Part shown: positions 1-50,984 of the stretch, piece after piece
Layout of the letters: each line of letters opens with the position of its first letter
Numbering within the stretch: the stretch's first letter is position 1
NCBI GenBank assembly: GCA_009919005.1
Contig: RGCW01000004.1
Coordinates: 1 to 50,984 of the forward strand
Direction of reading: 5' to 3'
Length of the DNA: 50,984 bases
Source: Candidatus Aquidulcis sp.
GTDB taxonomy: Bacteria > Chloroflexota > Limnocylindria > Limnocylindrales > Limnocylindraceae
Notes under the pieces: model-generated
Told to the model about the DNA's origin: nothing
Databases searched by the model: none
Seen by the model: the letters and a program-made list of their open reading frames with translations, nothing else
Translations under genes and position numbers: made by a program

Positions 1-831
1 GAGCAGCTCCTGCACATCATCGCGCTCCTCTTTGGTCATCAGTCGCAAGATCTCTTTGCGGCTGAGTGGTGAGAGCTCAGCGACAGCATCTGCCGCCTCG
101 TCCGGACTCATCTCTTCCAACAGATCGGCGGCACGCTCCGGCTCCAGGTCTTCCAACAGATCGGTTCGTGTCTCAGGCTCCAACTCTTCAAGTGCCTCCG
201 CTGCAACCTCTTCGTCGAGCGTGTTGAAGATGTCGGCACGGTCACGTGGAGTGAGCTGGTCAACAATCGTTGCCAAGTCGGCTGGATGTAACTCGGAGAG
301 GCCGGCGTGTGGCACGCGCAGGCGTACACTGGCGATCGTTGAACCGAGTGGGTCAACATCCTCCCAGTCGATGTATGACGCGACGCGAGACTGTTCGCCC
401 GAGAGTCGCTCCACCCAGGAATCGGGTAGGCCGAGTCGGCGCAGCAATCCAGCGGTCCCTACGTCGACGGCGACGAGACGCATCGCCCCCTCAACAAAGT
501 CGAGGATCACATCGTTCGCGCGCACCACTTTGCGACCGTCGATGTCGACGATCTGCTTATCGAGGAGGTCGCCCTTGAGCAGGATTTCGTCATCGCGGCG
601 GCGGAAGCGGCTGATATTGATACGGGTGGCCGAGATCGTGGCTCCAGCAGCATCCATTCGCTCCACGCTGCTCCAGCCCAGGTAGATGCGGCGGCGCCCT
701 GTACGCACCACGAGCCCAGTGATCGGAGGGTGGCTCGTCCCCACGGCGGCGATCAGGTCGTCGATGACGCCGATCGCGTCGGCACTATTGTCGCGGACTG
801 GTCGTCCGATCAGTCGAGAAAGGTGGAGCAT
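1..831 (-). CDS. MgtE-like protein with PRC-barrel N-terminus (C-terminus beyond window)
   Basis: I read 277 codons on the minus strand; the gene runs off the left edge, so the C-terminus is missing. The first ~140 residues look like two PRC-barrel-type beta units (near the start, RLIGRPV followed later by a GDLLDKQIVDIDG segment). From about residue 190 there is an acidic, leucine-rich helical repeat region (DLLEDLEPERAADLLEEM, then LSPLSRKEILRL) typical of the MgtE N-terminal superhelical domain. In the family this domain is followed by CBS domains and sometimes the Mg2+ channel; neither is visible here. It may be a soluble Mg2+/nucleotide-sensing protein or a full transporter. I chose ATG at 831 because GGAGGG lies 5 bases upstream; ATG at 843 is in frame but has a poorer site. 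Confidence 0.8.
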   Translation of the reverse strand, partial: MLHLSRLIGRPVRDNSADAIGVIDDLIAAVGTSHPPITGLVVRTGRRRIYLGWSSVERMDAAGATISATRINISRFRRRDDEILLKGDLLDKQIVDIDGRKVVRANDVILDFVEGAMRLVAVDVGTAGLLRRLGLPDSWVERLSGEQSRVASYIDWEDVDPLGSTIASVRLRVPHAGLSELHPADLATIVDQLTPRDRADIFNTLDEEVAAEALEELEPETRTDLLEDLEPERAADLLEEMSPDEAADAVAELSPLSRKEILRLMTKEERDDVQELL

Positions 832-912
832 GTTGCCCTCCATTACCCTGCGCCGGCTCCTGCGGTCACGAGGAGTCTACGCGGGAGCCCTTGCTCGCGC
901 TACCCTGACCCT

Positions 913-1809
913 ATGAGTCAATCGACATCGGCCCGTCGTCGCGCCCGTTCGCTCGCGACCACTCGCCTTACCGCCCTCACCGACACCGCCGCAGAGTTCG
1001 GAGAGGTTGAGGTGTCACGCCCCTGGGCCGAAACCATCGTCGCGGTCGCAGTCGCAGCCGGGGTCGCACACTTCGCCACAGGCCCCGGAACCGTCTTGGC
1101 GGGCGCCGCCGCGGCGCTGCTCGGCGCGGTCGGGGTGAACGCTGTCCGACGGTCGGAGGTCCGTGACCTACCGATCGGCTCGGAGGTGGTGCTCGGTGCC
1201 CTCGTCGCCCTCTCGATCGCGGGCATTGTGCGCCTTGTCCCCACGGGGATCGCGATGGTGATCGAGATCGTAGTCGGGATCGTGATCTTGCGAGCCGTGA
1301 TTGAGTGGCAGTTACGTCTCCGTCGGAGTAGTAATGGGTCACTCCATCGTGACCGTGTGGCCAGCTTGGCCCTCTTCACCCTTGTGCTGTTTGCCGCCTC
1401 CGTAGGGATCACCGCGCTAGTCCCTGGGATCGTGACGCTCCCTGGAACTCCGTCGGCACGTCCAGATCCCGTCGGACCACTAGCGATCCTGGCTGTCGGC
1501 ATCGGCAGCGCGGCCGTTGCCGCCGTTCTTGCTGCGAGCATGTCGAACCTTCGCCGCGAGCGCACCTCGGCGATCGTGCGCGATGCCTTGGGTGCCGCAG
1601 CACTGAATGGTGCCGCCTCCATTCTGTTCGCCACCGTCGGCGTTGCTCGACTTGCGGGACCAGCAGGGCTCGCGGTCCTCTTCTATGCCCGCGAGATCTG
1701 GGCTGCGACCCCGGACGGGGAGCGCCGCGACCCACGGTTGATCTTCGAAATCATTGCTCTCACGCTCGCGACGGGGGTCGCCCTGATCTGGATTGGGGTC
1801 GGTCGCTAG
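913..1809 (+). CDS. Polytopic membrane protein, function unknown
   Basis: A 298-residue protein. The first ~30 residues are basic and Ser/Arg/Thr-rich. About seven hydrophobic segments follow (for example around AVAVAAGVAHFATG, VVLGALVALSIAGIV, GIAMVIEIVVGIVIL, LALFTLVLFAASVGI, GPLAILAVGIGSAAVAAV, and a final LTLATGVALIWIGVG), so it is an integral membrane protein. I recognise no motif that fixes a function. It is divergent from the MgtE-like gene with about 80 bases between, a gap that must hold both promoters. The ATG at 913 is chosen because the upstream in-frame sequence is arginine-rich and overlaps the divergent gene region. No clear Shine-Dalgarno sequence is visible, so a leaderless transcript is possible. 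Confidence 0.7.
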   Translation: MSQSTSARRRARSLATTRLTALTDTAAEFGEVEVSRPWAETIVAVAVAAGVAHFATGPGTVLAGAAAALLGAVGVNAVRRSEVRDLPIGSEVVLGALVALSIAGIVRLVPTGIAMVIEIVVGIVILRAVIEWQLRLRRSSNGSLHRDRVASLALFTLVLFAASVGITALVPGIVTLPGTPSARPDPVGPLAILAVGIGSAAVAAVLAASMSNLRRERTSAIVRDALGAAALNGAASILFATVGVARLAGPAGLAVLFYAREIWAATPDGERRDPRLIFEIIALTLATGVALIWIGVGR

Positions 1810-1878
1810 CGATCGGCTATCCTTCCGCCACGGCAGAGCGGGGGAATTGCCCGCATGCACCGCATTGAGGAGGAGCCT

Positions 1879-2754
1879 GTGACCCTCGCCAACGAGACCC
1901 CCACCACCCAGAAGCCGAGCCGCACCGCCAAGGAGCAGGCGGAGATCGCGCTGAAGGCGGCCGCCGAAGGGCGTTGGAAGGATGCGAGCGAAGCGAACGC
2001 CGCCATTCTCGCGCTGGGTGACGCCATAAAGGTTGAGGAGCGCGTTGAGGCGCAGAATCGACTCGCGAAATGCCTCTGGGAGCTAGGCGATCTTGCGGGT
2101 TCCAAAAAGGAGTACCAGACCACCCTTGCACTCGACCCACTGAACCGCATTGCTGAGCGCAACCTCGAGCGCCTGAAGGGCCTCATCAAGCAGGTGGGGA
2201 AGAAGACCTCTGCAAGCAGCGAGGGGGCAACCACCCCCGCTGGCATCTTTATTCAGGAGGCCGGCACCACCGGATTCGCCGCACTTACCCACGTCGCCGA
2301 CGCCGGGACGCTGGCACAGGTCAATCCTGGTGATGCGGTTGAGCTGATCGTGCTGGGAAATCGCTTGATCGCCAAGGCGAACGGCGTTGAGATCGGGCGT
2401 GTTGAGCCGCGAATCGCGGCGCGTCTCGTCAAGTTGATCGGTGATGGAAACACCTACACCTCAGGAATCACCTCAATCAGTGGCGGCGACATCCGCATCA
2501 TCATTCGAGAAGAGCACGTCAGCGCTGGGAACGTCGGGAAGGTTTCGTTCCCGACGGCCACCCGAACGAGCGATGAGCGTCCCTATACCAAGGGTTCCTT
2601 CTTCCGCGAAGATGAGGGCTTCAGTGATGATGACGAGGAATCCTACGAAGAGGAGACGCCGATTGTGGAGCGACCGAGCGTTGAGCCGCCAGAGAAGACA
2701 TCGGATGATGCCTTCTTGCCCGAAAGCGAAGAGGCAGGCAGCAACGACGAGTAG
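1879..2754 (+). CDS. Tetratricopeptide-repeat protein with acidic tail
   Basis: A 291-residue cytoplasmic protein. Residues ~15-115 form TPR-like helical pairs (EIALKAAAEGRWKDASEANA, then NRLAKCLWELGDLAGSKKEY ending with ALDPLNRIAERNLERL). A middle beta-rich part (about 130-225) includes NPGDAVELIVLGNRLIAKANG and VEPRIAARLVKLI. The last ~60 residues are very acidic (DEGFSDDDEESYEEE) and probably disordered. TPR proteins act as adaptors, so the partner cannot be named from sequence. I chose GTG at 1879 because AGGAGG stands 5-6 bases upstream; an in-frame ATG lies at 1855. The gene is 24 bases before the large zinc-motif protein, suggesting co-transcription. Confidence 0.75.
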   Translation: MTLANETPTTQKPSRTAKEQAEIALKAAAEGRWKDASEANAAILALGDAIKVEERVEAQNRLAKCLWELGDLAGSKKEYQTTLALDPLNRIAERNLERLKGLIKQVGKKTSASSEGATTPAGIFIQEAGTTGFAALTHVADAGTLAQVNPGDAVELIVLGNRLIAKANGVEIGRVEPRIAARLVKLIGDGNTYTSGITSISGGDIRIIIREEHVSAGNVGKVSFPTATRTSDERPYTKGSFFREDEGFSDDDEESYEEETPIVERPSVEPPEKTSDDAFLPESEEAGSNDE

Positions 2755-2778
2755 CTGAGCGAGTCGGAGGGCGTGCAC

Positions 2779-5115
2779 GTGGATCGTAGCGCCGCCCGAT
2801 TCGCCGCCGCACTCGCACCAGCCTCTCCAGCTGACCCTTCGTTTGCTGCAGGCAGTTTGACCGTCGACTTAACGGCCCAGAGCGCTGCGCTGGCACGTGC
2901 CAGCGTGCGATATCAGTACCGCACCCTCCTTCATGCGCGTGATGCCGTTGATGAGTGGGCGATCGCGACAGAACTGCGTCCACCAACGGTGCGGGCCTAC
3001 GAGGCTGCCACCGCCGCCCTTCTCGCCTCGGCCACACCAGCGCTTGAAGAGGGATGGCAGAGCACGTGTGCTGCGTGTGGGCAGTCCGTACGCGTCGCCG
3101 CCTGGCGATGGGAGGATCCTTTCGACGCGGATCGTGACCATGCCCAGCCAACGGCTCGTCGCGCCACCTGTGCCGCCTGTCGTGCCCTTGGGCGTCGTGG
3201 CGGCGACGCTGCCACGATCCCCTCTGGCGAGTCTGTTCGCGCGACCCCCTTGGAGCCAGAGGTGCGCGCTCAGGTGGAGGCTCGCTTTGCTGGAGCGACG
3301 GATGGTGCCGCCGAGCGTTGGAGCACCCGTCAGCTGCGCGCACTCCAGGCGATGAGTCGCGCACTGGAGGGTTCGACGGAGAGTGCCGTGATGCTCGCCG
3401 CACTCCGACTCACGCTGACCGAAGCGGCAGCAACCATGGCGCGACCGCAGCGATCAGGGCGCTCGTGGTGGGAGGTCGCCCCGTGGCAGGCGATGCTCGA
3501 AGCGATCGAAACCCGTCGACGAATCTATTTGACGGCGCAGTCGCTCCCTCCTCAGCTGACGATGAGCAGTGATCTCTCAGCGCTCTCGTACCCGGGAGCG
3601 GGCGCCATCCTCCTTCGCGGTGGTGCTTCATCACGCACTTCGCTTGCTTCGCTCATCGCTCGTACGCCGTCGGTAGCCGTTGCCTGCGTGCGGATCTGCG
3701 TTGGAGGGAGTTCGGAGGAGCGGATTGACCGCGCTGTTGCAGCACGCTGGGCCGGGGAGGTGAGTGAGGGTGACCCACTGCAGATCGCGCTGCAGTCCAA
3801 TGATGCCGCCACCATTGCCGCGGCGCTCGCACGGCTAATCGTGACCATGGATCCACTCATTCGACAGCGGCCACGACTGGTGATTGATCTTGATGATCAT
3901 CCAGAGCAGATCGCGGGCGTGTTGACCGCGGTGCGTCTCGCTGGTGCCGTTGGCGACGTTTCCCGTCGACGTGATGATGAGCGCCCCGGACTCACGATCT
4001 CCGTGCGCTTTGATGCGTCGCCCGAGCGCCCCTCGCGGACTTCAAGCCAGATTGCACTAATCAGCGATCTGGTTGTGGCCCATGGTGAGCCGGTGACGGC
4101 GCGACAACTGCTTCCCGCGTATGCGGCAGTGCGAGTTCGCGAAGCCCATGCCTCTGGTGAACTGCTTGATCCCGCAGCCTTTCTCGCTGACCTGCAGCGA
4201 TGTAGTGATATTCATGCGACGCTCCGCCCAACAGGATCATTTGATCAACTGATTGCGCTGGCGGAGGGTCGAATCTTCGTGGAGGCTCGCGCTGAGCGAG
4301 AGCGACTCGCCTCACCCGCCACGGATCGAGTCGATGCCGCCGTGTGGGCGCTCGTCGCCGATCTTGGGCGTGAAGATCGTGCCGACGAGGCGCTGGTCGC
4401 CCTCGATGCCGACCCGATCGGAGTCTCTTCCGAGATGCGATCTGCCTTGCTCGACGCCTACACCGTCGTCTCCGAAGAGGTGCGCACGCCGCGCGCATCG
4501 CAAGCTGATCTCGCCGACGAACGGCTGATGAATCTGGCGGGACTCCTTGAACTTGGGCCGCGCATGGGGCTCTATACCGCGGTCTCACCGTCGCTGGCCG
4601 ACCGTGTCGTTGCGGGCCGGTCGCTCGGAGCGCGCACCACCATTGACCCAATCGACGCATCGCCTCCATTGCGCACTCGCTCGGATCGAGGGGCCTTCGA
4701 TGCGGTTGATGTGATCCTGTATCGACGCGGTCGAGTCGTCTTGCTCTGCGAAGTGATTACGGGTCCACTCCCTCTTGGTGATCTCCTGCTCAACCAACAT
4801 GCGCGGATCGCGAGCGATCCTGAAGTTGTGCGCCTTCTTCTGCTCGCACCCGCGCTCGTTCCGCTGTTGCAAGCGCGCCTCGCAGCAGATGAGCGACTTG
4901 CCGCGGCGTGGGAGTCGGGAAATTGGCACCTGCTTGCCACTGATCGTATTGCGGCGTTGTCTCGCCTCCCGGCGCCGCGGCTCGCTGACCTAGAGGGTCA
5001 CCTTGGTGCTGAGCCACCACAGCGCCAGGCTGCGCAACTTGACCTCAGCTCGCTTGGTTGGGATGGTTCACAATCACGGCAGCATCAAGGGGGAGATCAT
5101 GAACCTACCGAATGA
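2779..5115 (+). CDS. Large unrecognised protein with two CxxC motifs; possible degenerate DNA methylase/nuclease-like architecture
   Basis: A 779-residue soluble protein that I cannot firmly name. Residues 97-134 contain CAAC and CAAC about 30 apart, a likely zinc ribbon. A following segment with WSTRQLRALQAMSRALEG and MLAALRLTLTEAAATMARPQ resembles, from memory, a region of Zn-ribbon-containing adenine DNA methylases, but I find no [DNS]PP[YFW] catalytic motif and no glycine-rich SAM loop. Near residue 640 the stretch DAVDVILYRRG followed by VVLLCEV has the D...ExV spacing of a PD-(D/E)XK nuclease core, without the usual lysine. GTG at 2779 is preferred (GGAGGG 7 bases upstream); GTG at 2773 is too close to it. 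The 3' end overlaps the ABA4-like gene by 17 bases. It could be a DNA-binding scaffold or an inactive enzyme. Confidence 0.65.
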   Translation: MDRSAARFAAALAPASPADPSFAAGSLTVDLTAQSAALARASVRYQYRTLLHARDAVDEWAIATELRPPTVRAYEAATAALLASATPALEEGWQSTCAACGQSVRVAAWRWEDPFDADRDHAQPTARRATCAACRALGRRGGDAATIPSGESVRATPLEPEVRAQVEARFAGATDGAAERWSTRQLRALQAMSRALEGSTESAVMLAALRLTLTEAAATMARPQRSGRSWWEVAPWQAMLEAIETRRRIYLTAQSLPPQLTMSSDLSALSYPGAGAILLRGGASSRTSLASLIARTPSVAVACVRICVGGSSEERIDRAVAARWAGEVSEGDPLQIALQSNDAATIAAALARLIVTMDPLIRQRPRLVIDLDDHPEQIAGVLTAVRLAGAVGDVSRRRDDERPGLTISVRFDASPERPSRTSSQIALISDLVVAHGEPVTARQLLPAYAAVRVREAHASGELLDPAAFLADLQRCSDIHATLRPTGSFDQLIALAEGRIFVEARAERERLASPATDRVDAAVWALVADLGREDRADEALVALDADPIGVSSEMRSALLDAYTVVSEEVRTPRASQADLADERLMNLAGLLELGPRMGLYTAVSPSLADRVVAGRSLGARTTIDPIDASPPLRTRSDRGAFDAVDVILYRRGRVVLLCEVITGPLPLGDLLLNQHARIASDPEVVRLLLLAPALVPLLQARLAADERLAAAWESGNWHLLATDRIAALSRLPAPRLADLEGHLGAEPPQRQAAQLDLSSLGWDGSQSRQHQGGDHEPTE

Positions 5116-5554
5116 GGTGCTCGAGGCACTCTTTTTCGCAGCCACCGTCGGCGTCGGACCATTCTGGATCCTGATGGCGTTGCGCCCTCACGCGACGGCA
5201 ACTCGGCGGGTGATGATCACGCCGTGGCCGGTGATCGCGCTTGCGCTGGTGTACGCCGTGCTCGTCCTTCCAAACCTTGGAGCGATCCTCGGCACGCTGG
5301 CGAATCCAACACTGAGCGCGATCGCCACGTCGCTGGCGACTCCAGCGGGGAGCCTTGCGGTGTGGCTCCACGTGCTTGCGTTTGACCTAATCGTCGGGCG
5401 CTTCATCTGGCTCGACGGCCTTGAGCGTGGAGTTGGTGCACCGCTGCGCATCGCCTCGTTGGCGCTCGCGTTACTCATTGGCCCGATCGGACTCCTCGTC
5501 CACCTCGCCCTGCGCCCCCGCGACCCCCGATCGGGCTCCCAGGCCGTATCCTGA
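5099..5554 (+). CDS. ABA4-like (DUF4281) membrane protein
   Basis: A 151-residue membrane protein with four hydrophobic segments. The segment WLHVLAFDLIVGRFIWLDG is characteristic of the ABA4-like family, in which plant ABA4 is needed for neoxanthin synthesis from violaxanthin; a GPIGLLVHLALRPRD C-terminal segment also fits. Bacterial members have no settled function. The start is ATG 5099, behind AAGGGGGAG, inside the end of the preceding gene, so translation is probably coupled. Carotenoid genes crtB and crtI lie about 3.2 kb downstream on the opposite strand, which makes a carotenoid-related role reasonable but unproven. Confidence 0.8.
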   Translation: MNLPNEVLEALFFAATVGVGPFWILMALRPHATATRRVMITPWPVIALALVYAVLVLPNLGAILGTLANPTLSAIATSLATPAGSLAVWLHVLAFDLIVGRFIWLDGLERGVGAPLRIASLALALLIGPIGLLVHLALRPRDPRSGSQAVS

Positions 5555-5614
5555 GCGTGACGCGCTCAGCACTTGGGCGCACGAGTCCCGGGACCCCGGG
5601 GAGGAGCCATCACG

Positions 5615-7303
5615 ATGTCGAAGCCACTCTCAGTCAACGACCAGGCGGTGAAGACCCTCGCGGACGACCTGTGGAAGGAGATGCTCTCCCACTCGCCGAT
5701 CTGGGGAACCTTCCTTGGGATTGAGGTTGACGACGGAGCACTCGATGACACCTCTGATGCTGCTCGCCTGCGCGATCGCGCCATGTGGGAGAAGTATTCA
5801 AAGGCGGCGAAGGCGATCGGTGATGACGGGCTCGATGTTGAGTGGAAGATCACGCGTGACCTGATCGCCGTTGGTGGCTCCATCGCCATCGAGAAGGACG
5901 ATCACCGCATGGACCTCCTCGCCTCCGTTGATCACATGGACGGCGTCCAGACGTTGCTCCCACAGCTAGCCACCTTCCAAGACGCAAAGAGCCCCGAGAA
6001 GTTCGCCAAGCTCGTGAGCCGACTCAAGGCCTTCCCGAAGTTTATGGACGACGCGATCGCGCGCGTCCATGAGGCGGAGAAGCGCGGGCTAACCGCCTCC
6101 AAGATTTCAACGGAGCGACTCATCGCCCAGCTTGAAGGCTTGATGGCGATCCCTGCCGATCAGTCACCGATCGTTACCGCAGCGAACGTTGCGGGTGATG
6201 CGGAACGTGCGGAGCTCGCCACGATCGTCGCCGAGTACGTCGACCCACAGATCAAGCGCTATTACGAGGCGGTCAGCGGTAGCTACCGATCCAAGGCGCG
6301 GGAGGTGCCAGGACTCTGCTCCGCACCAAACGGCGCCGAACTCTATCGCGTCGCGATCCGCAGCTGGACGGGCCTGCAGCTCGACCCGAAAGAGCTCCAC
6401 GAGATTGGCCTTCAGGAGTGGGCCGACATTCAGGAGGAGATGAAGGTCATCTCCACAAAGCTCGGCTTCGGCGGCTCGATCGAAAAGTTGCGCGATGCCG
6501 CGGAGAGCGACCCGACCAACGTCGCACCTTCGAAAGAGGCGCTGATCGTCCGCATCAAGGAAGACATTGATCGCGGCTACGCTGCCGCCGGCAAGGTTTT
6601 CGGGCGGTTCCCAAAAGCGGGCTGTGATGTGAAGGCGGTAGAGGACTTCAAAGAGAAGGATGCGCCAGCGGCGTACTACTTCAGCCCGGCGGCCGATGGT
6701 TCGCGCCCTGGCACCTACTACGTGAACGGCTACGATCTGCCGTCGCGCTTCTTGCACGCCCTTGCACCAACGACCTATCACGAGGCCATCCCAGGCCACC
6801 ACTTCCAGATCGCGCTTGAGATGGAGCTGGAGTTCTTGCCAGACCTGCGCAAGCATGCCTCACACTTGGCGGGGAACGCCTATGTCGAGGGTTGGGGCCT
6901 CTATTCGGAGCGACTCGCCGACGAGCTCGGCCTCTATCGCAACGAGATGGAGCGCTTCGGCATGCTGCAGGGTCAGGCACACCGCGCGGCGCGTCTCGTC
7001 GTCGACACCGGCCTCCACGCCTTCGGCTGGAGCCGTGACAAGGGGGTCGAGTTCATGGAGTCCGTGGGGCTACCTCGAACCGACGCGGAGATCGAGACCG
7101 ATCGCTACATCGCCTGGCCGGCTCAGGCGCTCTGCTACAAGGTTGGGCAGCGTGCCATTCAGCGCACGCGCGCCGCGATCGAGAAGCGAGACGGCGACAA
7201 GTTCGACATCAAGTCATTCCACGATCACGCGATCGGTCACGGCCAGATTCCGCTCCCGGTCTTTGAAGCCGAGATGCCGAACTGGGTGAAGCCAAGGGCA
7301 TGA
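5615..7303 (+). CDS. DUF885 family protein (predicted zinc metallopeptidase-like)
   Basis: A 562-residue protein without a signal peptide. It carries the family hallmark HEAIPGHH at residues 389-396 and the downstream glutamate motif EGWGLYSE starting at residue 425, together resembling a gluzincin-type metal site (HExxxxH plus a distal Glu). These motifs are those of the DUF885 family, some members of which are suspected peptidases or hydrolases; substrates are largely unknown. The many charged N-terminal residues suggest a helical cytoplasmic enzyme. ATG 5615 is preceded by GGGGAGGAG, which decides the start. The stop overlaps the EamA start as ATGA, so the two are almost certainly co-translated. 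Confidence 0.88.
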   Translation: MSKPLSVNDQAVKTLADDLWKEMLSHSPIWGTFLGIEVDDGALDDTSDAARLRDRAMWEKYSKAAKAIGDDGLDVEWKITRDLIAVGGSIAIEKDDHRMDLLASVDHMDGVQTLLPQLATFQDAKSPEKFAKLVSRLKAFPKFMDDAIARVHEAEKRGLTASKISTERLIAQLEGLMAIPADQSPIVTAANVAGDAERAELATIVAEYVDPQIKRYYEAVSGSYRSKAREVPGLCSAPNGAELYRVAIRSWTGLQLDPKELHEIGLQEWADIQEEMKVISTKLGFGGSIEKLRDAAESDPTNVAPSKEALIVRIKEDIDRGYAAAGKVFGRFPKAGCDVKAVEDFKEKDAPAAYYFSPAADGSRPGTYYVNGYDLPSRFLHALAPTTYHEAIPGHHFQIALEMELEFLPDLRKHASHLAGNAYVEGWGLYSERLADELGLYRNEMERFGMLQGQAHRAARLVVDTGLHAFGWSRDKGVEFMESVGLPRTDAEIETDRYIAWPAQALCYKVGQRAIQRTRAAIEKRDGDKFDIKSFHDHAIGHGQIPLPVFEAEMPNWVKPRA

Positions 7304-8232
7304 GTACCGCTGGGGGAACCGCGGGCGCGGCCCGCGGAACCTCCCGGCGAACGGTCGGCATCCTCTGCGCGATCGGTGCCTCAGTCGCCTGGGGCCTCGG
7401 TTCTACGACATCGGATTACGTCCTATCGGCGGGAGTAGGAAACGACACCTTCCTCGTGATCGAGTTGGGCGTCGGTTGCTTGGTGCTCCTCTTGCTCGGT
7501 GCCCTTCGTGGCGAGCTGGGCGGCTTTAGGCATCCTGGCCTGTTTCGTGCATCGTCCACGGGACTGATTGAGCCGTGGGGGGCGTATACCCTGGGTAATG
7601 TTGGGATCATCTTCTCTAGTGGGGCCTTTGTTGCCCTTGTCTCATCTCTGAATCCCGTTTTGGTCGCTCTGCTGGCCGCCCCATATCTTGGCGAGCGGGT
7701 GAGCCGTCGCGCTGCACTCCTCATGGTGATCTCAATCCTCGGCGTAAGCCTTGTCGTCGGCGGTGCAGGCGCGGCAGGAACGCTGCAACCGTTCGGCATC
7801 ATCTTTGCCATCCTCGGCCTCTTCTGCGGCGCCGCCTACGTGCTCATCTCGTCCAAGTTGGTGCGCACCGTGCCGATCTTGCCTCTTGTCGCCTCACAGC
7901 TGTTTGTCGCTGCACTGGCATCGCTCGCCGTCCTTGCCGTTCGAGTCACCGCGCTCAACGGAGATGTGCAGCTCCCGAGCACCACCCTGCAGTGGATCGT
8001 CTCGGTGGCGACCGGGATCTTTGGTGGTGCCGCGCCGTTCATCTTGTACCTCGAGGCGACACGACGAATCCCTACCACCACCGTCAGTCAATTCACCACG
8101 CTGGTTCCCGTGATCGCACTCATCGGTGGCGTGATCGTTTTGAACGATGTGACCACGCCGATCCAACTCGTAGGCACCGCCATCGTGGTGGCGGCACTCT
8201 CGCTGCTCGCCCGCTACGCTCGAGCGCATTGA
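7300..8232 (+). CDS. EamA/DMT superfamily transporter
   Basis: A 310-residue inner-membrane protein with about ten hydrophobic segments arranged as two repeats of five, the layout of the drug/metabolite transporter superfamily (EamA domains). The first repeat begins GILCAIGASVAWGLGS, and the second contains GIIFAILGLFCGAAYVLISS and LEATRRIPTTTVSQFTTLVPVIA, typical of EamA-type exporters of amino acids or metabolites. The substrate cannot be told. ATGA overlap with the DUF885 gene and a 1-base gap to the GDT1 gene make a three-gene operon. A peptidase followed by an exporter could fit handling of amino acids, but that is inference. Confidence 0.88.
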   Translation: MSTAGGTAGAARGTSRRTVGILCAIGASVAWGLGSTTSDYVLSAGVGNDTFLVIELGVGCLVLLLLGALRGELGGFRHPGLFRASSTGLIEPWGAYTLGNVGIIFSSGAFVALVSSLNPVLVALLAAPYLGERVSRRAALLMVISILGVSLVVGGAGAAGTLQPFGIIFAILGLFCGAAYVLISSKLVRTVPILPLVASQLFVAALASLAVLAVRVTALNGDVQLPSTTLQWIVSVATGIFGGAAPFILYLEATRRIPTTTVSQFTTLVPVIALIGGVIVLNDVTTPIQLVGTAIVVAALSLLARYARAH

Positions 8233-8233
8233 G

Positions 8234-8815
8234 ATGGACGCTTTTCTGCTCTCAGCAGGGGTGATCTTCATCGCTGAGCTGGGCGATAAGAGCCAGCTCA
8301 TGGCTATGGCATTCGCTGCTCGCTACCGATTCTGGCCGGTCATGATCGGGATCACAGGAGCGACCCTGCTTGTTCACGCGGGGTCTGTCTTCATCGGGCG
8401 ACTTGCTGCAAGTGCACTCCCGGTCGATGCCATCAACCTTGCAGCTGGGGCTTCGTATCTGGGGTTCGCGGTCTGGACGCTGCGCGGAGATGAGTTGGGC
8501 GATGACGATCAGGAGAGAGCCACACGGGGTGGGCGGTGGGCCATCCTGGCGATCGGCACCTCGTTCTTCCTCTCGGAGCTCGGTGACAAGACGATGTTGG
8601 CCACCGTCACCCTTGGCGCTACGAACGAGCCGATCGGTACCTGGCTCGGCTCCACGGCAGGGATGGTGCTCGCCGATGCCCTCGCAGTGGGAGCTGGAAC
8701 GCTGCTCGCTATGCGAATTGCCCCGCGCACGATCGCGCGTTTGGCCGCCGCGTCATTCGTGATCTTTGGCCTGCTCTTGCTCTATGAGGGGGTTCGCGGG
8801 CTTCTCGGCACTTAA
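8234..8815 (+). CDS. GDT1/TMEM165 (UPF0016) family cation exporter
   Basis: A 193-residue membrane protein with two copies of the family signature E-x-G-D-[KR]-[ST]: ELGDKS at residues 15-20 and ELGDKT at 115-120, each at the start of a three-helix half. Members (MneA in Vibrio, Gdt1 in yeast, TMEM165 in man) move Mn2+ and/or Ca2+ out of the cytoplasm, probably in exchange for protons. The length matches bacterial members. It begins one base after the EamA stop and ends in a 4-base convergent overlap with crtB. Mn2+ export is the usual bacterial assignment; the metal is inferred from the family. Confidence 0.9.
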   Translation: MDAFLLSAGVIFIAELGDKSQLMAMAFAARYRFWPVMIGITGATLLVHAGSVFIGRLAASALPVDAINLAAGASYLGFAVWTLRGDELGDDDQERATRGGRWAILAIGTSFFLSELGDKTMLATVTLGATNEPIGTWLGSTAGMVLADALAVGAGTLLAMRIAPRTIARLAAASFVIFGLLLLYEGVRGLLGT

Positions 8816-9747
8816 CGCGCGATGATGGCGCGGAGGATCGCCGCGAACTTGTGACCGCGCTCGACCACCGGACGATGCGGCCGAAGGCGACCGAAGCCGT
8901 CGCGCTCAACCTGCCGCAGGATCTCTCGATAGAGGTAGGCCGCGACGCGAATGGCACGCCCGCCATGACGTAAGTATCGAATCCCGTCTATCCCGCGGGC
9001 ATAGGCGGCGTCCGCGAGTGCGATCTGCTCCACGAGCAGGGCGCGTCGATCTCCATCTCGCAGCGAGTTGGATCCAGTTGTCGCCGTTGGGCTGAGGCCC
9101 GAACGCATAAGTGCGGCGGCGGGGAGGTAGATCCGGCCGTTGGCAAGGTCCTCATCGATATCACGCACGATGTTAGTTCGCTGCATCGCCTCGCCAAGTG
9201 CTCGAGCCGCATCGTCGGCGGCCAGTTCATCACCCGTTCGCACTCCGAGCAGTGCAGCCATGAGCCTGCCCACGGTACCGGCCACCTGGTAGCAGTAGAG
9301 ATCAAGATCGGCGTCCGAGCTGAGTTGTGGGCCCGTGAGGTCTCGCTCCATCCCGTCCAAGAAGGCGCCAATTGCATCAATGGGGAGCTGCGGCGTACGT
9401 CGATGAAGGTCGGAGAGGATGGCCAGCTCATCACCGCCCGCGGGATCAAGCACCCCTGTGGTCGTCCATTGCCGAATGGCGGCGAGTCGTCGGTGTGCAT
9501 CATCGCGTTGCGCGGCGCCAGCACGCGCCTCTAGGTCGACGAGATCGTCAAGTCGTCGCAATGCGAGATAGAGGAGATTGATGTCGTCACGCACCTCAGC
9601 GGGGAGAAAGGTAGCGGCCCGCGAGAAACTGCGCGCTACGCGGTTGATGGTACGAGCGGCCTCGGGGAGGAGCGCTTCAACGCGCGGATCGCGCGGTATC
9701 GGCATCGCCCTACGGTCGAACGAGATTTCCGGTTGGGCCACTGGCAC
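8812..9747 (-). CDS. crtB: Phytoene/squalene synthase family, CrtB-type
   Basis: A 311-residue trans-isoprenyl diphosphate synthase that condenses two C20 (or C15) prenyl diphosphates head-to-head. Both aspartate-rich Mg2+-binding motifs are present: RRLDDLVD at residues 64-71 and QRTNIVRDIDEDLANGR around 189-205, followed by the IYLP segment. The pairing with a CrtI-type desaturase favours phytoene synthase over squalene synthase. The start is uncertain: GTG 9747 gives a 38-base overlap with crtI, GTG 9741 is equally possible, and ATG 9705 would leave no overlap and keep both motifs. It is the second gene of a crtI-crtB operon. Confidence 0.92.
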   Translation of the reverse strand: MPVAQPEISFDRRAMPIPRDPRVEALLPEAARTINRVARSFSRAATFLPAEVRDDINLLYLALRRLDDLVDLEARAGAAQRDDAHRRLAAIRQWTTTGVLDPAGGDELAILSDLHRRTPQLPIDAIGAFLDGMERDLTGPQLSSDADLDLYCYQVAGTVGRLMAALLGVRTGDELAADDAARALGEAMQRTNIVRDIDEDLANGRIYLPAAALMRSGLSPTATTGSNSLRDGDRRALLVEQIALADAAYARGIDGIRYLRHGGRAIRVAAYLYREILRQVERDGFGRLRPHRPVVERGHKFAAILRAIIAR

Positions 9748-11242
9748 GAGAGGTGAATGGGGCCGGGTAGTCGCCGCGAATCAGATCCTGCGTGACTTGT
9801 GCGGTGAGCAGCGCCCCTGGCATTCCCGCGCCTGGGTGCGTGCCGCCGCCAACGTAGTAGAGCCCGGCGATCGCACGGTCCCTGTTTGGTTGGCGGAAAT
9901 ACGCTGATTGCTGCAGCGACGGTTCGACCGCGAAGGCGTTCCCATCAGGGGCGAGAAGTTCGTCGCGGAAGGTGAGCGGTGTCCACGATCGCTCAACGAC
10001 AATGGAGTCGCGGAGGCCAGGCAGCCCCCAGTCCTCAAGCCACTCCAGGGTGCGATCGCGCAGCCGCGGTGCGGCCTCGCTCCAATCATCACCAGAGGCA
10101 AGGTTTGGAACGGGGAGCAGGATGGCAATCGAGTCGCCGCCTGGAGCTGCCATCTCAGGCTCCGTTCGGGACGGGGCGTGAATGTAGACAGCGTTGCTGC
10201 GAGGCAGGCGTCGATCGCGGGTAACGTCCCGAATAAAGCCGTGATAGTCGTCACCTACGACCAGTGTGTGATGGAGAAGCTTCTCAAATTTCTTGTTCGT
10301 TCCCAGATAGAGCATGTGGGCGGACATCGTGGTTCGTAGTGGGCGAAGTCGCCATGGCATCGTGTCGGGAGCGTCAGGAAGCAGGGCGGCACGCGCGGTT
10401 ACATCGCCGTTATAGATGACGAGGTCAGCGCTGTGCACTGCACCATCTGCGGTGCGCACGCCGGTCGCCCGTCCGTTGCGGTGCAGGATTTGATCCACCT
10501 TCTGATCGGTATGGATCACGCCGCCCATCCCCCTGATGATCGTGCCGAAGGATTCAATGATGCTGTAGACGCCGCCCTCGGTGTACCAGATGCCATCAGC
10601 AACTTGAAGGTAGGCCAGCGCCGAATAGATTGCGGGGACTCGTGATGGATCACCACCGATGAATAGTGAGTGGAAGCCGAACGCCTGTTGCACGTGAGGC
10701 TCTTTAAAGTACTTTGCGACCCAGCCTTCAAGGAAACGAATCGCGTCGAGGCGTGCCATGGTGGGGAGCAGTTTCACGAAGTCTTTCAGGTTGAGGAAGT
10801 TTTGCCGACCTGAGACGAGGATTCCTTCACGGTGAATTGCACCCGATGCCGCGAGGAATGCCTCAAGCTGATTGGCATCTTCGTGGGAAAACTTGCGCAA
10901 CTCTGCTCGAAGGTGTTCAACATCACTGCCAAAGTCGAAGTGGCGATCCTCACCAGTCCAGAAGATCCGGTAGCCGGGTTGCAGCTGTCGAAGGGTGACG
11001 TGGTCCGACATCTTCTCGCCGGCCGCCGCATAGACCTCTTCGAAGAGCCAGGGCATGGTGATGAGCGACGGACCCGTGTCAAAGGTGTAGCCACTCTCGC
11101 GGATGCGCGAGGCGCGCCCACCGATCTCTGAGCGGGCCTCAAAGATGGTGACCTGCCAGCCGTCAGAGAGGAGCCGGATGGCCGTGGAGAGTCCACCGAA
11201 GCCGCTTCCGACGATGATCGCCTGCCGACCCCCGTGCGCCAT
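9710..11242 (-). CDS. crtI: Phytoene desaturase (CrtI-type)
   Basis: A 510-residue flavoprotein amine oxidase-like desaturase. The FAD-binding Rossmann motif GSGFGG is at residues 12-17 in IIVGSGFGGLSTAIRLLSDG, followed by EARSEIGGRASR and GYTFDTGPSLITMP. The C-terminal signature of carotenoid desaturases, YYVGGGTHPGAGMPGALLTA, is intact. CrtI enzymes introduce double bonds into phytoene to give neurosporene or lycopene; the exact number of steps cannot be told from sequence. The start ATG 11242 follows GGGGGGACC; an in-frame ATG at 11338 would add a Pro/Arg-rich stretch of 32 residues. It is divergent from the IclR gene, and its end overlaps crtB. Confidence 0.94.
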   Translation of the reverse strand: MAHGGRQAIIVGSGFGGLSTAIRLLSDGWQVTIFEARSEIGGRASRIRESGYTFDTGPSLITMPWLFEEVYAAAGEKMSDHVTLRQLQPGYRIFWTGEDRHFDFGSDVEHLRAELRKFSHEDANQLEAFLAASGAIHREGILVSGRQNFLNLKDFVKLLPTMARLDAIRFLEGWVAKYFKEPHVQQAFGFHSLFIGGDPSRVPAIYSALAYLQVADGIWYTEGGVYSIIESFGTIIRGMGGVIHTDQKVDQILHRNGRATGVRTADGAVHSADLVIYNGDVTARAALLPDAPDTMPWRLRPLRTTMSAHMLYLGTNKKFEKLLHHTLVVGDDYHGFIRDVTRDRRLPRSNAVYIHAPSRTEPEMAAPGGDSIAILLPVPNLASGDDWSEAAPRLRDRTLEWLEDWGLPGLRDSIVVERSWTPLTFRDELLAPDGNAFAVEPSLQQSAYFRQPNRDRAIAGLYYVGGGTHPGAGMPGALLTAQVTQDLIRGDYPAPFTSRASGPTGNLVRP

Positions 11243-11257
11243 GGTCCCCCCAGTGTT

Positions 11258-11371
11258 GCTCAGCGGGGCAGCGCCCCGTATCCCCATCATCGTAGGCGGG
11301 ACGAGCGGGGGGCGCTGAGCACGAAATCCGCCTGCCATTGACGACGACGCCGTACGGGCGGATCATCCGCC
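11258..11371. promoter_or_regulatory. Divergent crtI/iclR control region with palindromes
   Basis: The 150-base gap between crtI (minus) and the IclR gene (plus) contains a 15-bp palindrome GGCGGATCATCCGCC at 11357-11371, just upstream of the IclR ribosome binding site, and a further half-site ATCCGCC at 11326-11332. There is also a hairpin CGGGGC-AGC-GCCCCG at 11264-11278 in the crtI leader, and an 8-bp inverted pair GCTCAGCG (11258-11265) with CGCTGAGC (11313-11320). IclR proteins usually bind short palindromes near their own promoter, so the 11357 site is a good operator candidate. This is inference from position. Confidence 0.4.
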
Positions 11372-11392
11372 ACCTAGGGAGGAGACCGATGA

Positions 11393-12333
11393 ATGAGTAG
11401 TGAGCAGGTACGCGCCCGCACGCCTGATGTCGCTGACGACCACCTCGATCACGGCGGTGGCGCCGGATCCCCAGGGGCCGATGATGCCGCGGTCCGTTCC
11501 GTTGACCGCGCCGCCGCCCTCCTCGTCTGCCTCGCCGACGCCGACGGATCGGCATCAGTCACCGACCTCTCGCACTCCCTAGATCTTCACAAGTCCACGG
11601 TCAGCCGCCTCCTCTCCACCCTTGAGCGTCGCGGACTCGTGGAACAGGATCGCGAGAGCGGGCACTTCCGCCTCGGCGTCGGCATCATTCGCTTGGCCCA
11701 GTCCGCAGAACGGACGCTCGATCTGAGGACGATAGCCCTCCCCGAGATGGAGGCGCTCGCCAAGACGACCCATGAGACCGTGAGCCTTGAGGTCTTTGAT
11801 GGTGTCGGCGCGGCCGTGGCCATCTGTCAGATAGACGGACCAAACCTCACGCCAATGCCCGACATCACGGGTCGTCCGGTTGCGATGCACGCCATCGCCT
11901 CGGGGAAGGTGCTGCTCGCCTCACTCCCAGAGCGAACCGTCCTTGCGATTGCACGGCGTGGTCTGGTTCGCTACACGCCACGAACCATCACCGATCCGCG
12001 TGCCTTACTTGAAGAGCTCGCAACCATTCGAAAACGCGGTTACGCGGTGGCGATTGGCGAGTGGGACGAACGCATCACTGCAGCCGCGGTACCAATCTGT
12101 GACGCACGTGGCAGCGTGATCGCGACCGTCGTCGTGTGGGGAGCATCGGCGCGGGTCACCCCAGGGACACTGCCATCGCTGGTCACCGCGGCCCGTGATG
12201 CGGCGCAGCTGATCAGCACCAAGTTGGGCTGGAGCGGCGGTCAACGTCGTGCTGGCATCGTGCCGCACCTAAAAGATGATGATGCCGACGAGCAAGAGCA
12301 CGAGGTGGCGGACGACGAAGAGGCCGCAGGTTA

Positions 12334-12334
<1 letters not shown>
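11393..12334 (+). CDS. IclR family transcriptional regulator
   Basis: A 313-residue regulator. A Gly/Asp-rich N-terminal extension (~35 residues) precedes a winged helix-turn-helix (about 36-100: SVDRAAALLVCLADADG, with the recognition part LHKSTVSRLLSTLERRGLV). The IclR effector domain follows (about 115-285), with GRPVAMHAIASGKVLLASLP and the DERITAAAVPI segment typical of its ligand pocket. The acidic tail (DDDADEQEHEVADDEE) is unusual. Members sense small acids such as glyoxylate, pyruvate or aromatic acids. Its TAG stop shares a base with the GTG start of acetyl-CoA synthetase, so it very likely regulates acs and itself. The start ATG 11393 has GGAGGAG nine or so bases upstream. Confidence 0.93.
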
Positions 12335-14304
<1,970 letters not shown>

Positions 14305-14309
14305 CGAGG

Positions 14310-14354
14310 ACTTTTCCACAACACGCCCAAATTGCTCGTGAATGGTGGAAAAGT
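14310..14354. terminator. Strong inverted repeat after acs
   Basis: A perfect 10-bp inverted repeat, ACTTTTCCAC (14310-14319) and GTGGAAAAGT (14345-14354), begins 6 bases after the acs stop, with further CACG/CGTG pairing inside. The position suggests a bidirectional transcription terminator between the convergent acs and LCP genes, but no U-tract follows on either strand. The arm also resembles a DnaA box (TTTTCCACA against TTATCCACA); I do not claim that function. Confidence 0.45.
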
Positions 14355-14628
14355 GCTGCGAGACTCAGCGATAGTTCGTTGATAAGTCCCTTCTCGTAGG
14401 GCGTGTGCGCAGCGATGCTTCTCGTAGCCCGAAGGGGCCAACGGTGACCCCGCCGACCGAGCAATCGGCCAGGCGGCACGGACTGTGGCGATGACGGGAT
14501 CGAGCCGGCAGGTAACTGACGGTGCTGGTGAATGACCACCAACGCGCGGGGCGACTCGCAGCGGCGGAGCGGAGGGTCACCTGGGAGCTCGGCTTTACGG
14601 CCAGAGCGACTCGATCCGATCTCACAGC
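14355..14628 (+). ncRNA. Candidate structured non-coding RNA (unclassified)
   Basis: This lies in the longest gene-free stretch of the window (14305-14693). Nested complementary segments could fold into one domain: a closing stem 14355-14363 with 14620-14628 (one mismatch); an inner stem GGATCGAG 14497-14504 with CTCGATCC 14610-14617; a hairpin 14388-14393 with 14431-14436 that stacks on 14399-14402 with 14427-14430; and a hairpin 14450-14476 (CCGCC/GGCGG and CCGA/TCGG) capped by a GCAA tetraloop on the plus strand. No pairs cross. The GNRA loop suggests plus-strand transcription. I find no RNase P, tmRNA, SRP, 6S or riboswitch consensus. No translated frame looks coding. Chance pairing in GC-rich DNA remains possible. 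Confidence 0.35.
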
Positions 14629-14693
14629 GGAGGGGACTCGGCGTGTATGCGTCGCCCCCTCCATCGGATGGCCTCTCGGGCGAACCCTTTTCA

Positions 14694-16202
14694 CTATGGA
14701 CTGGTGCTCTCTAGCACGCTGGATGATGCCTCGGGACTCGGCGATGGAGATTCAGTTGGCGAAGGCGAGGGCGATACAAGGGCCGGGAACGCGTTCGCGA
14801 TCGTGCTGCGAATCTTCGCGATCGTCGCTGGTGTCAGGTATGCGGGATACGCACTCGGTGCGAAGCGGTAGAGGCGCACAAGAGCGGTTGATGCTCGCGA
14901 GAAGAGATCGACAAGATTCGGCAGAGAACTTCGAGGCAGGTCGGTCCACACATACCCTTTTGCGGCTGAGGCGAGCCCTGGGGCGTTGAGAATGGTGGCA
15001 GCACCGAGTTGATCGCGTATAGCTAGTAGGAGCGCCTGTTGGCGTCGCATCCGTCCATAGTCTGAATCCTGATGCCGACTTCGGGCGTAGGCCAGCGCGA
15101 GACGACCATCAAAGTGATGTCTCCCAGTATCAATTCGAAGTTTGATTGAACCGAGTACTGGGTCGGGATAGTTCGCGTCAACAACAGACTCCGTCACATT
15201 CATATCAATGCCCCCCATCGCATCAACCACCTTGATCACCCCCCACAGGTCGGCGACGAGGACGGCATCGATCGGTCGTTGGGCCAACTCTGAGATCGTG
15301 GCGCGGACGGCGGCTATCCCGGAGACACTCCCATCTCCCGGCCAGAGCTGCGGATAGTAGAAGGTTGCATCGGTGTAGACCTCGTTGAGGAGCTTGGTGA
15401 AACAGCCGCAGGGGCTAGCGTTGCGTGCGGCACCCGGAGGGAGCGGCACGTTCACCATGTTGCGCGGAAAGCCGAACATTGCGACACGACCCGTTGCCAC
15501 ATCGACCTCAACGAGCAGCATGACGTCCATGCGTCGGCTCCAGCGATCGTTGCCAGCGTCGGATCCGAGGAGAAGCAGATCAAATTTTCCGTCATCGCCC
15601 CACGGGATCTCGCCGGGGCGTGTCCACGGCGTGGCGACGGTTAAGGGTGGCAGCGTCCCCGTCCCCGCTCGATTTGGCGTTGGTGTGCTCGGAGACTCTG
15701 CGGGGGAGGCTTCATCTGTGGGCGACACATCTGTGGGACCAGGGCTCGTCACCTGAGGTAGGGGACTCGGAGAAGCCTCAGAGAAGGTGCTGTTCAGTAG
15801 GTCATCGAATGCGGCCAGCGATCGTCCGATAGCGAGGTGAGGTCCAACGATGAGCAGGAGCGCCGCAGCAATGACCACGGCGCGGTCACGCACGGAGAGG
15901 CGCGTGCCACGTGCTGCATGCGCCGTTGCACCAAGTCGCCACACGGCAACGATGAGGTTGATGAGGCCGAGCGCGATCAAGGCCCCAGGCGTGACCATGA
16001 TGATGAGGAGCTGCCTGGTTCCACCGAACAAGGTCACGAGAACGAGGGCCGTGAGCAGTGCGAGCATCGGTGCCGCCCAAAAGAGAGCGATCCGACGGTT
16101 GCCGCGCAGCCAATGCCCGGCGCCTGGGGCCAGTACCGAGAGAAGCGCAGCGCGAACTGGCGAGGTCACACTGCGGCGGCGTGTTGGTCTGGCAGGCTTC
16201 AC
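14694..16202 (-). CDS. LytR-CpsA-Psr (LCP) family protein
   Basis: A 502-residue membrane-anchored protein of the LCP family, which transfers glycopolymers from lipid carriers to the cell wall or outer layers. The N-terminus is basic, with about four hydrophobic segments (residues ~17-130), more than the single anchor of classical LCP proteins. A Ser/Pro/Thr-rich linker (about 145-185) leads to the extracytoplasmic LCP domain: LLLGSDAGNDRWSRRMDVM, the FPRNM motif, and YARSRHQDSDYGRMRRQQ, which holds conserved phosphate-binding arginines. A second Ser/Pro-rich tail ends the protein. It converges on acs across the structured gap. In a Chloroflexota-like monoderm it could attach polysaccharide to the envelope. 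Confidence 0.9.
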   Translation of the reverse strand: MKPARPTRRRSVTSPVRAALLSVLAPGAGHWLRGNRRIALFWAAPMLALLTALVLVTLFGGTRQLLIIMVTPGALIALGLINLIVAVWRLGATAHAARGTRLSVRDRAVVIAAALLLIVGPHLAIGRSLAAFDDLLNSTFSEASPSPLPQVTSPGPTDVSPTDEASPAESPSTPTPNRAGTGTLPPLTVATPWTRPGEIPWGDDGKFDLLLLGSDAGNDRWSRRMDVMLLVEVDVATGRVAMFGFPRNMVNVPLPPGAARNASPCGCFTKLLNEVYTDATFYYPQLWPGDGSVSGIAAVRATISELAQRPIDAVLVADLWGVIKVVDAMGGIDMNVTESVVDANYPDPVLGSIKLRIDTGRHHFDGRLALAYARSRHQDSDYGRMRRQQALLLAIRDQLGAATILNAPGLASAAKGYVWTDLPRSSLPNLVDLFSRASTALVRLYRFAPSAYPAYLTPATIAKIRSTIANAFPALVSPSPSPTESPSPSPEASSSVLESTSP

Positions 16203-16245
16203 CTGCGCATTCTCACCGCTCTCAGAGAATCGTGTCGGAGGCTAC

Positions 16246-17091
16246 TTATTCTGCGATCGGAAGGGCACGCCCTTGTGCCTTCGCTGCGGCCGCCTTCGCC
16301 GCCCAGGCCCCGAGCACCTCATCTTTGTGGGGCCGGATCGGACAGTGGCCATCTTTATTGCCTGCCTCGTCGCAGTAGCCGAGCGGCACGCACTTCGGTG
16401 CCAAAAAGCTACCGAGGAAGGGGCTGACGGCAAAGATCTCGTGGCGGATGAGCTGGAAGAGTCGACGGATCTCCCACTGTGCCATGGTGCAGAGACGCAG
16501 CCCTGACATGTGAATAAGGGCGCGGAGGTTGACGGTCATGATCAGATTCGTGCGGGTCGCGTTTGGAAAAACAAACCGAGCATCTTCTGCCGGAATCCCA
16601 GCCGCAACGAGGTCACCGTAGAGGCCGAGCGCCCCCTGCGTCGCCTCCTCAAAACGGGCCCGAACCTCGTCGTCGGCCTCGGCGACGGAGCCAGGGAGCA
16701 TCGTCGCTGCCTTCTTAAAGGTCACATAGCGCTGCGATTGCTGATCAAACGCGACACCCGCTCGATGACGCACGAGTTGATGGCTAAGCGTTCTGGTCAC
16801 CCCCGTGATCGCGAAGGTAAAGACGATGTGTTCAATCGTGCTGCCGTGTCCGGATTCAATCACACGGCTCACCAGTTCACGTTGCTTGGTTGGGTCGATC
16901 TCGCCCGCTTCGGCGCGGCGGTAGATCTCCTCAGGTGGAAGTTCGGAGTAGCAGGTGCGACATGCCGTATAGATGATCGGAACATACGACCGCTCGACGA
17001 TCTCCCGATTGGGGAAGAGCAGCGTGGCCTTCATTCCCAGGTCGTGGCGACCTGGGTTCTTGGGAATGCCAGCTCGCTCCGTTCCACTCAT
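16246..17091 (-). CDS. thyX: Flavin-dependent thymidylate synthase ThyX
   Basis: A 281-residue enzyme that methylates dUMP to dTMP using methylene-tetrahydrofolate and FAD/NADPH. The ThyX motif is seen as RHRAGVAFDQQSQRY at residues 108-122, with one more residue between RHR and Ser119 than the classical RHRx7S spacing. Other family segments are ESGHGSTIEH and TRTNLIMTVNLRAL. A C-terminal extension contains PKCVPLGYCDEAGNKDGHCP, three cysteines that may bind metal. ATG 17091 comes one base after the stop of the small zinc-ribbon gene, so the pair is coupled; ATG 17034 (MKATLLF) is an alternative and sits right at a strong hairpin. Confidence 0.92.
   Translation of the reverse strand: MSGTERAGIPKNPGRHDLGMKATLLFPNREIVERSYVPIIYTACRTCYSELPPEEIYRRAEAGEIDPTKQRELVSRVIESGHGSTIEHIVFTFAITGVTRTLSHQLVRHRAGVAFDQQSQRYVTFKKAATMLPGSVAEADDEVRARFEEATQGALGLYGDLVAAGIPAEDARFVFPNATRTNLIMTVNLRALIHMSGLRLCTMAQWEIRRLFQLIRHEIFAVSPFLGSFLAPKCVPLGYCDEAGNKDGHCPIRPHKDEVLGAWAAKAAAAKAQGRALPIAE
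17032..17068 (-). promoter_or_regulatory. Hairpin within the 5' part of thyX
   Basis: A perfect 9-bp stem with a 3-base loop (CCCAGGTCG-TGG-CGACCTGGG, 17036-17056) overlaps a second inverted pair, CATTCCCA (17032-17039) with TGGGAATG (17061-17068). It lies about 35-60 bases inside thyX and ends exactly at the alternative start ATG 17034. If that ATG is the true start, the stem would sequester it and could control translation. The two foldings exclude each other. No regulatory role is established. Confidence 0.35.
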
Positions 17092-17092
17092 G

Positions 17093-17281
17093 TCAGTAGT
17101 AGTCCGAGCAGGAGAGGAAGTAGCCACATTCACAGATCATCTTGCACTTGCGATCGATCAACTGCGCTCCGCAATTTGCGCAGCAGGTCATCACGAGCCC
17201 AGGGTCAACCTCTGTTGGTGCAGGTGATGATGGAGTGCTCAGTTCGTCGGTGGTGGTTACGGGAACTGGCTGCGTCAACAT
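17093..17281 (-). CDS. Small zinc-ribbon protein upstream of thyX
   Basis: A 62-residue protein. The N-terminal half is Thr/Pro/Ser-rich and looks flexible. The C-terminal half has four paired cysteines in [20 protein letters not shown], followed by [10 protein letters not shown]. The CxxC...CxxxC-x-C pattern and the ending SCSDYY resemble a family of short zinc-ribbon proteins found in several phyla; I know of no settled function. The gap to thyX is one base, and the LOG-like gene (17292-17891) lies upstream on the same strand 10 bases away, so it belongs to that transcript. A partner or regulator of ThyX is possible but unproven. Confidence 0.8.
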
Positions 17282-17291
17282 CTCGGGAATC

Positions 17292-17891
17292 CTACCGCTC
17301 TGAAGGGGCTGCGGTGTGGCGCGATGCCTCCCAGGGGGCGCCGCTGGTGCGGCGTGCCGTCATGAGCTGGCGGGCCTCGGCCACGATCGCGCCCGGAGCG
17401 GTGCCGCTCGGCAACACGCGAATGATTGATAGGTCGTCTGGCCCAACCACGAGGCGTCGACGCACCAGGTCAACCAGTTCAACCCAGGCATCACCGACTA
17501 GGAGAAGTGGCCGGGCATCGCTCACCTGCAAGAGGTTCCAGGCGACGGCGATCTCGGCGAGGGTGCCGATCCCTCCATCGAGACCGATGAGCAGGTCGGC
17601 TCGCGAGAAGAGGCGTAATCGATCGAAGAGGTCAGCTGAATCAATCCGCTCTGTCACCGCCTCATTGGCCGGCAGGCCATCCCACGCGGTGACCGTGTAG
17701 CCGAGCACCTCTCCACCCGTAGAGCGCGCGCCCCGAGAGGCGGCGCCCATGATCCCCTCATAGCCGCCTGTCGCCACCGTGAAGCCTGCCTCGGCGAGGG
17801 CGGCCCCGAGGTTGAAGGCCGCGATCCAACGCGGATCACTGCTCGGGAGTCGTGCGGAGCCGTACACCCCCACGATGCGTTGTTCAGTCAT
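17292..17891 (-). CDS. LOG-family (lysine decarboxylase-like) protein, TIGR00725-type
   Basis: A 199-residue Rossmann-like protein of the LOG/YvdD/MoCo-carrier superfamily. It begins [15 protein letters not shown] and contains [14 protein letters not shown] and the [12 protein letters not shown] segment, corresponding to the conserved GGGxGTxxE nucleotide-binding motif (here GGIGTLAE). Members cleave ribose 5-phosphate from cytokinin nucleotides or bind nucleotides; many bacterial copies have unknown substrates. ATG 17891 overlaps the end of the upstream hydrolase gene by 8 bases, arguing for translational coupling. The older name lysine decarboxylase is misleading. Confidence 0.88.
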
Positions 17892-19422
17892 TGCAGCGTG
17901 TCCCGTCTGCTGGCAGGGTCCCACTGACGAGGAAGGTGATCGCGGCGTCGTCGATGCAGGCACTCTTCCCGCCGACGCCGGTATGCCCCTCCCCCACATA
18001 GGTGAGGAGTGACGCACTCTCCAGTAGGTTCGCCATGCGCTCGGCCCAGGTGTATGGGGTCGCAGGATCACCCGTCGTTCCAACGACCATGATCGGTGCG
18101 GCTCCCGCACCATTGATGGGCTTCGGCAAAGGATCGGCACTCTTGTATGGCCATACGCCACAGAGGAGGCCACCAGAGGCCTGTCCCGCGGCAAAGTCTG
18201 GGGCACGATCAACAAACTTTTCATAGATCGCTTTGTACCGAGCGATCGACGGTGTCGTCGGCGAATCGATGCAGCTGATCGCGGGGAAGGCCTCCATGAT
18301 GTTGGACTTGTAGGAGCCGTCTTCGCTGCGGTCGTTGTAAGCATCGGCCAAAAGGCTCAGCAGGTAACCGTCACCCTCGCTCGCCCCAGCGAGGCCCTGA
18401 ACGGCGTAATCCCAATAGTCACGGTTGTAGAGCGTCATGATCACGCCCGTCCAGGCCAGTGTGGAGTTCAGCGAGCGCCCGTCCTGGAGCTCAAGCGGTC
18501 GATCATCAAGTCGATTCATGAGTGCATCAAACGCTTTGCGAGACGATCCGCCGCCGAACGGACAGGCAGAATCAGCGTCACACCAGGCGAAGAGTCGATT
18601 GAGTGCACCTTGAAGCGAGACCCCTTGTTCGCCGTATTCGGATTCGTCGGTGGGGGCCATATCGACGGCGCCGTCGAGAATGAGGTGACCCGTTGAGGCG
18701 GGGAAGAGGGTAGCGAATACGGCACCGAGCGCGGTGCCATAGCTGAAGCCGAGGTAGTCGAGCTTTGCGACTCCGAGCCCAACGCGAATGCTCTCCATAT
18801 CCCGGGCAGAAGCTGTGGTGCCGATGTAGGCGAGCAGGTCGCCAGAGCCCGCCTTGCACTTATCGGCAAACCATTGCGCGTCATTTAGAGCGGCGGTCCA
18901 ATCTTTTGTGGTTGGACGATCTGGAATTCCTGGCGTAGCGGCCCAGTCATCCATCTCAATGTCACTCAAGCAGTTGACTGGGGCACTGCGATTGACGCCG
19001 CGAGGATCCCAGGCCACCAGGTCAAACCGATTGCCGATCTCAGCGGGAACGACACCGCGCCCCGACTCGGCGAGGATGTTGATACCAGAGGCGCCAGGGC
19101 CGCCGAAGTTCAACAGGAGTGGCCCAACCTTATTCGCCTGGTCAGCGGCAGGAAGTAGGGCAACGGCGAGTTCAATCGTTGGACCATCGGGCGTTAGATA
19201 GTCACGAGGGACGGTAATGGTGGCGCAGAGGAGTTCTGGATTGCCACCCGTTACGGGGTCCGTGACAGGACAACTCTTCCAATCGATCGTTCCAGTGGGA
19301 ACAAAGCTCGCCGTCGGACTTGGTGATGTGATCGTCATGTCGCCACCACATGCCGCGACGGCCAACGTGGCGGCGAGGAGCATTGCCGTGAGACGTCGCC
19401 CTCGACCGAAGCCAGTGCCCAC
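17884..19422 (-). CDS. Secreted alpha/beta hydrolase, tripeptidyl-aminopeptidase-like lipoprotein
   Basis: A 512-residue protein. It has a lipoprotein signal (LAATLAVAAC with Cys near residue 26), so it is anchored outside the membrane. The fold is alpha/beta hydrolase with the proline iminopeptidase-like C-terminal TAP domain. Catalytic parts are nucleophile elbow GFSYGT, Asp in TTGDPATP and His in GEGHTG; the oxyanion region is NFGGPGASG. Streptomyces SlpD/SlpE/Tap proteins of this kind release tripeptides from peptides; in other bacteria the same fold cleaves esters. Together with the peptide ABC operon it may provide peptides. The GTG start follows GAGGAGG. Confidence 0.9.
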   Translation of the reverse strand: MGTGFGRGRRLTAMLLAATLAVAACGGDMTITSPSPTASFVPTGTIDWKSCPVTDPVTGGNPELLCATITVPRDYLTPDGPTIELAVALLPAADQANKVGPLLLNFGGPGASGINILAESGRGVVPAEIGNRFDLVAWDPRGVNRSAPVNCLSDIEMDDWAATPGIPDRPTTKDWTAALNDAQWFADKCKAGSGDLLAYIGTTASARDMESIRVGLGVAKLDYLGFSYGTALGAVFATLFPASTGHLILDGAVDMAPTDESEYGEQGVSLQGALNRLFAWCDADSACPFGGGSSRKAFDALMNRLDDRPLELQDGRSLNSTLAWTGVIMTLYNRDYWDYAVQGLAGASEGDGYLLSLLADAYNDRSEDGSYKSNIMEAFPAISCIDSPTTPSIARYKAIYEKFVDRAPDFAAGQASGGLLCGVWPYKSADPLPKPINGAGAAPIMVVGTTGDPATPYTWAERMANLLESASLLTYVGEGHTGVGGKSACIDDAAITFLVSGTLPADGTRCND

Positions 19423-19451
19423 AGGTGCCTCCTCAGCGCTCGTGTGAATGT

Positions 19452-19486
19452 GAACGCCCCAGCCGCCAGAGGCGACCAGGGCGTTC
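19452..19486 (-). terminator. Stem-loop after nrdJ
   Basis: GAACGCCC at 19452-19459 pairs with GGGCGTTC at 19479-19486 and an inner 6-bp stem GCCGCC/GGCGAC with a 3-base loop pairs in register. It lies 20-60 bases after the nrdJ stop and before the hydrolase start, so it is a reasonable terminator for nrdJ. There is no poly-U tract on the minus strand, so it may act as a processing or Rho-related site instead. Confidence 0.55.
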
Positions 19487-19507
19487 AGTGTTCGGTGTTC
19501 TCTCTGA

Positions 19508-22432
19508 TCAGCTGCAGCCGCTGGTGGTGCCGCAGGTCATGCACTTGTAGCAGGCTGCGTTGCGCACCATGATCGCGCCGCACTCCGTGCACGCTGGTGC
19601 ATCGGACTGATTCTGGAAGCCGACCCCCGCGACCGCCAGCACGCCACCCGTTGCCGCGGGTGCGGCTGCGGCAGCAACTGGCGCTGGGGTGGAGACCGCC
19701 ACAGGAGCCGAGACGGTCCCCGTTGCGCTGCCGCCCTTGCCACAGGTGCAGTTTGGTCCGCATGACTCCACCGCACCCACGCGAACCGTGGCTGGGAGGG
19801 CGCCGAGGACCGGGCCGCCGTCGGTGCGCTCCTGTAGCCCGAGGATCTCGCGATCGCCGGCTGGCAGGAAGCGGCTACCGAGGTACCGGAAGACGTAGTC
19901 CACGATCGACTTCGCCAGCGGGATCTCGGCATTGCCGGTGAAGCCGCTTGGCTCAAATCGCACGTGGGCAAACTTGTTGACCAGGTCACGCAGCGGTACG
20001 CCGTATTGCAACGCCACACTGACCGAGGTCGCGAAGCTGTCGACGAGGCCGCTCACGGTGGAGCCCTCCTTCGCCATCTTCAAGAAGATCTCGCCTGGCT
20101 GGCCGTCCTCATAGAGACCGACCGTCAGGTAGCCCTCCTGGCCACCGATCTCAAACCGATGGGTGATCGCGGTGCGCTCCTTTGGCAGGCGTCGTCGTGC
20201 GGCGCCAGCACCCGGCAGGAAGGAGGTCACTACTTCGGCGGTTGCCGACTCATCCTTCTTCTTGCTGGTGTTGAGCGGCTGCGAGCGCTTCGAGCCGTCG
20301 CGATAGATCGCGATGGCCTTGAGCCCAAGCTTCCAGCCCTGCAGATAGACGCTCTCGATCTCTTCGGCGGTGGCAGCCTCAGGCATGTTCACCGTCTTGG
20401 AGATTGCTCCGGAGAGGAACGGCTGCGTCGCCGCCATCATTCGCACGTGGCCCATGTAATGGATGGAGCGCTGGCCGTTCTTGGCCTTGAAGGCGCAGTC
20501 GAATACCGAGAGGTGCTCGTCCTTGAGGCCTGGGGCACCCTCGATCGTCTCCTGCTCGTCGATGTACTTGAGGATCGCGGCGACCTGCTCGGCGTTGTAG
20601 CCGAGCTTGGCGAGCGCCTCTGGGACCGTCTGGTTGACGATCTTCAAGAAGCCTTCGCCCACGAGCTTCTTGTACTTGATCAGGGCGATGTCTGGCTCGA
20701 TGCCGGTCGTATCGCAGTCCATCATGAACGCGATCGTTCCCGTTGGTGCCAGCACCGTAACCTGAGCGTTGCGGAAGCCATGCTTGGTGCCGAGGTCAAG
20801 AGCTCGGTCCCATGCATCCGTCGCAGCCTTGGCCAGATCCTTCGGCAGCGTTGCCGTGGGGATCTGGTATGCAGCGTCACGGTGCTTACCAATCACGCGA
20901 AGGAATGGCTTCTCGTTCTTCTTGTACTCAATGAACGGGCCGCCATGCGCAGCTGCCGTTTCGGCGGACTGCACGTAGGCCTCGCCAGTCATGATCGAGG
21001 TGATCGCAGCGGCGAACGCCCGACCCTCATCCGAGTCGTAGGCGAGGCCACGGCTCATCAAGAGCGCGCCGAGATTGGCGTAGCCGAGTCCGAGCGGGCG
21101 GAACCGGTGGCTGTTCTCGTCGATCTTCGGCGTTGGATACGACGAGTTGTCCACGAGGATCTCCTGCGCCAGCAGGGTGAGCCGCGAGGCGTACTTGAAC
21201 GACTCCACGTCAAACTCGCCATCCGGTCGCACGAACTTCATGAGGTTCAGTGAGGCCAGGTTGCAGGCGGTGTCATTGAGGAACATGTACTCCGAGCACG
21301 GGTTTGACGCGTAGATGCGGTCCGTGTTCGACGACGTGTGCCAGTCATTGATCGCCGTGTCGTACTGAATGCCAGGATCGCCACAGACCCACGCCGCCTC
21401 TGCCATTTTTCGGAAGAGGTCGCGAGCCTTGAGCGTCTCCACAGGCTCTCCGGTGACGACCGCGCGGGTCTGCCACGTCCCGTCGCTTTCGACTGCGTGC
21501 ATGAACTCATCATTCACGCGCACTGAGTGATTCCCGTTCTGGAAGAAGATCGAGCCGTAGGCCTCGCCGGTGAAGCTGGCGTCGTAACCAGCCTCAATGA
21601 GTGCCCAGGCCTTCTTCTCTTCGCTCACTTTGGAATCGATGAACTGCTCGATGTCTGGGTGCTGCACATCGAGGATCACCATCTTTGCTGCGCGTCGCGT
21701 CTTGCCTCCAGACTTCACAACGCCAGCGAAGGCGTCAAAGCCTTTCATGAAGGAGACAGGGCCAGATGCGGTGCCGCCACCGCTCATCTTCTCTTTCGCG
21801 CTGCGGATTGGTGACAGGTTTGACCCTGCCCCCGAACCAAACTTGAAGAGCATCGCCTCCGTCTTCGCCAGGTCCATGATTGAAGACATCGAATCCTGCA
21901 CACCATTGATGAAGCAGGCCGAGCACTGCGGGCGCTTCTCAACGCCAACGTTGAACCACACTGGTGAATTGAAGGCCATCTTCTGGTTGACGAGCAGGTG
22001 GGTGAGCTCGGCAATGAAGGCGGCGCGATCCTCATCAGATTTGAAGTACTGCTGCTGTTCTGCCCATGCATCAATCTGACCGGCTACACGACCGATCAAC
22101 TGACGGACACTCGTCTCTCGCTCTGGAGTTCCGATGTGGCCACGGAAATACTTGGAGACAACAACATTTGTGGCGAGCTGGGACCAGGAGGCGGGCACCT
22201 CGACGTCCTTCTGCTCGAAGACACTCTTGCCACTCTCATTACCGATGGATGCGGTGCGGGTCTCCCACTGGATCTCGTCATAGGGGTGCACGCCGGCGGT
22301 GGTCCAGCGTCGTTCCCACGAGAGGCCTTTCGCCCCTTTGCCGTCAAAGCTCAGCGGTGGCAGTGGCTGGGCCGTTGCCTTCTCGTTCGTTGCTGTTGTT
22401 GTCGCTTTCCGTGCGTCGACTAAGCCCGCCAT
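19508..22432 (-). CDS. nrdJ: Adenosylcobalamin-dependent ribonucleotide reductase (class II)
   Basis: A 974-residue enzyme that reduces ribonucleotides to deoxyribonucleotides using a cobalamin-generated thiyl radical. Signature parts are FNSPVWFNVG near residue 145, the redox cysteine segment CSACFINGVQDSM, FGSGAGSNLSPIRS, and the NPCSEYMFLND loop with the radical cysteine and glutamate; PTGTIAFMMDCDTTGIEPD and the finger loop follow. The last ~50 residues form a zinc-ribbon-like tail with two CxxC pairs (PACTECG and ACYKCMTCG). Such a tail is common in large NrdJ proteins. ATG 22432 is chosen because AGGGAGA precedes it; the upstream ATG 22489 adds no family sequence. NrdR boxes lie about 140 bases upstream. 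Confidence 0.96.
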   Translation of the reverse strand: MAGLVDARKATTTATNEKATAQPLPPLSFDGKGAKGLSWERRWTTAGVHPYDEIQWETRTASIGNESGKSVFEQKDVEVPASWSQLATNVVVSKYFRGHIGTPERETSVRQLIGRVAGQIDAWAEQQQYFKSDEDRAAFIAELTHLLVNQKMAFNSPVWFNVGVEKRPQCSACFINGVQDSMSSIMDLAKTEAMLFKFGSGAGSNLSPIRSAKEKMSGGGTASGPVSFMKGFDAFAGVVKSGGKTRRAAKMVILDVQHPDIEQFIDSKVSEEKKAWALIEAGYDASFTGEAYGSIFFQNGNHSVRVNDEFMHAVESDGTWQTRAVVTGEPVETLKARDLFRKMAEAAWVCGDPGIQYDTAINDWHTSSNTDRIYASNPCSEYMFLNDTACNLASLNLMKFVRPDGEFDVESFKYASRLTLLAQEILVDNSSYPTPKIDENSHRFRPLGLGYANLGALLMSRGLAYDSDEGRAFAAAITSIMTGEAYVQSAETAAAHGGPFIEYKKNEKPFLRVIGKHRDAAYQIPTATLPKDLAKAATDAWDRALDLGTKHGFRNAQVTVLAPTGTIAFMMDCDTTGIEPDIALIKYKKLVGEGFLKIVNQTVPEALAKLGYNAEQVAAILKYIDEQETIEGAPGLKDEHLSVFDCAFKAKNGQRSIHYMGHVRMMAATQPFLSGAISKTVNMPEAATAEEIESVYLQGWKLGLKAIAIYRDGSKRSQPLNTSKKKDESATAEVVTSFLPGAGAARRRLPKERTAITHRFEIGGQEGYLTVGLYEDGQPGEIFLKMAKEGSTVSGLVDSFATSVSVALQYGVPLRDLVNKFAHVRFEPSGFTGNAEIPLAKSIVDYVFRYLGSRFLPAGDREILGLQERTDGGPVLGALPATVRVGAVESCGPNCTCGKGGSATGTVSAPVAVSTPAPVAAAAAPAATGGVLAVAGVGFQNQSDAPACTECGAIMVRNAACYKCMTCGTTSGCS

Positions 22433-22570
22433 GTCGCTCTCCCTCTTCTGCCTCGAGTCGTGAGGCCCACCATCTCTGATCCCAATCAACGAATGGGCAC
22501 GCAGAGCCCCTGCCGTGTAGCAGCGGGAGACGAATCCTATGCTCCCCGAGGTGCCTCGTCAATCCCTCAA

Positions 22571-22619
22571 CCACAACATATGGTGGTGTAACAGACAACT
22601 GTTACCGCACATGTTGTGG
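22571..22619 (-). promoter_or_regulatory. Two NrdR-box-like sites upstream of nrdJ
   Basis: Two 16-bp sites match the NrdR consensus (about ACACWATATNTTGTGT). Read on the minus strand the first, 22571-22586, is CCACCATATGTTGTGG; the second, on the plus strand at 22604-22619, is ACCGCACATGTTGTGG. Their centres are 33 bp apart, close to three helical turns, as seen for NrdR boxes elsewhere. A 7-bp palindrome GTAACAG/CTGTTAC lies between them. NrdR is a dATP/ATP-sensing repressor of ribonucleotide reductase genes. The first site matches better than the second. Confidence 0.7.
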
Positions 22620-22640
22620 TTTGGAGACATTCTGCCTTTG

Positions 22641-23480
22641 TTACATGGTGAGACGAGCAGGTCGACCCTGCCAGCCGCGCTGGCTTCGCGCGTGGAGATA
22701 GACGGCATATACGAGCCAGGTCGCTAGGGCCGACGTCTCCTTCGGATCCCAGCCCCAGTACCGGCTCCAGGCGATCGAGGCCCAGATCGAACCGAGGATC
22801 AGCATTCCTGCGAAGAGCGGGAACGCCACGGATACGGCGCGAAAGGCGACGAGGTCCAGGCGCTTTGCAGGGGGTAGCCAACGGAATCGATCAGTGTCGC
22901 CCTGCATGAGGTAGGCGACGCCCGCTGCGAAGGCGAAGGCGAAGATGCCGTAGCTCAACATCGCCATGCCAACGTGAATCGTGAGGAGCAGCGGATGTTG
23001 AAGTGCCGGCACAAGATCCACAACGGCATTCGGCAGCGTTGTGGAGTACGCGAGTAGGGCGAGGGCAACTCCGTAGGCGATGGCGCTCAACGCTGGGAGG
23101 CGGCGCTGTCGATCGAAGAGGATCGCGGCGGCACAGATCCCGAATGCGAATGAGACGGTGAACTCATAGAGGTTTCCCCACGGTCCGCGTCCAACAACAA
23201 TCGCTCGCGTGATCAGCGCGATGCCGAGAGAACTCGTCGCAACGATCGCGAGCGCACCGCTGATGGCGCTTAGCGGGCTTGATGACTCTGCATCAGTCGG
23301 CGCGCCGCCATCAAGGTGGACCGCAAGGTTGCCGCGAAGCGCTGAAGAGCTTGGCGCCAGGCGCGGGGTCAGGAGTCGATCACCTTGGGCGACGAGGACG
23401 AGGTGGGCGACGACAAGGGCGAAGGCGCCGACGAGTGCGAGTCCGCCAACAACGACGAGGTAGAACGAGAGGGTAGCCAC
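22641..23480 (-). CDS. ccsB: CcsB-type cytochrome c biogenesis protein (C-terminally short)
   Basis: A 279-residue membrane protein of system II cytochrome c assembly, which delivers haem to apocytochrome on the outer face of the membrane. The tryptophan-rich haem motif WGWDPKETSA is present near residue 245, followed by ATWLVYAVYLHAR. Several hydrophobic segments precede it, including one containing HPLLLTIHVGMAMLSYG with conserved histidines. Unlike the family, the protein ends RPARLTM shortly after this motif; the usual final helix ending in a conserved GxHSY-like segment is missing and no continuation is seen in another frame. The GTG start is adjacent to the stop of the upstream zinc-ribbon gene. 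The nrdJ control region begins just after its stop. Confidence 0.85.
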   Translation of the reverse strand: MATLSFYLVVVGGLALVGAFALVVAHLVLVAQGDRLLTPRLAPSSSALRGNLAVHLDGGAPTDAESSSPLSAISGALAIVATSSLGIALITRAIVVGRGPWGNLYEFTVSFAFGICAAAILFDRQRRLPALSAIAYGVALALLAYSTTLPNAVVDLVPALQHPLLLTIHVGMAMLSYGIFAFAFAAGVAYLMQGDTDRFRWLPPAKRLDLVAFRAVSVAFPLFAGMLILGSIWASIAWSRYWGWDPKETSALATWLVYAVYLHARSQRGWQGRPARLTM

Positions 23481-23960
23481 TTATGCGCGCGCGGCACCGC
23501 CCGGTGGCGGAGGCGCTGGTGGCCCTACGCGGATCGGCGTACGGGCTCGTAGCTCAAGGCCGCAGGCGTCGCAGGCGCTTCGCTCGGCCAGGCGCACCGC
23601 GAGGCAGTTTGGACAGGCGATGAGCAGGGGTTCGCCTGCGAGTGAGCGCGTGCTGCCGCTGGGGTAGATGGCGGACTCAGCCGTTGAGTACGGGCGACCT
23701 GGGGGGAAGTGTGGTCGTCCATCAGCGCCCAGTGGCGCTGCGGTTGGAGCGGCCGCACCAAGTGTCAGCCGCGGCCCTGGTTTGGTGATGCCCAGCAGGG
23801 TCCAGATCCCGCCCGTTGATACCAGCCACAGCACCACCACTGGCGCGACGAAGAGGGGGAGCAGGCGAATCAGCGCCGCCCAATCTGGCGTCACGAGCGC
23901 GGGAACGATCGTGCTCAGCCAGGTGAAGAGGTCAGCGATGCGCGCGGCGATCTCACTCAT
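23481..23960 (-). CDS. Membrane-anchored zinc-ribbon protein near ccsB
   Basis: A 159-residue protein. Residues ~33-58 form one hydrophobic segment (LLPLFVAPVVVLWLVSTGG). A polar, Ala/Pro/Gly-rich middle leads to a CxxC...CxxC zinc-ribbon near residue 113 (CPNCLAVRLAERSACDACG). The tail is proline-rich. I do not recognise a family. It directly abuts ccsB (TAA followed by GTG), so it is likely in the same operon and could help c-type cytochrome or envelope assembly, but nothing in its sequence proves that. The zinc-ribbon type and a single anchor suggest a cytosolic metal-binding domain tethered to the membrane. Confidence 0.75.
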   Translation of the reverse strand: MSEIAARIADLFTWLSTIVPALVTPDWAALIRLLPLFVAPVVVLWLVSTGGIWTLLGITKPGPRLTLGAAAPTAAPLGADGRPHFPPGRPYSTAESAIYPSGSTRSLAGEPLLIACPNCLAVRLAERSACDACGLELRARTPIRVGPPAPPPPGGAARA

Positions 23961-23969
23961 ATGTGGATC

Positions 23970-24473
23970 CTAGCGGGGGCGAGGCGGACGCGTCGCTGGA
24001 CCGCGTTTCTTGGTTGCGCCTCGGCCTGGTCGCCACCGCCGATCCTCGTCACTGGCTAGATCTCGGTGAGCGGTAGGTCGCGGTCCTGTCCCACCGATGC
24101 TTGGTGGACGTACCCCCGTGCCCGCAACTGGGTGGCGAGGTCCAGCGCCAATTGCCTCGCGGAAGTGACTGGCGGTCACCACGGATACCCCACGGGCCCG
24201 ACAGCGTGCAGCGAGATCTCGGTCGTCGGTGATGACGACGATGCGGTCGGCGGTCGCCGGGTCTGGTGTGCCGATAGCCGCAACGATCTGGTCGTCGGCC
24301 GAGCGGGCACCCCCGTCGCGGAAGACCTCGATCACCACGCCAACTGCGATGACGCGGCGGAGTGCGGCCTCAAGGGAGTTGAGGCGACCGACGTCTCGCC
24401 CTCCGATCAGGTTGTTGCCGTCCACCAGCAGGCGCTTCGCATGGCGGAGGGTGACGCGTTCCTGCTCTACCAT
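23970..24473 (-). CDS. NYN/PIN-like ribonuclease domain protein (YacP-like)
   Basis: A 167-residue protein of the NYN (YacP-like) group, a PIN-fold RNase family. Acidic positions that would bind metal are seen in LLVDGNNLIG, the RSADDQIV segment and VVITDDRDLAARC. Rae1/YacP of Bacillus is a ribosome-associated mRNA endonuclease of this family. The C-terminal ~55 residues are basic and Gly/Pro/Arg-rich (WRPGRGATKKRGPATRPPR), fitting RNA binding. Start ATG 24473 has AGGAG ten bases upstream. It is divergent from the HAD gene, with only six bases between the two starts. Confidence 0.85.
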   Translation of the reverse strand: MVEQERVTLRHAKRLLVDGNNLIGGRDVGRLNSLEAALRRVIAVGVVIEVFRDGGARSADDQIVAAIGTPDPATADRIVVITDDRDLAARCRARGVSVVTASHFREAIGAGPRHPVAGTGVRPPSIGGTGPRPTAHRDLASDEDRRWRPGRGATKKRGPATRPPRPR

Positions 24474-24479
24474 CGCCTC

Positions 24480-25322
24480 ATGCTCCTTTGTGTTGATCTC
24501 GACGGGGTGGTGTATCGCGGCAGTGAGCCGGTTCCTGGCGTAGGACCACTCCTCACGGAGCGCGTCGCGAACGGCGACCGCGTGATCTATGTCACCAACA
24601 ACAGCTTCCTGCGTCGTGTTGAGTATCGCTCACGCATTGAAGCGTGTGGTGCACCACTCGCCGAAAATGGCATCGTCACTGCCGCCTCAGCCGTGGCGCA
24701 GCAACTGTTGGATCAAGGGTTCCGCCACATCTTGGTCTATGGGGCCGAGGGCCTCGCCGCCGAGCTGCGCGACGCCGGCCTCGACGCGTGTCGAACCGCC
24801 GAGTTCGACGGCCCTGAGTCACTCTCTCACTGGGGGGTTGATGCTGTAACCGTCGGGCTCGATCGTGAAGCGGACTGGCACGACCTTGCCATCGCCACTG
24901 ACGCGGTCCGCGCCGGGGCGCCGCTGATCGTCCCGAATCGCGATGCCAACTATCCAGACCCGGGTCGGCTGGTTCCAGGGACCGGAGCTGCGGTGGCCGC
25001 GCTTGAGGCAGCCACTGGGGTGCGTGCGATGGCAATCGGAAAGCCAGAGCCCACCCTCTTACTGCAGGCGGCGTCAATCGACGGGAGTGACGTTCGCGAT
25101 GCGATCATGATTGGCGACTCGCCGGCAACGGATATCGCCGCCGCAAACGCGGCGGGATGTCGATCGATCCTGCTCATGACGGGCGTCGGCGCGGGCGTTG
25201 GCGCGATGGCGATTGCGGACCTGCCTGCAGCGCAGCGACCGACATGGACGGCACGAACGGCCGCGGAGATGGGCGAGATCTTGATGGCCGTTACCGCGGA
25301 TGGAGCGACGAGTGGCAACTAG
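24480..25322 (+). CDS. HAD-IIA phosphatase (NagD/PGP-like)
   Basis: A 280-residue haloacid-dehalogenase-like phosphatase. Motif I is DLDGVVYRG at residues ~6-14, motif II VTNNS near 39, motif III lysine in IGKPEP, and motif IV GDSPATDI; these match the HAD-IIA group with a C2 cap between motifs II and III. Family members dephosphorylate UMP, 4-nitrophenyl phosphate, pyridoxal phosphate or phosphoglycolate, so the substrate is undetermined. Start ATG 24480 lacks an obvious ribosome binding site, and the transcript may be leaderless because the divergent NYN gene begins 6 bases away. It overlaps the arrestin-like gene at its 3' end. Confidence 0.88.
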   Translation: MLLCVDLDGVVYRGSEPVPGVGPLLTERVANGDRVIYVTNNSFLRRVEYRSRIEACGAPLAENGIVTAASAVAQQLLDQGFRHILVYGAEGLAAELRDAGLDACRTAEFDGPESLSHWGVDAVTVGLDREADWHDLAIATDAVRAGAPLIVPNRDANYPDPGRLVPGTGAAVAALEAATGVRAMAIGKPEPTLLLQAASIDGSDVRDAIMIGDSPATDIAAANAAGCRSILLMTGVGAGVGAMAIADLPAAQRPTWTARTAAEMGEILMAVTADGATSGN

Positions 25323-25653
25323 CTACCTCAACCTGTGGCGAGAGGCGGGGCACGATCGTCAGCCCGGGAAGACGGGGTCGCTCCCAGCACCTCTCGATCG
25401 CCTTAACGGCGAGGCGCTTGCGGCGCGCAATGGCGCCCACCCGCTGGCCTTCTTGACCCCTACCGATCTGCTGACGCCAAGCACCGATGCCATCTCCGGA
25501 TCCATCACGGTAAAGCCGGGGAGCGTCGTTGGCGGTGAGGTCCATGCGACGCTTCGCATCCGCGCGTTGAAGGAGGTCGCTGCTCGTGGGACGCGCGTTG
25601 CCGTCAAAGGGTATCTCCTTTGGCCCCTCCGCCATGATGGGCGCCTGGACTGA
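25312..25653 (+). CDS. Arrestin-like domain protein, N-terminal half (frame-split)
   Basis: A 113-residue reading frame starting at GTG 25312 (GGAG six bases upstream), inside the end of the HAD gene; ATG 25300 is an alternative start. From about residue 63 the text DAISGSITVKPGSVVGGEVH followed by LRIRALKEVAARGTRVAVKG has the alternating beta pattern of arrestin/Spo0M-like domains. The frame stops at TGA 25651-25653 just after GYLLWPLRHDGRLD, in the middle of what should be a beta sandwich, while the +1 frame continues with the matching C-terminal half. It therefore looks like one gene broken by a single-base shift, a sequencing error, or a +1 recoding event. Confidence 0.6.
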   Translation: MATSYLNLWREAGHDRQPGKTGSLPAPLDRLNGEALAARNGAHPLAFLTPTDLLTPSTDAISGSITVKPGSVVGGEVHATLRIRALKEVAARGTRVAVKGYLLWPLRHDGRLD

Positions 25654-25987
25654 AGGAGAGGTCACTCTTGATGTCGACCCGGCACCGCCAATCGCTCCTG
25701 GAGGACACCTACGCGTCAACGTTCATTGGCCGAGCGCTGCAGGTGGACGCGGCGCACGGGTTGAGCTCTACGCTGACCTGAAGGCTGCACCGCCGGTGCG
25801 CATCGCGTTCACAGAGCTACCAACCAGCGAGCTCGCACACGGGAGTCTGGTCACGCTCGAAGTTCCGCATGACGTGCCACCGGTATTTGATGGGGCGGGC
25901 CTCTCGCTGCGCTATCGCATTCGGGCCCTCATTGATCGACCGCTGCGCAGCGATCTCGCAGCGGAGCGGAACGTGGTGATCGGCTAA
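25586..25987 (+). CDS. Arrestin-like domain protein, C-terminal half (frame-split)
   Basis: A reading frame in +1 relation to the preceding half, overlapping it by 68 bases. The meaningful part starts at about 25655 (EGEVTLDV), not at the formal GTG 25586. It continues with APGGHLRVNVHWPSA, TLEVPHDVPPVF and ends RYRIRALIDRPLRSDLAAER, a segment typical of the last strands of arrestin-like proteins (gene-side pattern: an inward Y-x-[LI]-x-A-x-[LI]-D-x-P). An alternative is a separately translated second protein, but an upstream ribosome binding site (AAGGAGAG) has no suitable start codon at a good distance in this frame. It overlaps the LysE gene convergently by 4 bases. Confidence 0.55.
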   Translation: MGRALPSKGISFGPSAMMGAWTEGEVTLDVDPAPPIAPGGHLRVNVHWPSAAGGRGARVELYADLKAAPPVRIAFTELPTSELAHGSLVTLEVPHDVPPVFDGAGLSLRYRIRALIDRPLRSDLAAERNVVIG

Positions 25988-26619
25988 GCAAATCCGTGCA
26001 ACGCGGTGACGGCGATGTTGGTGCCGAATCCAATGATCAACATCTGGCCGATTAAGCGCGTCGCGGTGATGGCACGTTCTGGCAGTAGCCGGCCCGCTGC
26101 AGCGCCGATCGCTCCAAGGAGGAGTTGCCACGAGAGGCTCGCCCCCGCCGCCCCGACGGTGAAGGCGACAGCGTTGAGAGGTTCGCTGCCGAGACCTGGG
26201 AGTCCGATCGCGAGCGCCAAGAAGTAGAGGATGGTCGCCGGATTCATGGCGGTGAGAGCGATGAATCGGAGGTAGAGCTGGCGTGCCCCTCCACGCACGC
26301 GAGGATCGGCGGTCTCCCGTGATGCGACCCGTGACGCTCGTAGGTCGAAGAGCCCGCGGACGCCGATGGAGATCAAGATCGCGCCTGAGAGCAGCTGGAG
26401 CGGGTGAAGGGCGACGGCGAGGATCTGGTTGAGCAGTCCACCCAGCGCAAGCGCAAGCGAACAGAAGAGAAGGTCAACGGTCGCAGCTCCGGCCCCTGCC
26501 GCAAACCCCCGTCGAAGCCCACCGATCATCCCCGTCTCAATGATGAGCACCGCGATCACGCCGACCGGTACCGCAATCGCATACCCTGCAACCATTCCCG
26601 CAAGCAGTGCGCCGAACAT
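25984..26619 (-). CDS. LysE/RhtB-family amino acid exporter
   Basis: A 211-residue inner-membrane protein with about six hydrophobic segments, the layout of LysE-type transporters. The start MFGALLAGMVAGYAIAVPVG, the RRGFAAGAGAATVDLLFC segment and AMNPATILYF are typical (NP motif in helix 4). It probably exports amino acids. ATG 26619 is chosen because the sequence upstream becomes Arg/Ser-rich and lacks family features. It is divergent from the NAD-binding gene (60-base gap) and converges with the arrestin-like gene. Substrate is not predictable. Confidence 0.85.
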   Translation of the reverse strand: MFGALLAGMVAGYAIAVPVGVIAVLIIETGMIGGLRRGFAAGAGAATVDLLFCSLALALGGLLNQILAVALHPLQLLSGAILISIGVRGLFDLRASRVASRETADPRVRGGARQLYLRFIALTAMNPATILYFLALAIGLPGLGSEPLNAVAFTVGAAGASLSWQLLLGAIGAAAGRLLPERAITATRLIGQMLIIGFGTNIAVTALHGFA

Positions 26620-26680
26620 CGGAGCATCATAGAGTGGAGCGGTGACCTGACCAGGTCCCAAACGTCGGAGCGGAGGGTGT

Positions 26681-27613
26681 ATGGCACGAGTCTTTCTTAC
26701 AGGTGCAACCGGGTTCGTTGGGAGCCACGTGGTACCCGCCCTACTCAGCGCGGGCCACTCGGTCACGGCGTTGGTCCGGAGCCAGGTTCGAGCATCCGCA
26801 CTCCAGGCACGTGTGGCGGCATCTCCAGGCAAGCTTGAGACACGCATCGGGCATGTCAACGATCGGGCCTCAATTGATGCGGCTATTGCGGGGTGCGATG
26901 TGGTCGTGCACCTCGTGGCGCTGCCGCGTGATTGGAACGATGGTGCCGACCTCGAGCGCGTCAATGCGATCGGCACCGCGACGGTCGTCGCCGCAGCTGA
27001 GGCGGCGGGGATCACGCGATTTATTCATCTCGGTGCGCTCGGAGTGCAAGAGCGGCCAGAGCTTCACTATGCCAGCTCGAAGGCGCGCGGCGAGAGCATC
27101 GTTCGCGACTCTTCGCTCGATTGGACAATCCTCAAGCCGAGTCTGATCTGGGGTGAGCGCGATGGCTTCTTCAACATCGTCGCCGCGCTCGTCAAGGTTC
27201 CAGCCCCCGCGGTACCAGTACCCGGAAACGGTAAGAGTCGATTTCAGCCCGTTTGGGTTGGCGACGTAGCGCGCGCCATTGTTCAGGTGATCGACTCGTC
27301 GAAGGGAACGATCCACAGATCGTTTGAGCTCGGCGGTCCTCGTTATTGGACCTACGCCGAGATCACACGTGAGGTGGCGCGAGCGCTAGGGAAGCGACGC
27401 ATCATCATCCCGATGCCCGTGCCGCTCATCTCGCTCGTTGCGCGAATATCAGAAGCGATCCGTTTCCCATTCCCCGTTGCAACAGATCAGTTGCGCCAGT
27501 TGGCGCTGGATAACATTGGGGCAACCGACGCCGTTGAGCGAGAGCTTGGTTTTGCTCCGGTCGACATGGGAGGTCGACTCGGCTATCTCAAGCGTAAGGT
27601 AAGCAAGCAGTAA
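26681..27613 (+). CDS. NAD(P)-binding epimerase-like protein (NDUFA9/NmrA-type SDR)
   Basis: A 310-residue atypical short-chain dehydrogenase/reductase-like protein. The dinucleotide motif GATGFVG is at residues 8-14. Other segments are DVVVHLVALP, RFIHLGALG, a YxxxK-like YASSKARGE region (Y and K in the catalytic spacing), and LDWTILKPSLIWG. Such proteins act as complex I-assembly (NDUFA9), nucleoside-diphosphate-sugar epimerase-like or quinone-binding proteins. No membrane segment is clear. Six GGAGGG-type bases precede ATG 26681. Function is best stated as NAD(P)-binding oxidoreductase/epimerase family. Confidence 0.82.
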   Translation: MARVFLTGATGFVGSHVVPALLSAGHSVTALVRSQVRASALQARVAASPGKLETRIGHVNDRASIDAAIAGCDVVVHLVALPRDWNDGADLERVNAIGTATVVAAAEAAGITRFIHLGALGVQERPELHYASSKARGESIVRDSSLDWTILKPSLIWGERDGFFNIVAALVKVPAPAVPVPGNGKSRFQPVWVGDVARAIVQVIDSSKGTIHRSFELGGPRYWTYAEITREVARALGKRRIIIPMPVPLISLVARISEAIRFPFPVATDQLRQLALDNIGATDAVERELGFAPVDMGGRLGYLKRKVSKQ

Positions 27614-27638
27614 TCGCGCGTAGCGCAAGGGGGTTCGG

Positions 27639-29231
27639 ATGCGAATCATCGTCACCGCGAAGAGCGCTTCGGCTAACGCCGGCGTGTTCGTCGCCCCAGT
27701 ATTCAGCGATCAGCTCGACGCCCCCCACCTCAGCGAGGTCGATGCCAAGAGTGGTGGTCGTGTTGCCGCGTTGCGAGCGATTGGTGAGGTGACTGGAGGA
27801 CGCTACGTCAGCGTCCTGACCAGTGCTGGGCGGCTCCCCGCGGACCACCTCTTGCTCGTCGGAGCGGGGGCACGTGCCGACTTCGGTCGGCAAGAGTTGC
27901 AGCGATGGGCGGCGGCGGCGACACGCCGATTGGCGGGGCGTAGGGTTATCCGCATTGCCGTGGATGCCACGGGGATCATTGCCGCGCTCACCAGCACCGC
28001 GCCAGCCCTTCGGGCGGAGGGTGGTGCATCGTTTGGCCCGGGTCTCGCCGCCGATAGTGTTGGCCCGCGAGACGCGGCGATCACTGCCGTTGACTTCATC
28101 GTCCGCGGGGTGATCGACGGGTCATTCCATGAGGGAGTTGGGGGCAAGAGCGTCATCGAATCCAAGCCTGCGCCGCTCTCGGTGCTCGAGATCATCGTGC
28201 CAAACGGTACCGATCTTGCCGGGGCTCGTGAGGGCGCTCGTCGGGGAGAGATCATCGCAGGCGGAGTTGAGCGCACGCGGCGCTGGTCAAACTATCCGGC
28301 AAATGAGATGCCACCACTCGGCATCGCGGAGGAGGCGCGCGATCGTGCTCGAGCCGTTGGACTGCGAGCTACGATCATCACGGCGACCCAACTCAAGCGC
28401 ATGGGCGCCGGCATGTTGCTGGCCGTTGGCAAAGGTTCGAAGAATCCACCATGCCTCGTCGTGTTGTCGGGCGGAAAGCCCGGCGCAAAGGATCCGCTCG
28501 GTCGGCGGCTCGCGATGGTCGGCAAAGGGGTCTGCTTTGATACGGGCGGCATCTCACTCAAGCCACCCGCGGAGATGGAAGAGATGAAGCACGACAAGAA
28601 TGGGGCAATCGCCGTCCTTGAAGCGGCAGCTACGGTTGCACAGCTTGATCCGGGCCGTCCGATCCATGCCCTCGCTGCCTGTGTCGAGAACATGCCGGGC
28701 GGTAACGCGACACGACCCGGCGATGTTGTCACCGCACTGAATGGCAAGCGCGTGGAGATCACCAATACTGATGCAGAGGGACGTCTCATCCTGGGCGACG
28801 CGTTGCACTATGCAGAGCGAGAACTCTCAGCGACCCATCTTGTCGACGTGGCCACCCTAACGGGAATTGCCTACTCGGCCTTTGGTGGCGAGGTAGCAGC
28901 TACCTGCGGCACTGATGCGGCACTACTCGATGAATTCCACCTCGCCGCCCGTCGAGCCGGTGAGGTCTATTGGCCATACCCGCTCGCAGATGCATATGTG
29001 AAGAACATGTCGGCCTGGTCTGCCGATTTCCAGAATTCGGGTTCTCGTGAGGCATCCCTGATCCGCAGCGGCCTCTTCTTGCGCGAGTTTGTCACGGTCC
29101 CGTGGGTCCACCTCGACATTGCCGGGACGGCCTATCGTCGCAGCGCCACTCCGTTTGCGGGGCGAGGCTCTACGGGTGCCGCCCACACCTCGCTCGTCGA
29201 ACTCGCCATGGGGGGTGGCGTTCGCCGCTGA
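27639..29231 (+). CDS. pepA: Leucyl aminopeptidase (M17)
   Basis: A 530-residue cytosolic metalloaminopeptidase. Metal and active-site motifs are GKGVCFDTGGISLKP, KHDKNGAI (catalytic Lys), and the family signature NTDAEGRL at residues 376-383; the N-terminal ~170 residues form the M17 alpha/beta domain. It needs two Mn2+ or Zn2+ ions and trims N-terminal residues from peptides; family members are hexamers. Length agrees with the family (~500). It begins 25 bases after the NAD-binding gene and precedes the M23 gene by 40 bases, so a shared transcript is likely. Confidence 0.94.
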   Translation: MRIIVTAKSASANAGVFVAPVFSDQLDAPHLSEVDAKSGGRVAALRAIGEVTGGRYVSVLTSAGRLPADHLLLVGAGARADFGRQELQRWAAAATRRLAGRRVIRIAVDATGIIAALTSTAPALRAEGGASFGPGLAADSVGPRDAAITAVDFIVRGVIDGSFHEGVGGKSVIESKPAPLSVLEIIVPNGTDLAGAREGARRGEIIAGGVERTRRWSNYPANEMPPLGIAEEARDRARAVGLRATIITATQLKRMGAGMLLAVGKGSKNPPCLVVLSGGKPGAKDPLGRRLAMVGKGVCFDTGGISLKPPAEMEEMKHDKNGAIAVLEAAATVAQLDPGRPIHALAACVENMPGGNATRPGDVVTALNGKRVEITNTDAEGRLILGDALHYAERELSATHLVDVATLTGIAYSAFGGEVAATCGTDAALLDEFHLAARRAGEVYWPYPLADAYVKNMSAWSADFQNSGSREASLIRSGLFLREFVTVPWVHLDIAGTAYRRSATPFAGRGSTGAAHTSLVELAMGGGVRR

Positions 29232-29271
29232 GGCTGATACTCTTTCCAGAGCGGAGGAGAGGAGGTCAAGG

Positions 29272-30720
29272 ATGGAGCACTCGCCTGCGCTAACGCATCG
29301 GTTTCGCACCTGGCGTGATCGACTGAGCCTCCTCCTCGCTGTCCCTCTTCTCGTTGTCGGACTCGGACTGGCAGAGGCGGGTCCCGTTCGCGGCGACCCA
29401 CTCGATGATGCGCTGGCGCAACAGAAGGCCCTCGCCGCTCAACTCGCCGCCCAGCAGAAGGCCCTCAATGCGCTGATCGCTCAGCAAGGTGCCCTGAGCG
29501 CCCAATTAGCTTCAACGACGGCCGCGCTTGCCAAGAACTCGGCGACGCTCACGAGCATTACTGCCCAGGTGGCTCAGCTCAGTACCGCCGTGCAGCAGGC
29601 TCAAATCGGATTGAACAAACTGAGCGCCGCAGTCAACGCGCTTGACGTCGAGATCAATCGACTCGTGAAAGAGCAACAGGCGAAGGCACGCGACCTTGCC
29701 GCTCGGGAGGCGATCCTGGCCTCCCGCATTCGGGAGGCCTACATCGCCGATCAAACCCCACCGCTCTGGATCTTGTTGTCGGGGCAAAGCTTTACCGACA
29801 TCCTGCTTGACATCGCTGGCTTCAACACGTTGGGCGCTGAAGATGTCAAGCTCGCCGATAGCATCAGTAGGGACGCAGCGCGCCTCGCTGCAATTGAGGA
29901 GCAGGTTCGCGCGAATCGTGCTGAAACAGAGCAACTCCGAGTCGCCGCTGCGAAGCAGAAGGCGGCGCTCGACAAGCAGGTGTCCCTCCTCAACGCTGCG
30001 AAGGCGCGACTCGCCGCGGCGATAGCCGCACAGAAGAAGGCGATTGCCGCACAGAAGGCGGCAATGGATAAGTTGATCGCAGATAAGAAGAAGCTTGCGG
30101 CTGCAGTCGCAGCCCTGAAGGCAGAGGAGGCACGCGTCACCGCAACTGTGAACGCGTTATTGAAGGGACAGTTCGGCTCAGGGCTCCCGACGGTGTACCA
30201 GGGCGGGTGGACGTGGCCGATCGTCCACAACGGTTCAGGCTTTGTGAAGCCGGTTGGCGGTACACGCCCGTACATCTCGCAAAAATTCGGCTGTGTCAGT
30301 TGGCCGATCTATCCGAAGAGCTCCGCCTGTCCAAAGTCGTACCCCTATCTCCATAACGGCGTGGATATCGCCGCCTCGCCAGGTACGCCGATCTATGCAG
30401 CGGCGGCCGGGAAGGTGATGATCGCGGGGATCTGTAGCTACTGCGTGGTGTGGCGAGGGATGCGGCCGCTCGCCTGGATCTGGATCGCTCATTCGAAGAG
30501 CATGGTGACCATTTACGGTCACATTGGCGATGGCAAGGTTTCAAGCCAACCGAAGTGGCGCGTCAAAGCTGGCGATATCGTGGCCGCCGGCCAGCTCATC
30601 GCCTTCGTCGGCTCAACCGGGAACGTCACAGGGCCGCACCTGCATCTCTCGCTCCTCGTCAACGGCAAATATGTCTGCCCGCAGAAGTATCTTCCTGGGG
30701 GAGTCTGCTCTGCGTACTGA
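29272..30720 (+). CDS. EnvC-like murein hydrolase with M23 domain
   Basis: A 482-residue exported protein. A signal peptide with hydrophobic core SLLLAVPLLVVGLGLAEAG lies at ~19-37. A long coiled coil of Gln/Ala-rich heptads (residues ~43-300, repeated LAAQLAAQQKALNAL-like and AIAAQKKAIAAQKAAMDKL) follows, then a C-terminal M23 domain with HNGVD (His361, Asp365) and HLH (His456, His458), the zinc ligands of LytM-type endopeptidases. Family members cut peptidoglycan cross-links or activate amidases at division. Unlike degenerate EnvC proteins the zinc ligands are intact. GGAGGTCAAGG immediately precedes ATG 29272. Confidence 0.92.
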   Translation: MEHSPALTHRFRTWRDRLSLLLAVPLLVVGLGLAEAGPVRGDPLDDALAQQKALAAQLAAQQKALNALIAQQGALSAQLASTTAALAKNSATLTSITAQVAQLSTAVQQAQIGLNKLSAAVNALDVEINRLVKEQQAKARDLAAREAILASRIREAYIADQTPPLWILLSGQSFTDILLDIAGFNTLGAEDVKLADSISRDAARLAAIEEQVRANRAETEQLRVAAAKQKAALDKQVSLLNAAKARLAAAIAAQKKAIAAQKAAMDKLIADKKKLAAAVAALKAEEARVTATVNALLKGQFGSGLPTVYQGGWTWPIVHNGSGFVKPVGGTRPYISQKFGCVSWPIYPKSSACPKSYPYLHNGVDIAASPGTPIYAAAAGKVMIAGICSYCVVWRGMRPLAWIWIAHSKSMVTIYGHIGDGKVSSQPKWRVKAGDIVAAGQLIAFVGSTGNVTGPHLHLSLLVNGKYVCPQKYLPGGVCSAY

Positions 30721-32005
30721 TCGCGCCGTTGCCGTCATCCTTGCGGGCGGCGAAGGGAATCGACTCGGCGTTCTCTCTGGCGTTCGTGCTAAGCCAGCCG
30801 TGCCATTCGGTGGCAAGTATCGAATCATTGACTTTACTCTCTCTAATTGCGTCAACAGTGGGATCGGCGACGTGCTTGTCTTAACGCAATACAACCCGAG
30901 ATCACTCAATGACCATATCGGCCGTGGGCGACCATGGGACCTCGACCGCACGATTGGCGGCGTGAGAATCCTTCAGCCCCAGGTTGGTCGCGGCAACACT
31001 GCCAACTGGTATCGAGGTACGGCCGATGCGGTGCTGCAAAACCTTCGCGAAATCGTCGCCAACGGTGCCGAGACCGTTCTCGTCCTTTCGGGCGACCATA
31101 TCTACAAGATGGACTATGAGCGATTCATCAGCGCACATCGCCGAAGCGGTGCTGACGTTACTGTGGCCGTTCGAGAGGTGAGCCTCGACGATGCACGGCG
31201 CATGGGGGTCGTTGCCGTTGATGGCCGGAAGCACATTACGGGCTTCCACGAGAAGCCGAAGCGCCCGACCAGCCGACTGGCCAGCATGGGGATCTACGCA
31301 TTCACCGCTGAGGCACTGGCAACGTGGCTCGATGAGAGTCGCCCCGACTTTGGAGCCAACGTGTTACCCGCGATGGTCGCGGGCGGTGCCAAGGTCATGG
31401 CTCATCGATTCCGCGGCTACTGGCAGGATGTGGGCACCCTCCCCGCCTACTTCGAGGCGAACATGGACCTACTTGCCTCGAAGCCGGAGCTTGATCTGTT
31501 TGACCGTGACTGGCTCATCCTGACGCGCTCGGAGGAGCGCTCACCAGCGCGGATCGGAGGAGAGGCGCGCGTGGAGCGATCCATGATCTCGCACGGCTGC
31601 GTGATCGAGGGAACGGTGGAGCGAAGCCTCCTGTCGCCAGGTGTTCGTGTGGGCCGCGGCGCGGTAGTGCGGGACAGTATCATCATGTTTGACGCCGAGA
31701 TCGGCGCTGGCGCCGTGATCGATCACGCCATCATCGACAAAGAGGTGAAGGTGGGGCGTGCCGCCAAAGTTGGGGTCGGCGAACTCCCTGGTGCGCCGAA
31801 CCGTGCCAACCCAGAGATGCTCGCGACAGGATTAGTGGTAATCGGTAAGCAGGCGCAGGTCCCTGACGGCGCCTCCGTGGCTCGCAATGTCCTCGTCGAC
31901 GCGGAGGCGAGCCTAAGCGATTGGCCAGATGGGGGTGTGGTCAAGGCTGGCACGACGATCAAGGCGGGAGGAGCATGGAACCCGCGTCGCGCTCTGGTTC
32001 GGTGA
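30671..32005 (+). CDS. glgC: Glucose-1-phosphate adenylyltransferase
   Basis: A 444-residue ADP-glucose pyrophosphorylase for glycogen synthesis, if it starts at ATG 30671. The nucleotide-binding N-terminus GGEGNRLGVL followed by RAKPAVPFGGKYRIIDF, plus SGDHIYKMDY and EKPKRPTSR (substrate-binding Lys), are present, with a left-handed beta-helix C-terminal domain of hexapeptide repeats (RVGRGAVVRDSIIMFDAEIG). The start is doubtful: ATG 30671 overlaps the M23 gene by 50 bases and lacks a ribosome binding site, whereas a good GGGGGAG lies 6 bases before an unusual CTG codon at 30710 that would begin with RTDRAV. The end overlaps the next gene by 31 bases. Confidence 0.93.
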   Translation: MSARRSIFLGESALRTDRAVAVILAGGEGNRLGVLSGVRAKPAVPFGGKYRIIDFTLSNCVNSGIGDVLVLTQYNPRSLNDHIGRGRPWDLDRTIGGVRILQPQVGRGNTANWYRGTADAVLQNLREIVANGAETVLVLSGDHIYKMDYERFISAHRRSGADVTVAVREVSLDDARRMGVVAVDGRKHITGFHEKPKRPTSRLASMGIYAFTAEALATWLDESRPDFGANVLPAMVAGGAKVMAHRFRGYWQDVGTLPAYFEANMDLLASKPELDLFDRDWLILTRSEERSPARIGGEARVERSMISHGCVIEGTVERSLLSPGVRVGRGAVVRDSIIMFDAEIGAGAVIDHAIIDKEVKVGRAAKVGVGELPGAPNRANPEMLATGLVVIGKQAQVPDGASVARNVLVDAEASLSDWPDGGVVKAGTTIKAGGAWNPRRALVR

Positions 32006-32511
32006 CACGGCTCAACGTCGCGAACATCCCCGCACTACTGGAGCGTCACGGCATTTCGTGTCCAGCACCGCATCAGCGCGATGAGGCGACGGTCTGGGAC
32101 CTTGAACTGGATGGCGAGCGTCGCCGGGGTGTGCGCGTGACACTGATCCATGATGCCCGCCCTGGTGGGGTCATCATCGTGTGGGCCCACCTCGCCCCGC
32201 CGCTCGGTGATGGACTACGAAAGGCCTATCGTCGCCTCTTGGAATGGAACGACAAGTATCTCTTTGCCAAGTTCGGCCTCGCCGAAGACGGACGCCCCAT
32301 CTTGAGCCTAGAGTTGCGCGCGGAAACTGCCACCGAAGCTGACCTTATTGAAGCCGTGGCTCGCGCAGTGTTGATTGCGGACCGCCTCCTGGATGAGACG
32401 GCGGCATGGATTTGGATCGGAGGCCGCGTCCCAGCGGACGACGGCGCCCCGCGCCGAAACCGAGAACTCCTTGCCGCTCACCCAGAACTCGCCGATCGGC
32501 TGGAGGGCTAG
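31975..32511 (+). CDS. YbjN/CesT-like small protein
   Basis: A 178-residue acidic protein that resembles the YbjN and type III secretion chaperone-like (CesT) group of alpha/beta proteins: a beta-rich stretch (VWDLELDGERRRGVRVTLI), helix, LLEWNDKYLFAKFGLAEDG and a final amphipathic helix (DLIEAVARAVLIADRLLDE). In this fold the proteins often bind partners or oligomerise; a secretion system is not visible here. The name is by resemblance only. ATG 31975 follows GGGAGGAGC inside the end of glgC, showing coupling with that gene. Confidence 0.65.
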   Translation: MEPASRSGSVTRLNVANIPALLERHGISCPAPHQRDEATVWDLELDGERRRGVRVTLIHDARPGGVIIVWAHLAPPLGDGLRKAYRRLLEWNDKYLFAKFGLAEDGRPILSLELRAETATEADLIEAVARAVLIADRLLDETAAWIWIGGRVPADDGAPRRNRELLAAHPELADRLEG

Positions 32512-32546
32512 TCTCCGACGGTTCCGCGCAGGGCTATGCTTCTCAT

Positions 32547-33617
32547 ATGACTGAACGTGATCGGCCCACGCGCCCCGTACCGCAACCCCTCCCTGCGCTG
32601 CTCACAGGCGAGAACGCCGACGTCTATTTTTTGCGGACAGAGCGCGTGCTTGAGGGGGAGGGGCGCAATCCGATTGTCACTATGGAGGTCTTCTGCCGTC
32701 GGAGTGGGGCGACCCTCTGCGGCATCGATGAGGCGAAGGGACTCCTATCGATTGCACTTGAGGCCGATGCCGCCGCGGGCAAGGCGAGCCTATGGGCACT
32801 AAAAGATGGTGACCTAATTGAGGCGAAAGAGGTCGTCATGCGCATTCGAGCCCCATACCGGTCGATCGCGCGGCTGGAGACGGCCTACCTGGGCATGATG
32901 GCGCAGGGAACCGGCTGGGCAACCGCCGCTCGTGCCATCGTTGACGCAGCGGCACCGACACCTGTGATCGCATTCGGCGCACGGCATGTGCATCCCAATG
33001 TTGCGGACCGACTGGACTATGCGGCCATGATCGGCGGTGCAGCCGGCGCTTCAACGACGGCGGGCAGTGCCCGAGTCGCCCGCTTACCTGTTGGCACCAT
33101 GCCGCATGCGTTGGTGTTGATCTTTGGTGACACCGTTGAGGCGGCCCTCGCCTTCGATCGGCAGATTGATGAAGACCTTCCGCGCATCGTGCTCGTTGAC
33201 ACGTTTCGTGATGAGGCAGAAGAGTCTGCACGTGTTGCAGCTGCACTTGGAGCCAAGCTTTCAGGCGTTCGGCTCGACCGAGCGAGTGAGCTGGGCGGCG
33301 TCACTCCAGACCTTGTGACAGAGGTGCGAGGTGCACTTGACGCAGCGGGTGCCGCCTCAGCTCAGATCGTCGTTTCAGGAGGGCTCTCGCTGGAACGGAT
33401 TGCTGAATTCAAGGCCGCCGGCGCACACGTTGACACCTATGCCGTTGGGAGTGCCATCTCTGGCGTTCGCCCGATCGATTTCACCGCTGACATCCATGAG
33501 ATCGATGGGCGACCGATTGGCAAACGTGGTCGCCCATCGGGGGTGAGTCCGTCACCACGACTCCGCGAGGTAGATCTGGCTGCATGGCGCGCCGCCCTCG
33601 TCCCAGCGACGCGGTAG
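32547..33617 (+). CDS. pncB: Nicotinate phosphoribosyltransferase
   Basis: A 356-residue enzyme that adds phosphoribose to nicotinate in NAD salvage. The N-terminus includes LTGENADVYFLRTERVL, typical of the short NAPRTase type; FGARHVHP lies at the active site (the histidine is phosphorylated in the family), and SGGLSLERIAEFKAAG forms the phosphate-binding loop. The family sometimes also takes quinolinate (NadC), but the start segment and length favour PncB. ATG 32547 is 35 bases after the YbjN-like stop with no strong Shine-Dalgarno. Confidence 0.88.
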   Translation: MTERDRPTRPVPQPLPALLTGENADVYFLRTERVLEGEGRNPIVTMEVFCRRSGATLCGIDEAKGLLSIALEADAAAGKASLWALKDGDLIEAKEVVMRIRAPYRSIARLETAYLGMMAQGTGWATAARAIVDAAAPTPVIAFGARHVHPNVADRLDYAAMIGGAAGASTTAGSARVARLPVGTMPHALVLIFGDTVEAALAFDRQIDEDLPRIVLVDTFRDEAEESARVAAALGAKLSGVRLDRASELGGVTPDLVTEVRGALDAAGAASAQIVVSGGLSLERIAEFKAAGAHVDTYAVGSAISGVRPIDFTADIHEIDGRPIGKRGRPSGVSPSPRLREVDLAAWRAALVPATR

Positions 33618-33626
33618 GATCTGACC

Positions 33627-36254
33627 ATGAGTTTAACGATTGAAACTCCAGCCGCGGATGCCCGCGATCTCCTGACGCAGAGCGAGGCCGCCGCACGTGC
33701 CACCGCGGTTCGTGAAGTGCGATACGCGCTCCAACTTGATCTTGCGCCGAACGCCGAAACCTTTCACGGCGCGATAACGGCACGGTTCATGCTCGAGGCG
33801 GGGCATGCTGGCTCGCTCTTCCTCTGCTTCCGCGGCCGAAGCATTCATCGGCTCTCGCTCAATGGCGTCGAGATCGCGGCACCCGATTGGAACGGCTATC
33901 GGCTTACCCTCCCCGCGAGGCAGTTGAAGCCTGGCGCTGAGAATCTCCTTGAAGTTGTCTACGAGAACGCGTATGACACGGGTGGGGACGGCGTCTTTCG
34001 CTTTATTGACCCCGAAGATCACGGCGAGTACATCTACACCAACTTTGAGCCCTATGAGGCCCATCGGATGGCGCCGCTCTTTGATCAGCCCGACATTAAG
34101 GCCAAGCTCTCGCTCTCTGTGACCGCCCCAGCGACATGGCGCGTCTTCGCCAATGGTGCAGAAACGTCGGCGCGCGCCGAAGGTTCTGACCGCACGCTGC
34201 ACACCTTTGCCGAGACCCCACCGCTGGCGAGCTATCTCTTCAGTTTCGCCGCTGGGCCCTTTGTTGGTCGACGGTTTGACGTGCCGATTCCGGGTCGTAC
34301 GGCCCCCGTGCAGGTAGGCCTCTGGTCACGAGGCTCGCTTGAGAAGCACCTGCCGTATGACCTGTTCCAGAAGATGACGAGCCAAGCCTTCACCTTCTAC
34401 GGCGAACTTTTCGGCCGCGAGTATCCATTCGAGAAGCTGGACCACGTTTACTGCCCCGAGTTCAATGTCGGGGCCATGGAGAACGTGGGACTGATCTCAT
34501 ATACCGAGCGCTACATCTTCTTGAGCCCACCGACACCGAGCGACATCACCGATCTTGCCGAGGTGGTCTTTCACGAGATCGCCCACATGTGGTTCGGCAA
34601 CCTAGTGACGATGCGGTGGTGGGATGACCTCTGGCTCAATGAGTCGTTTGCAACGTATGCAGCCGCCCTCTGCCTGACAGAGGGATCGGAGCACACCAGC
34701 GCCTGGCAGGAGTTCAATGTTCAGCTGAAGCGCTGGTCTCTTGTTGAGGATGACTCGCCAACCACCCATCCGATTGCGGGAACCGTGGCCGACACCGATC
34801 AGACGTTCCTGAACTTTGATGGCATCACGTATGGGAAGGGCGGAGCGGTGCTGAAGCAACTCGGAGCCCGGCTCGGTCGGAAGGGTTTTGCTGCGGGCCT
34901 TCGACTCCATTTCCAGCGACATGCGTTTGGCAACGCGACCCTTGCCGACTTCCTCGCCTCGCTTGAAGAGGGGAGCGGTGTGGCACTCGCGGACTGGTCA
35001 GCCCAGTGGTTGCGAACAAGTGGACCGAATCGACTCGGGGCCGTGATCACCCCAACTATGGACGGATCCATCGGCGCCCTCACGGTCACGCAGGAGGTGG
35101 TCTCCGGTGACAACGTCCTCCGCGAGCATCTCATGCGCATCGCCTTGCTGTATCCCGACAGCGGGAGCGCCGTCACCATTGAGTCGCATGAGGTCCTCGT
35201 GCGCGGCGCACGTACCGAAGTCGTGAGTGCGGTAGGACGACCTCTGCCGCTGGCGGTGATCCCCAATCATGACGATCTTGCTGTCGGGAAGCTCGCTTTT
35301 GATGAGCCGACGCTTCGCTTTGCCGAGGCGCGCCTAGAGGCGATTCCAGATGGGCTCTTGCGCCAGCTCACCTGGATGGGGATTTGGGAGCTCGTGCGCG
35401 ATGGTCGGTATTCAGCCGCGCGTTATGCACAACTCATCATTGACCGGTTGCCGCATGAGAGCGACTCCTCCATCGTGCAAGGGGTTGTTGAGTCGACCAT
35501 CGGTAGCCTTCTGCTGCGCTACCTCCCGGACGGTGAGCGTGAACGTTGGGGGAGCCGCATCGTTGATGCGGCGCGCGCTCGATTGGCTGAGGGCGGGAGT
35601 GAGGGAATGCGCATCGTTTGGTCCCGCGTCATGGTTCTCGCCTCCGTGACCCCGCGTGATGTCGAAGAGACCTGGCAGGTTGCGGTCGGCGAAACTCCAC
35701 TGGAGGGGGCCGAGATCGATCAGGATCATCGCTGGTCGCTGCTCGTGCGCGCTGCATCGTTTGGTGCCCCGAATACCGCTGAACGATTGTCGGCAGAGGC
35801 GCAACGCGATCCGAGTGATCGTGGCGCTCGTGCCCTCCTCGCTGCCGAGGTTGCGGCGCCGAGCGTCGCAGGAAAACGCATCGCATGGGAACGGATGTTG
35901 CGCGCAGACGGGTACGGGAGCGTTCGCAAGACCCTCGCCGCTGCCAGCGGTTTCGCCTGGCCTTGGCAGCGCGAGCTTCTCGCGCCGTATGTCGCGCAGA
36001 TCCCAACGGCACTCTTGGCTCTTGGATCTGCCGATGCTACGTTTGCTCGTGACCTGGTCACGCGAAGTGCATCACTCGGCCTGTGGGGCGCGCCCTCATC
36101 TATGCTCGCCGCCGTCGATGCGCTCTTACAAAACATCGCTGACCCGATCTACGGCATCCCGCCAGTTGACGCGGCACGCTTGCGTCGCTTCGCCCTGCTT
36201 GAACGTGATGGCATGGTGCGAGTCTTGCGGCAGCAGAGCAGCAGCGTGCAGTGA
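33627..36254 (+). CDS. pepN: Aminopeptidase N (M1 family)
   Basis: An 875-residue cytosolic zinc metallopeptidase. The exopeptidase motif GAMEN is at residues 282-286 and the zinc site HEIAH at 316-320 with Glu339 nineteen residues after the last histidine, as required for HEx2Hx18E. The N-terminal beta-sandwich, central catalytic and C-terminal helical domains fit the ERAP-like M1 type. It removes N-terminal residues from peptides and probably acts with PepA and the peptide transporter. ATG 33627 is close after pncB. The stop overlaps the next gene by 4 bases (TGA inside GTGA-type overlap), so the membrane protein is coupled. Confidence 0.95.
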   Translation: MSLTIETPAADARDLLTQSEAAARATAVREVRYALQLDLAPNAETFHGAITARFMLEAGHAGSLFLCFRGRSIHRLSLNGVEIAAPDWNGYRLTLPARQLKPGAENLLEVVYENAYDTGGDGVFRFIDPEDHGEYIYTNFEPYEAHRMAPLFDQPDIKAKLSLSVTAPATWRVFANGAETSARAEGSDRTLHTFAETPPLASYLFSFAAGPFVGRRFDVPIPGRTAPVQVGLWSRGSLEKHLPYDLFQKMTSQAFTFYGELFGREYPFEKLDHVYCPEFNVGAMENVGLISYTERYIFLSPPTPSDITDLAEVVFHEIAHMWFGNLVTMRWWDDLWLNESFATYAAALCLTEGSEHTSAWQEFNVQLKRWSLVEDDSPTTHPIAGTVADTDQTFLNFDGITYGKGGAVLKQLGARLGRKGFAAGLRLHFQRHAFGNATLADFLASLEEGSGVALADWSAQWLRTSGPNRLGAVITPTMDGSIGALTVTQEVVSGDNVLREHLMRIALLYPDSGSAVTIESHEVLVRGARTEVVSAVGRPLPLAVIPNHDDLAVGKLAFDEPTLRFAEARLEAIPDGLLRQLTWMGIWELVRDGRYSAARYAQLIIDRLPHESDSSIVQGVVESTIGSLLLRYLPDGERERWGSRIVDAARARLAEGGSEGMRIVWSRVMVLASVTPRDVEETWQVAVGETPLEGAEIDQDHRWSLLVRAASFGAPNTAERLSAEAQRDPSDRGARALLAAEVAAPSVAGKRIAWERMLRADGYGSVRKTLAAASGFAWPWQRELLAPYVAQIPTALLALGSADATFARDLVTRSASLGLWGAPSSMLAAVDALLQNIADPIYGIPPVDAARLRRFALLERDGMVRVLRQQSSSVQ

Positions 36255-36928
36255 ACCGATATCACTCCGCCGCGTCGAAGGCGGCACTAGCGCGACGAGC
36301 GCTCCTCCTGCTCGCGGTCCTCGCGCTCATCAGTGCGGGAACGGTGATGGGGTACTTCTCGGTCTTAGATCTTGTGGCGATCAATCGGGCAACGCCTGAC
36401 GATGCGACTCAGGCCTTCGGTACCGTCAGGGCGGCGAACACACTCCTCCTCATCGTGATCCCCGTGGTGTGGGTGGTGATCCTGCGTTGGTTGCGTGCCA
36501 GCCTTCAGAACGCTCACGCCCTTGATCTGCCACACCCAGTCGTGCCGTACGGCAAGATCAATCGGATAGTGGCACTCTGCGCGCTCCCAGGGCCGTTGAT
36601 CGGCCAGCCGGGGCGACTCTTGGCCATGCACACGGAGAGCCTTGCAGGCTCCTTTGGTGGAACGGGAGCGTCACGGCGGCGCGCGGATAGCGGATCAGCA
36701 CGATGGGCCGCCCGAATCTCCGTGGTTGTGGCGCCCCTCTGGGTGGGTGGGCTGATCACCTCTCACTCCGATCACCATGCGGTGATCTGGGTTGCCGCAG
36801 GATGGGTCTCGCTGAGCGCTGTCGCGATCCTGTTGCGCCAGGCAATCGCTGCCGTGCAGCTTGGTGAGGAGCTGCAGAGTGCCTTGCGCGCGGCGGAGCA
36901 GCGGGATCGCTCCCGCGCAACCAGGTAG
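36251..36928 (+). CDS. Membrane protein of unknown function
   Basis: A 225-residue protein with four or so hydrophobic segments (about 16-45, 65-85, 155-172, 180-198) and a basic N-terminus. The stretch VVILRWLRASLQNAHAL, after a hydrophobic run, recalls DUF4328-like membrane proteins, but I am not sure. GTG 36251 overlaps pepN by 4 bases. The next gene, only 8 bases on, encodes another membrane protein of similar style, so the two may be paralogues. No enzyme motif is seen. Confidence 0.7.
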   Translation: MNRYHSAASKAALARRALLLLAVLALISAGTVMGYFSVLDLVAINRATPDDATQAFGTVRAANTLLLIVIPVVWVVILRWLRASLQNAHALDLPHPVVPYGKINRIVALCALPGPLIGQPGRLLAMHTESLAGSFGGTGASRRRADSGSARWAARISVVVAPLWVGGLITSHSDHHAVIWVAAGWVSLSAVAILLRQAIAAVQLGEELQSALRAAEQRDRSRATR

Positions 36929-36936
36929 CGGCCACG

Positions 36937-37683
36937 GTGGCAACGCGGCGGCTCCTCCCGCGCAGCGAGACCGTGATGGTCGGCGCCATCCTGGCCAGTT
37001 CAATCGTCCTAGCGCTTCGCGGGTGGCTCCTCTTTCGAAGTGGTGACAACATCCTCGCCTACGCAGCGGACCCAGGTGCCGCTGCAGCGGGAATCCTCGG
37101 GGAGCAGTTGGCCCTCTCCGTTCTCCGACTTGTCGCGGTAATCCTTGACGTCGCCGCAGGGCTCGCGGTGCTAGGGTGGACATCACGGTTGCAGCACGAA
37201 GGCCTGCTCACCGTCGGTGAGCGACGACTTGCAATTCTCGCCGGTGTTCTGCCGTGGAGCCCACTCTTGCTCGCGCAGTCGATCGCGGCACCCCCTGTGG
37301 CGCTACTCGTCTTTCTCGGTCACGCCATTTGGGTCGGAGTAGCTGCCGTGCTCCTGCGACGCGCGCGCGACGCACAGCTCATCACCACCGGGCCATATCA
37401 CGCAGGCGGCGTAGTCGCTGTTCTCCTCCTCGGATCTTGGATCGTTGGCGGTGCCGCCGCACCCTGGGTGTACGCCCAACCGTCGCTGGGCATCACCGAG
37501 GCGTTAACCGCAAACGTTCAGGCGCAGATCAACGAGATCGTCATCGCACAGCGGGTACGTGGGCTCGTCATGATTGCCGGCGGGGCCTTCACCCTGATTG
37601 CCATAGAGCCACTCATGCGCAGCGTTCGTTCCGCCGTCACCCGTTTGGATGAGCGTCTGCAGCGACTCCGCGAGGAGGGTTAA
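36937..37683 (+). CDS. Membrane protein of unknown function
   Basis: A 248-residue protein with about five or six hydrophobic segments. RLVAVILDVAAGLAVLGWTSRLQHEGLL has a similar layout to the matching part of its upstream neighbour, which makes a duplicated pair plausible but not shown. GTG 36937 is used; ribosome binding signals are weak. The C-terminal ~30 residues are basic and amphipathic (RSAVTRLDERLQRLREE). It ends in a 4-base convergent overlap with the aminotransferase gene. Function is unknown. Confidence 0.7.
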   Translation: MATRRLLPRSETVMVGAILASSIVLALRGWLLFRSGDNILAYAADPGAAAAGILGEQLALSVLRLVAVILDVAAGLAVLGWTSRLQHEGLLTVGERRLAILAGVLPWSPLLLAQSIAAPPVALLVFLGHAIWVGVAAVLLRRARDAQLITTGPYHAGGVVAVLLLGSWIVGGAAAPWVYAQPSLGITEALTANVQAQINEIVIAQRVRGLVMIAGGAFTLIAIEPLMRSVRSAVTRLDERLQRLREEG

Positions 37684-39134
37684 CGCGTCAGCTCGGCTGC
37701 CAATTCTTCAAAGACGCCTAGGTAGTGGTCGGCGTCCGCCGAGTTCATGGCGATTGAGAGTGTCCACTCCTCATCGCGACCAGGCGTGCTGAAAATCCCC
37801 CGATTCATGTTCCAGAGCCACACCAGATCGATTAGCTCTTTCTGTTGCGCCGACTTGTAGGTGTCATAGTCAACGACCTTTGATTGGGCAAAGGTGATCA
37901 CCCCTTTGGACTCAATCCCCACCGCATACGCTGCGAGCCTGTAGCGATTGATGATCCCCTGCGCCCCGTCAAGGAGTTGATCGTTCAGGCGACCGAGATG
38001 TGCGTAGGAGTCGGGGGTCATGACGCGCTCTAGGTTCGCGCGCGCTGCGGCCATGGCAAGCGGGTTTCCGTTGAAGGTGCCCACCATGTACACGTCACCT
38101 GAGTCAACCGCCGACCACATCTCATCGGTGCCACCGATCGCGCCCGTTGGGATTCCTGCGCCGAGCGCCTTGGCCAAGCAGACAAGGTCTGGCGTGATGG
38201 CAAAGAGTTCCGTTGCACCGCCAGCGGCAACGGTGAGGCCGGTCTTCACCTCGTCAACGATCCAGACGACGCCAAATTTCTTGGTGATGCGTCGAACTTC
38301 AGCGAGATAGCCTGGTTCTGGCAGGATCACGCCGCAATTCATCATCGCGGCCTCCATGATCAAGCAGGCGGGGAGCCGCCCCTCGTGCTGCAACGCCGTA
38401 AGTCGGCGCTCCAGAACTCCCGCGTCATTGAATGGGACCGCGGTCGTCATTTGCGTCACTGCGTCGGGGATCCCTTTGCCATAGGCGATCGACGGGTAGT
38501 GTTCGCGATCGGTACCCTCGTAGACCGAGAGACCGATGTCCACCATTACGTAGTCGTGGTGGCCGTGATAACTGCCAAAGATCTTCATCACACCATCGCG
38601 ACCCGTCACGGCGCGCGCCAACCGGATCGCGTCCATGGTCGCCTCGGAGCCCGAGTTGACGAATCGCCAGCGTGGGAGTTTCCAGCGGGCGGCGAGGTGT
38701 TCGGCCACGACGTACACATCTTCTGTCGGTGCGGCGAAGTGCGACCCGAGGCGAATTCGTCGCTCGACCGCCTCAGTGATGATCGGGTGCGCATGCCCTT
38801 GCACCATGCTGCCGATGCCATTGTGGACGTCGAGGTACTGGTGCCCATCAACATCCCAGACGTACTGTCCCTGGCCTCGCTCGAGATAGATCGGCCATGG
38901 CGCGCGCTTCTGGTAGCTCGAAGAGACGCCGCCGACCAGCGATTGCTTGGCACGAGCGTAGGCGGCCGCGGAGGCCTGGGTGCGAGCATCAAGTCGCTCA
39001 GTCTCGCGCGCCGTCAGTTCACGAACCCGTGCCGGGTCGATCTGCACGGTCGGCCCCGTGGAGGGTTCGGCGCGATGGGGGGCGGGCGTCGAGGTTGGTA
39101 CCAGGTGTCGAAGCGGTGCGATCGCCATATCCAT
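37680..39134 (-). CDS. Class III PLP-dependent aminotransferase (GSA-aminotransferase-like)
   Basis: A 484-residue fold-type I enzyme of the HemL/omega-amino acid aminotransferase group. The PLP lysine lies in LAKALGAGIPTGAIGG; other segments are NSGSEATMDAIRLARAVTG (phosphate cup), FGSYHGHHDYVM and WIVDEVKTGLTVAAGG. The first ~50 residues are Pro/Thr/Glu-rich and family-atypical. HemL, with its stricter GNPLAMAAG pattern, is a possible reading (here GNPLAMAAAR), but the distinct middle (IMEAAMMNCGVILPEPGYL) favours a general aspartate/omega-aminotransferase label. ATG 39134 has GAAGGA five bases upstream; ATG 39128 is also possible. A cluster of palindromes lies upstream. Confidence 0.85.
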   Translation of the reverse strand: MDMAIAPLRHLVPTSTPAPHRAEPSTGPTVQIDPARVRELTARETERLDARTQASAAAYARAKQSLVGGVSSSYQKRAPWPIYLERGQGQYVWDVDGHQYLDVHNGIGSMVQGHAHPIITEAVERRIRLGSHFAAPTEDVYVVAEHLAARWKLPRWRFVNSGSEATMDAIRLARAVTGRDGVMKIFGSYHGHHDYVMVDIGLSVYEGTDREHYPSIAYGKGIPDAVTQMTTAVPFNDAGVLERRLTALQHEGRLPACLIMEAAMMNCGVILPEPGYLAEVRRITKKFGVVWIVDEVKTGLTVAAGGATELFAITPDLVCLAKALGAGIPTGAIGGTDEMWSAVDSGDVYMVGTFNGNPLAMAAARANLERVMTPDSYAHLGRLNDQLLDGAQGIINRYRLAAYAVGIESKGVITFAQSKVVDYDTYKSAQQKELIDLVWLWNMNRGIFSTPGRDEEWTLSIAMNSADADHYLGVFEELAAELTR

Positions 39135-39144
39135 ACATCCTTCT

Positions 39145-39251
39145 CTGCGGATTCCGCAGTGCGGACCGCTGTGGGGGCGATTCTAGCACCTATAGGGGGT
39201 CGAGGGTGCGGATATCGCAATCCACGAGGGATTTCCGCACGAATTGTGCGG
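39145..39251 (-). promoter_or_regulatory. Palindrome cluster upstream of the aminotransferase
   Basis: Three palindromes sharing TGCGG/CCGCA half-sites occur in 107 bases: CTGCGGATTCCGCAG at 39145-39159 (perfect 15-mer, overlapping CCGCAGTGCGG 39154-39164), TGCGGATATCGCA at 39207-39219, and CCGCACGAATTGTGCGG at 39235-39251. The first lies beside the ribosome binding site of the aminotransferase; the last is just after the NUDIX stop and may also act as a terminator for it. Repeated half-sites in a promoter region suggest operators of one regulator. The protein that binds them is unknown. Confidence 0.45.
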
Positions 39252-39263
39252 GGGAGGGGCCTC

Positions 39264-39899
39264 CTAGCGGCCGGCCAGGCGCCCCGCCACGTCAATGGCG
39301 ATCAGGCTCTTGGCATCAACGACGGCACCCCGCCGAACCGCCTCAACCGCGTCTGCGATCGTCAATCGCACCGCCTCGATGGCCTCATCCTCATCGGGGC
39401 GAAGGGCGTTGGGACCGGCATCCGAGAGTTGGAGTGCCAGATACAACTCCATGCGCTCACTCGTGAAGCCGGGAGCCGTGTAGAAGCTCTGCAGATGCTG
39501 CCACTGAGCCGCTCGTAGCCCCGTCTCCTCTTCGAGCTCTCGCTGCGCAGCGGTCTTAGGTGCCTCGGGGACGCCAGCCCGGACGTCAAGGGTTCCAGCA
39601 GGTATCTCAAGCAAGAGCTGATTGGCCGGGGCACGGAACTGGCGTACGAAGAGCAGTTCGCTCTCGGGAGTGATCGCCTCACGAGTCGCCGCATCAATGG
39701 CGAGAATCGCGACGGCACCTGGGTGCCCCACGATGTACCGAACATGCTGATCGCCACCGTGGCGTTGCACCGTCGTGCGTCGCCACTCCATATAAGCCGC
39801 GTGCATCACCAGATCTGACGAGAGTACGACCTCGTTGAGATCACCCGGCTCCAAGAGTTGGGCGAGGCGCGCACCAAGCGCGTCAGTACCGAAGCGCAT
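39264..39899 (-). CDS. NUDIX hydrolase (ADP-ribose pyrophosphatase-like)
   Basis: A 211-residue protein. The NUDIX box is mainly intact: E-x7-RELEEETGL in EAPKTAAQRELEEETGL (Mg2+-binding glutamates), with PAGTLDVRAG before it, as in ADP-ribose pyrophosphatases; the spacing of the first glycine differs by one or two residues from the strict consensus. The enzyme would split ADP-ribose or a nucleoside diphosphate sugar to AMP plus ribose 5-phosphate. It sits 14 bases downstream of the MalK-like ATPase, in the same direction, so the two may share a transcript. Confidence 0.85.
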   Translation of the reverse strand: MRFGTDALGARLAQLLEPGDLNEVVLSSDLVMHAAYMEWRRTTVQRHGGDQHVRYIVGHPGAVAILAIDAATREAITPESELLFVRQFRAPANQLLLEIPAGTLDVRAGVPEAPKTAAQRELEEETGLRAAQWQHLQSFYTAPGFTSERMELYLALQLSDAGPNALRPDEDEAIEAVRLTIADAVEAVRRGAVVDAKSLIAIDVAGRLAGR

Positions 39900-39913
39900 C
39901 GTCGGTTGCGTGA

Positions 39914-40987
39914 TCAGCGAAGTGCGGCGCCGGTAGCCGAATCAAATAGATGCAACTTGCTATGTGCAAGTGCGAGCTTCACCGTGGCGCCACGCGGAGT
40001 CTTGTGCTCTGATCCGACGAGCGCAAGGATGTCACCGCTCGATGTTGAGAAGTGGAGCAGCTCTTGAGCACCGAGATACTCCACCACGTCTGCGGTGAGT
40101 TCTAGTTGCGAAGCGCCCGTGCCAGCAGGTCCGAGTTCAAGGTGCTCTGGCCGGAAGCCAAGCGTCACCGTCGTTCGACCCTTGAGCGCCGTTGCGCGGG
40201 CATCATCGATCTCTATCGTGATCTCGCCCGATTGAACCCGTCGCCCGTCAACCGTGGCTTCGAGGAGATTCATCGCTGGTGAGCCGATGAACCCTGCCAC
40301 AAAGCGATTGACCGGAAGGTCGTACAACTCCTGCGGGGTGCCGACCTGTTGCAGCCTCCCCTCGCTCATCACCGCGATTCGGGTACCCATCGTCATCGCT
40401 TCAACCTGGTCGTGGGTCACATAGACGACGGTGGTCTTGAGCCGCGCATGGAGGCGTAGGATCTCGGCGCGCGTCTGAACTCGTAGCTGTGCATCCAGGT
40501 TTGAGAGAGGCTCGTCCATGAGGAAGACCTCGGGCTCGCGTACGATCGCGCGACCGAGGGCGACGCGTTGGCGCTGGCCTCCGGAGAGCTCCTTCGGCTT
40601 GCGAGAGAGCAGCTTGGTGAGGTCAAGGATGGCTGCCGCCTCGTTGACCCGTCGCTCGATCTCACCCTTGTCGATCTTGCGCAGCTTCAGGCCAAAGGCG
40701 AGGTTCTCTCGAACGGTCATGTGCGGGTAAAGGGCGTAGCTCTGGAAGACCATGGCGATGTCGCGGTCTTTTGGTGCGATGTCGTTGACGACCTTGTCGC
40801 CGATCCGCAGCGTGCCGTCGCTGATGTCCTCCAGACCGGCGATCATTCGAAGTGAGGTGGTCTTCCCGCAGCCCGATGGGCCGACCAGCACCATGAACTC
40901 ACCGTCAGCGATCTCTAGGGAGAGATCCTCCACGGCGAGGACTTCGCCGTACCGTTTGGAAACGCCATCAAATGTGACCGTGGCCAT
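39914..40987 (-). CDS. Sugar-type ABC transporter ATPase (MalK/UgpC-like)
   Basis: A 357-residue ATPase with TOBE-type C-terminal extension (residues ~240-355). Walker A GPSGCGKTT at 36-44, signature LSGGQ in ELSGGQRQRVALGRA, Walker B FLMDEPLSNLDAQ, and the H-loop YVTHDQVEAMT are present. This type powers carbohydrate or glycerol-3-phosphate importers; one shared ATPase (MsmX-like) can serve several permeases. No permease or binding protein lies beside it, so it may be such a shared ATPase. ATG 40987 follows AGGAGG; a TTG three bases earlier is not needed. Confidence 0.93.
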   Translation of the reverse strand: MATVTFDGVSKRYGEVLAVEDLSLEIADGEFMVLVGPSGCGKTTSLRMIAGLEDISDGTLRIGDKVVNDIAPKDRDIAMVFQSYALYPHMTVRENLAFGLKLRKIDKGEIERRVNEAAAILDLTKLLSRKPKELSGGQRQRVALGRAIVREPEVFLMDEPLSNLDAQLRVQTRAEILRLHARLKTTVVYVTHDQVEAMTMGTRIAVMSEGRLQQVGTPQELYDLPVNRFVAGFIGSPAMNLLEATVDGRRVQSGEITIEIDDARATALKGRTTVTLGFRPEHLELGPAGTGASQLELTADVVEYLGAQELLHFSTSSGDILALVGSEHKTPRGATVKLALAHSKLHLFDSATGAALR

Positions 40988-41028
40988 CAATCGCCTCCTT
41001 GCTGGCTGGCCCCTCTATGGGGGCATCC

Positions 41029-41055
41029 CGCCGCTAGGCGAGTCTATCAGCGGCG
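41029..41055 (-). terminator. Hairpin after the MFS gene
   Basis: CGCCGCT (41029-41035) and AGCGGCG (41049-41055) form a 7-bp stem with a 13-base loop; a second short stem GCCCC/GGGGC follows at 41009-41024. The spot between the MFS stop and the ATPase ribosome binding site suits a terminator for the MFS gene. No U-tract follows, so the assignment is weak. Confidence 0.4.
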
Positions 41056-41081
41056 TGGGGCCGGTGGCCGCGTGAGCCGAA

Positions 41082-42374
41082 TCAGGCGCGCTGCACCCCG
41101 GTGGGCATCTCTTTGATCCGCCAGACTGGGCCAAAGAGGAGTGGGATGAAGGCGAGTGACGCCCCAATCCCGCTGATGAGGAGGGTCTCCCGAAGGCCAA
41201 GGCTGACGCCGATGATCCCGCCGATGAGCGAGCCGATGGGCATCGTCCCCCAAACAAACCATCGCATCGTTGCATTCATGCGCCCCGCCATCTCGGGAGG
41301 GGTAAGTGCCTGGCGGAGGCTCACCTGATTGATGTTGTACAGGGTCCCTGAAGCCGCGCCCGCAAAGAAGCCACCCCCGATGACGAGGGCATTGAGAAGA
41401 TCGTTGCCAGGCTGACAGAAGGCGAGAAGCACGACGAGCGGCCCACTCCACGGGACCGTCAACACGATGGTGCGTCCAACCCCAAGACGCTTGGAGATCC
41501 GATCTGCCAGGAGTGCGCTGATCAGTCCGCCCGCGGAGCCGAGCGTGGCGGCAAAGCCGATGAACGCTACCGAGAGCCCCAGCACGCGATACGCAAAGAT
41601 CATGGTTACGGTGTTGCCGATGCTACTGAAGAGGTTTGAGGTTGCCGTGGCGCTGCCGATCGTCCGAAGGGCAGGATGTCCAAACACATATCTCACCCCT
41701 GCAGCGATCTCTGACCGCAGCGATCCTCGTGGCGTGGCGCTCTTTGGAGCGCTCGCATCATTCAACTCTGCAACTGACTCATGGTGTGGCTTGATCGAGA
41801 AGATGAAGAGTGCGGAGAAGACGTAGGAGACCGCATCGATGATCACCGCCATCGGTGCCTTCACAACGGCGATGAGCGCACCCGCGACGCTCGGGCCAAG
41901 GAGTCCAGCAGCTGAGCGACTTATCTCCAACTTGGAGTTCCCTTCAACAAGATCCTCCTTGGGTATCAGCGATGGCAGATATGCCTGATAGGCAACGTCG
42001 AAGAAAACGGTCAACGTACCGAGCAGCAGGCCGATGATGACCAGTTGCGGCACGGAGAGCACCCCCAAGACGTACGAGGCCGGGATCATCAAGAGCAGTG
42101 CGGCTCGCCCAAGGTCACCAGCGATCAAGACACCGCGGCGCGGGAGTCGATCGACGAGTGCCCCGACGAGAAGCCCCAGAAGAAGGAAGGGGAGCGTATC
42201 GGCCAGATTGATGGCGGCGATGTCGAGTGGGCTTGCGTTGAGCAGCTGAATCGCCACGATCGGCATGGCGAGGTTGCTGAAGTTCGAGCCGAGGTGGCTG
42301 ATCGTCTCCGCCGCCCAGAGTCGAAGGAATCCAGGATCGTTGATCAGACGGCGTCGGCCTTCGGTGACTGACAA
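41082..42374 (-). CDS. MFS transporter (putative efflux, DHA3-like)
   Basis: A 430-residue membrane protein with about ten to twelve hydrophobic segments and a central cytoplasmic loop (DASAPKSATPRGSLRSEIAAG). The starting segment DPGFLRLWAAETISHLGSNFSNLAMPIVAI, the loop ALVDRLPRRGVLI and VAYQAYLPSLIPKEDLVEGN are typical of MFS members related to enterobactin exporter/macrolide efflux (DHA3) transporters. Substrate unknown. TTG 42374 is the start: AAAGGAG lies six bases upstream and in-frame sequence before that is tRNA. The gene follows tRNA-His by 24 bases on the same strand. Confidence 0.88.
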   Translation of the reverse strand: MSVTEGRRRLINDPGFLRLWAAETISHLGSNFSNLAMPIVAIQLLNASPLDIAAINLADTLPFLLLGLLVGALVDRLPRRGVLIAGDLGRAALLLMIPASYVLGVLSVPQLVIIGLLLGTLTVFFDVAYQAYLPSLIPKEDLVEGNSKLEISRSAAGLLGPSVAGALIAVVKAPMAVIIDAVSYVFSALFIFSIKPHHESVAELNDASAPKSATPRGSLRSEIAAGVRYVFGHPALRTIGSATATSNLFSSIGNTVTMIFAYRVLGLSVAFIGFAATLGSAGGLISALLADRISKRLGVGRTIVLTVPWSGPLVVLLAFCQPGNDLLNALVIGGGFFAGAASGTLYNINQVSLRQALTPPEMAGRMNATMRWFVWGTMPIGSLIGGIIGVSLGLRETLLISGIGASLAFIPLLFGPVWRIKEMPTGVQRA

Positions 42375-42397
42375 GGGGCGCTCCTTTGGTGAGGTGG

Positions 42398-42470
42398 GGT
42401 GGCCAGAGGGAATTGAACCCTCATCTGCGGCTCCACAAACCGCGGTCCTAACCATTGAACGATGGCCACC
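42398..42470 (-). tRNA. tRNA-His (GTG)
   Basis: Cloverleaf on the minus strand. The acceptor stem GTGGCCA pairs with TGGCCAC; an extra G at -1 opposite C73 is the histidine identity hallmark. The anticodon loop TTGTGGA carries GTG with stem GCGGT/GCCGC. The T-loop reads GGTTCAATTCC. CCA is not encoded. It precedes the MFS gene by 24 bases. Confidence 0.95.
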
Positions 42471-42566
42471 AAGTGAGCCGCCATCTTACCCCGAGGCGAG
42501 GGGGGTGGGGCAGGGTAGACTGGAGGTGAGGGTTGACCGTTGATGGCGGCGCCCGAAGGGAGGGTC

Positions 42567-43256
42567 ATGATGCAGATTCGACGCGCGATGCCCGCAATGG
42601 GCCGCATTCCTGCCGCTGAATACGGCGTAACGCTCGGCGACTTCTTCTTTCCAGTCTTCCTCGGAGAGCGGCTCGGCTCGCGCCTCCAAGGGCTGGCACT
42701 GGCCGTCGTTGGCGCGGCGATCGTCGCCGCCTCCGCGCAGATCGTCATTCCAATCCCTGGCACGCCGGTGCCGATCACTGGTCAAACGTTCGGCGTCCTC
42801 CTCGTCGGTGCGGCGCTCGGCGCGCGACGCGGCCTCGCCTCGATGGCCCTCTATCTCGCCCTCGGCATCCTGGGCGCCCCCGTCTTCCGCGAGGGGAGCC
42901 ACGGTGTTGAAAAATTCTTCTCGATCACTGACGGCGGGGTATTCCAATTCGCTCCAACGGGCGGCTACCTGGTCGGCATGCTCTTTGCTGGATGGATCGT
43001 CGGACGCCTCGCCGATCTCGGTTGGGATCGCAGCGTGGTGGGGACGATCGGTGCCATGGCGATCGGCAGCATCGTGATCTACAGCGTCGGGGTGCCGTGG
43101 CTTGCCGCGGCCGCACAGCTTGATCTCGGCCTGGCGATTGAAAAGGGGGTCACCCCATTCCTTCTCGGTGACGCAATCAAACTTGCACTCGCAACAGCGG
43201 TCTTCCCTTCGGCCTGGTGGTACGTTAACCACGGTCGCAGCGACGGTCCGCGCTGA
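42567..43256 (+). CDS. bioY: Biotin transporter BioY
   Basis: A 229-residue membrane protein, the substrate-binding S component of ECF biotin importers. The hydrophobic helices contain the typical QIVIPIPGTPVPITGQTFGV segment and FAPTGGYLVGMLFAGWIVG, matching BioY family conserved motifs. BioY can work alone or with BioM/BioN ATPase and coupling proteins, which are not visible here. ATG 42567 (and ATG 42570) follows GGGAGGGTC, deciding the start. N-terminal ~35 residues are soluble and longer than usual. The next gene, an FGGY kinase, starts 20 bases later. Confidence 0.92.
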   Translation: MMQIRRAMPAMGRIPAAEYGVTLGDFFFPVFLGERLGSRLQGLALAVVGAAIVAASAQIVIPIPGTPVPITGQTFGVLLVGAALGARRGLASMALYLALGILGAPVFREGSHGVEKFFSITDGGVFQFAPTGGYLVGMLFAGWIVGRLADLGWDRSVVGTIGAMAIGSIVIYSVGVPWLAAAAQLDLGLAIEKGVTPFLLGDAIKLALATAVFPSAWWYVNHGRSDGPR

Positions 43257-43275
43257 GTCGTCAACGACACACCTG

Positions 43276-44811
43276 ATGCGGCGGCCCATTCGCGCCGCAC
43301 TGCTCGCCATTGACCTCGGGAGCAGCTCAGTCAAGACCCTCCTGATCAGCGCGGAGAGTGGGGCACCGATCGCGATCGCTCGCCGCCCCACGGGCAGCGG
43401 TTCCGATAGCGTTGAGCAAGATCCCGAGCGTTGGTGGCGCGCCATCTGCGCAGCAACAGGTGAGGTTCTTACTGCCGCCACGATTGCAGGAGGCGAGCAG
43501 CTTGAAGTGGTAGCCATCGGCGTTGACGGACATGGACCATCCTTGGTTCCCGTGCGCGCTGACGGGAGGGCTGCGGGATTTGCCCTGATGTGGCGCGACC
43601 GCCGCTCCGCTGACGACGAGGTCGCCCTCGCTGCCGCGCTGCACCGAGGCGGATGGCTGCTCGGTGAACTTCCAAAGGCACGGTGGCTAATTCGGGAGCG
43701 CCGTGAAGTAGCGGCACAGTCCGCTTGGCTCCTCTCGTCCTGGGACGCGCTGACATACCGTCTTACTGGTGTGGCGGTGAGTTCGTTTTGGGATCCAGCG
43801 CGCCGCGTCTCGTTAGCGCAGCGCAGCGCACTCCTCGGGCTCGGTCTTGATGATCGAGCACTCCCACCAGAAGTCGCTCCTGGGACGAAGATCGGAAGCC
43901 TTCTGCCCGGTCCAGCCTCAGAGCTCGGACTACCGGCCGGAGTTCCCATTGCCGCTGGCACGAATGATGGCCTCGCCGCAGTCATCGGCGCTGGCTTGAC
44001 GGTGCCCGGAATCGGCGTTGATGTTGGTGGGACTGCGGGTGGCGTCGCCGTTTCAGCTACGCGAGCGGTTGCGACCCACATTGCTACGGCGCACCCTGGC
44101 CTCCTCTGGTCGGGACCAACCCCGACGCCGTTTGGCGACGAACGCATACTCGGCGGCGCATTCGCCGGCACTGGTCGCCTGCTGGAGTGGGTTGTCACCG
44201 ATCTGCTCGGACGGGATCCCGCCGCGGCGACCGATCGACGTGCAGACCTTTTTCGCGCGGCCGCAGCCCTACCGATCGGAGCACACGGCTTGGTCGCCAA
44301 GCCGATCCCCTCATCTGGGTTTGGGAGCCCGCACTCTGCTGACGAGGTATTTGTCGGCAGAGCGTCACATCACGGTCCAGAACACTTCGTGCGCGCGGCA
44401 ATCGAATGCGGCGCGATCGCCATCGCCAACCTACTTGCACCCGCACGTGCAGCGGGACTCCCAATTGATGAGATTCGACTCTCAGGGCCAGCGACTGGCG
44501 CCGCACCAGGTCCACTCTCGGGGGGCGAGCCAGTCCCTGCCGCGTTGGTCCAGCTTCGCGCCGATCTCTTTGAACTCCCGGTCGTGATCGGTCAGAACAC
44601 GGAAGCCTCCGCGGCCGGCGCCGCAGCCCTTGCCGGTGTCGCCGCAGGCGTGTTTGCCGACCTCCGTGAGGCGTCAGAGGCGGTCGCTGCACCAGTCGTC
44701 CGCATCGCGCCACAGGCGAATCTCCGTGACGAGGTGCATACCCTGCGAGAGCGCGTTCGCGCACTCGCGGTGGAAGAGGGAGCGAGAGGCGCGGGTCGCC
44801 GCGAGGACTAG
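43276..44811 (+). CDS. FGGY-family carbohydrate kinase
   Basis: A 511-residue kinase of the FGGY/xylulokinase superfamily. The N-terminal phosphate motif AIDLGSSSVKTLLI, the region VAIGVDGHGPS, the hinge segment AGTNDGLAAVIGAG and the DVGGTAGGV segment of the second ATPase half are seen. The substrate could be a pentulose, glycerol or another polyol; active-site residues alone do not decide. The DxGH-type Asp is in GVDGHG. ATG 43276 has no convincing ribosome binding site. It converges with the dipeptide ATPase gene by a 4-base overlap. Confidence 0.85.
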   Translation: MRRPIRAALLAIDLGSSSVKTLLISAESGAPIAIARRPTGSGSDSVEQDPERWWRAICAATGEVLTAATIAGGEQLEVVAIGVDGHGPSLVPVRADGRAAGFALMWRDRRSADDEVALAAALHRGGWLLGELPKARWLIRERREVAAQSAWLLSSWDALTYRLTGVAVSSFWDPARRVSLAQRSALLGLGLDDRALPPEVAPGTKIGSLLPGPASELGLPAGVPIAAGTNDGLAAVIGAGLTVPGIGVDVGGTAGGVAVSATRAVATHIATAHPGLLWSGPTPTPFGDERILGGAFAGTGRLLEWVVTDLLGRDPAAATDRRADLFRAAAALPIGAHGLVAKPIPSSGFGSPHSADEVFVGRASHHGPEHFVRAAIECGAIAIANLLAPARAAGLPIDEIRLSGPATGAAPGPLSGGEPVPAALVQLRADLFELPVVIGQNTEASAAGAAALAGVAAGVFADLREASEAVAAPVVRIAPQANLRDEVHTLRERVRALAVEEGARGAGRRED

Positions 44812-45947
44812 GCCTTGCGCTTCGCCTTCGCTTTTGACGTTGATGATGTGGCACCCCTTGGCTTCACCGCTGTGGCGGCCTGAACGGCACGGACGATCTC
44901 GGCCCGACCCGCGGCGGTGGTCGCGGCGGCACCATCGGCGAGTGGGAAGTGGCAGGCAACGTTGACGCTCACGTCTCGCGGCGTTGCGACAAGCTTCGGC
45001 TCCTCGGTAGAACACTTCTCGGGATTACCAAGTTGTTCGCGCAGCCAACAGCGTGTGCGGAAGCGGCAGCCAGAGGGCGGTGCGATCGGCGAAGGGATCT
45101 CGCCCGCTAGGATCAGTCGATCTTTCGCGTCGTGTGCATCAACCTTAGGCACAGCCGAGATCAGGGCGACCGTGTATGGATGTTGAGGCTTCGTGAAGAC
45201 GCGATCCACAGGTCCGACCTCTACGACTTTCCCGAGGTACATCACGGCCACGCGGTCTGAGAAGTAACCGACCACATCAAGGTTGTGGCTGATGAAGAGG
45301 TAGGTCAGCCCTTTCTCATTGCGCAGATCGGTCAGAAGATTCAAAACCTGGCTCTGAATGGATACATCTAGTGCGGAGACCGGTTCATCGAGCACGATGA
45401 ACTCGGGGTTCACGGCGAGGGCACGAGCAATGCCGACACGTTGCCGCTGACCACCCGAGAACTCATGGGGGTACCGAGACGCGTAGTTCGGGTCGAGCCC
45501 AACAAGGTCGAGTACCTCTCGCACTCGCCGCTCGCGCGTGCGAGGATCACCCAACTGGTGTGCAAGCAGCCCCTCCTCGATCTGATCTCCGATCGGGAGG
45601 CGTGGATTCAGCGAGCCAAACGGGTCTTGGAAGACGATCTGCATGCGCTTGCGCAGCGCTCGCCGGTCGGCGATGGAGAGCTTCTTGATCTCTTGGCCAT
45701 CAAAGGAGACGGTTCCTGAGGTGGCTGGCTGTAGCCCGAGTGCGACACGGCCGAGCGTTGTCTTGCCAGATCCGGATTCGCCGACGAGGCTGAGCGTTTC
45801 ACCCTTAGCGATCTCGAGGTCGACGCCATCCACTGCGCGGACTGCGAGCGGCTTGCGGATGAGTGGGATTCCACCGCGTACTTGGAAGTGGCGGGTGACA
45901 CCCACCAGCTTCAACAGGTCATGCTGATGTGCACCCTTGCTAGCCAT
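44808..45947 (-). CDS. Dipeptide/oligopeptide ABC transporter ATPase DppF/OppF
   Basis: A 379-residue ATPase with Walker A GESGSGKTT, signature FSGGQRQRVGIARALA, Walker B FIVLDEPVSALDVS and H-loop FISHNLDVV. The C-terminal solute-family extension has CRFRTRCWLREQLGNPEKC, whose cysteines in OppF-type proteins bind an Fe-S cluster. A basic, Ala-rich, Lys-rich tail (KAKAKRKA) is unusual. It is the last gene of the minus-strand operon, and its start overlaps the DppD-like stop by one base (TGATG), so translation is coupled. Confidence 0.93.
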   Translation of the reverse strand: MASKGAHQHDLLKLVGVTRHFQVRGGIPLIRKPLAVRAVDGVDLEIAKGETLSLVGESGSGKTTLGRVALGLQPATSGTVSFDGQEIKKLSIADRRALRKRMQIVFQDPFGSLNPRLPIGDQIEEGLLAHQLGDPRTRERRVREVLDLVGLDPNYASRYPHEFSGGQRQRVGIARALAVNPEFIVLDEPVSALDVSIQSQVLNLLTDLRNEKGLTYLFISHNLDVVGYFSDRVAVMYLGKVVEVGPVDRVFTKPQHPYTVALISAVPKVDAHDAKDRLILAGEIPSPIAPPSGCRFRTRCWLREQLGNPEKCSTEEPKLVATPRDVSVNVACHFPLADGAAATTAAGRAEIVRAVQAATAVKPRGATSSTSKAKAKRKA

Positions 45948-47020
45948 CAGGCTGCCCCCTTCGTGCGCGCTGGGGTCTTGCGCTTGGTTGCCGCCGATCC
46001 ATCAAGCACCTCTTTGGTGCGAATGCAGCGGACAAGGCGCCCCGCCGCGAGCGGTTCTAGCGGCGGCACATCGGTCGTGCAGGCCTCAATCGCGTACCGG
46101 CACCGAGGGGCGAACCGGCACCCCGCAGGGAAGGCATCTGGTGAGGGAACCATGCCGGTGATCGTGCTCAGCTTCTTACCTCGCGCAGCAAATGATGGGA
46201 TTGAGGTGACAAGGTCGCGCGTGTAGGGGCTCGCAGGACCGCGCAGCACATCGGCGGCGTTTCCGGTCTCCACGATCTGCCCTGCGTACATCACGGCGAT
46301 GCGGTCGGCGGTTTCGGCGACAACTCCAAGGTCGTGGGTGATGAGCAGTAGAGCGGCACCTCGTTCTGTTGTGGTGCGCCGAAGCAGGTCTAGCACCTGT
46401 GCCTGAATCGTGACATCGAGCGCCGTGGTTGGCTCGTCGGCGATGATCATTGACGGCTCACCCGCGAGCGCCATGGCGATCATGGCGCGTTGGCGCATTC
46501 CCCCCGAAAGTTGGTGGGGGAACTGCTTCGCGCGGCGGTCTGGCTGGGAGATTTCCACCTGCTCTAGGTAGCCGATCGCCAGCTTATGCGCCTCTCTCCA
46601 GCTGAGTTTGCGGTGGGCGACGATCACCTCGGCAACCTGTTCTCCAATCGTGATCACAGGGTTGAGCGCTGAAAGCGGCTCCTGGAAGATCACACCGATG
46701 CCGCCACCACGTACTGGTCGCAACTCATCTTCGCTGAGCCCAACGAGCTCGCGACCCTTGAACTTGACTGAGCCCTCGATGATTGCCTGCTTGCGGCTGA
46801 GGAGAGAGATGATTGCCATCGCGGAGACGGTCTTCCCAGAGCCCGATTCGCCAACGATCGCGAGGCATTCACCGGCGTTCAGAACAAAGGAGACCCCATC
46901 GACGACGCGGAGGATGCCGCGTTGCGTGCGAAAACTGATCCCGAGCCCGTTGACCTCAAGGAGTGGCGCAGCGGTCGCAGCGCCTCGCTTGCTGGTGGCA
47001 CCGCCCTTCACAGCGCTCAT
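45947..47020 (-). CDS. Dipeptide/oligopeptide ABC transporter ATPase DppD/OppD
   Basis: A 357-residue ATPase, the partner of the DppF-type protein. Walker A GESGSGKTVSA, signature LSGGMRQRAMIAMALAG, Walker B IIADEPTTALDVT and H-loop LITHDLG are present. The end contains CRFAPRCRYAIEAC, a cysteine-rich segment of this family. Its start overlaps the DppC-type gene by 4 bases (ATGA). A dimer of the two ATPases drives import of small peptides; nickel or sugars can be the cargo in some relatives. Confidence 0.93.
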   Translation of the reverse strand: MSAVKGGATSKRGAATAAPLLEVNGLGISFRTQRGILRVVDGVSFVLNAGECLAIVGESGSGKTVSAMAIISLLSRKQAIIEGSVKFKGRELVGLSEDELRPVRGGGIGVIFQEPLSALNPVITIGEQVAEVIVAHRKLSWREAHKLAIGYLEQVEISQPDRRAKQFPHQLSGGMRQRAMIAMALAGEPSMIIADEPTTALDVTIQAQVLDLLRRTTTERGAALLLITHDLGVVAETADRIAVMYAGQIVETGNAADVLRGPASPYTRDLVTSIPSFAARGKKLSTITGMVPSPDAFPAGCRFAPRCRYAIEACTTDVPPLEPLAAGRLVRCIRTKEVLDGSAATKRKTPARTKGAA

Positions 47021-47937
47021 GCGCGACGCCCCTCTGGCTCAAGGCTCTCACGTAGGGCATCACCAATCATGTTGACCGAGAGCGACGTCATGATGATGAA
47101 GAGGCCGGGGAAGCCGATCCACCACCAGTTACCTTGTAGCAAGAAGTCTTCGGCGTTCGACAACATATTCCCCCAGGTTGGGGTGAGGGGTGAGACGCCG
47201 AATCCAAGGTAGCTAATGAAGGCTTCGCCGATGATCGCTCCGCCCACGGCGAATGGGAACGAGACGACGACTGGGCCAACGGCGTTCGGCAGCACGTGTC
47301 GAATTGCGATCCGAATAGGACGCACGCCAAGCGCGCGCGCCGCTTCAATGAATTCCATTTCGCGCAAGGCGAGTACCTGACCGCGAACGAGGCGCGCTGT
47401 GCCCATCCAACCGAAGACCACGAAGACGATGATGACGGTCTGAAGCCCCGTGCCTCCGAGGGCGCTGAGGATCTTTGCACCAACGATGATCACGAAGAGG
47501 CTGGGGATCGCCAAGAAGATATCGACCACGCGCATCAGGAACGAGTCGAGTCGTCCACCGAAATAGCCGGCGATGATGCCGACGAGCGTGCCGATGGTAA
47601 TGGAGCCGACCGCTGCGGCAAATCCGATAAAGAGAGATGCACGCCCACCGTTAACGACAAGCATGAACACATCCAGCTGCAACTGTGCCGTCTCTCCAAA
47701 GATATGTTCAAGTGACGGACCGCGACCGAGGAAGACGTATTCGCTGGGCGTCGGAATCTCGCCAAGCTTGTATGGGGCGAAAAACGGTCCGACGACGACG
47801 AGTGCGAAGATGCATCCAAGGATGACGAGGCCCAACGGGCCTTGGCGACCCGAGAAGAAGCGACGACGCGCCTGTGCCCATGGGCTCTCGGCCTTCTGCA
47901 CGCGCGGGAGCTCCTTCGCGCTAGCGCTTGCGGTCAT
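47017..47937 (-). CDS. Dipeptide/oligopeptide ABC transporter permease DppC/OppC
   Basis: A 306-residue permease with about six hydrophobic segments. The basic start (SPWAQARRRFFSGRQGPLG) precedes the first helix, and the coupling EAA loop is seen as FIEAARALGVRPIRIAIRHVLPN. It is the partner of the DppB-type protein. The start overlaps the DppB stop by 4 bases. The periplasmic part near residues 60-90 is longer than in DppC of enterobacteria. Confidence 0.93.
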   Translation of the reverse strand: MTASASAKELPRVQKAESPWAQARRRFFSGRQGPLGLVILGCIFALVVVGPFFAPYKLGEIPTPSEYVFLGRGPSLEHIFGETAQLQLDVFMLVVNGGRASLFIGFAAAVGSITIGTLVGIIAGYFGGRLDSFLMRVVDIFLAIPSLFVIIVGAKILSALGGTGLQTVIIVFVVFGWMGTARLVRGQVLALREMEFIEAARALGVRPIRIAIRHVLPNAVGPVVVSFPFAVGGAIIGEAFISYLGFGVSPLTPTWGNMLSNAEDFLLQGNWWWIGFPGLFIIMTSLSVNMIGDALRESLEPEGRRA

Positions 47938-49031
47938 AGTCGCACCCGCGGGTCGAGAACGGCGTAGAGCAGGTCGGAGATGAGGTTGCCGATCACCACC
48001 ATGAGCGAACCGATGAGCAAGATCGCCATCAGGACTGGGTAGTCAAGTCCGTTCGTTGCTAGCAGCGTGAGCCGCCCAACACCAGGCCAGGAGAAGATCG
48101 TCTCAGTGATGAGCGCGCCGCCAAACAGGAACGGAAAGGCAAGACCAAGGTTCGTCGCGAAGGGGACGAGCGCGGTTCGCAGCGTGTGGCGGAAGATCAC
48201 GCGACGGAACGAGAGGCCCTTGGCACGAGCGGTACGCACGTGTTCGGCACTCAGCGCATCAATCACTGAGGCACGAACGTAGCGGGAGTCACCGGCAACG
48301 CTGATGATCACGAGGGTGGAGACCGGCAGGATCAAATGTCGCGCGAGGTCAACGATTGCGGTTAGCGGCGCGGAGGCAAAGTACTGCCAATAGGCCTCAC
48401 TGCCGAAGGCTGGGGAGAGTCGACCATCGGTCATGCCGCTCACCGGAGTGAGATCGAGCGTCACGGCGAAGATCCAAATCAACATGAACCCAAGAATGAA
48501 GGTCGGGAAGGTGGAGCTGACGTAGGTGACGGTTGTGACCGTGTTATCGAATTTGGAGCCCGCTCGGAGCCCTGTCCACACGCCCAAGATCACCGCCAGG
48601 GTGAGCCAGATCAGGATTGAGAGGCCGGCCAAGATCAGCGTTGGTAGCGCGGCCGAGGCGATCAGGTCGCCGACGGGCTCACCGTTTCCATACGAGTAGC
48701 CGAGCTCTCCATGAAGGATGCCGGTGTAGACGCCTGAGAGCGGGCTCGGCAAGAACGAGGGGAGACCTGTCGGTCCGACGAGGGCGTCGAGCCCGTCGGC
48801 ATCGCGTCGGCATGCACCCAGCCATCGGCAGTACTGCACAGGCACAGGCTTGTCGAGGCCGAGCGACTTGAGGTACCCCTCCTTTTGAGCGGCGGTGTAC
48901 TTCGGGTTTTCAGCGAATTTCTGCTCAGGCCCGCCTGGGGCGGCGAGGATCAGTGCGTAGATGAGCACACTCGATCCGAGCATGATCATGATGCCGAGCG
49001 CAATTCGTCGGAGCGCGTATTTGACCATCAA
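47934..49031 (-). CDS. Dipeptide/oligopeptide ABC transporter permease DppB/OppB
   Basis: A 365-residue permease with about six hydrophobic segments. The first helix (RIALGIMIMLGSSVLIYALIL) is followed by a long periplasmic part with two cysteines (YCRWLGACRRDADGLD), then the channel domain. The EAA coupling loop reads EHVRTARAKGLSFRRVIFRH. ATG 49031 follows AAAGGTCGG. A 150-base gap with a strong hairpin divides it from the binding protein, which would be made in excess. Confidence 0.93.
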   Translation of the reverse strand: MMVKYALRRIALGIMIMLGSSVLIYALILAAPGGPEQKFAENPKYTAAQKEGYLKSLGLDKPVPVQYCRWLGACRRDADGLDALVGPTGLPSFLPSPLSGVYTGILHGELGYSYGNGEPVGDLIASAALPTLILAGLSILIWLTLAVILGVWTGLRAGSKFDNTVTTVTYVSSTFPTFILGFMLIWIFAVTLDLTPVSGMTDGRLSPAFGSEAYWQYFASAPLTAIVDLARHLILPVSTLVIISVAGDSRYVRASVIDALSAEHVRTARAKGLSFRRVIFRHTLRTALVPFATNLGLAFPFLFGGALITETIFSWPGVGRLTLLATNGLDYPVLMAILLIGSLMVVIGNLISDLLYAVLDPRVRL

Positions 49032-49104
49032 CCGACCTTTCTACGGGTCTGCGTTTTCAGGAGTGTAGCCCTCTACCTATTCGGATGCCACCAGGGCGAT
49101 AAAG

Positions 49105-49149
49105 CACTCGCCGCGAGTCCCTCCCGAAGGAGGACCCTCGCGGCGAGTG
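49105..49149 (-). terminator. Strong intra-operon hairpin between binding protein and DppB
   Basis: A perfect 13-bp stem (CACTCGCCGCGAG 49105-49117 with CTCGCGGCGAGTG 49137-49149) continues inward with GTCCTCC/GGAGGGAC and a UUCG tetraloop on the minus-strand RNA, then CTTTA. It lies 34 bases after the binding-protein stop. Such a hairpin either ends part of the transcripts or protects the upstream mRNA 3' end, giving more binding protein than permease. U-tract is weak. Confidence 0.75.
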
Positions 49150-49182
49150 TGGTTTCTACCGGAGTAGAACCCTTACGTGCTC

Positions 49183-50984
49183 TTAGTTCGCAGCCGCGAC
49201 GTCAAGCTCGTAGGCGTTCCAGATCGGGCCCCATGCCTGGTGGGCAAGGTAACCCGAGACATTGTTGGAGACCAACGTCACGTCGAGCCAGTAGTGCAAC
49301 GGGATCACGACGGTGTTGGCCGCCATGATGTCCTGCACCTGGTACATCAACGTCTTCTGCTCCTCGACATCCACCGAGGTCTTGATCGCCTCAAGGGCGG
49401 CATCAAGCTCTGGGATGTTGACGAACTGATCGTTGCCGCCACCGTTCGCCTCAGTCTGGCTCGAGTGGTACGTGTCGTACCCGCTCGGCTCGACCGAGGT
49501 GATGCCGAAGGCATGCAGCGCAACGTCGAAGCTACCGAGTGCAAGGTTGCACTTGGTGCCCGGCGTTACGTCGCTGAGGCCGGCGAACAGCTGGCCGCCA
49601 CCAGGAACCTGGTCAACGATGCCAGCGATACCGATCTTCTTCAGCTCGGCAACAAGCAGCTGGAGCTTCGCGCCACGGGTCGGCTTTAGCGTCGTGCAGA
49701 AGTCAATGATGGCTTCGGTCTTCTTGCCATCAATCACCTTGTCCACGATGCCGTTGCCGTTCGTGTCGGTCCAACCACCATCTGCAAGAACCTTGGCGGC
49801 CAACTCTGGGCTGTTGTCAGCCGGGATCTGGCTCGAAAGATCCTTGTAGAAGAAGAAGGCTGGAAGCTCCACGTTCGTCGCGATGAAGCCAGTGCCGCCC
49901 TCAATCTGATCGAGGTAGAGCTGGCGGTTCACCGTGTGGGCGATCGCCTGGCGAATCGCGAGGTCAGAGGCTGGGCAGCCACCACCACGCGCGTCGCGGG
50001 TCGGCAGAAGGCCCTCTGGGTCAGCCTCGGCGGGCGCGCCGTCGCTGCAGACCGTTGTTGAGAAGTTCGGGCGAAGGAACTCCACCGTGAACGATGGCAG
50101 CGTGCGCTGCTCATCGCCAAGGTCCTTGGTTGGAGCGTACTGGCTGCCGTCAAGGTCGGTGACCATGTCGAGCTCGCCAGCGCGGAACTTCGCCACGCAG
50201 GTCGACGGCGAACCGCAGACCACGTACTTCAGTCGCGCAAGCTTCGCCTGCTTGCCGTTGCGAGGATCCTTCCAGTATGGGTTGCGAACGATGACCGTCT
50301 CAACGCCCGTCGTGCGGCTCTCATACTTAAAGGCGCCGCTCGTTGGAACGTTTGGAAGATCCTTGGTGCGGTAGCCCGCGCCGAGGAGCATGTCGGTCGA
50401 TACGTCGGTGGCCGGATTGCCACCAACCTGCGTGCCGATCGTGAACTTGCTGTAGTAGTGCTTCGGCGCTACAGCAGGACCGTACTTCAAGTTCTGATAG
50501 ATCTTCGAGTAGTGCACGACCATGGTGTTGCCGTTGCAGTCGATCGCCGAGATGTCCTCGGTGCCAACCTTCGAAACGGCGGTGTTCTTTGGGTCCATGA
50601 TCCATTCGCGCGCAAACTGATAGTCGGCGCAGGTGAGATCAACTCCGTCTGACCACTTCCATGGGCGCAGCTTCCAGGTGACGGTGGCGGCATCGCCGTT
50701 CACACCAGGAACCTGAATGCCACCATTGGCCTTCGATGGAGCCTCTTCGGCCATCCATGGCTCGAGCTCAAGCTTCTCGTTGAGTCGAAGCAGGCCGTCG
50801 TGTGTCGCACCAACGATGTTCGATGACATCACGGTGCTGTAGTAGAAGGGGTTCAGCGAGTCCGCGTCCTGATAGTCACCGATGAGCAGCGTTGCTCCCG
50901 TGACCGTCGAACCGGTCGACCCGCCGCATGCCCCGGCAACGATTGCGGCAGCGACCGCAAAGGTTGCGAGTAGCGACCTCTTTC
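49183..50984 (-). CDS. Peptide ABC transporter binding lipoprotein (family 5 SBP; N-terminal codon beyond window)
   Basis: The largest part of a secreted solute-binding protein, 600 codons plus a start just outside the right edge. The visible N-terminus is a lipoprotein signal: basic KRSLLATFAVAAAIVAGAC, with Cys probably acylated (AGAC lipobox), then GGSTGSTVTGATLL. The family 5 (DppA/OppA) fold has segments LNPFYYSTV, DHGLLRLNEKLELEP-like and DGVDLTCADYQFAREWI. The reading frame is open to the edge, so the gene is 5'-truncated by the window only. It would capture peptides outside the cell and deliver them to DppBC. A binding protein for another solute cannot be excluded. Confidence 0.93.
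   Translation of the reverse strand, partial: KRSLLATFAVAAAIVAGACGGSTGSTVTGATLLIGDYQDADSLNPFYYSTVMSSNIVGATHDGLLRLNEKLELEPWMAEEAPSKANGGIQVPGVNGDAATVTWKLRPWKWSDGVDLTCADYQFAREWIMDPKNTAVSKVGTEDISAIDCNGNTMVVHYSKIYQNLKYGPAVAPKHYYSKFTIGTQVGGNPATDVSTDMLLGAGYRTKDLPNVPTSGAFKYESRTTGVETVIVRNPYWKDPRNGKQAKLARLKYVVCGSPSTCVAKFRAGELDMVTDLDGSQYAPTKDLGDEQRTLPSFTVEFLRPNFSTTVCSDGAPAEADPEGLLPTRDARGGGCPASDLAIRQAIAHTVNRQLYLDQIEGGTGFIATNVELPAFFFYKDLSSQIPADNSPELAAKVLADGGWTDTNGNGIVDKVIDGKKTEAIIDFCTTLKPTRGAKLQLLVAELKKIGIAGIVDQVPGGGQLFAGLSDVTPGTKCNLALGSFDVALHAFGITSVEPSGYDTYHSSQTEANGGGNDQFVNIPELDAALEAIKTSVDVEEQKTLMYQVQDIMAANTVVIPLHYWLDVTLVSNNVSGYLAHQAWGPIWNAYELDVAAAN

Follow-up and report, generated by a model that had tools for sequence, protein, structure and literature searches.

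Why a genome with very little space between its genes should keep one long interval free of them is the question raised by the 389-bp gap (positions 14305-14693) between the convergent acs and LytR-CpsA-Psr (LCP) genes in the DNA analysed here, a stretch of 50,984 nucleotides from Candidatus Aquidulcis sp. (Limnocylindraceae), referred to below as the window. In Limnocylindrus (Limnocylindraceae, class Limnocylindria), the median values are 1.3 Mb for the genome size and 12 bp for the intergenic length, and the GC content is 63.15% (PMC13212565). The genus studied here fits this lineage in its small genome size, its GC content of about 63% and its standing as the only genus of its family, and the fact that the gap has nonetheless been kept therefore implies selection. 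An earlier note, made from the letters of the sequence, had proposed that the gap holds a structured RNA of ~275 nt on the plus strand, matching none of the families checked by eye. Its placing of the gap between convergent acs and LCP genes agrees with the open reading frames and their Pfam domains (gene names used here come from Pfam or from reading of the frames). The next gene after the LCP gene is thyX, and over the whole window just one Rfam match reaches gathering score, a tRNA at 42398-42469 on the minus strand.

Conservation, structure and strand of the RNA

Among the other 18 genus genomes, a DNA similarity search recovered the gap in 16, at 74-90% identity, with the match in G005 interrupted by a contig end and no match in G007 and G008; the compared genomes are fragmentary assemblies throughout. 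Outside the genus, the same DNA gives a single weak stretch, in a sister family. Two further matches, at G057:C110 and, over 21 nt, at G004:C13, fall in coding sequence and were rejected as looking like chance. With a covariance model built for the RNA, 16 of 19 genus genomes, own genome counted, give a match, and the RNA is retained in relatives whose neighbouring genes differ.

Alignment of 15 genus sequences (alignment A1) yields 80 consensus pairs, and 98.7% of the pair cells pair across it. Double changes affect 12 pairs, versus 4.9±1.6 when columns are shuffled (12 was reached in 0 of 500 shuffles, which ignore relatedness) and 1-2 in slid-partner controls, which favour any structure derived from the same alignment. 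The aligned sequences are few and related, and some compensatory cells are single events; the covariation thus looked for makes a good case for an RNA structure, though one short of final. The best-supported helices are 14505-14511/14516-14522, with compensatory changes in three of its six pairs (11 cells), and 14546-14550/14555-14559, both closed by GNRA loops in most sequences, while the pairs of the closing helix are mostly invariant. An alternative helix, GGUGA(C)/(G)UCACC (14443-14448 with 14576-14581), could form in most sequences; its only variation is wobble, and it competes with the helix 14442-14446/14662-14666. The 5' end of the RNA probably lies within a few nt of 14427, and its 3' end is placed at about 14681-14691. 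Features of the locus are collected in Table 1.

Table 1. Features of the acs-LCP locus (window coordinates; distances are relative to the predicted RNA start)
Feature	Position	Strand	Basis or remark
acs (acetyl-CoA synthetase)	12334..14304	+	ORF; Pfam AMP-binding and ACAS_N; upstream neighbour of RNA
DnaA-box-like site 1, TTTTCCACA	14312..14320	+	At -115; conserved in genus
DnaA-box-like site 2, GTGGAAAA (TTTTCCAC on - strand)	14345..14352	-	At -82; conserved in genus
DnaA-box-like site 3, GTTGATAA (GTGGATAA in other relatives)	14378..14385	-	At -49; degenerate in window
-10-like element GATGCT	14414..14419	+	-13 to -8, place of family TAnnnT; weakly suggested by alignment and column counts
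Predicted RNA core, 255 nt	14427..14681	+	Genus alignment, consensus structure, covariance model
Closing helix, 5' arm	14427..14438	+	Pairs with 14670-14681; same outer stem in sister-family RNA
Hairpin, GCAA tetraloop, two stacked helices	14450..14476	+	CUUG loop in L016
Long central helix, 5' arm	14479..14503	+	Pairs with 14611-14629; contains 8-bp stem of earlier note; 3 pairs changed on both sides
Hairpin, type CCGACAG-GCAA-CUGUCGG	14505..14522	+	Strongest covariation; e.g. CUGAUCG/CGAUCAG in L012
Hairpin, type GAG-GCAA-CUC	14546..14559	+	Compensatory changes in 3 of 5 pairs
Hairpin	14584..14610	+	2 compensated pairs
Long central helix, 3' arm	14611..14629	+	Consensus pairing
Hairpin GGGG..GGCGU-GNAA-GCGUC..CCCC	14632..14659	+	GNRA loop in most relatives
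Closing helix, 3' arm	14670..14681	+	Consensus pairing
LCP family gene	14694..16202	-	Pfam PF03816; convergent with RNA

As to the strand, 98.8% of the pair cells pair when read as plus, versus 89.6% when read as minus, and 119 G-U cells are pairs on the plus strand only, which favours that strand. Folding energies, compared with shuffled sequences on both strands, are better than shuffled for the plus strand (z of -2.83 for the gap and -2.88 for the core 14427-14681), but about as good for the minus strand (-1.98 and -3.31, respectively), and are therefore suggestive only, with no bearing on the choice of strand. Taken with the conservation in relatives and the changes at codon positions and Rfam results given below, the comparative evidence indicates that the gap encodes a structured plus-strand RNA as the earlier note had proposed, of ~255 nt instead of ~275 nt, strongly conserved in the genus. 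The note's structural model proved half right. Two of its elements, the hairpin with the GCAA loop and the 8-bp helix 14497-14504/14610-14617, occur in the sequence and form part of the 15-sequence consensus. The closing stem of the note (14355-14363/14620-14628) contains a C-A mismatch and has an unconserved 5' arm, and in the relatives' consensus its 3' arm finds its partner within 14479-14496 instead; the note's first hairpin (14388-14436) is likewise unconserved and overlaps the true closing stem, so that the boundaries move to 14427-14681.

Comparison with Rfam 15 gave no gathering-score match in the gap, in line with the note, the only match at E up to 10 being one of 17 nt (E 4.5). RNase P RNA and tmRNA are similar in length to the window RNA, but the covariance models of both miss the gap: the RNase P RNA gene (RF00010) lies elsewhere in the genome (G000:C29:9750-10064, 203.8 bits), and full-length tmRNA (RF00023) is found elsewhere in seven genus genomes, with no match at the gap locus. 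A 6S-like RNA that binds RNA polymerase also appears improbable. The 6S model (RF00013) has no match here or in any of 41 genomes of the order, where the role may thus be vacant, but such a vacancy is weak evidence, since the model detects 6S RNA in only 5 of 14 control genomes, and the consensus is multi-branched with GNRA hairpins and not a rod with a central bubble. Still less credible is the view that the conserved DNA does no more than terminate transcription in both directions, or that it is just the minus-strand 3' untranslated region of LCP. The position between convergent genes and the folding of the minus strand, better than that of shuffles, would suit this view; set against it are the cells that pair on the plus strand only, the persistence of the RNA where its neighbours change, and a length of 255 nt with several hairpins, which far exceeds a terminator. 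The least probable reading is that a small protein is encoded, for instance by a 109-aa minus-strand open frame (14365-14694). One minus frame is indeed stop-free in many relatives, but L011 and L016 have no stop-free frame at all, and in the genus alignment, considered on both strands, changes at codon positions 1, 2 and 3 (0.14, 0.17 and 0.085) show no third-position excess and single-base indels are present. A coding gene on either strand was rejected on these grounds.

DnaA-box-like sites upstream of the RNA

The region preceding the RNA contains three sites resembling DnaA boxes (Table 1). The first is the only exact TT[AGT]TCCACA within the 51-kb window, and the three-box pattern matches once and only once in each of 16 of the 19 genus genomes, every time just upstream of the RNA, versus no match of the reversed control. 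Number, order and spacing of the boxes are conserved, and the intervening bases vary. The earlier note had read part of this region as a 10-bp hairpin (14310-14354). As DNA, this inverted repeat is real, but its pairing is lost in relatives, e.g., ACTTATCCAC/GTGGAAAACT in L005; its halves are retained as TTNTCCACA and GTGGANAA, each of them DnaA-box-like.

The same 8-mers occur in the dnaA-dnaN region, three times in G004 and twice in G009, versus 0.05 and 0.04 expected, respectively. These data support, without proving it, the identification of the three sites as DnaA boxes, and another factor with a similar site could bind them instead of DnaA. A replication origin at the RNA itself was considered and rejected: G093:C23 and G030:C16 have no clear GC-skew switch there, and in two relatives boxes are found in a dnaA-dnaN region that lies apart from the RNA. 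A scan for consensus sigma-70 promoters and terminators found nothing around the gap.

A related family of small RNAs in sister families

A relative of the locus is found in a sister family, in which the order acs-moaA-RNA is kept together with the same outer stem and upstream region; the element of G041, for example, occupies the same place behind acs-moaA and matches the window through the upstream region and the outer stem, GCCCGAAGGGGCC...CUUCGGGC, that is common to both RNAs. In the window genome, a search for moaA gave no match. More generally, sister families contain a multi-copy sRNA family whose promoter geometry is common with the window RNA, and the class that holds it is probably Limnocylindria. 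Among 72 named copies (contigs QHBO01 and 'Candidatus Limnocylindrales' are among the named matches), a box of the GTGGANAA type lies at -45 to -53 in 58, versus 0.085 expected, the second box is mostly at -82 to -83 and the forward box mostly at -115 to -118, with TTG at -37 and TAnnnT at -13 downstream of the boxes. These RNAs are short-bodied, in most cases about 65-90 nt long, and carry between one and four GAGAUYRCAUCAA (or GUGCUUGCAU) loops; the family is absent from Rfam. The loop pattern is present in 93 of 177 genomes of the class (the reversed control matched once). With a model of the first domain, additional copies were recovered in the class, as many as five per genome; some of them stand in tandem and end in U-rich, terminator-like stretches. 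Outside the class, a search of ~345 genomes of the phylum gave no match to the family. Judging from titles and abstracts, the literature found does not describe an sRNA family defined by a DnaA-box promoter.

The window RNA shares with this family the three boxes at about -115/-82/-49 (sites 14312, 14345 and 14378), the start site and an outer stem of the form GCCCG[AG]AG.../CUUCGGG, as well as the position of one family copy behind acs-moaA. It differs in being 255 nt long, with GNRA hairpins and without the GAGAUYRCAUCAA loop: models R2 and R3 of the sister-family RNA find no match in the genus. Because the loop and the model match are absent and the interior is not recognisably family-like, the window RNA is best regarded as a relative and not as a member; with no recognisable similarity between its interior and that of the sister-family RNA, a shared function is uncertain. 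Matches to GAGATYRCATCAA in the genus were considered as family remnants and rejected, those that were read lying inside long open frames, several of them secA-like.

Several family members have an organization of their own. The loop GAGAUYRCAUCAA is repeated within single RNAs, four times in L339, three times in L340 and twice in L341 and L345, as expected of a titrating RNA. The repetition of one loop 2-4 times follows the logic of titrating RNAs of the CsrB/RsmY type, but the loop is not the GGA motif of CsrA, and the window RNA has no repeats of it. In L342, L343 and L344 (minus strand), two or three related sRNA genes stand in tandem at spacings of ~260-340 nt; every gene has boxes of its own and a U-rich terminator-like end, and a second loop type, GUGCUUGCAUYRG, occurs in these arrays. 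In two sister-family genomes (L179, L183), the gene immediately downstream of a second family copy appears to be the same, judging from a similar N-terminus. Matches to the family pattern also occur outside Chloroflexota, in MAGs titled Steroidobacteraceae and Gemmatimonadetes (L302, L323), which may be due to binning errors or transfer.

Possible roles of the RNA and of its control region

The genome comparisons establish that the RNA and its control region are conserved; DnaA control, transcription from about 14427 and action in trans are what we infer from them. The reading that we prefer, with a probability of roughly 0.6, is that of a stand-alone RNA gene under DnaA control, whose outer stem and promoter are ancestral and whose interior is genus-specific. 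DnaA would bind the three sites and control the promoter, so that RNA output would track the state of replication initiation. The product, a multi-branched RNA of ~255 nt predicted to be held by the closing helix and several GNRA-capped hairpins, would act in trans, serving either as a regulator or as a scaffold for proteins; trans action is suggested because no gene follows the RNA in the same direction in the genus loci read, although no target or partner was found for the window RNA. The genus, with its small genomes, would have preserved the ancestral outer stem and promoter and exchanged the loop-bearing interior for a larger domain of its own.

Two other readings give a different weight to the parts of the locus. 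The working part could be the DNA, the three boxes titrating DnaA or altering its nucleotide state, and the RNA being secondary. This would resemble datA and DARS of E. coli, non-coding loci with ordered DnaA boxes away from oriC that act as DNA (PMC4585315), and would suit boxes whose number, order and spacing are conserved with variable bases between them. The window boxes, however, precede a structured RNA at a fixed distance from its start and from a -10-like element, the RNA itself covaries, and box clusters recur before many paralogous RNAs, tandem arrays included; we regard this reading as unlikely. Alternatively, the RNA could be a diverged cis-regulatory, riboswitch-like leader, as the sister-family copy before a purine nucleoside phosphorylase gene might be. 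In most cases, the sister-family RNA is followed by a second conserved domain and then by the phosphorylase gene, whose ribosome binding site is inside a hairpin. In L058:2722-2960, L093, L100, L107 and others, this second domain reads CCCGACGGGACGUGAYCGGCAUCCCGGUGUCGRUACUYCCGUCGGG, with covarying stems, and the hairpin covering the ribosome binding site is GCGGGCCUC...GGAGGCCCGC-AUG, an arrangement that looks like a riboswitch-type leader. Paralogs with terminator-like ends and in tandem arrays do not fit this scheme, and in the genus loci examined, namely the window (LCP), L033 and the thyX-flanked relatives, the next gene converges on the RNA, which makes a leader function unlikely; we consider this explanation quite improbable for the window RNA.

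Beyond a stand-alone gene under DnaA control, a broader possibility can be raised tentatively, with the odds somewhat against it: the class may have an undescribed DnaA-controlled RNA regulon, with several sRNAs per genome behind a three-box promoter that would report initiation via conserved loops. The single one found in the freshwater genus would now be a larger, GNRA-rich RNA, maybe a ribonucleoprotein scaffold or even a ribozyme.

An RNA that is kept despite a median intergenic spacer of 12 bp must be useful, and its promoter architecture recurs in a multi-copy RNA family that spans several families of uncultured bacteria from soil, groundwater and lakes. The box geometry provides a sharp, testable prediction. 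Should DnaA indeed bind there, the replication initiator would be tied directly to non-coding RNAs, an unusual connection. The relationship of the window RNA to this wider set of small RNAs in one class of Chloroflexota suggests that, in these bacteria, an RNA regulator may be coupled to DNA replication.
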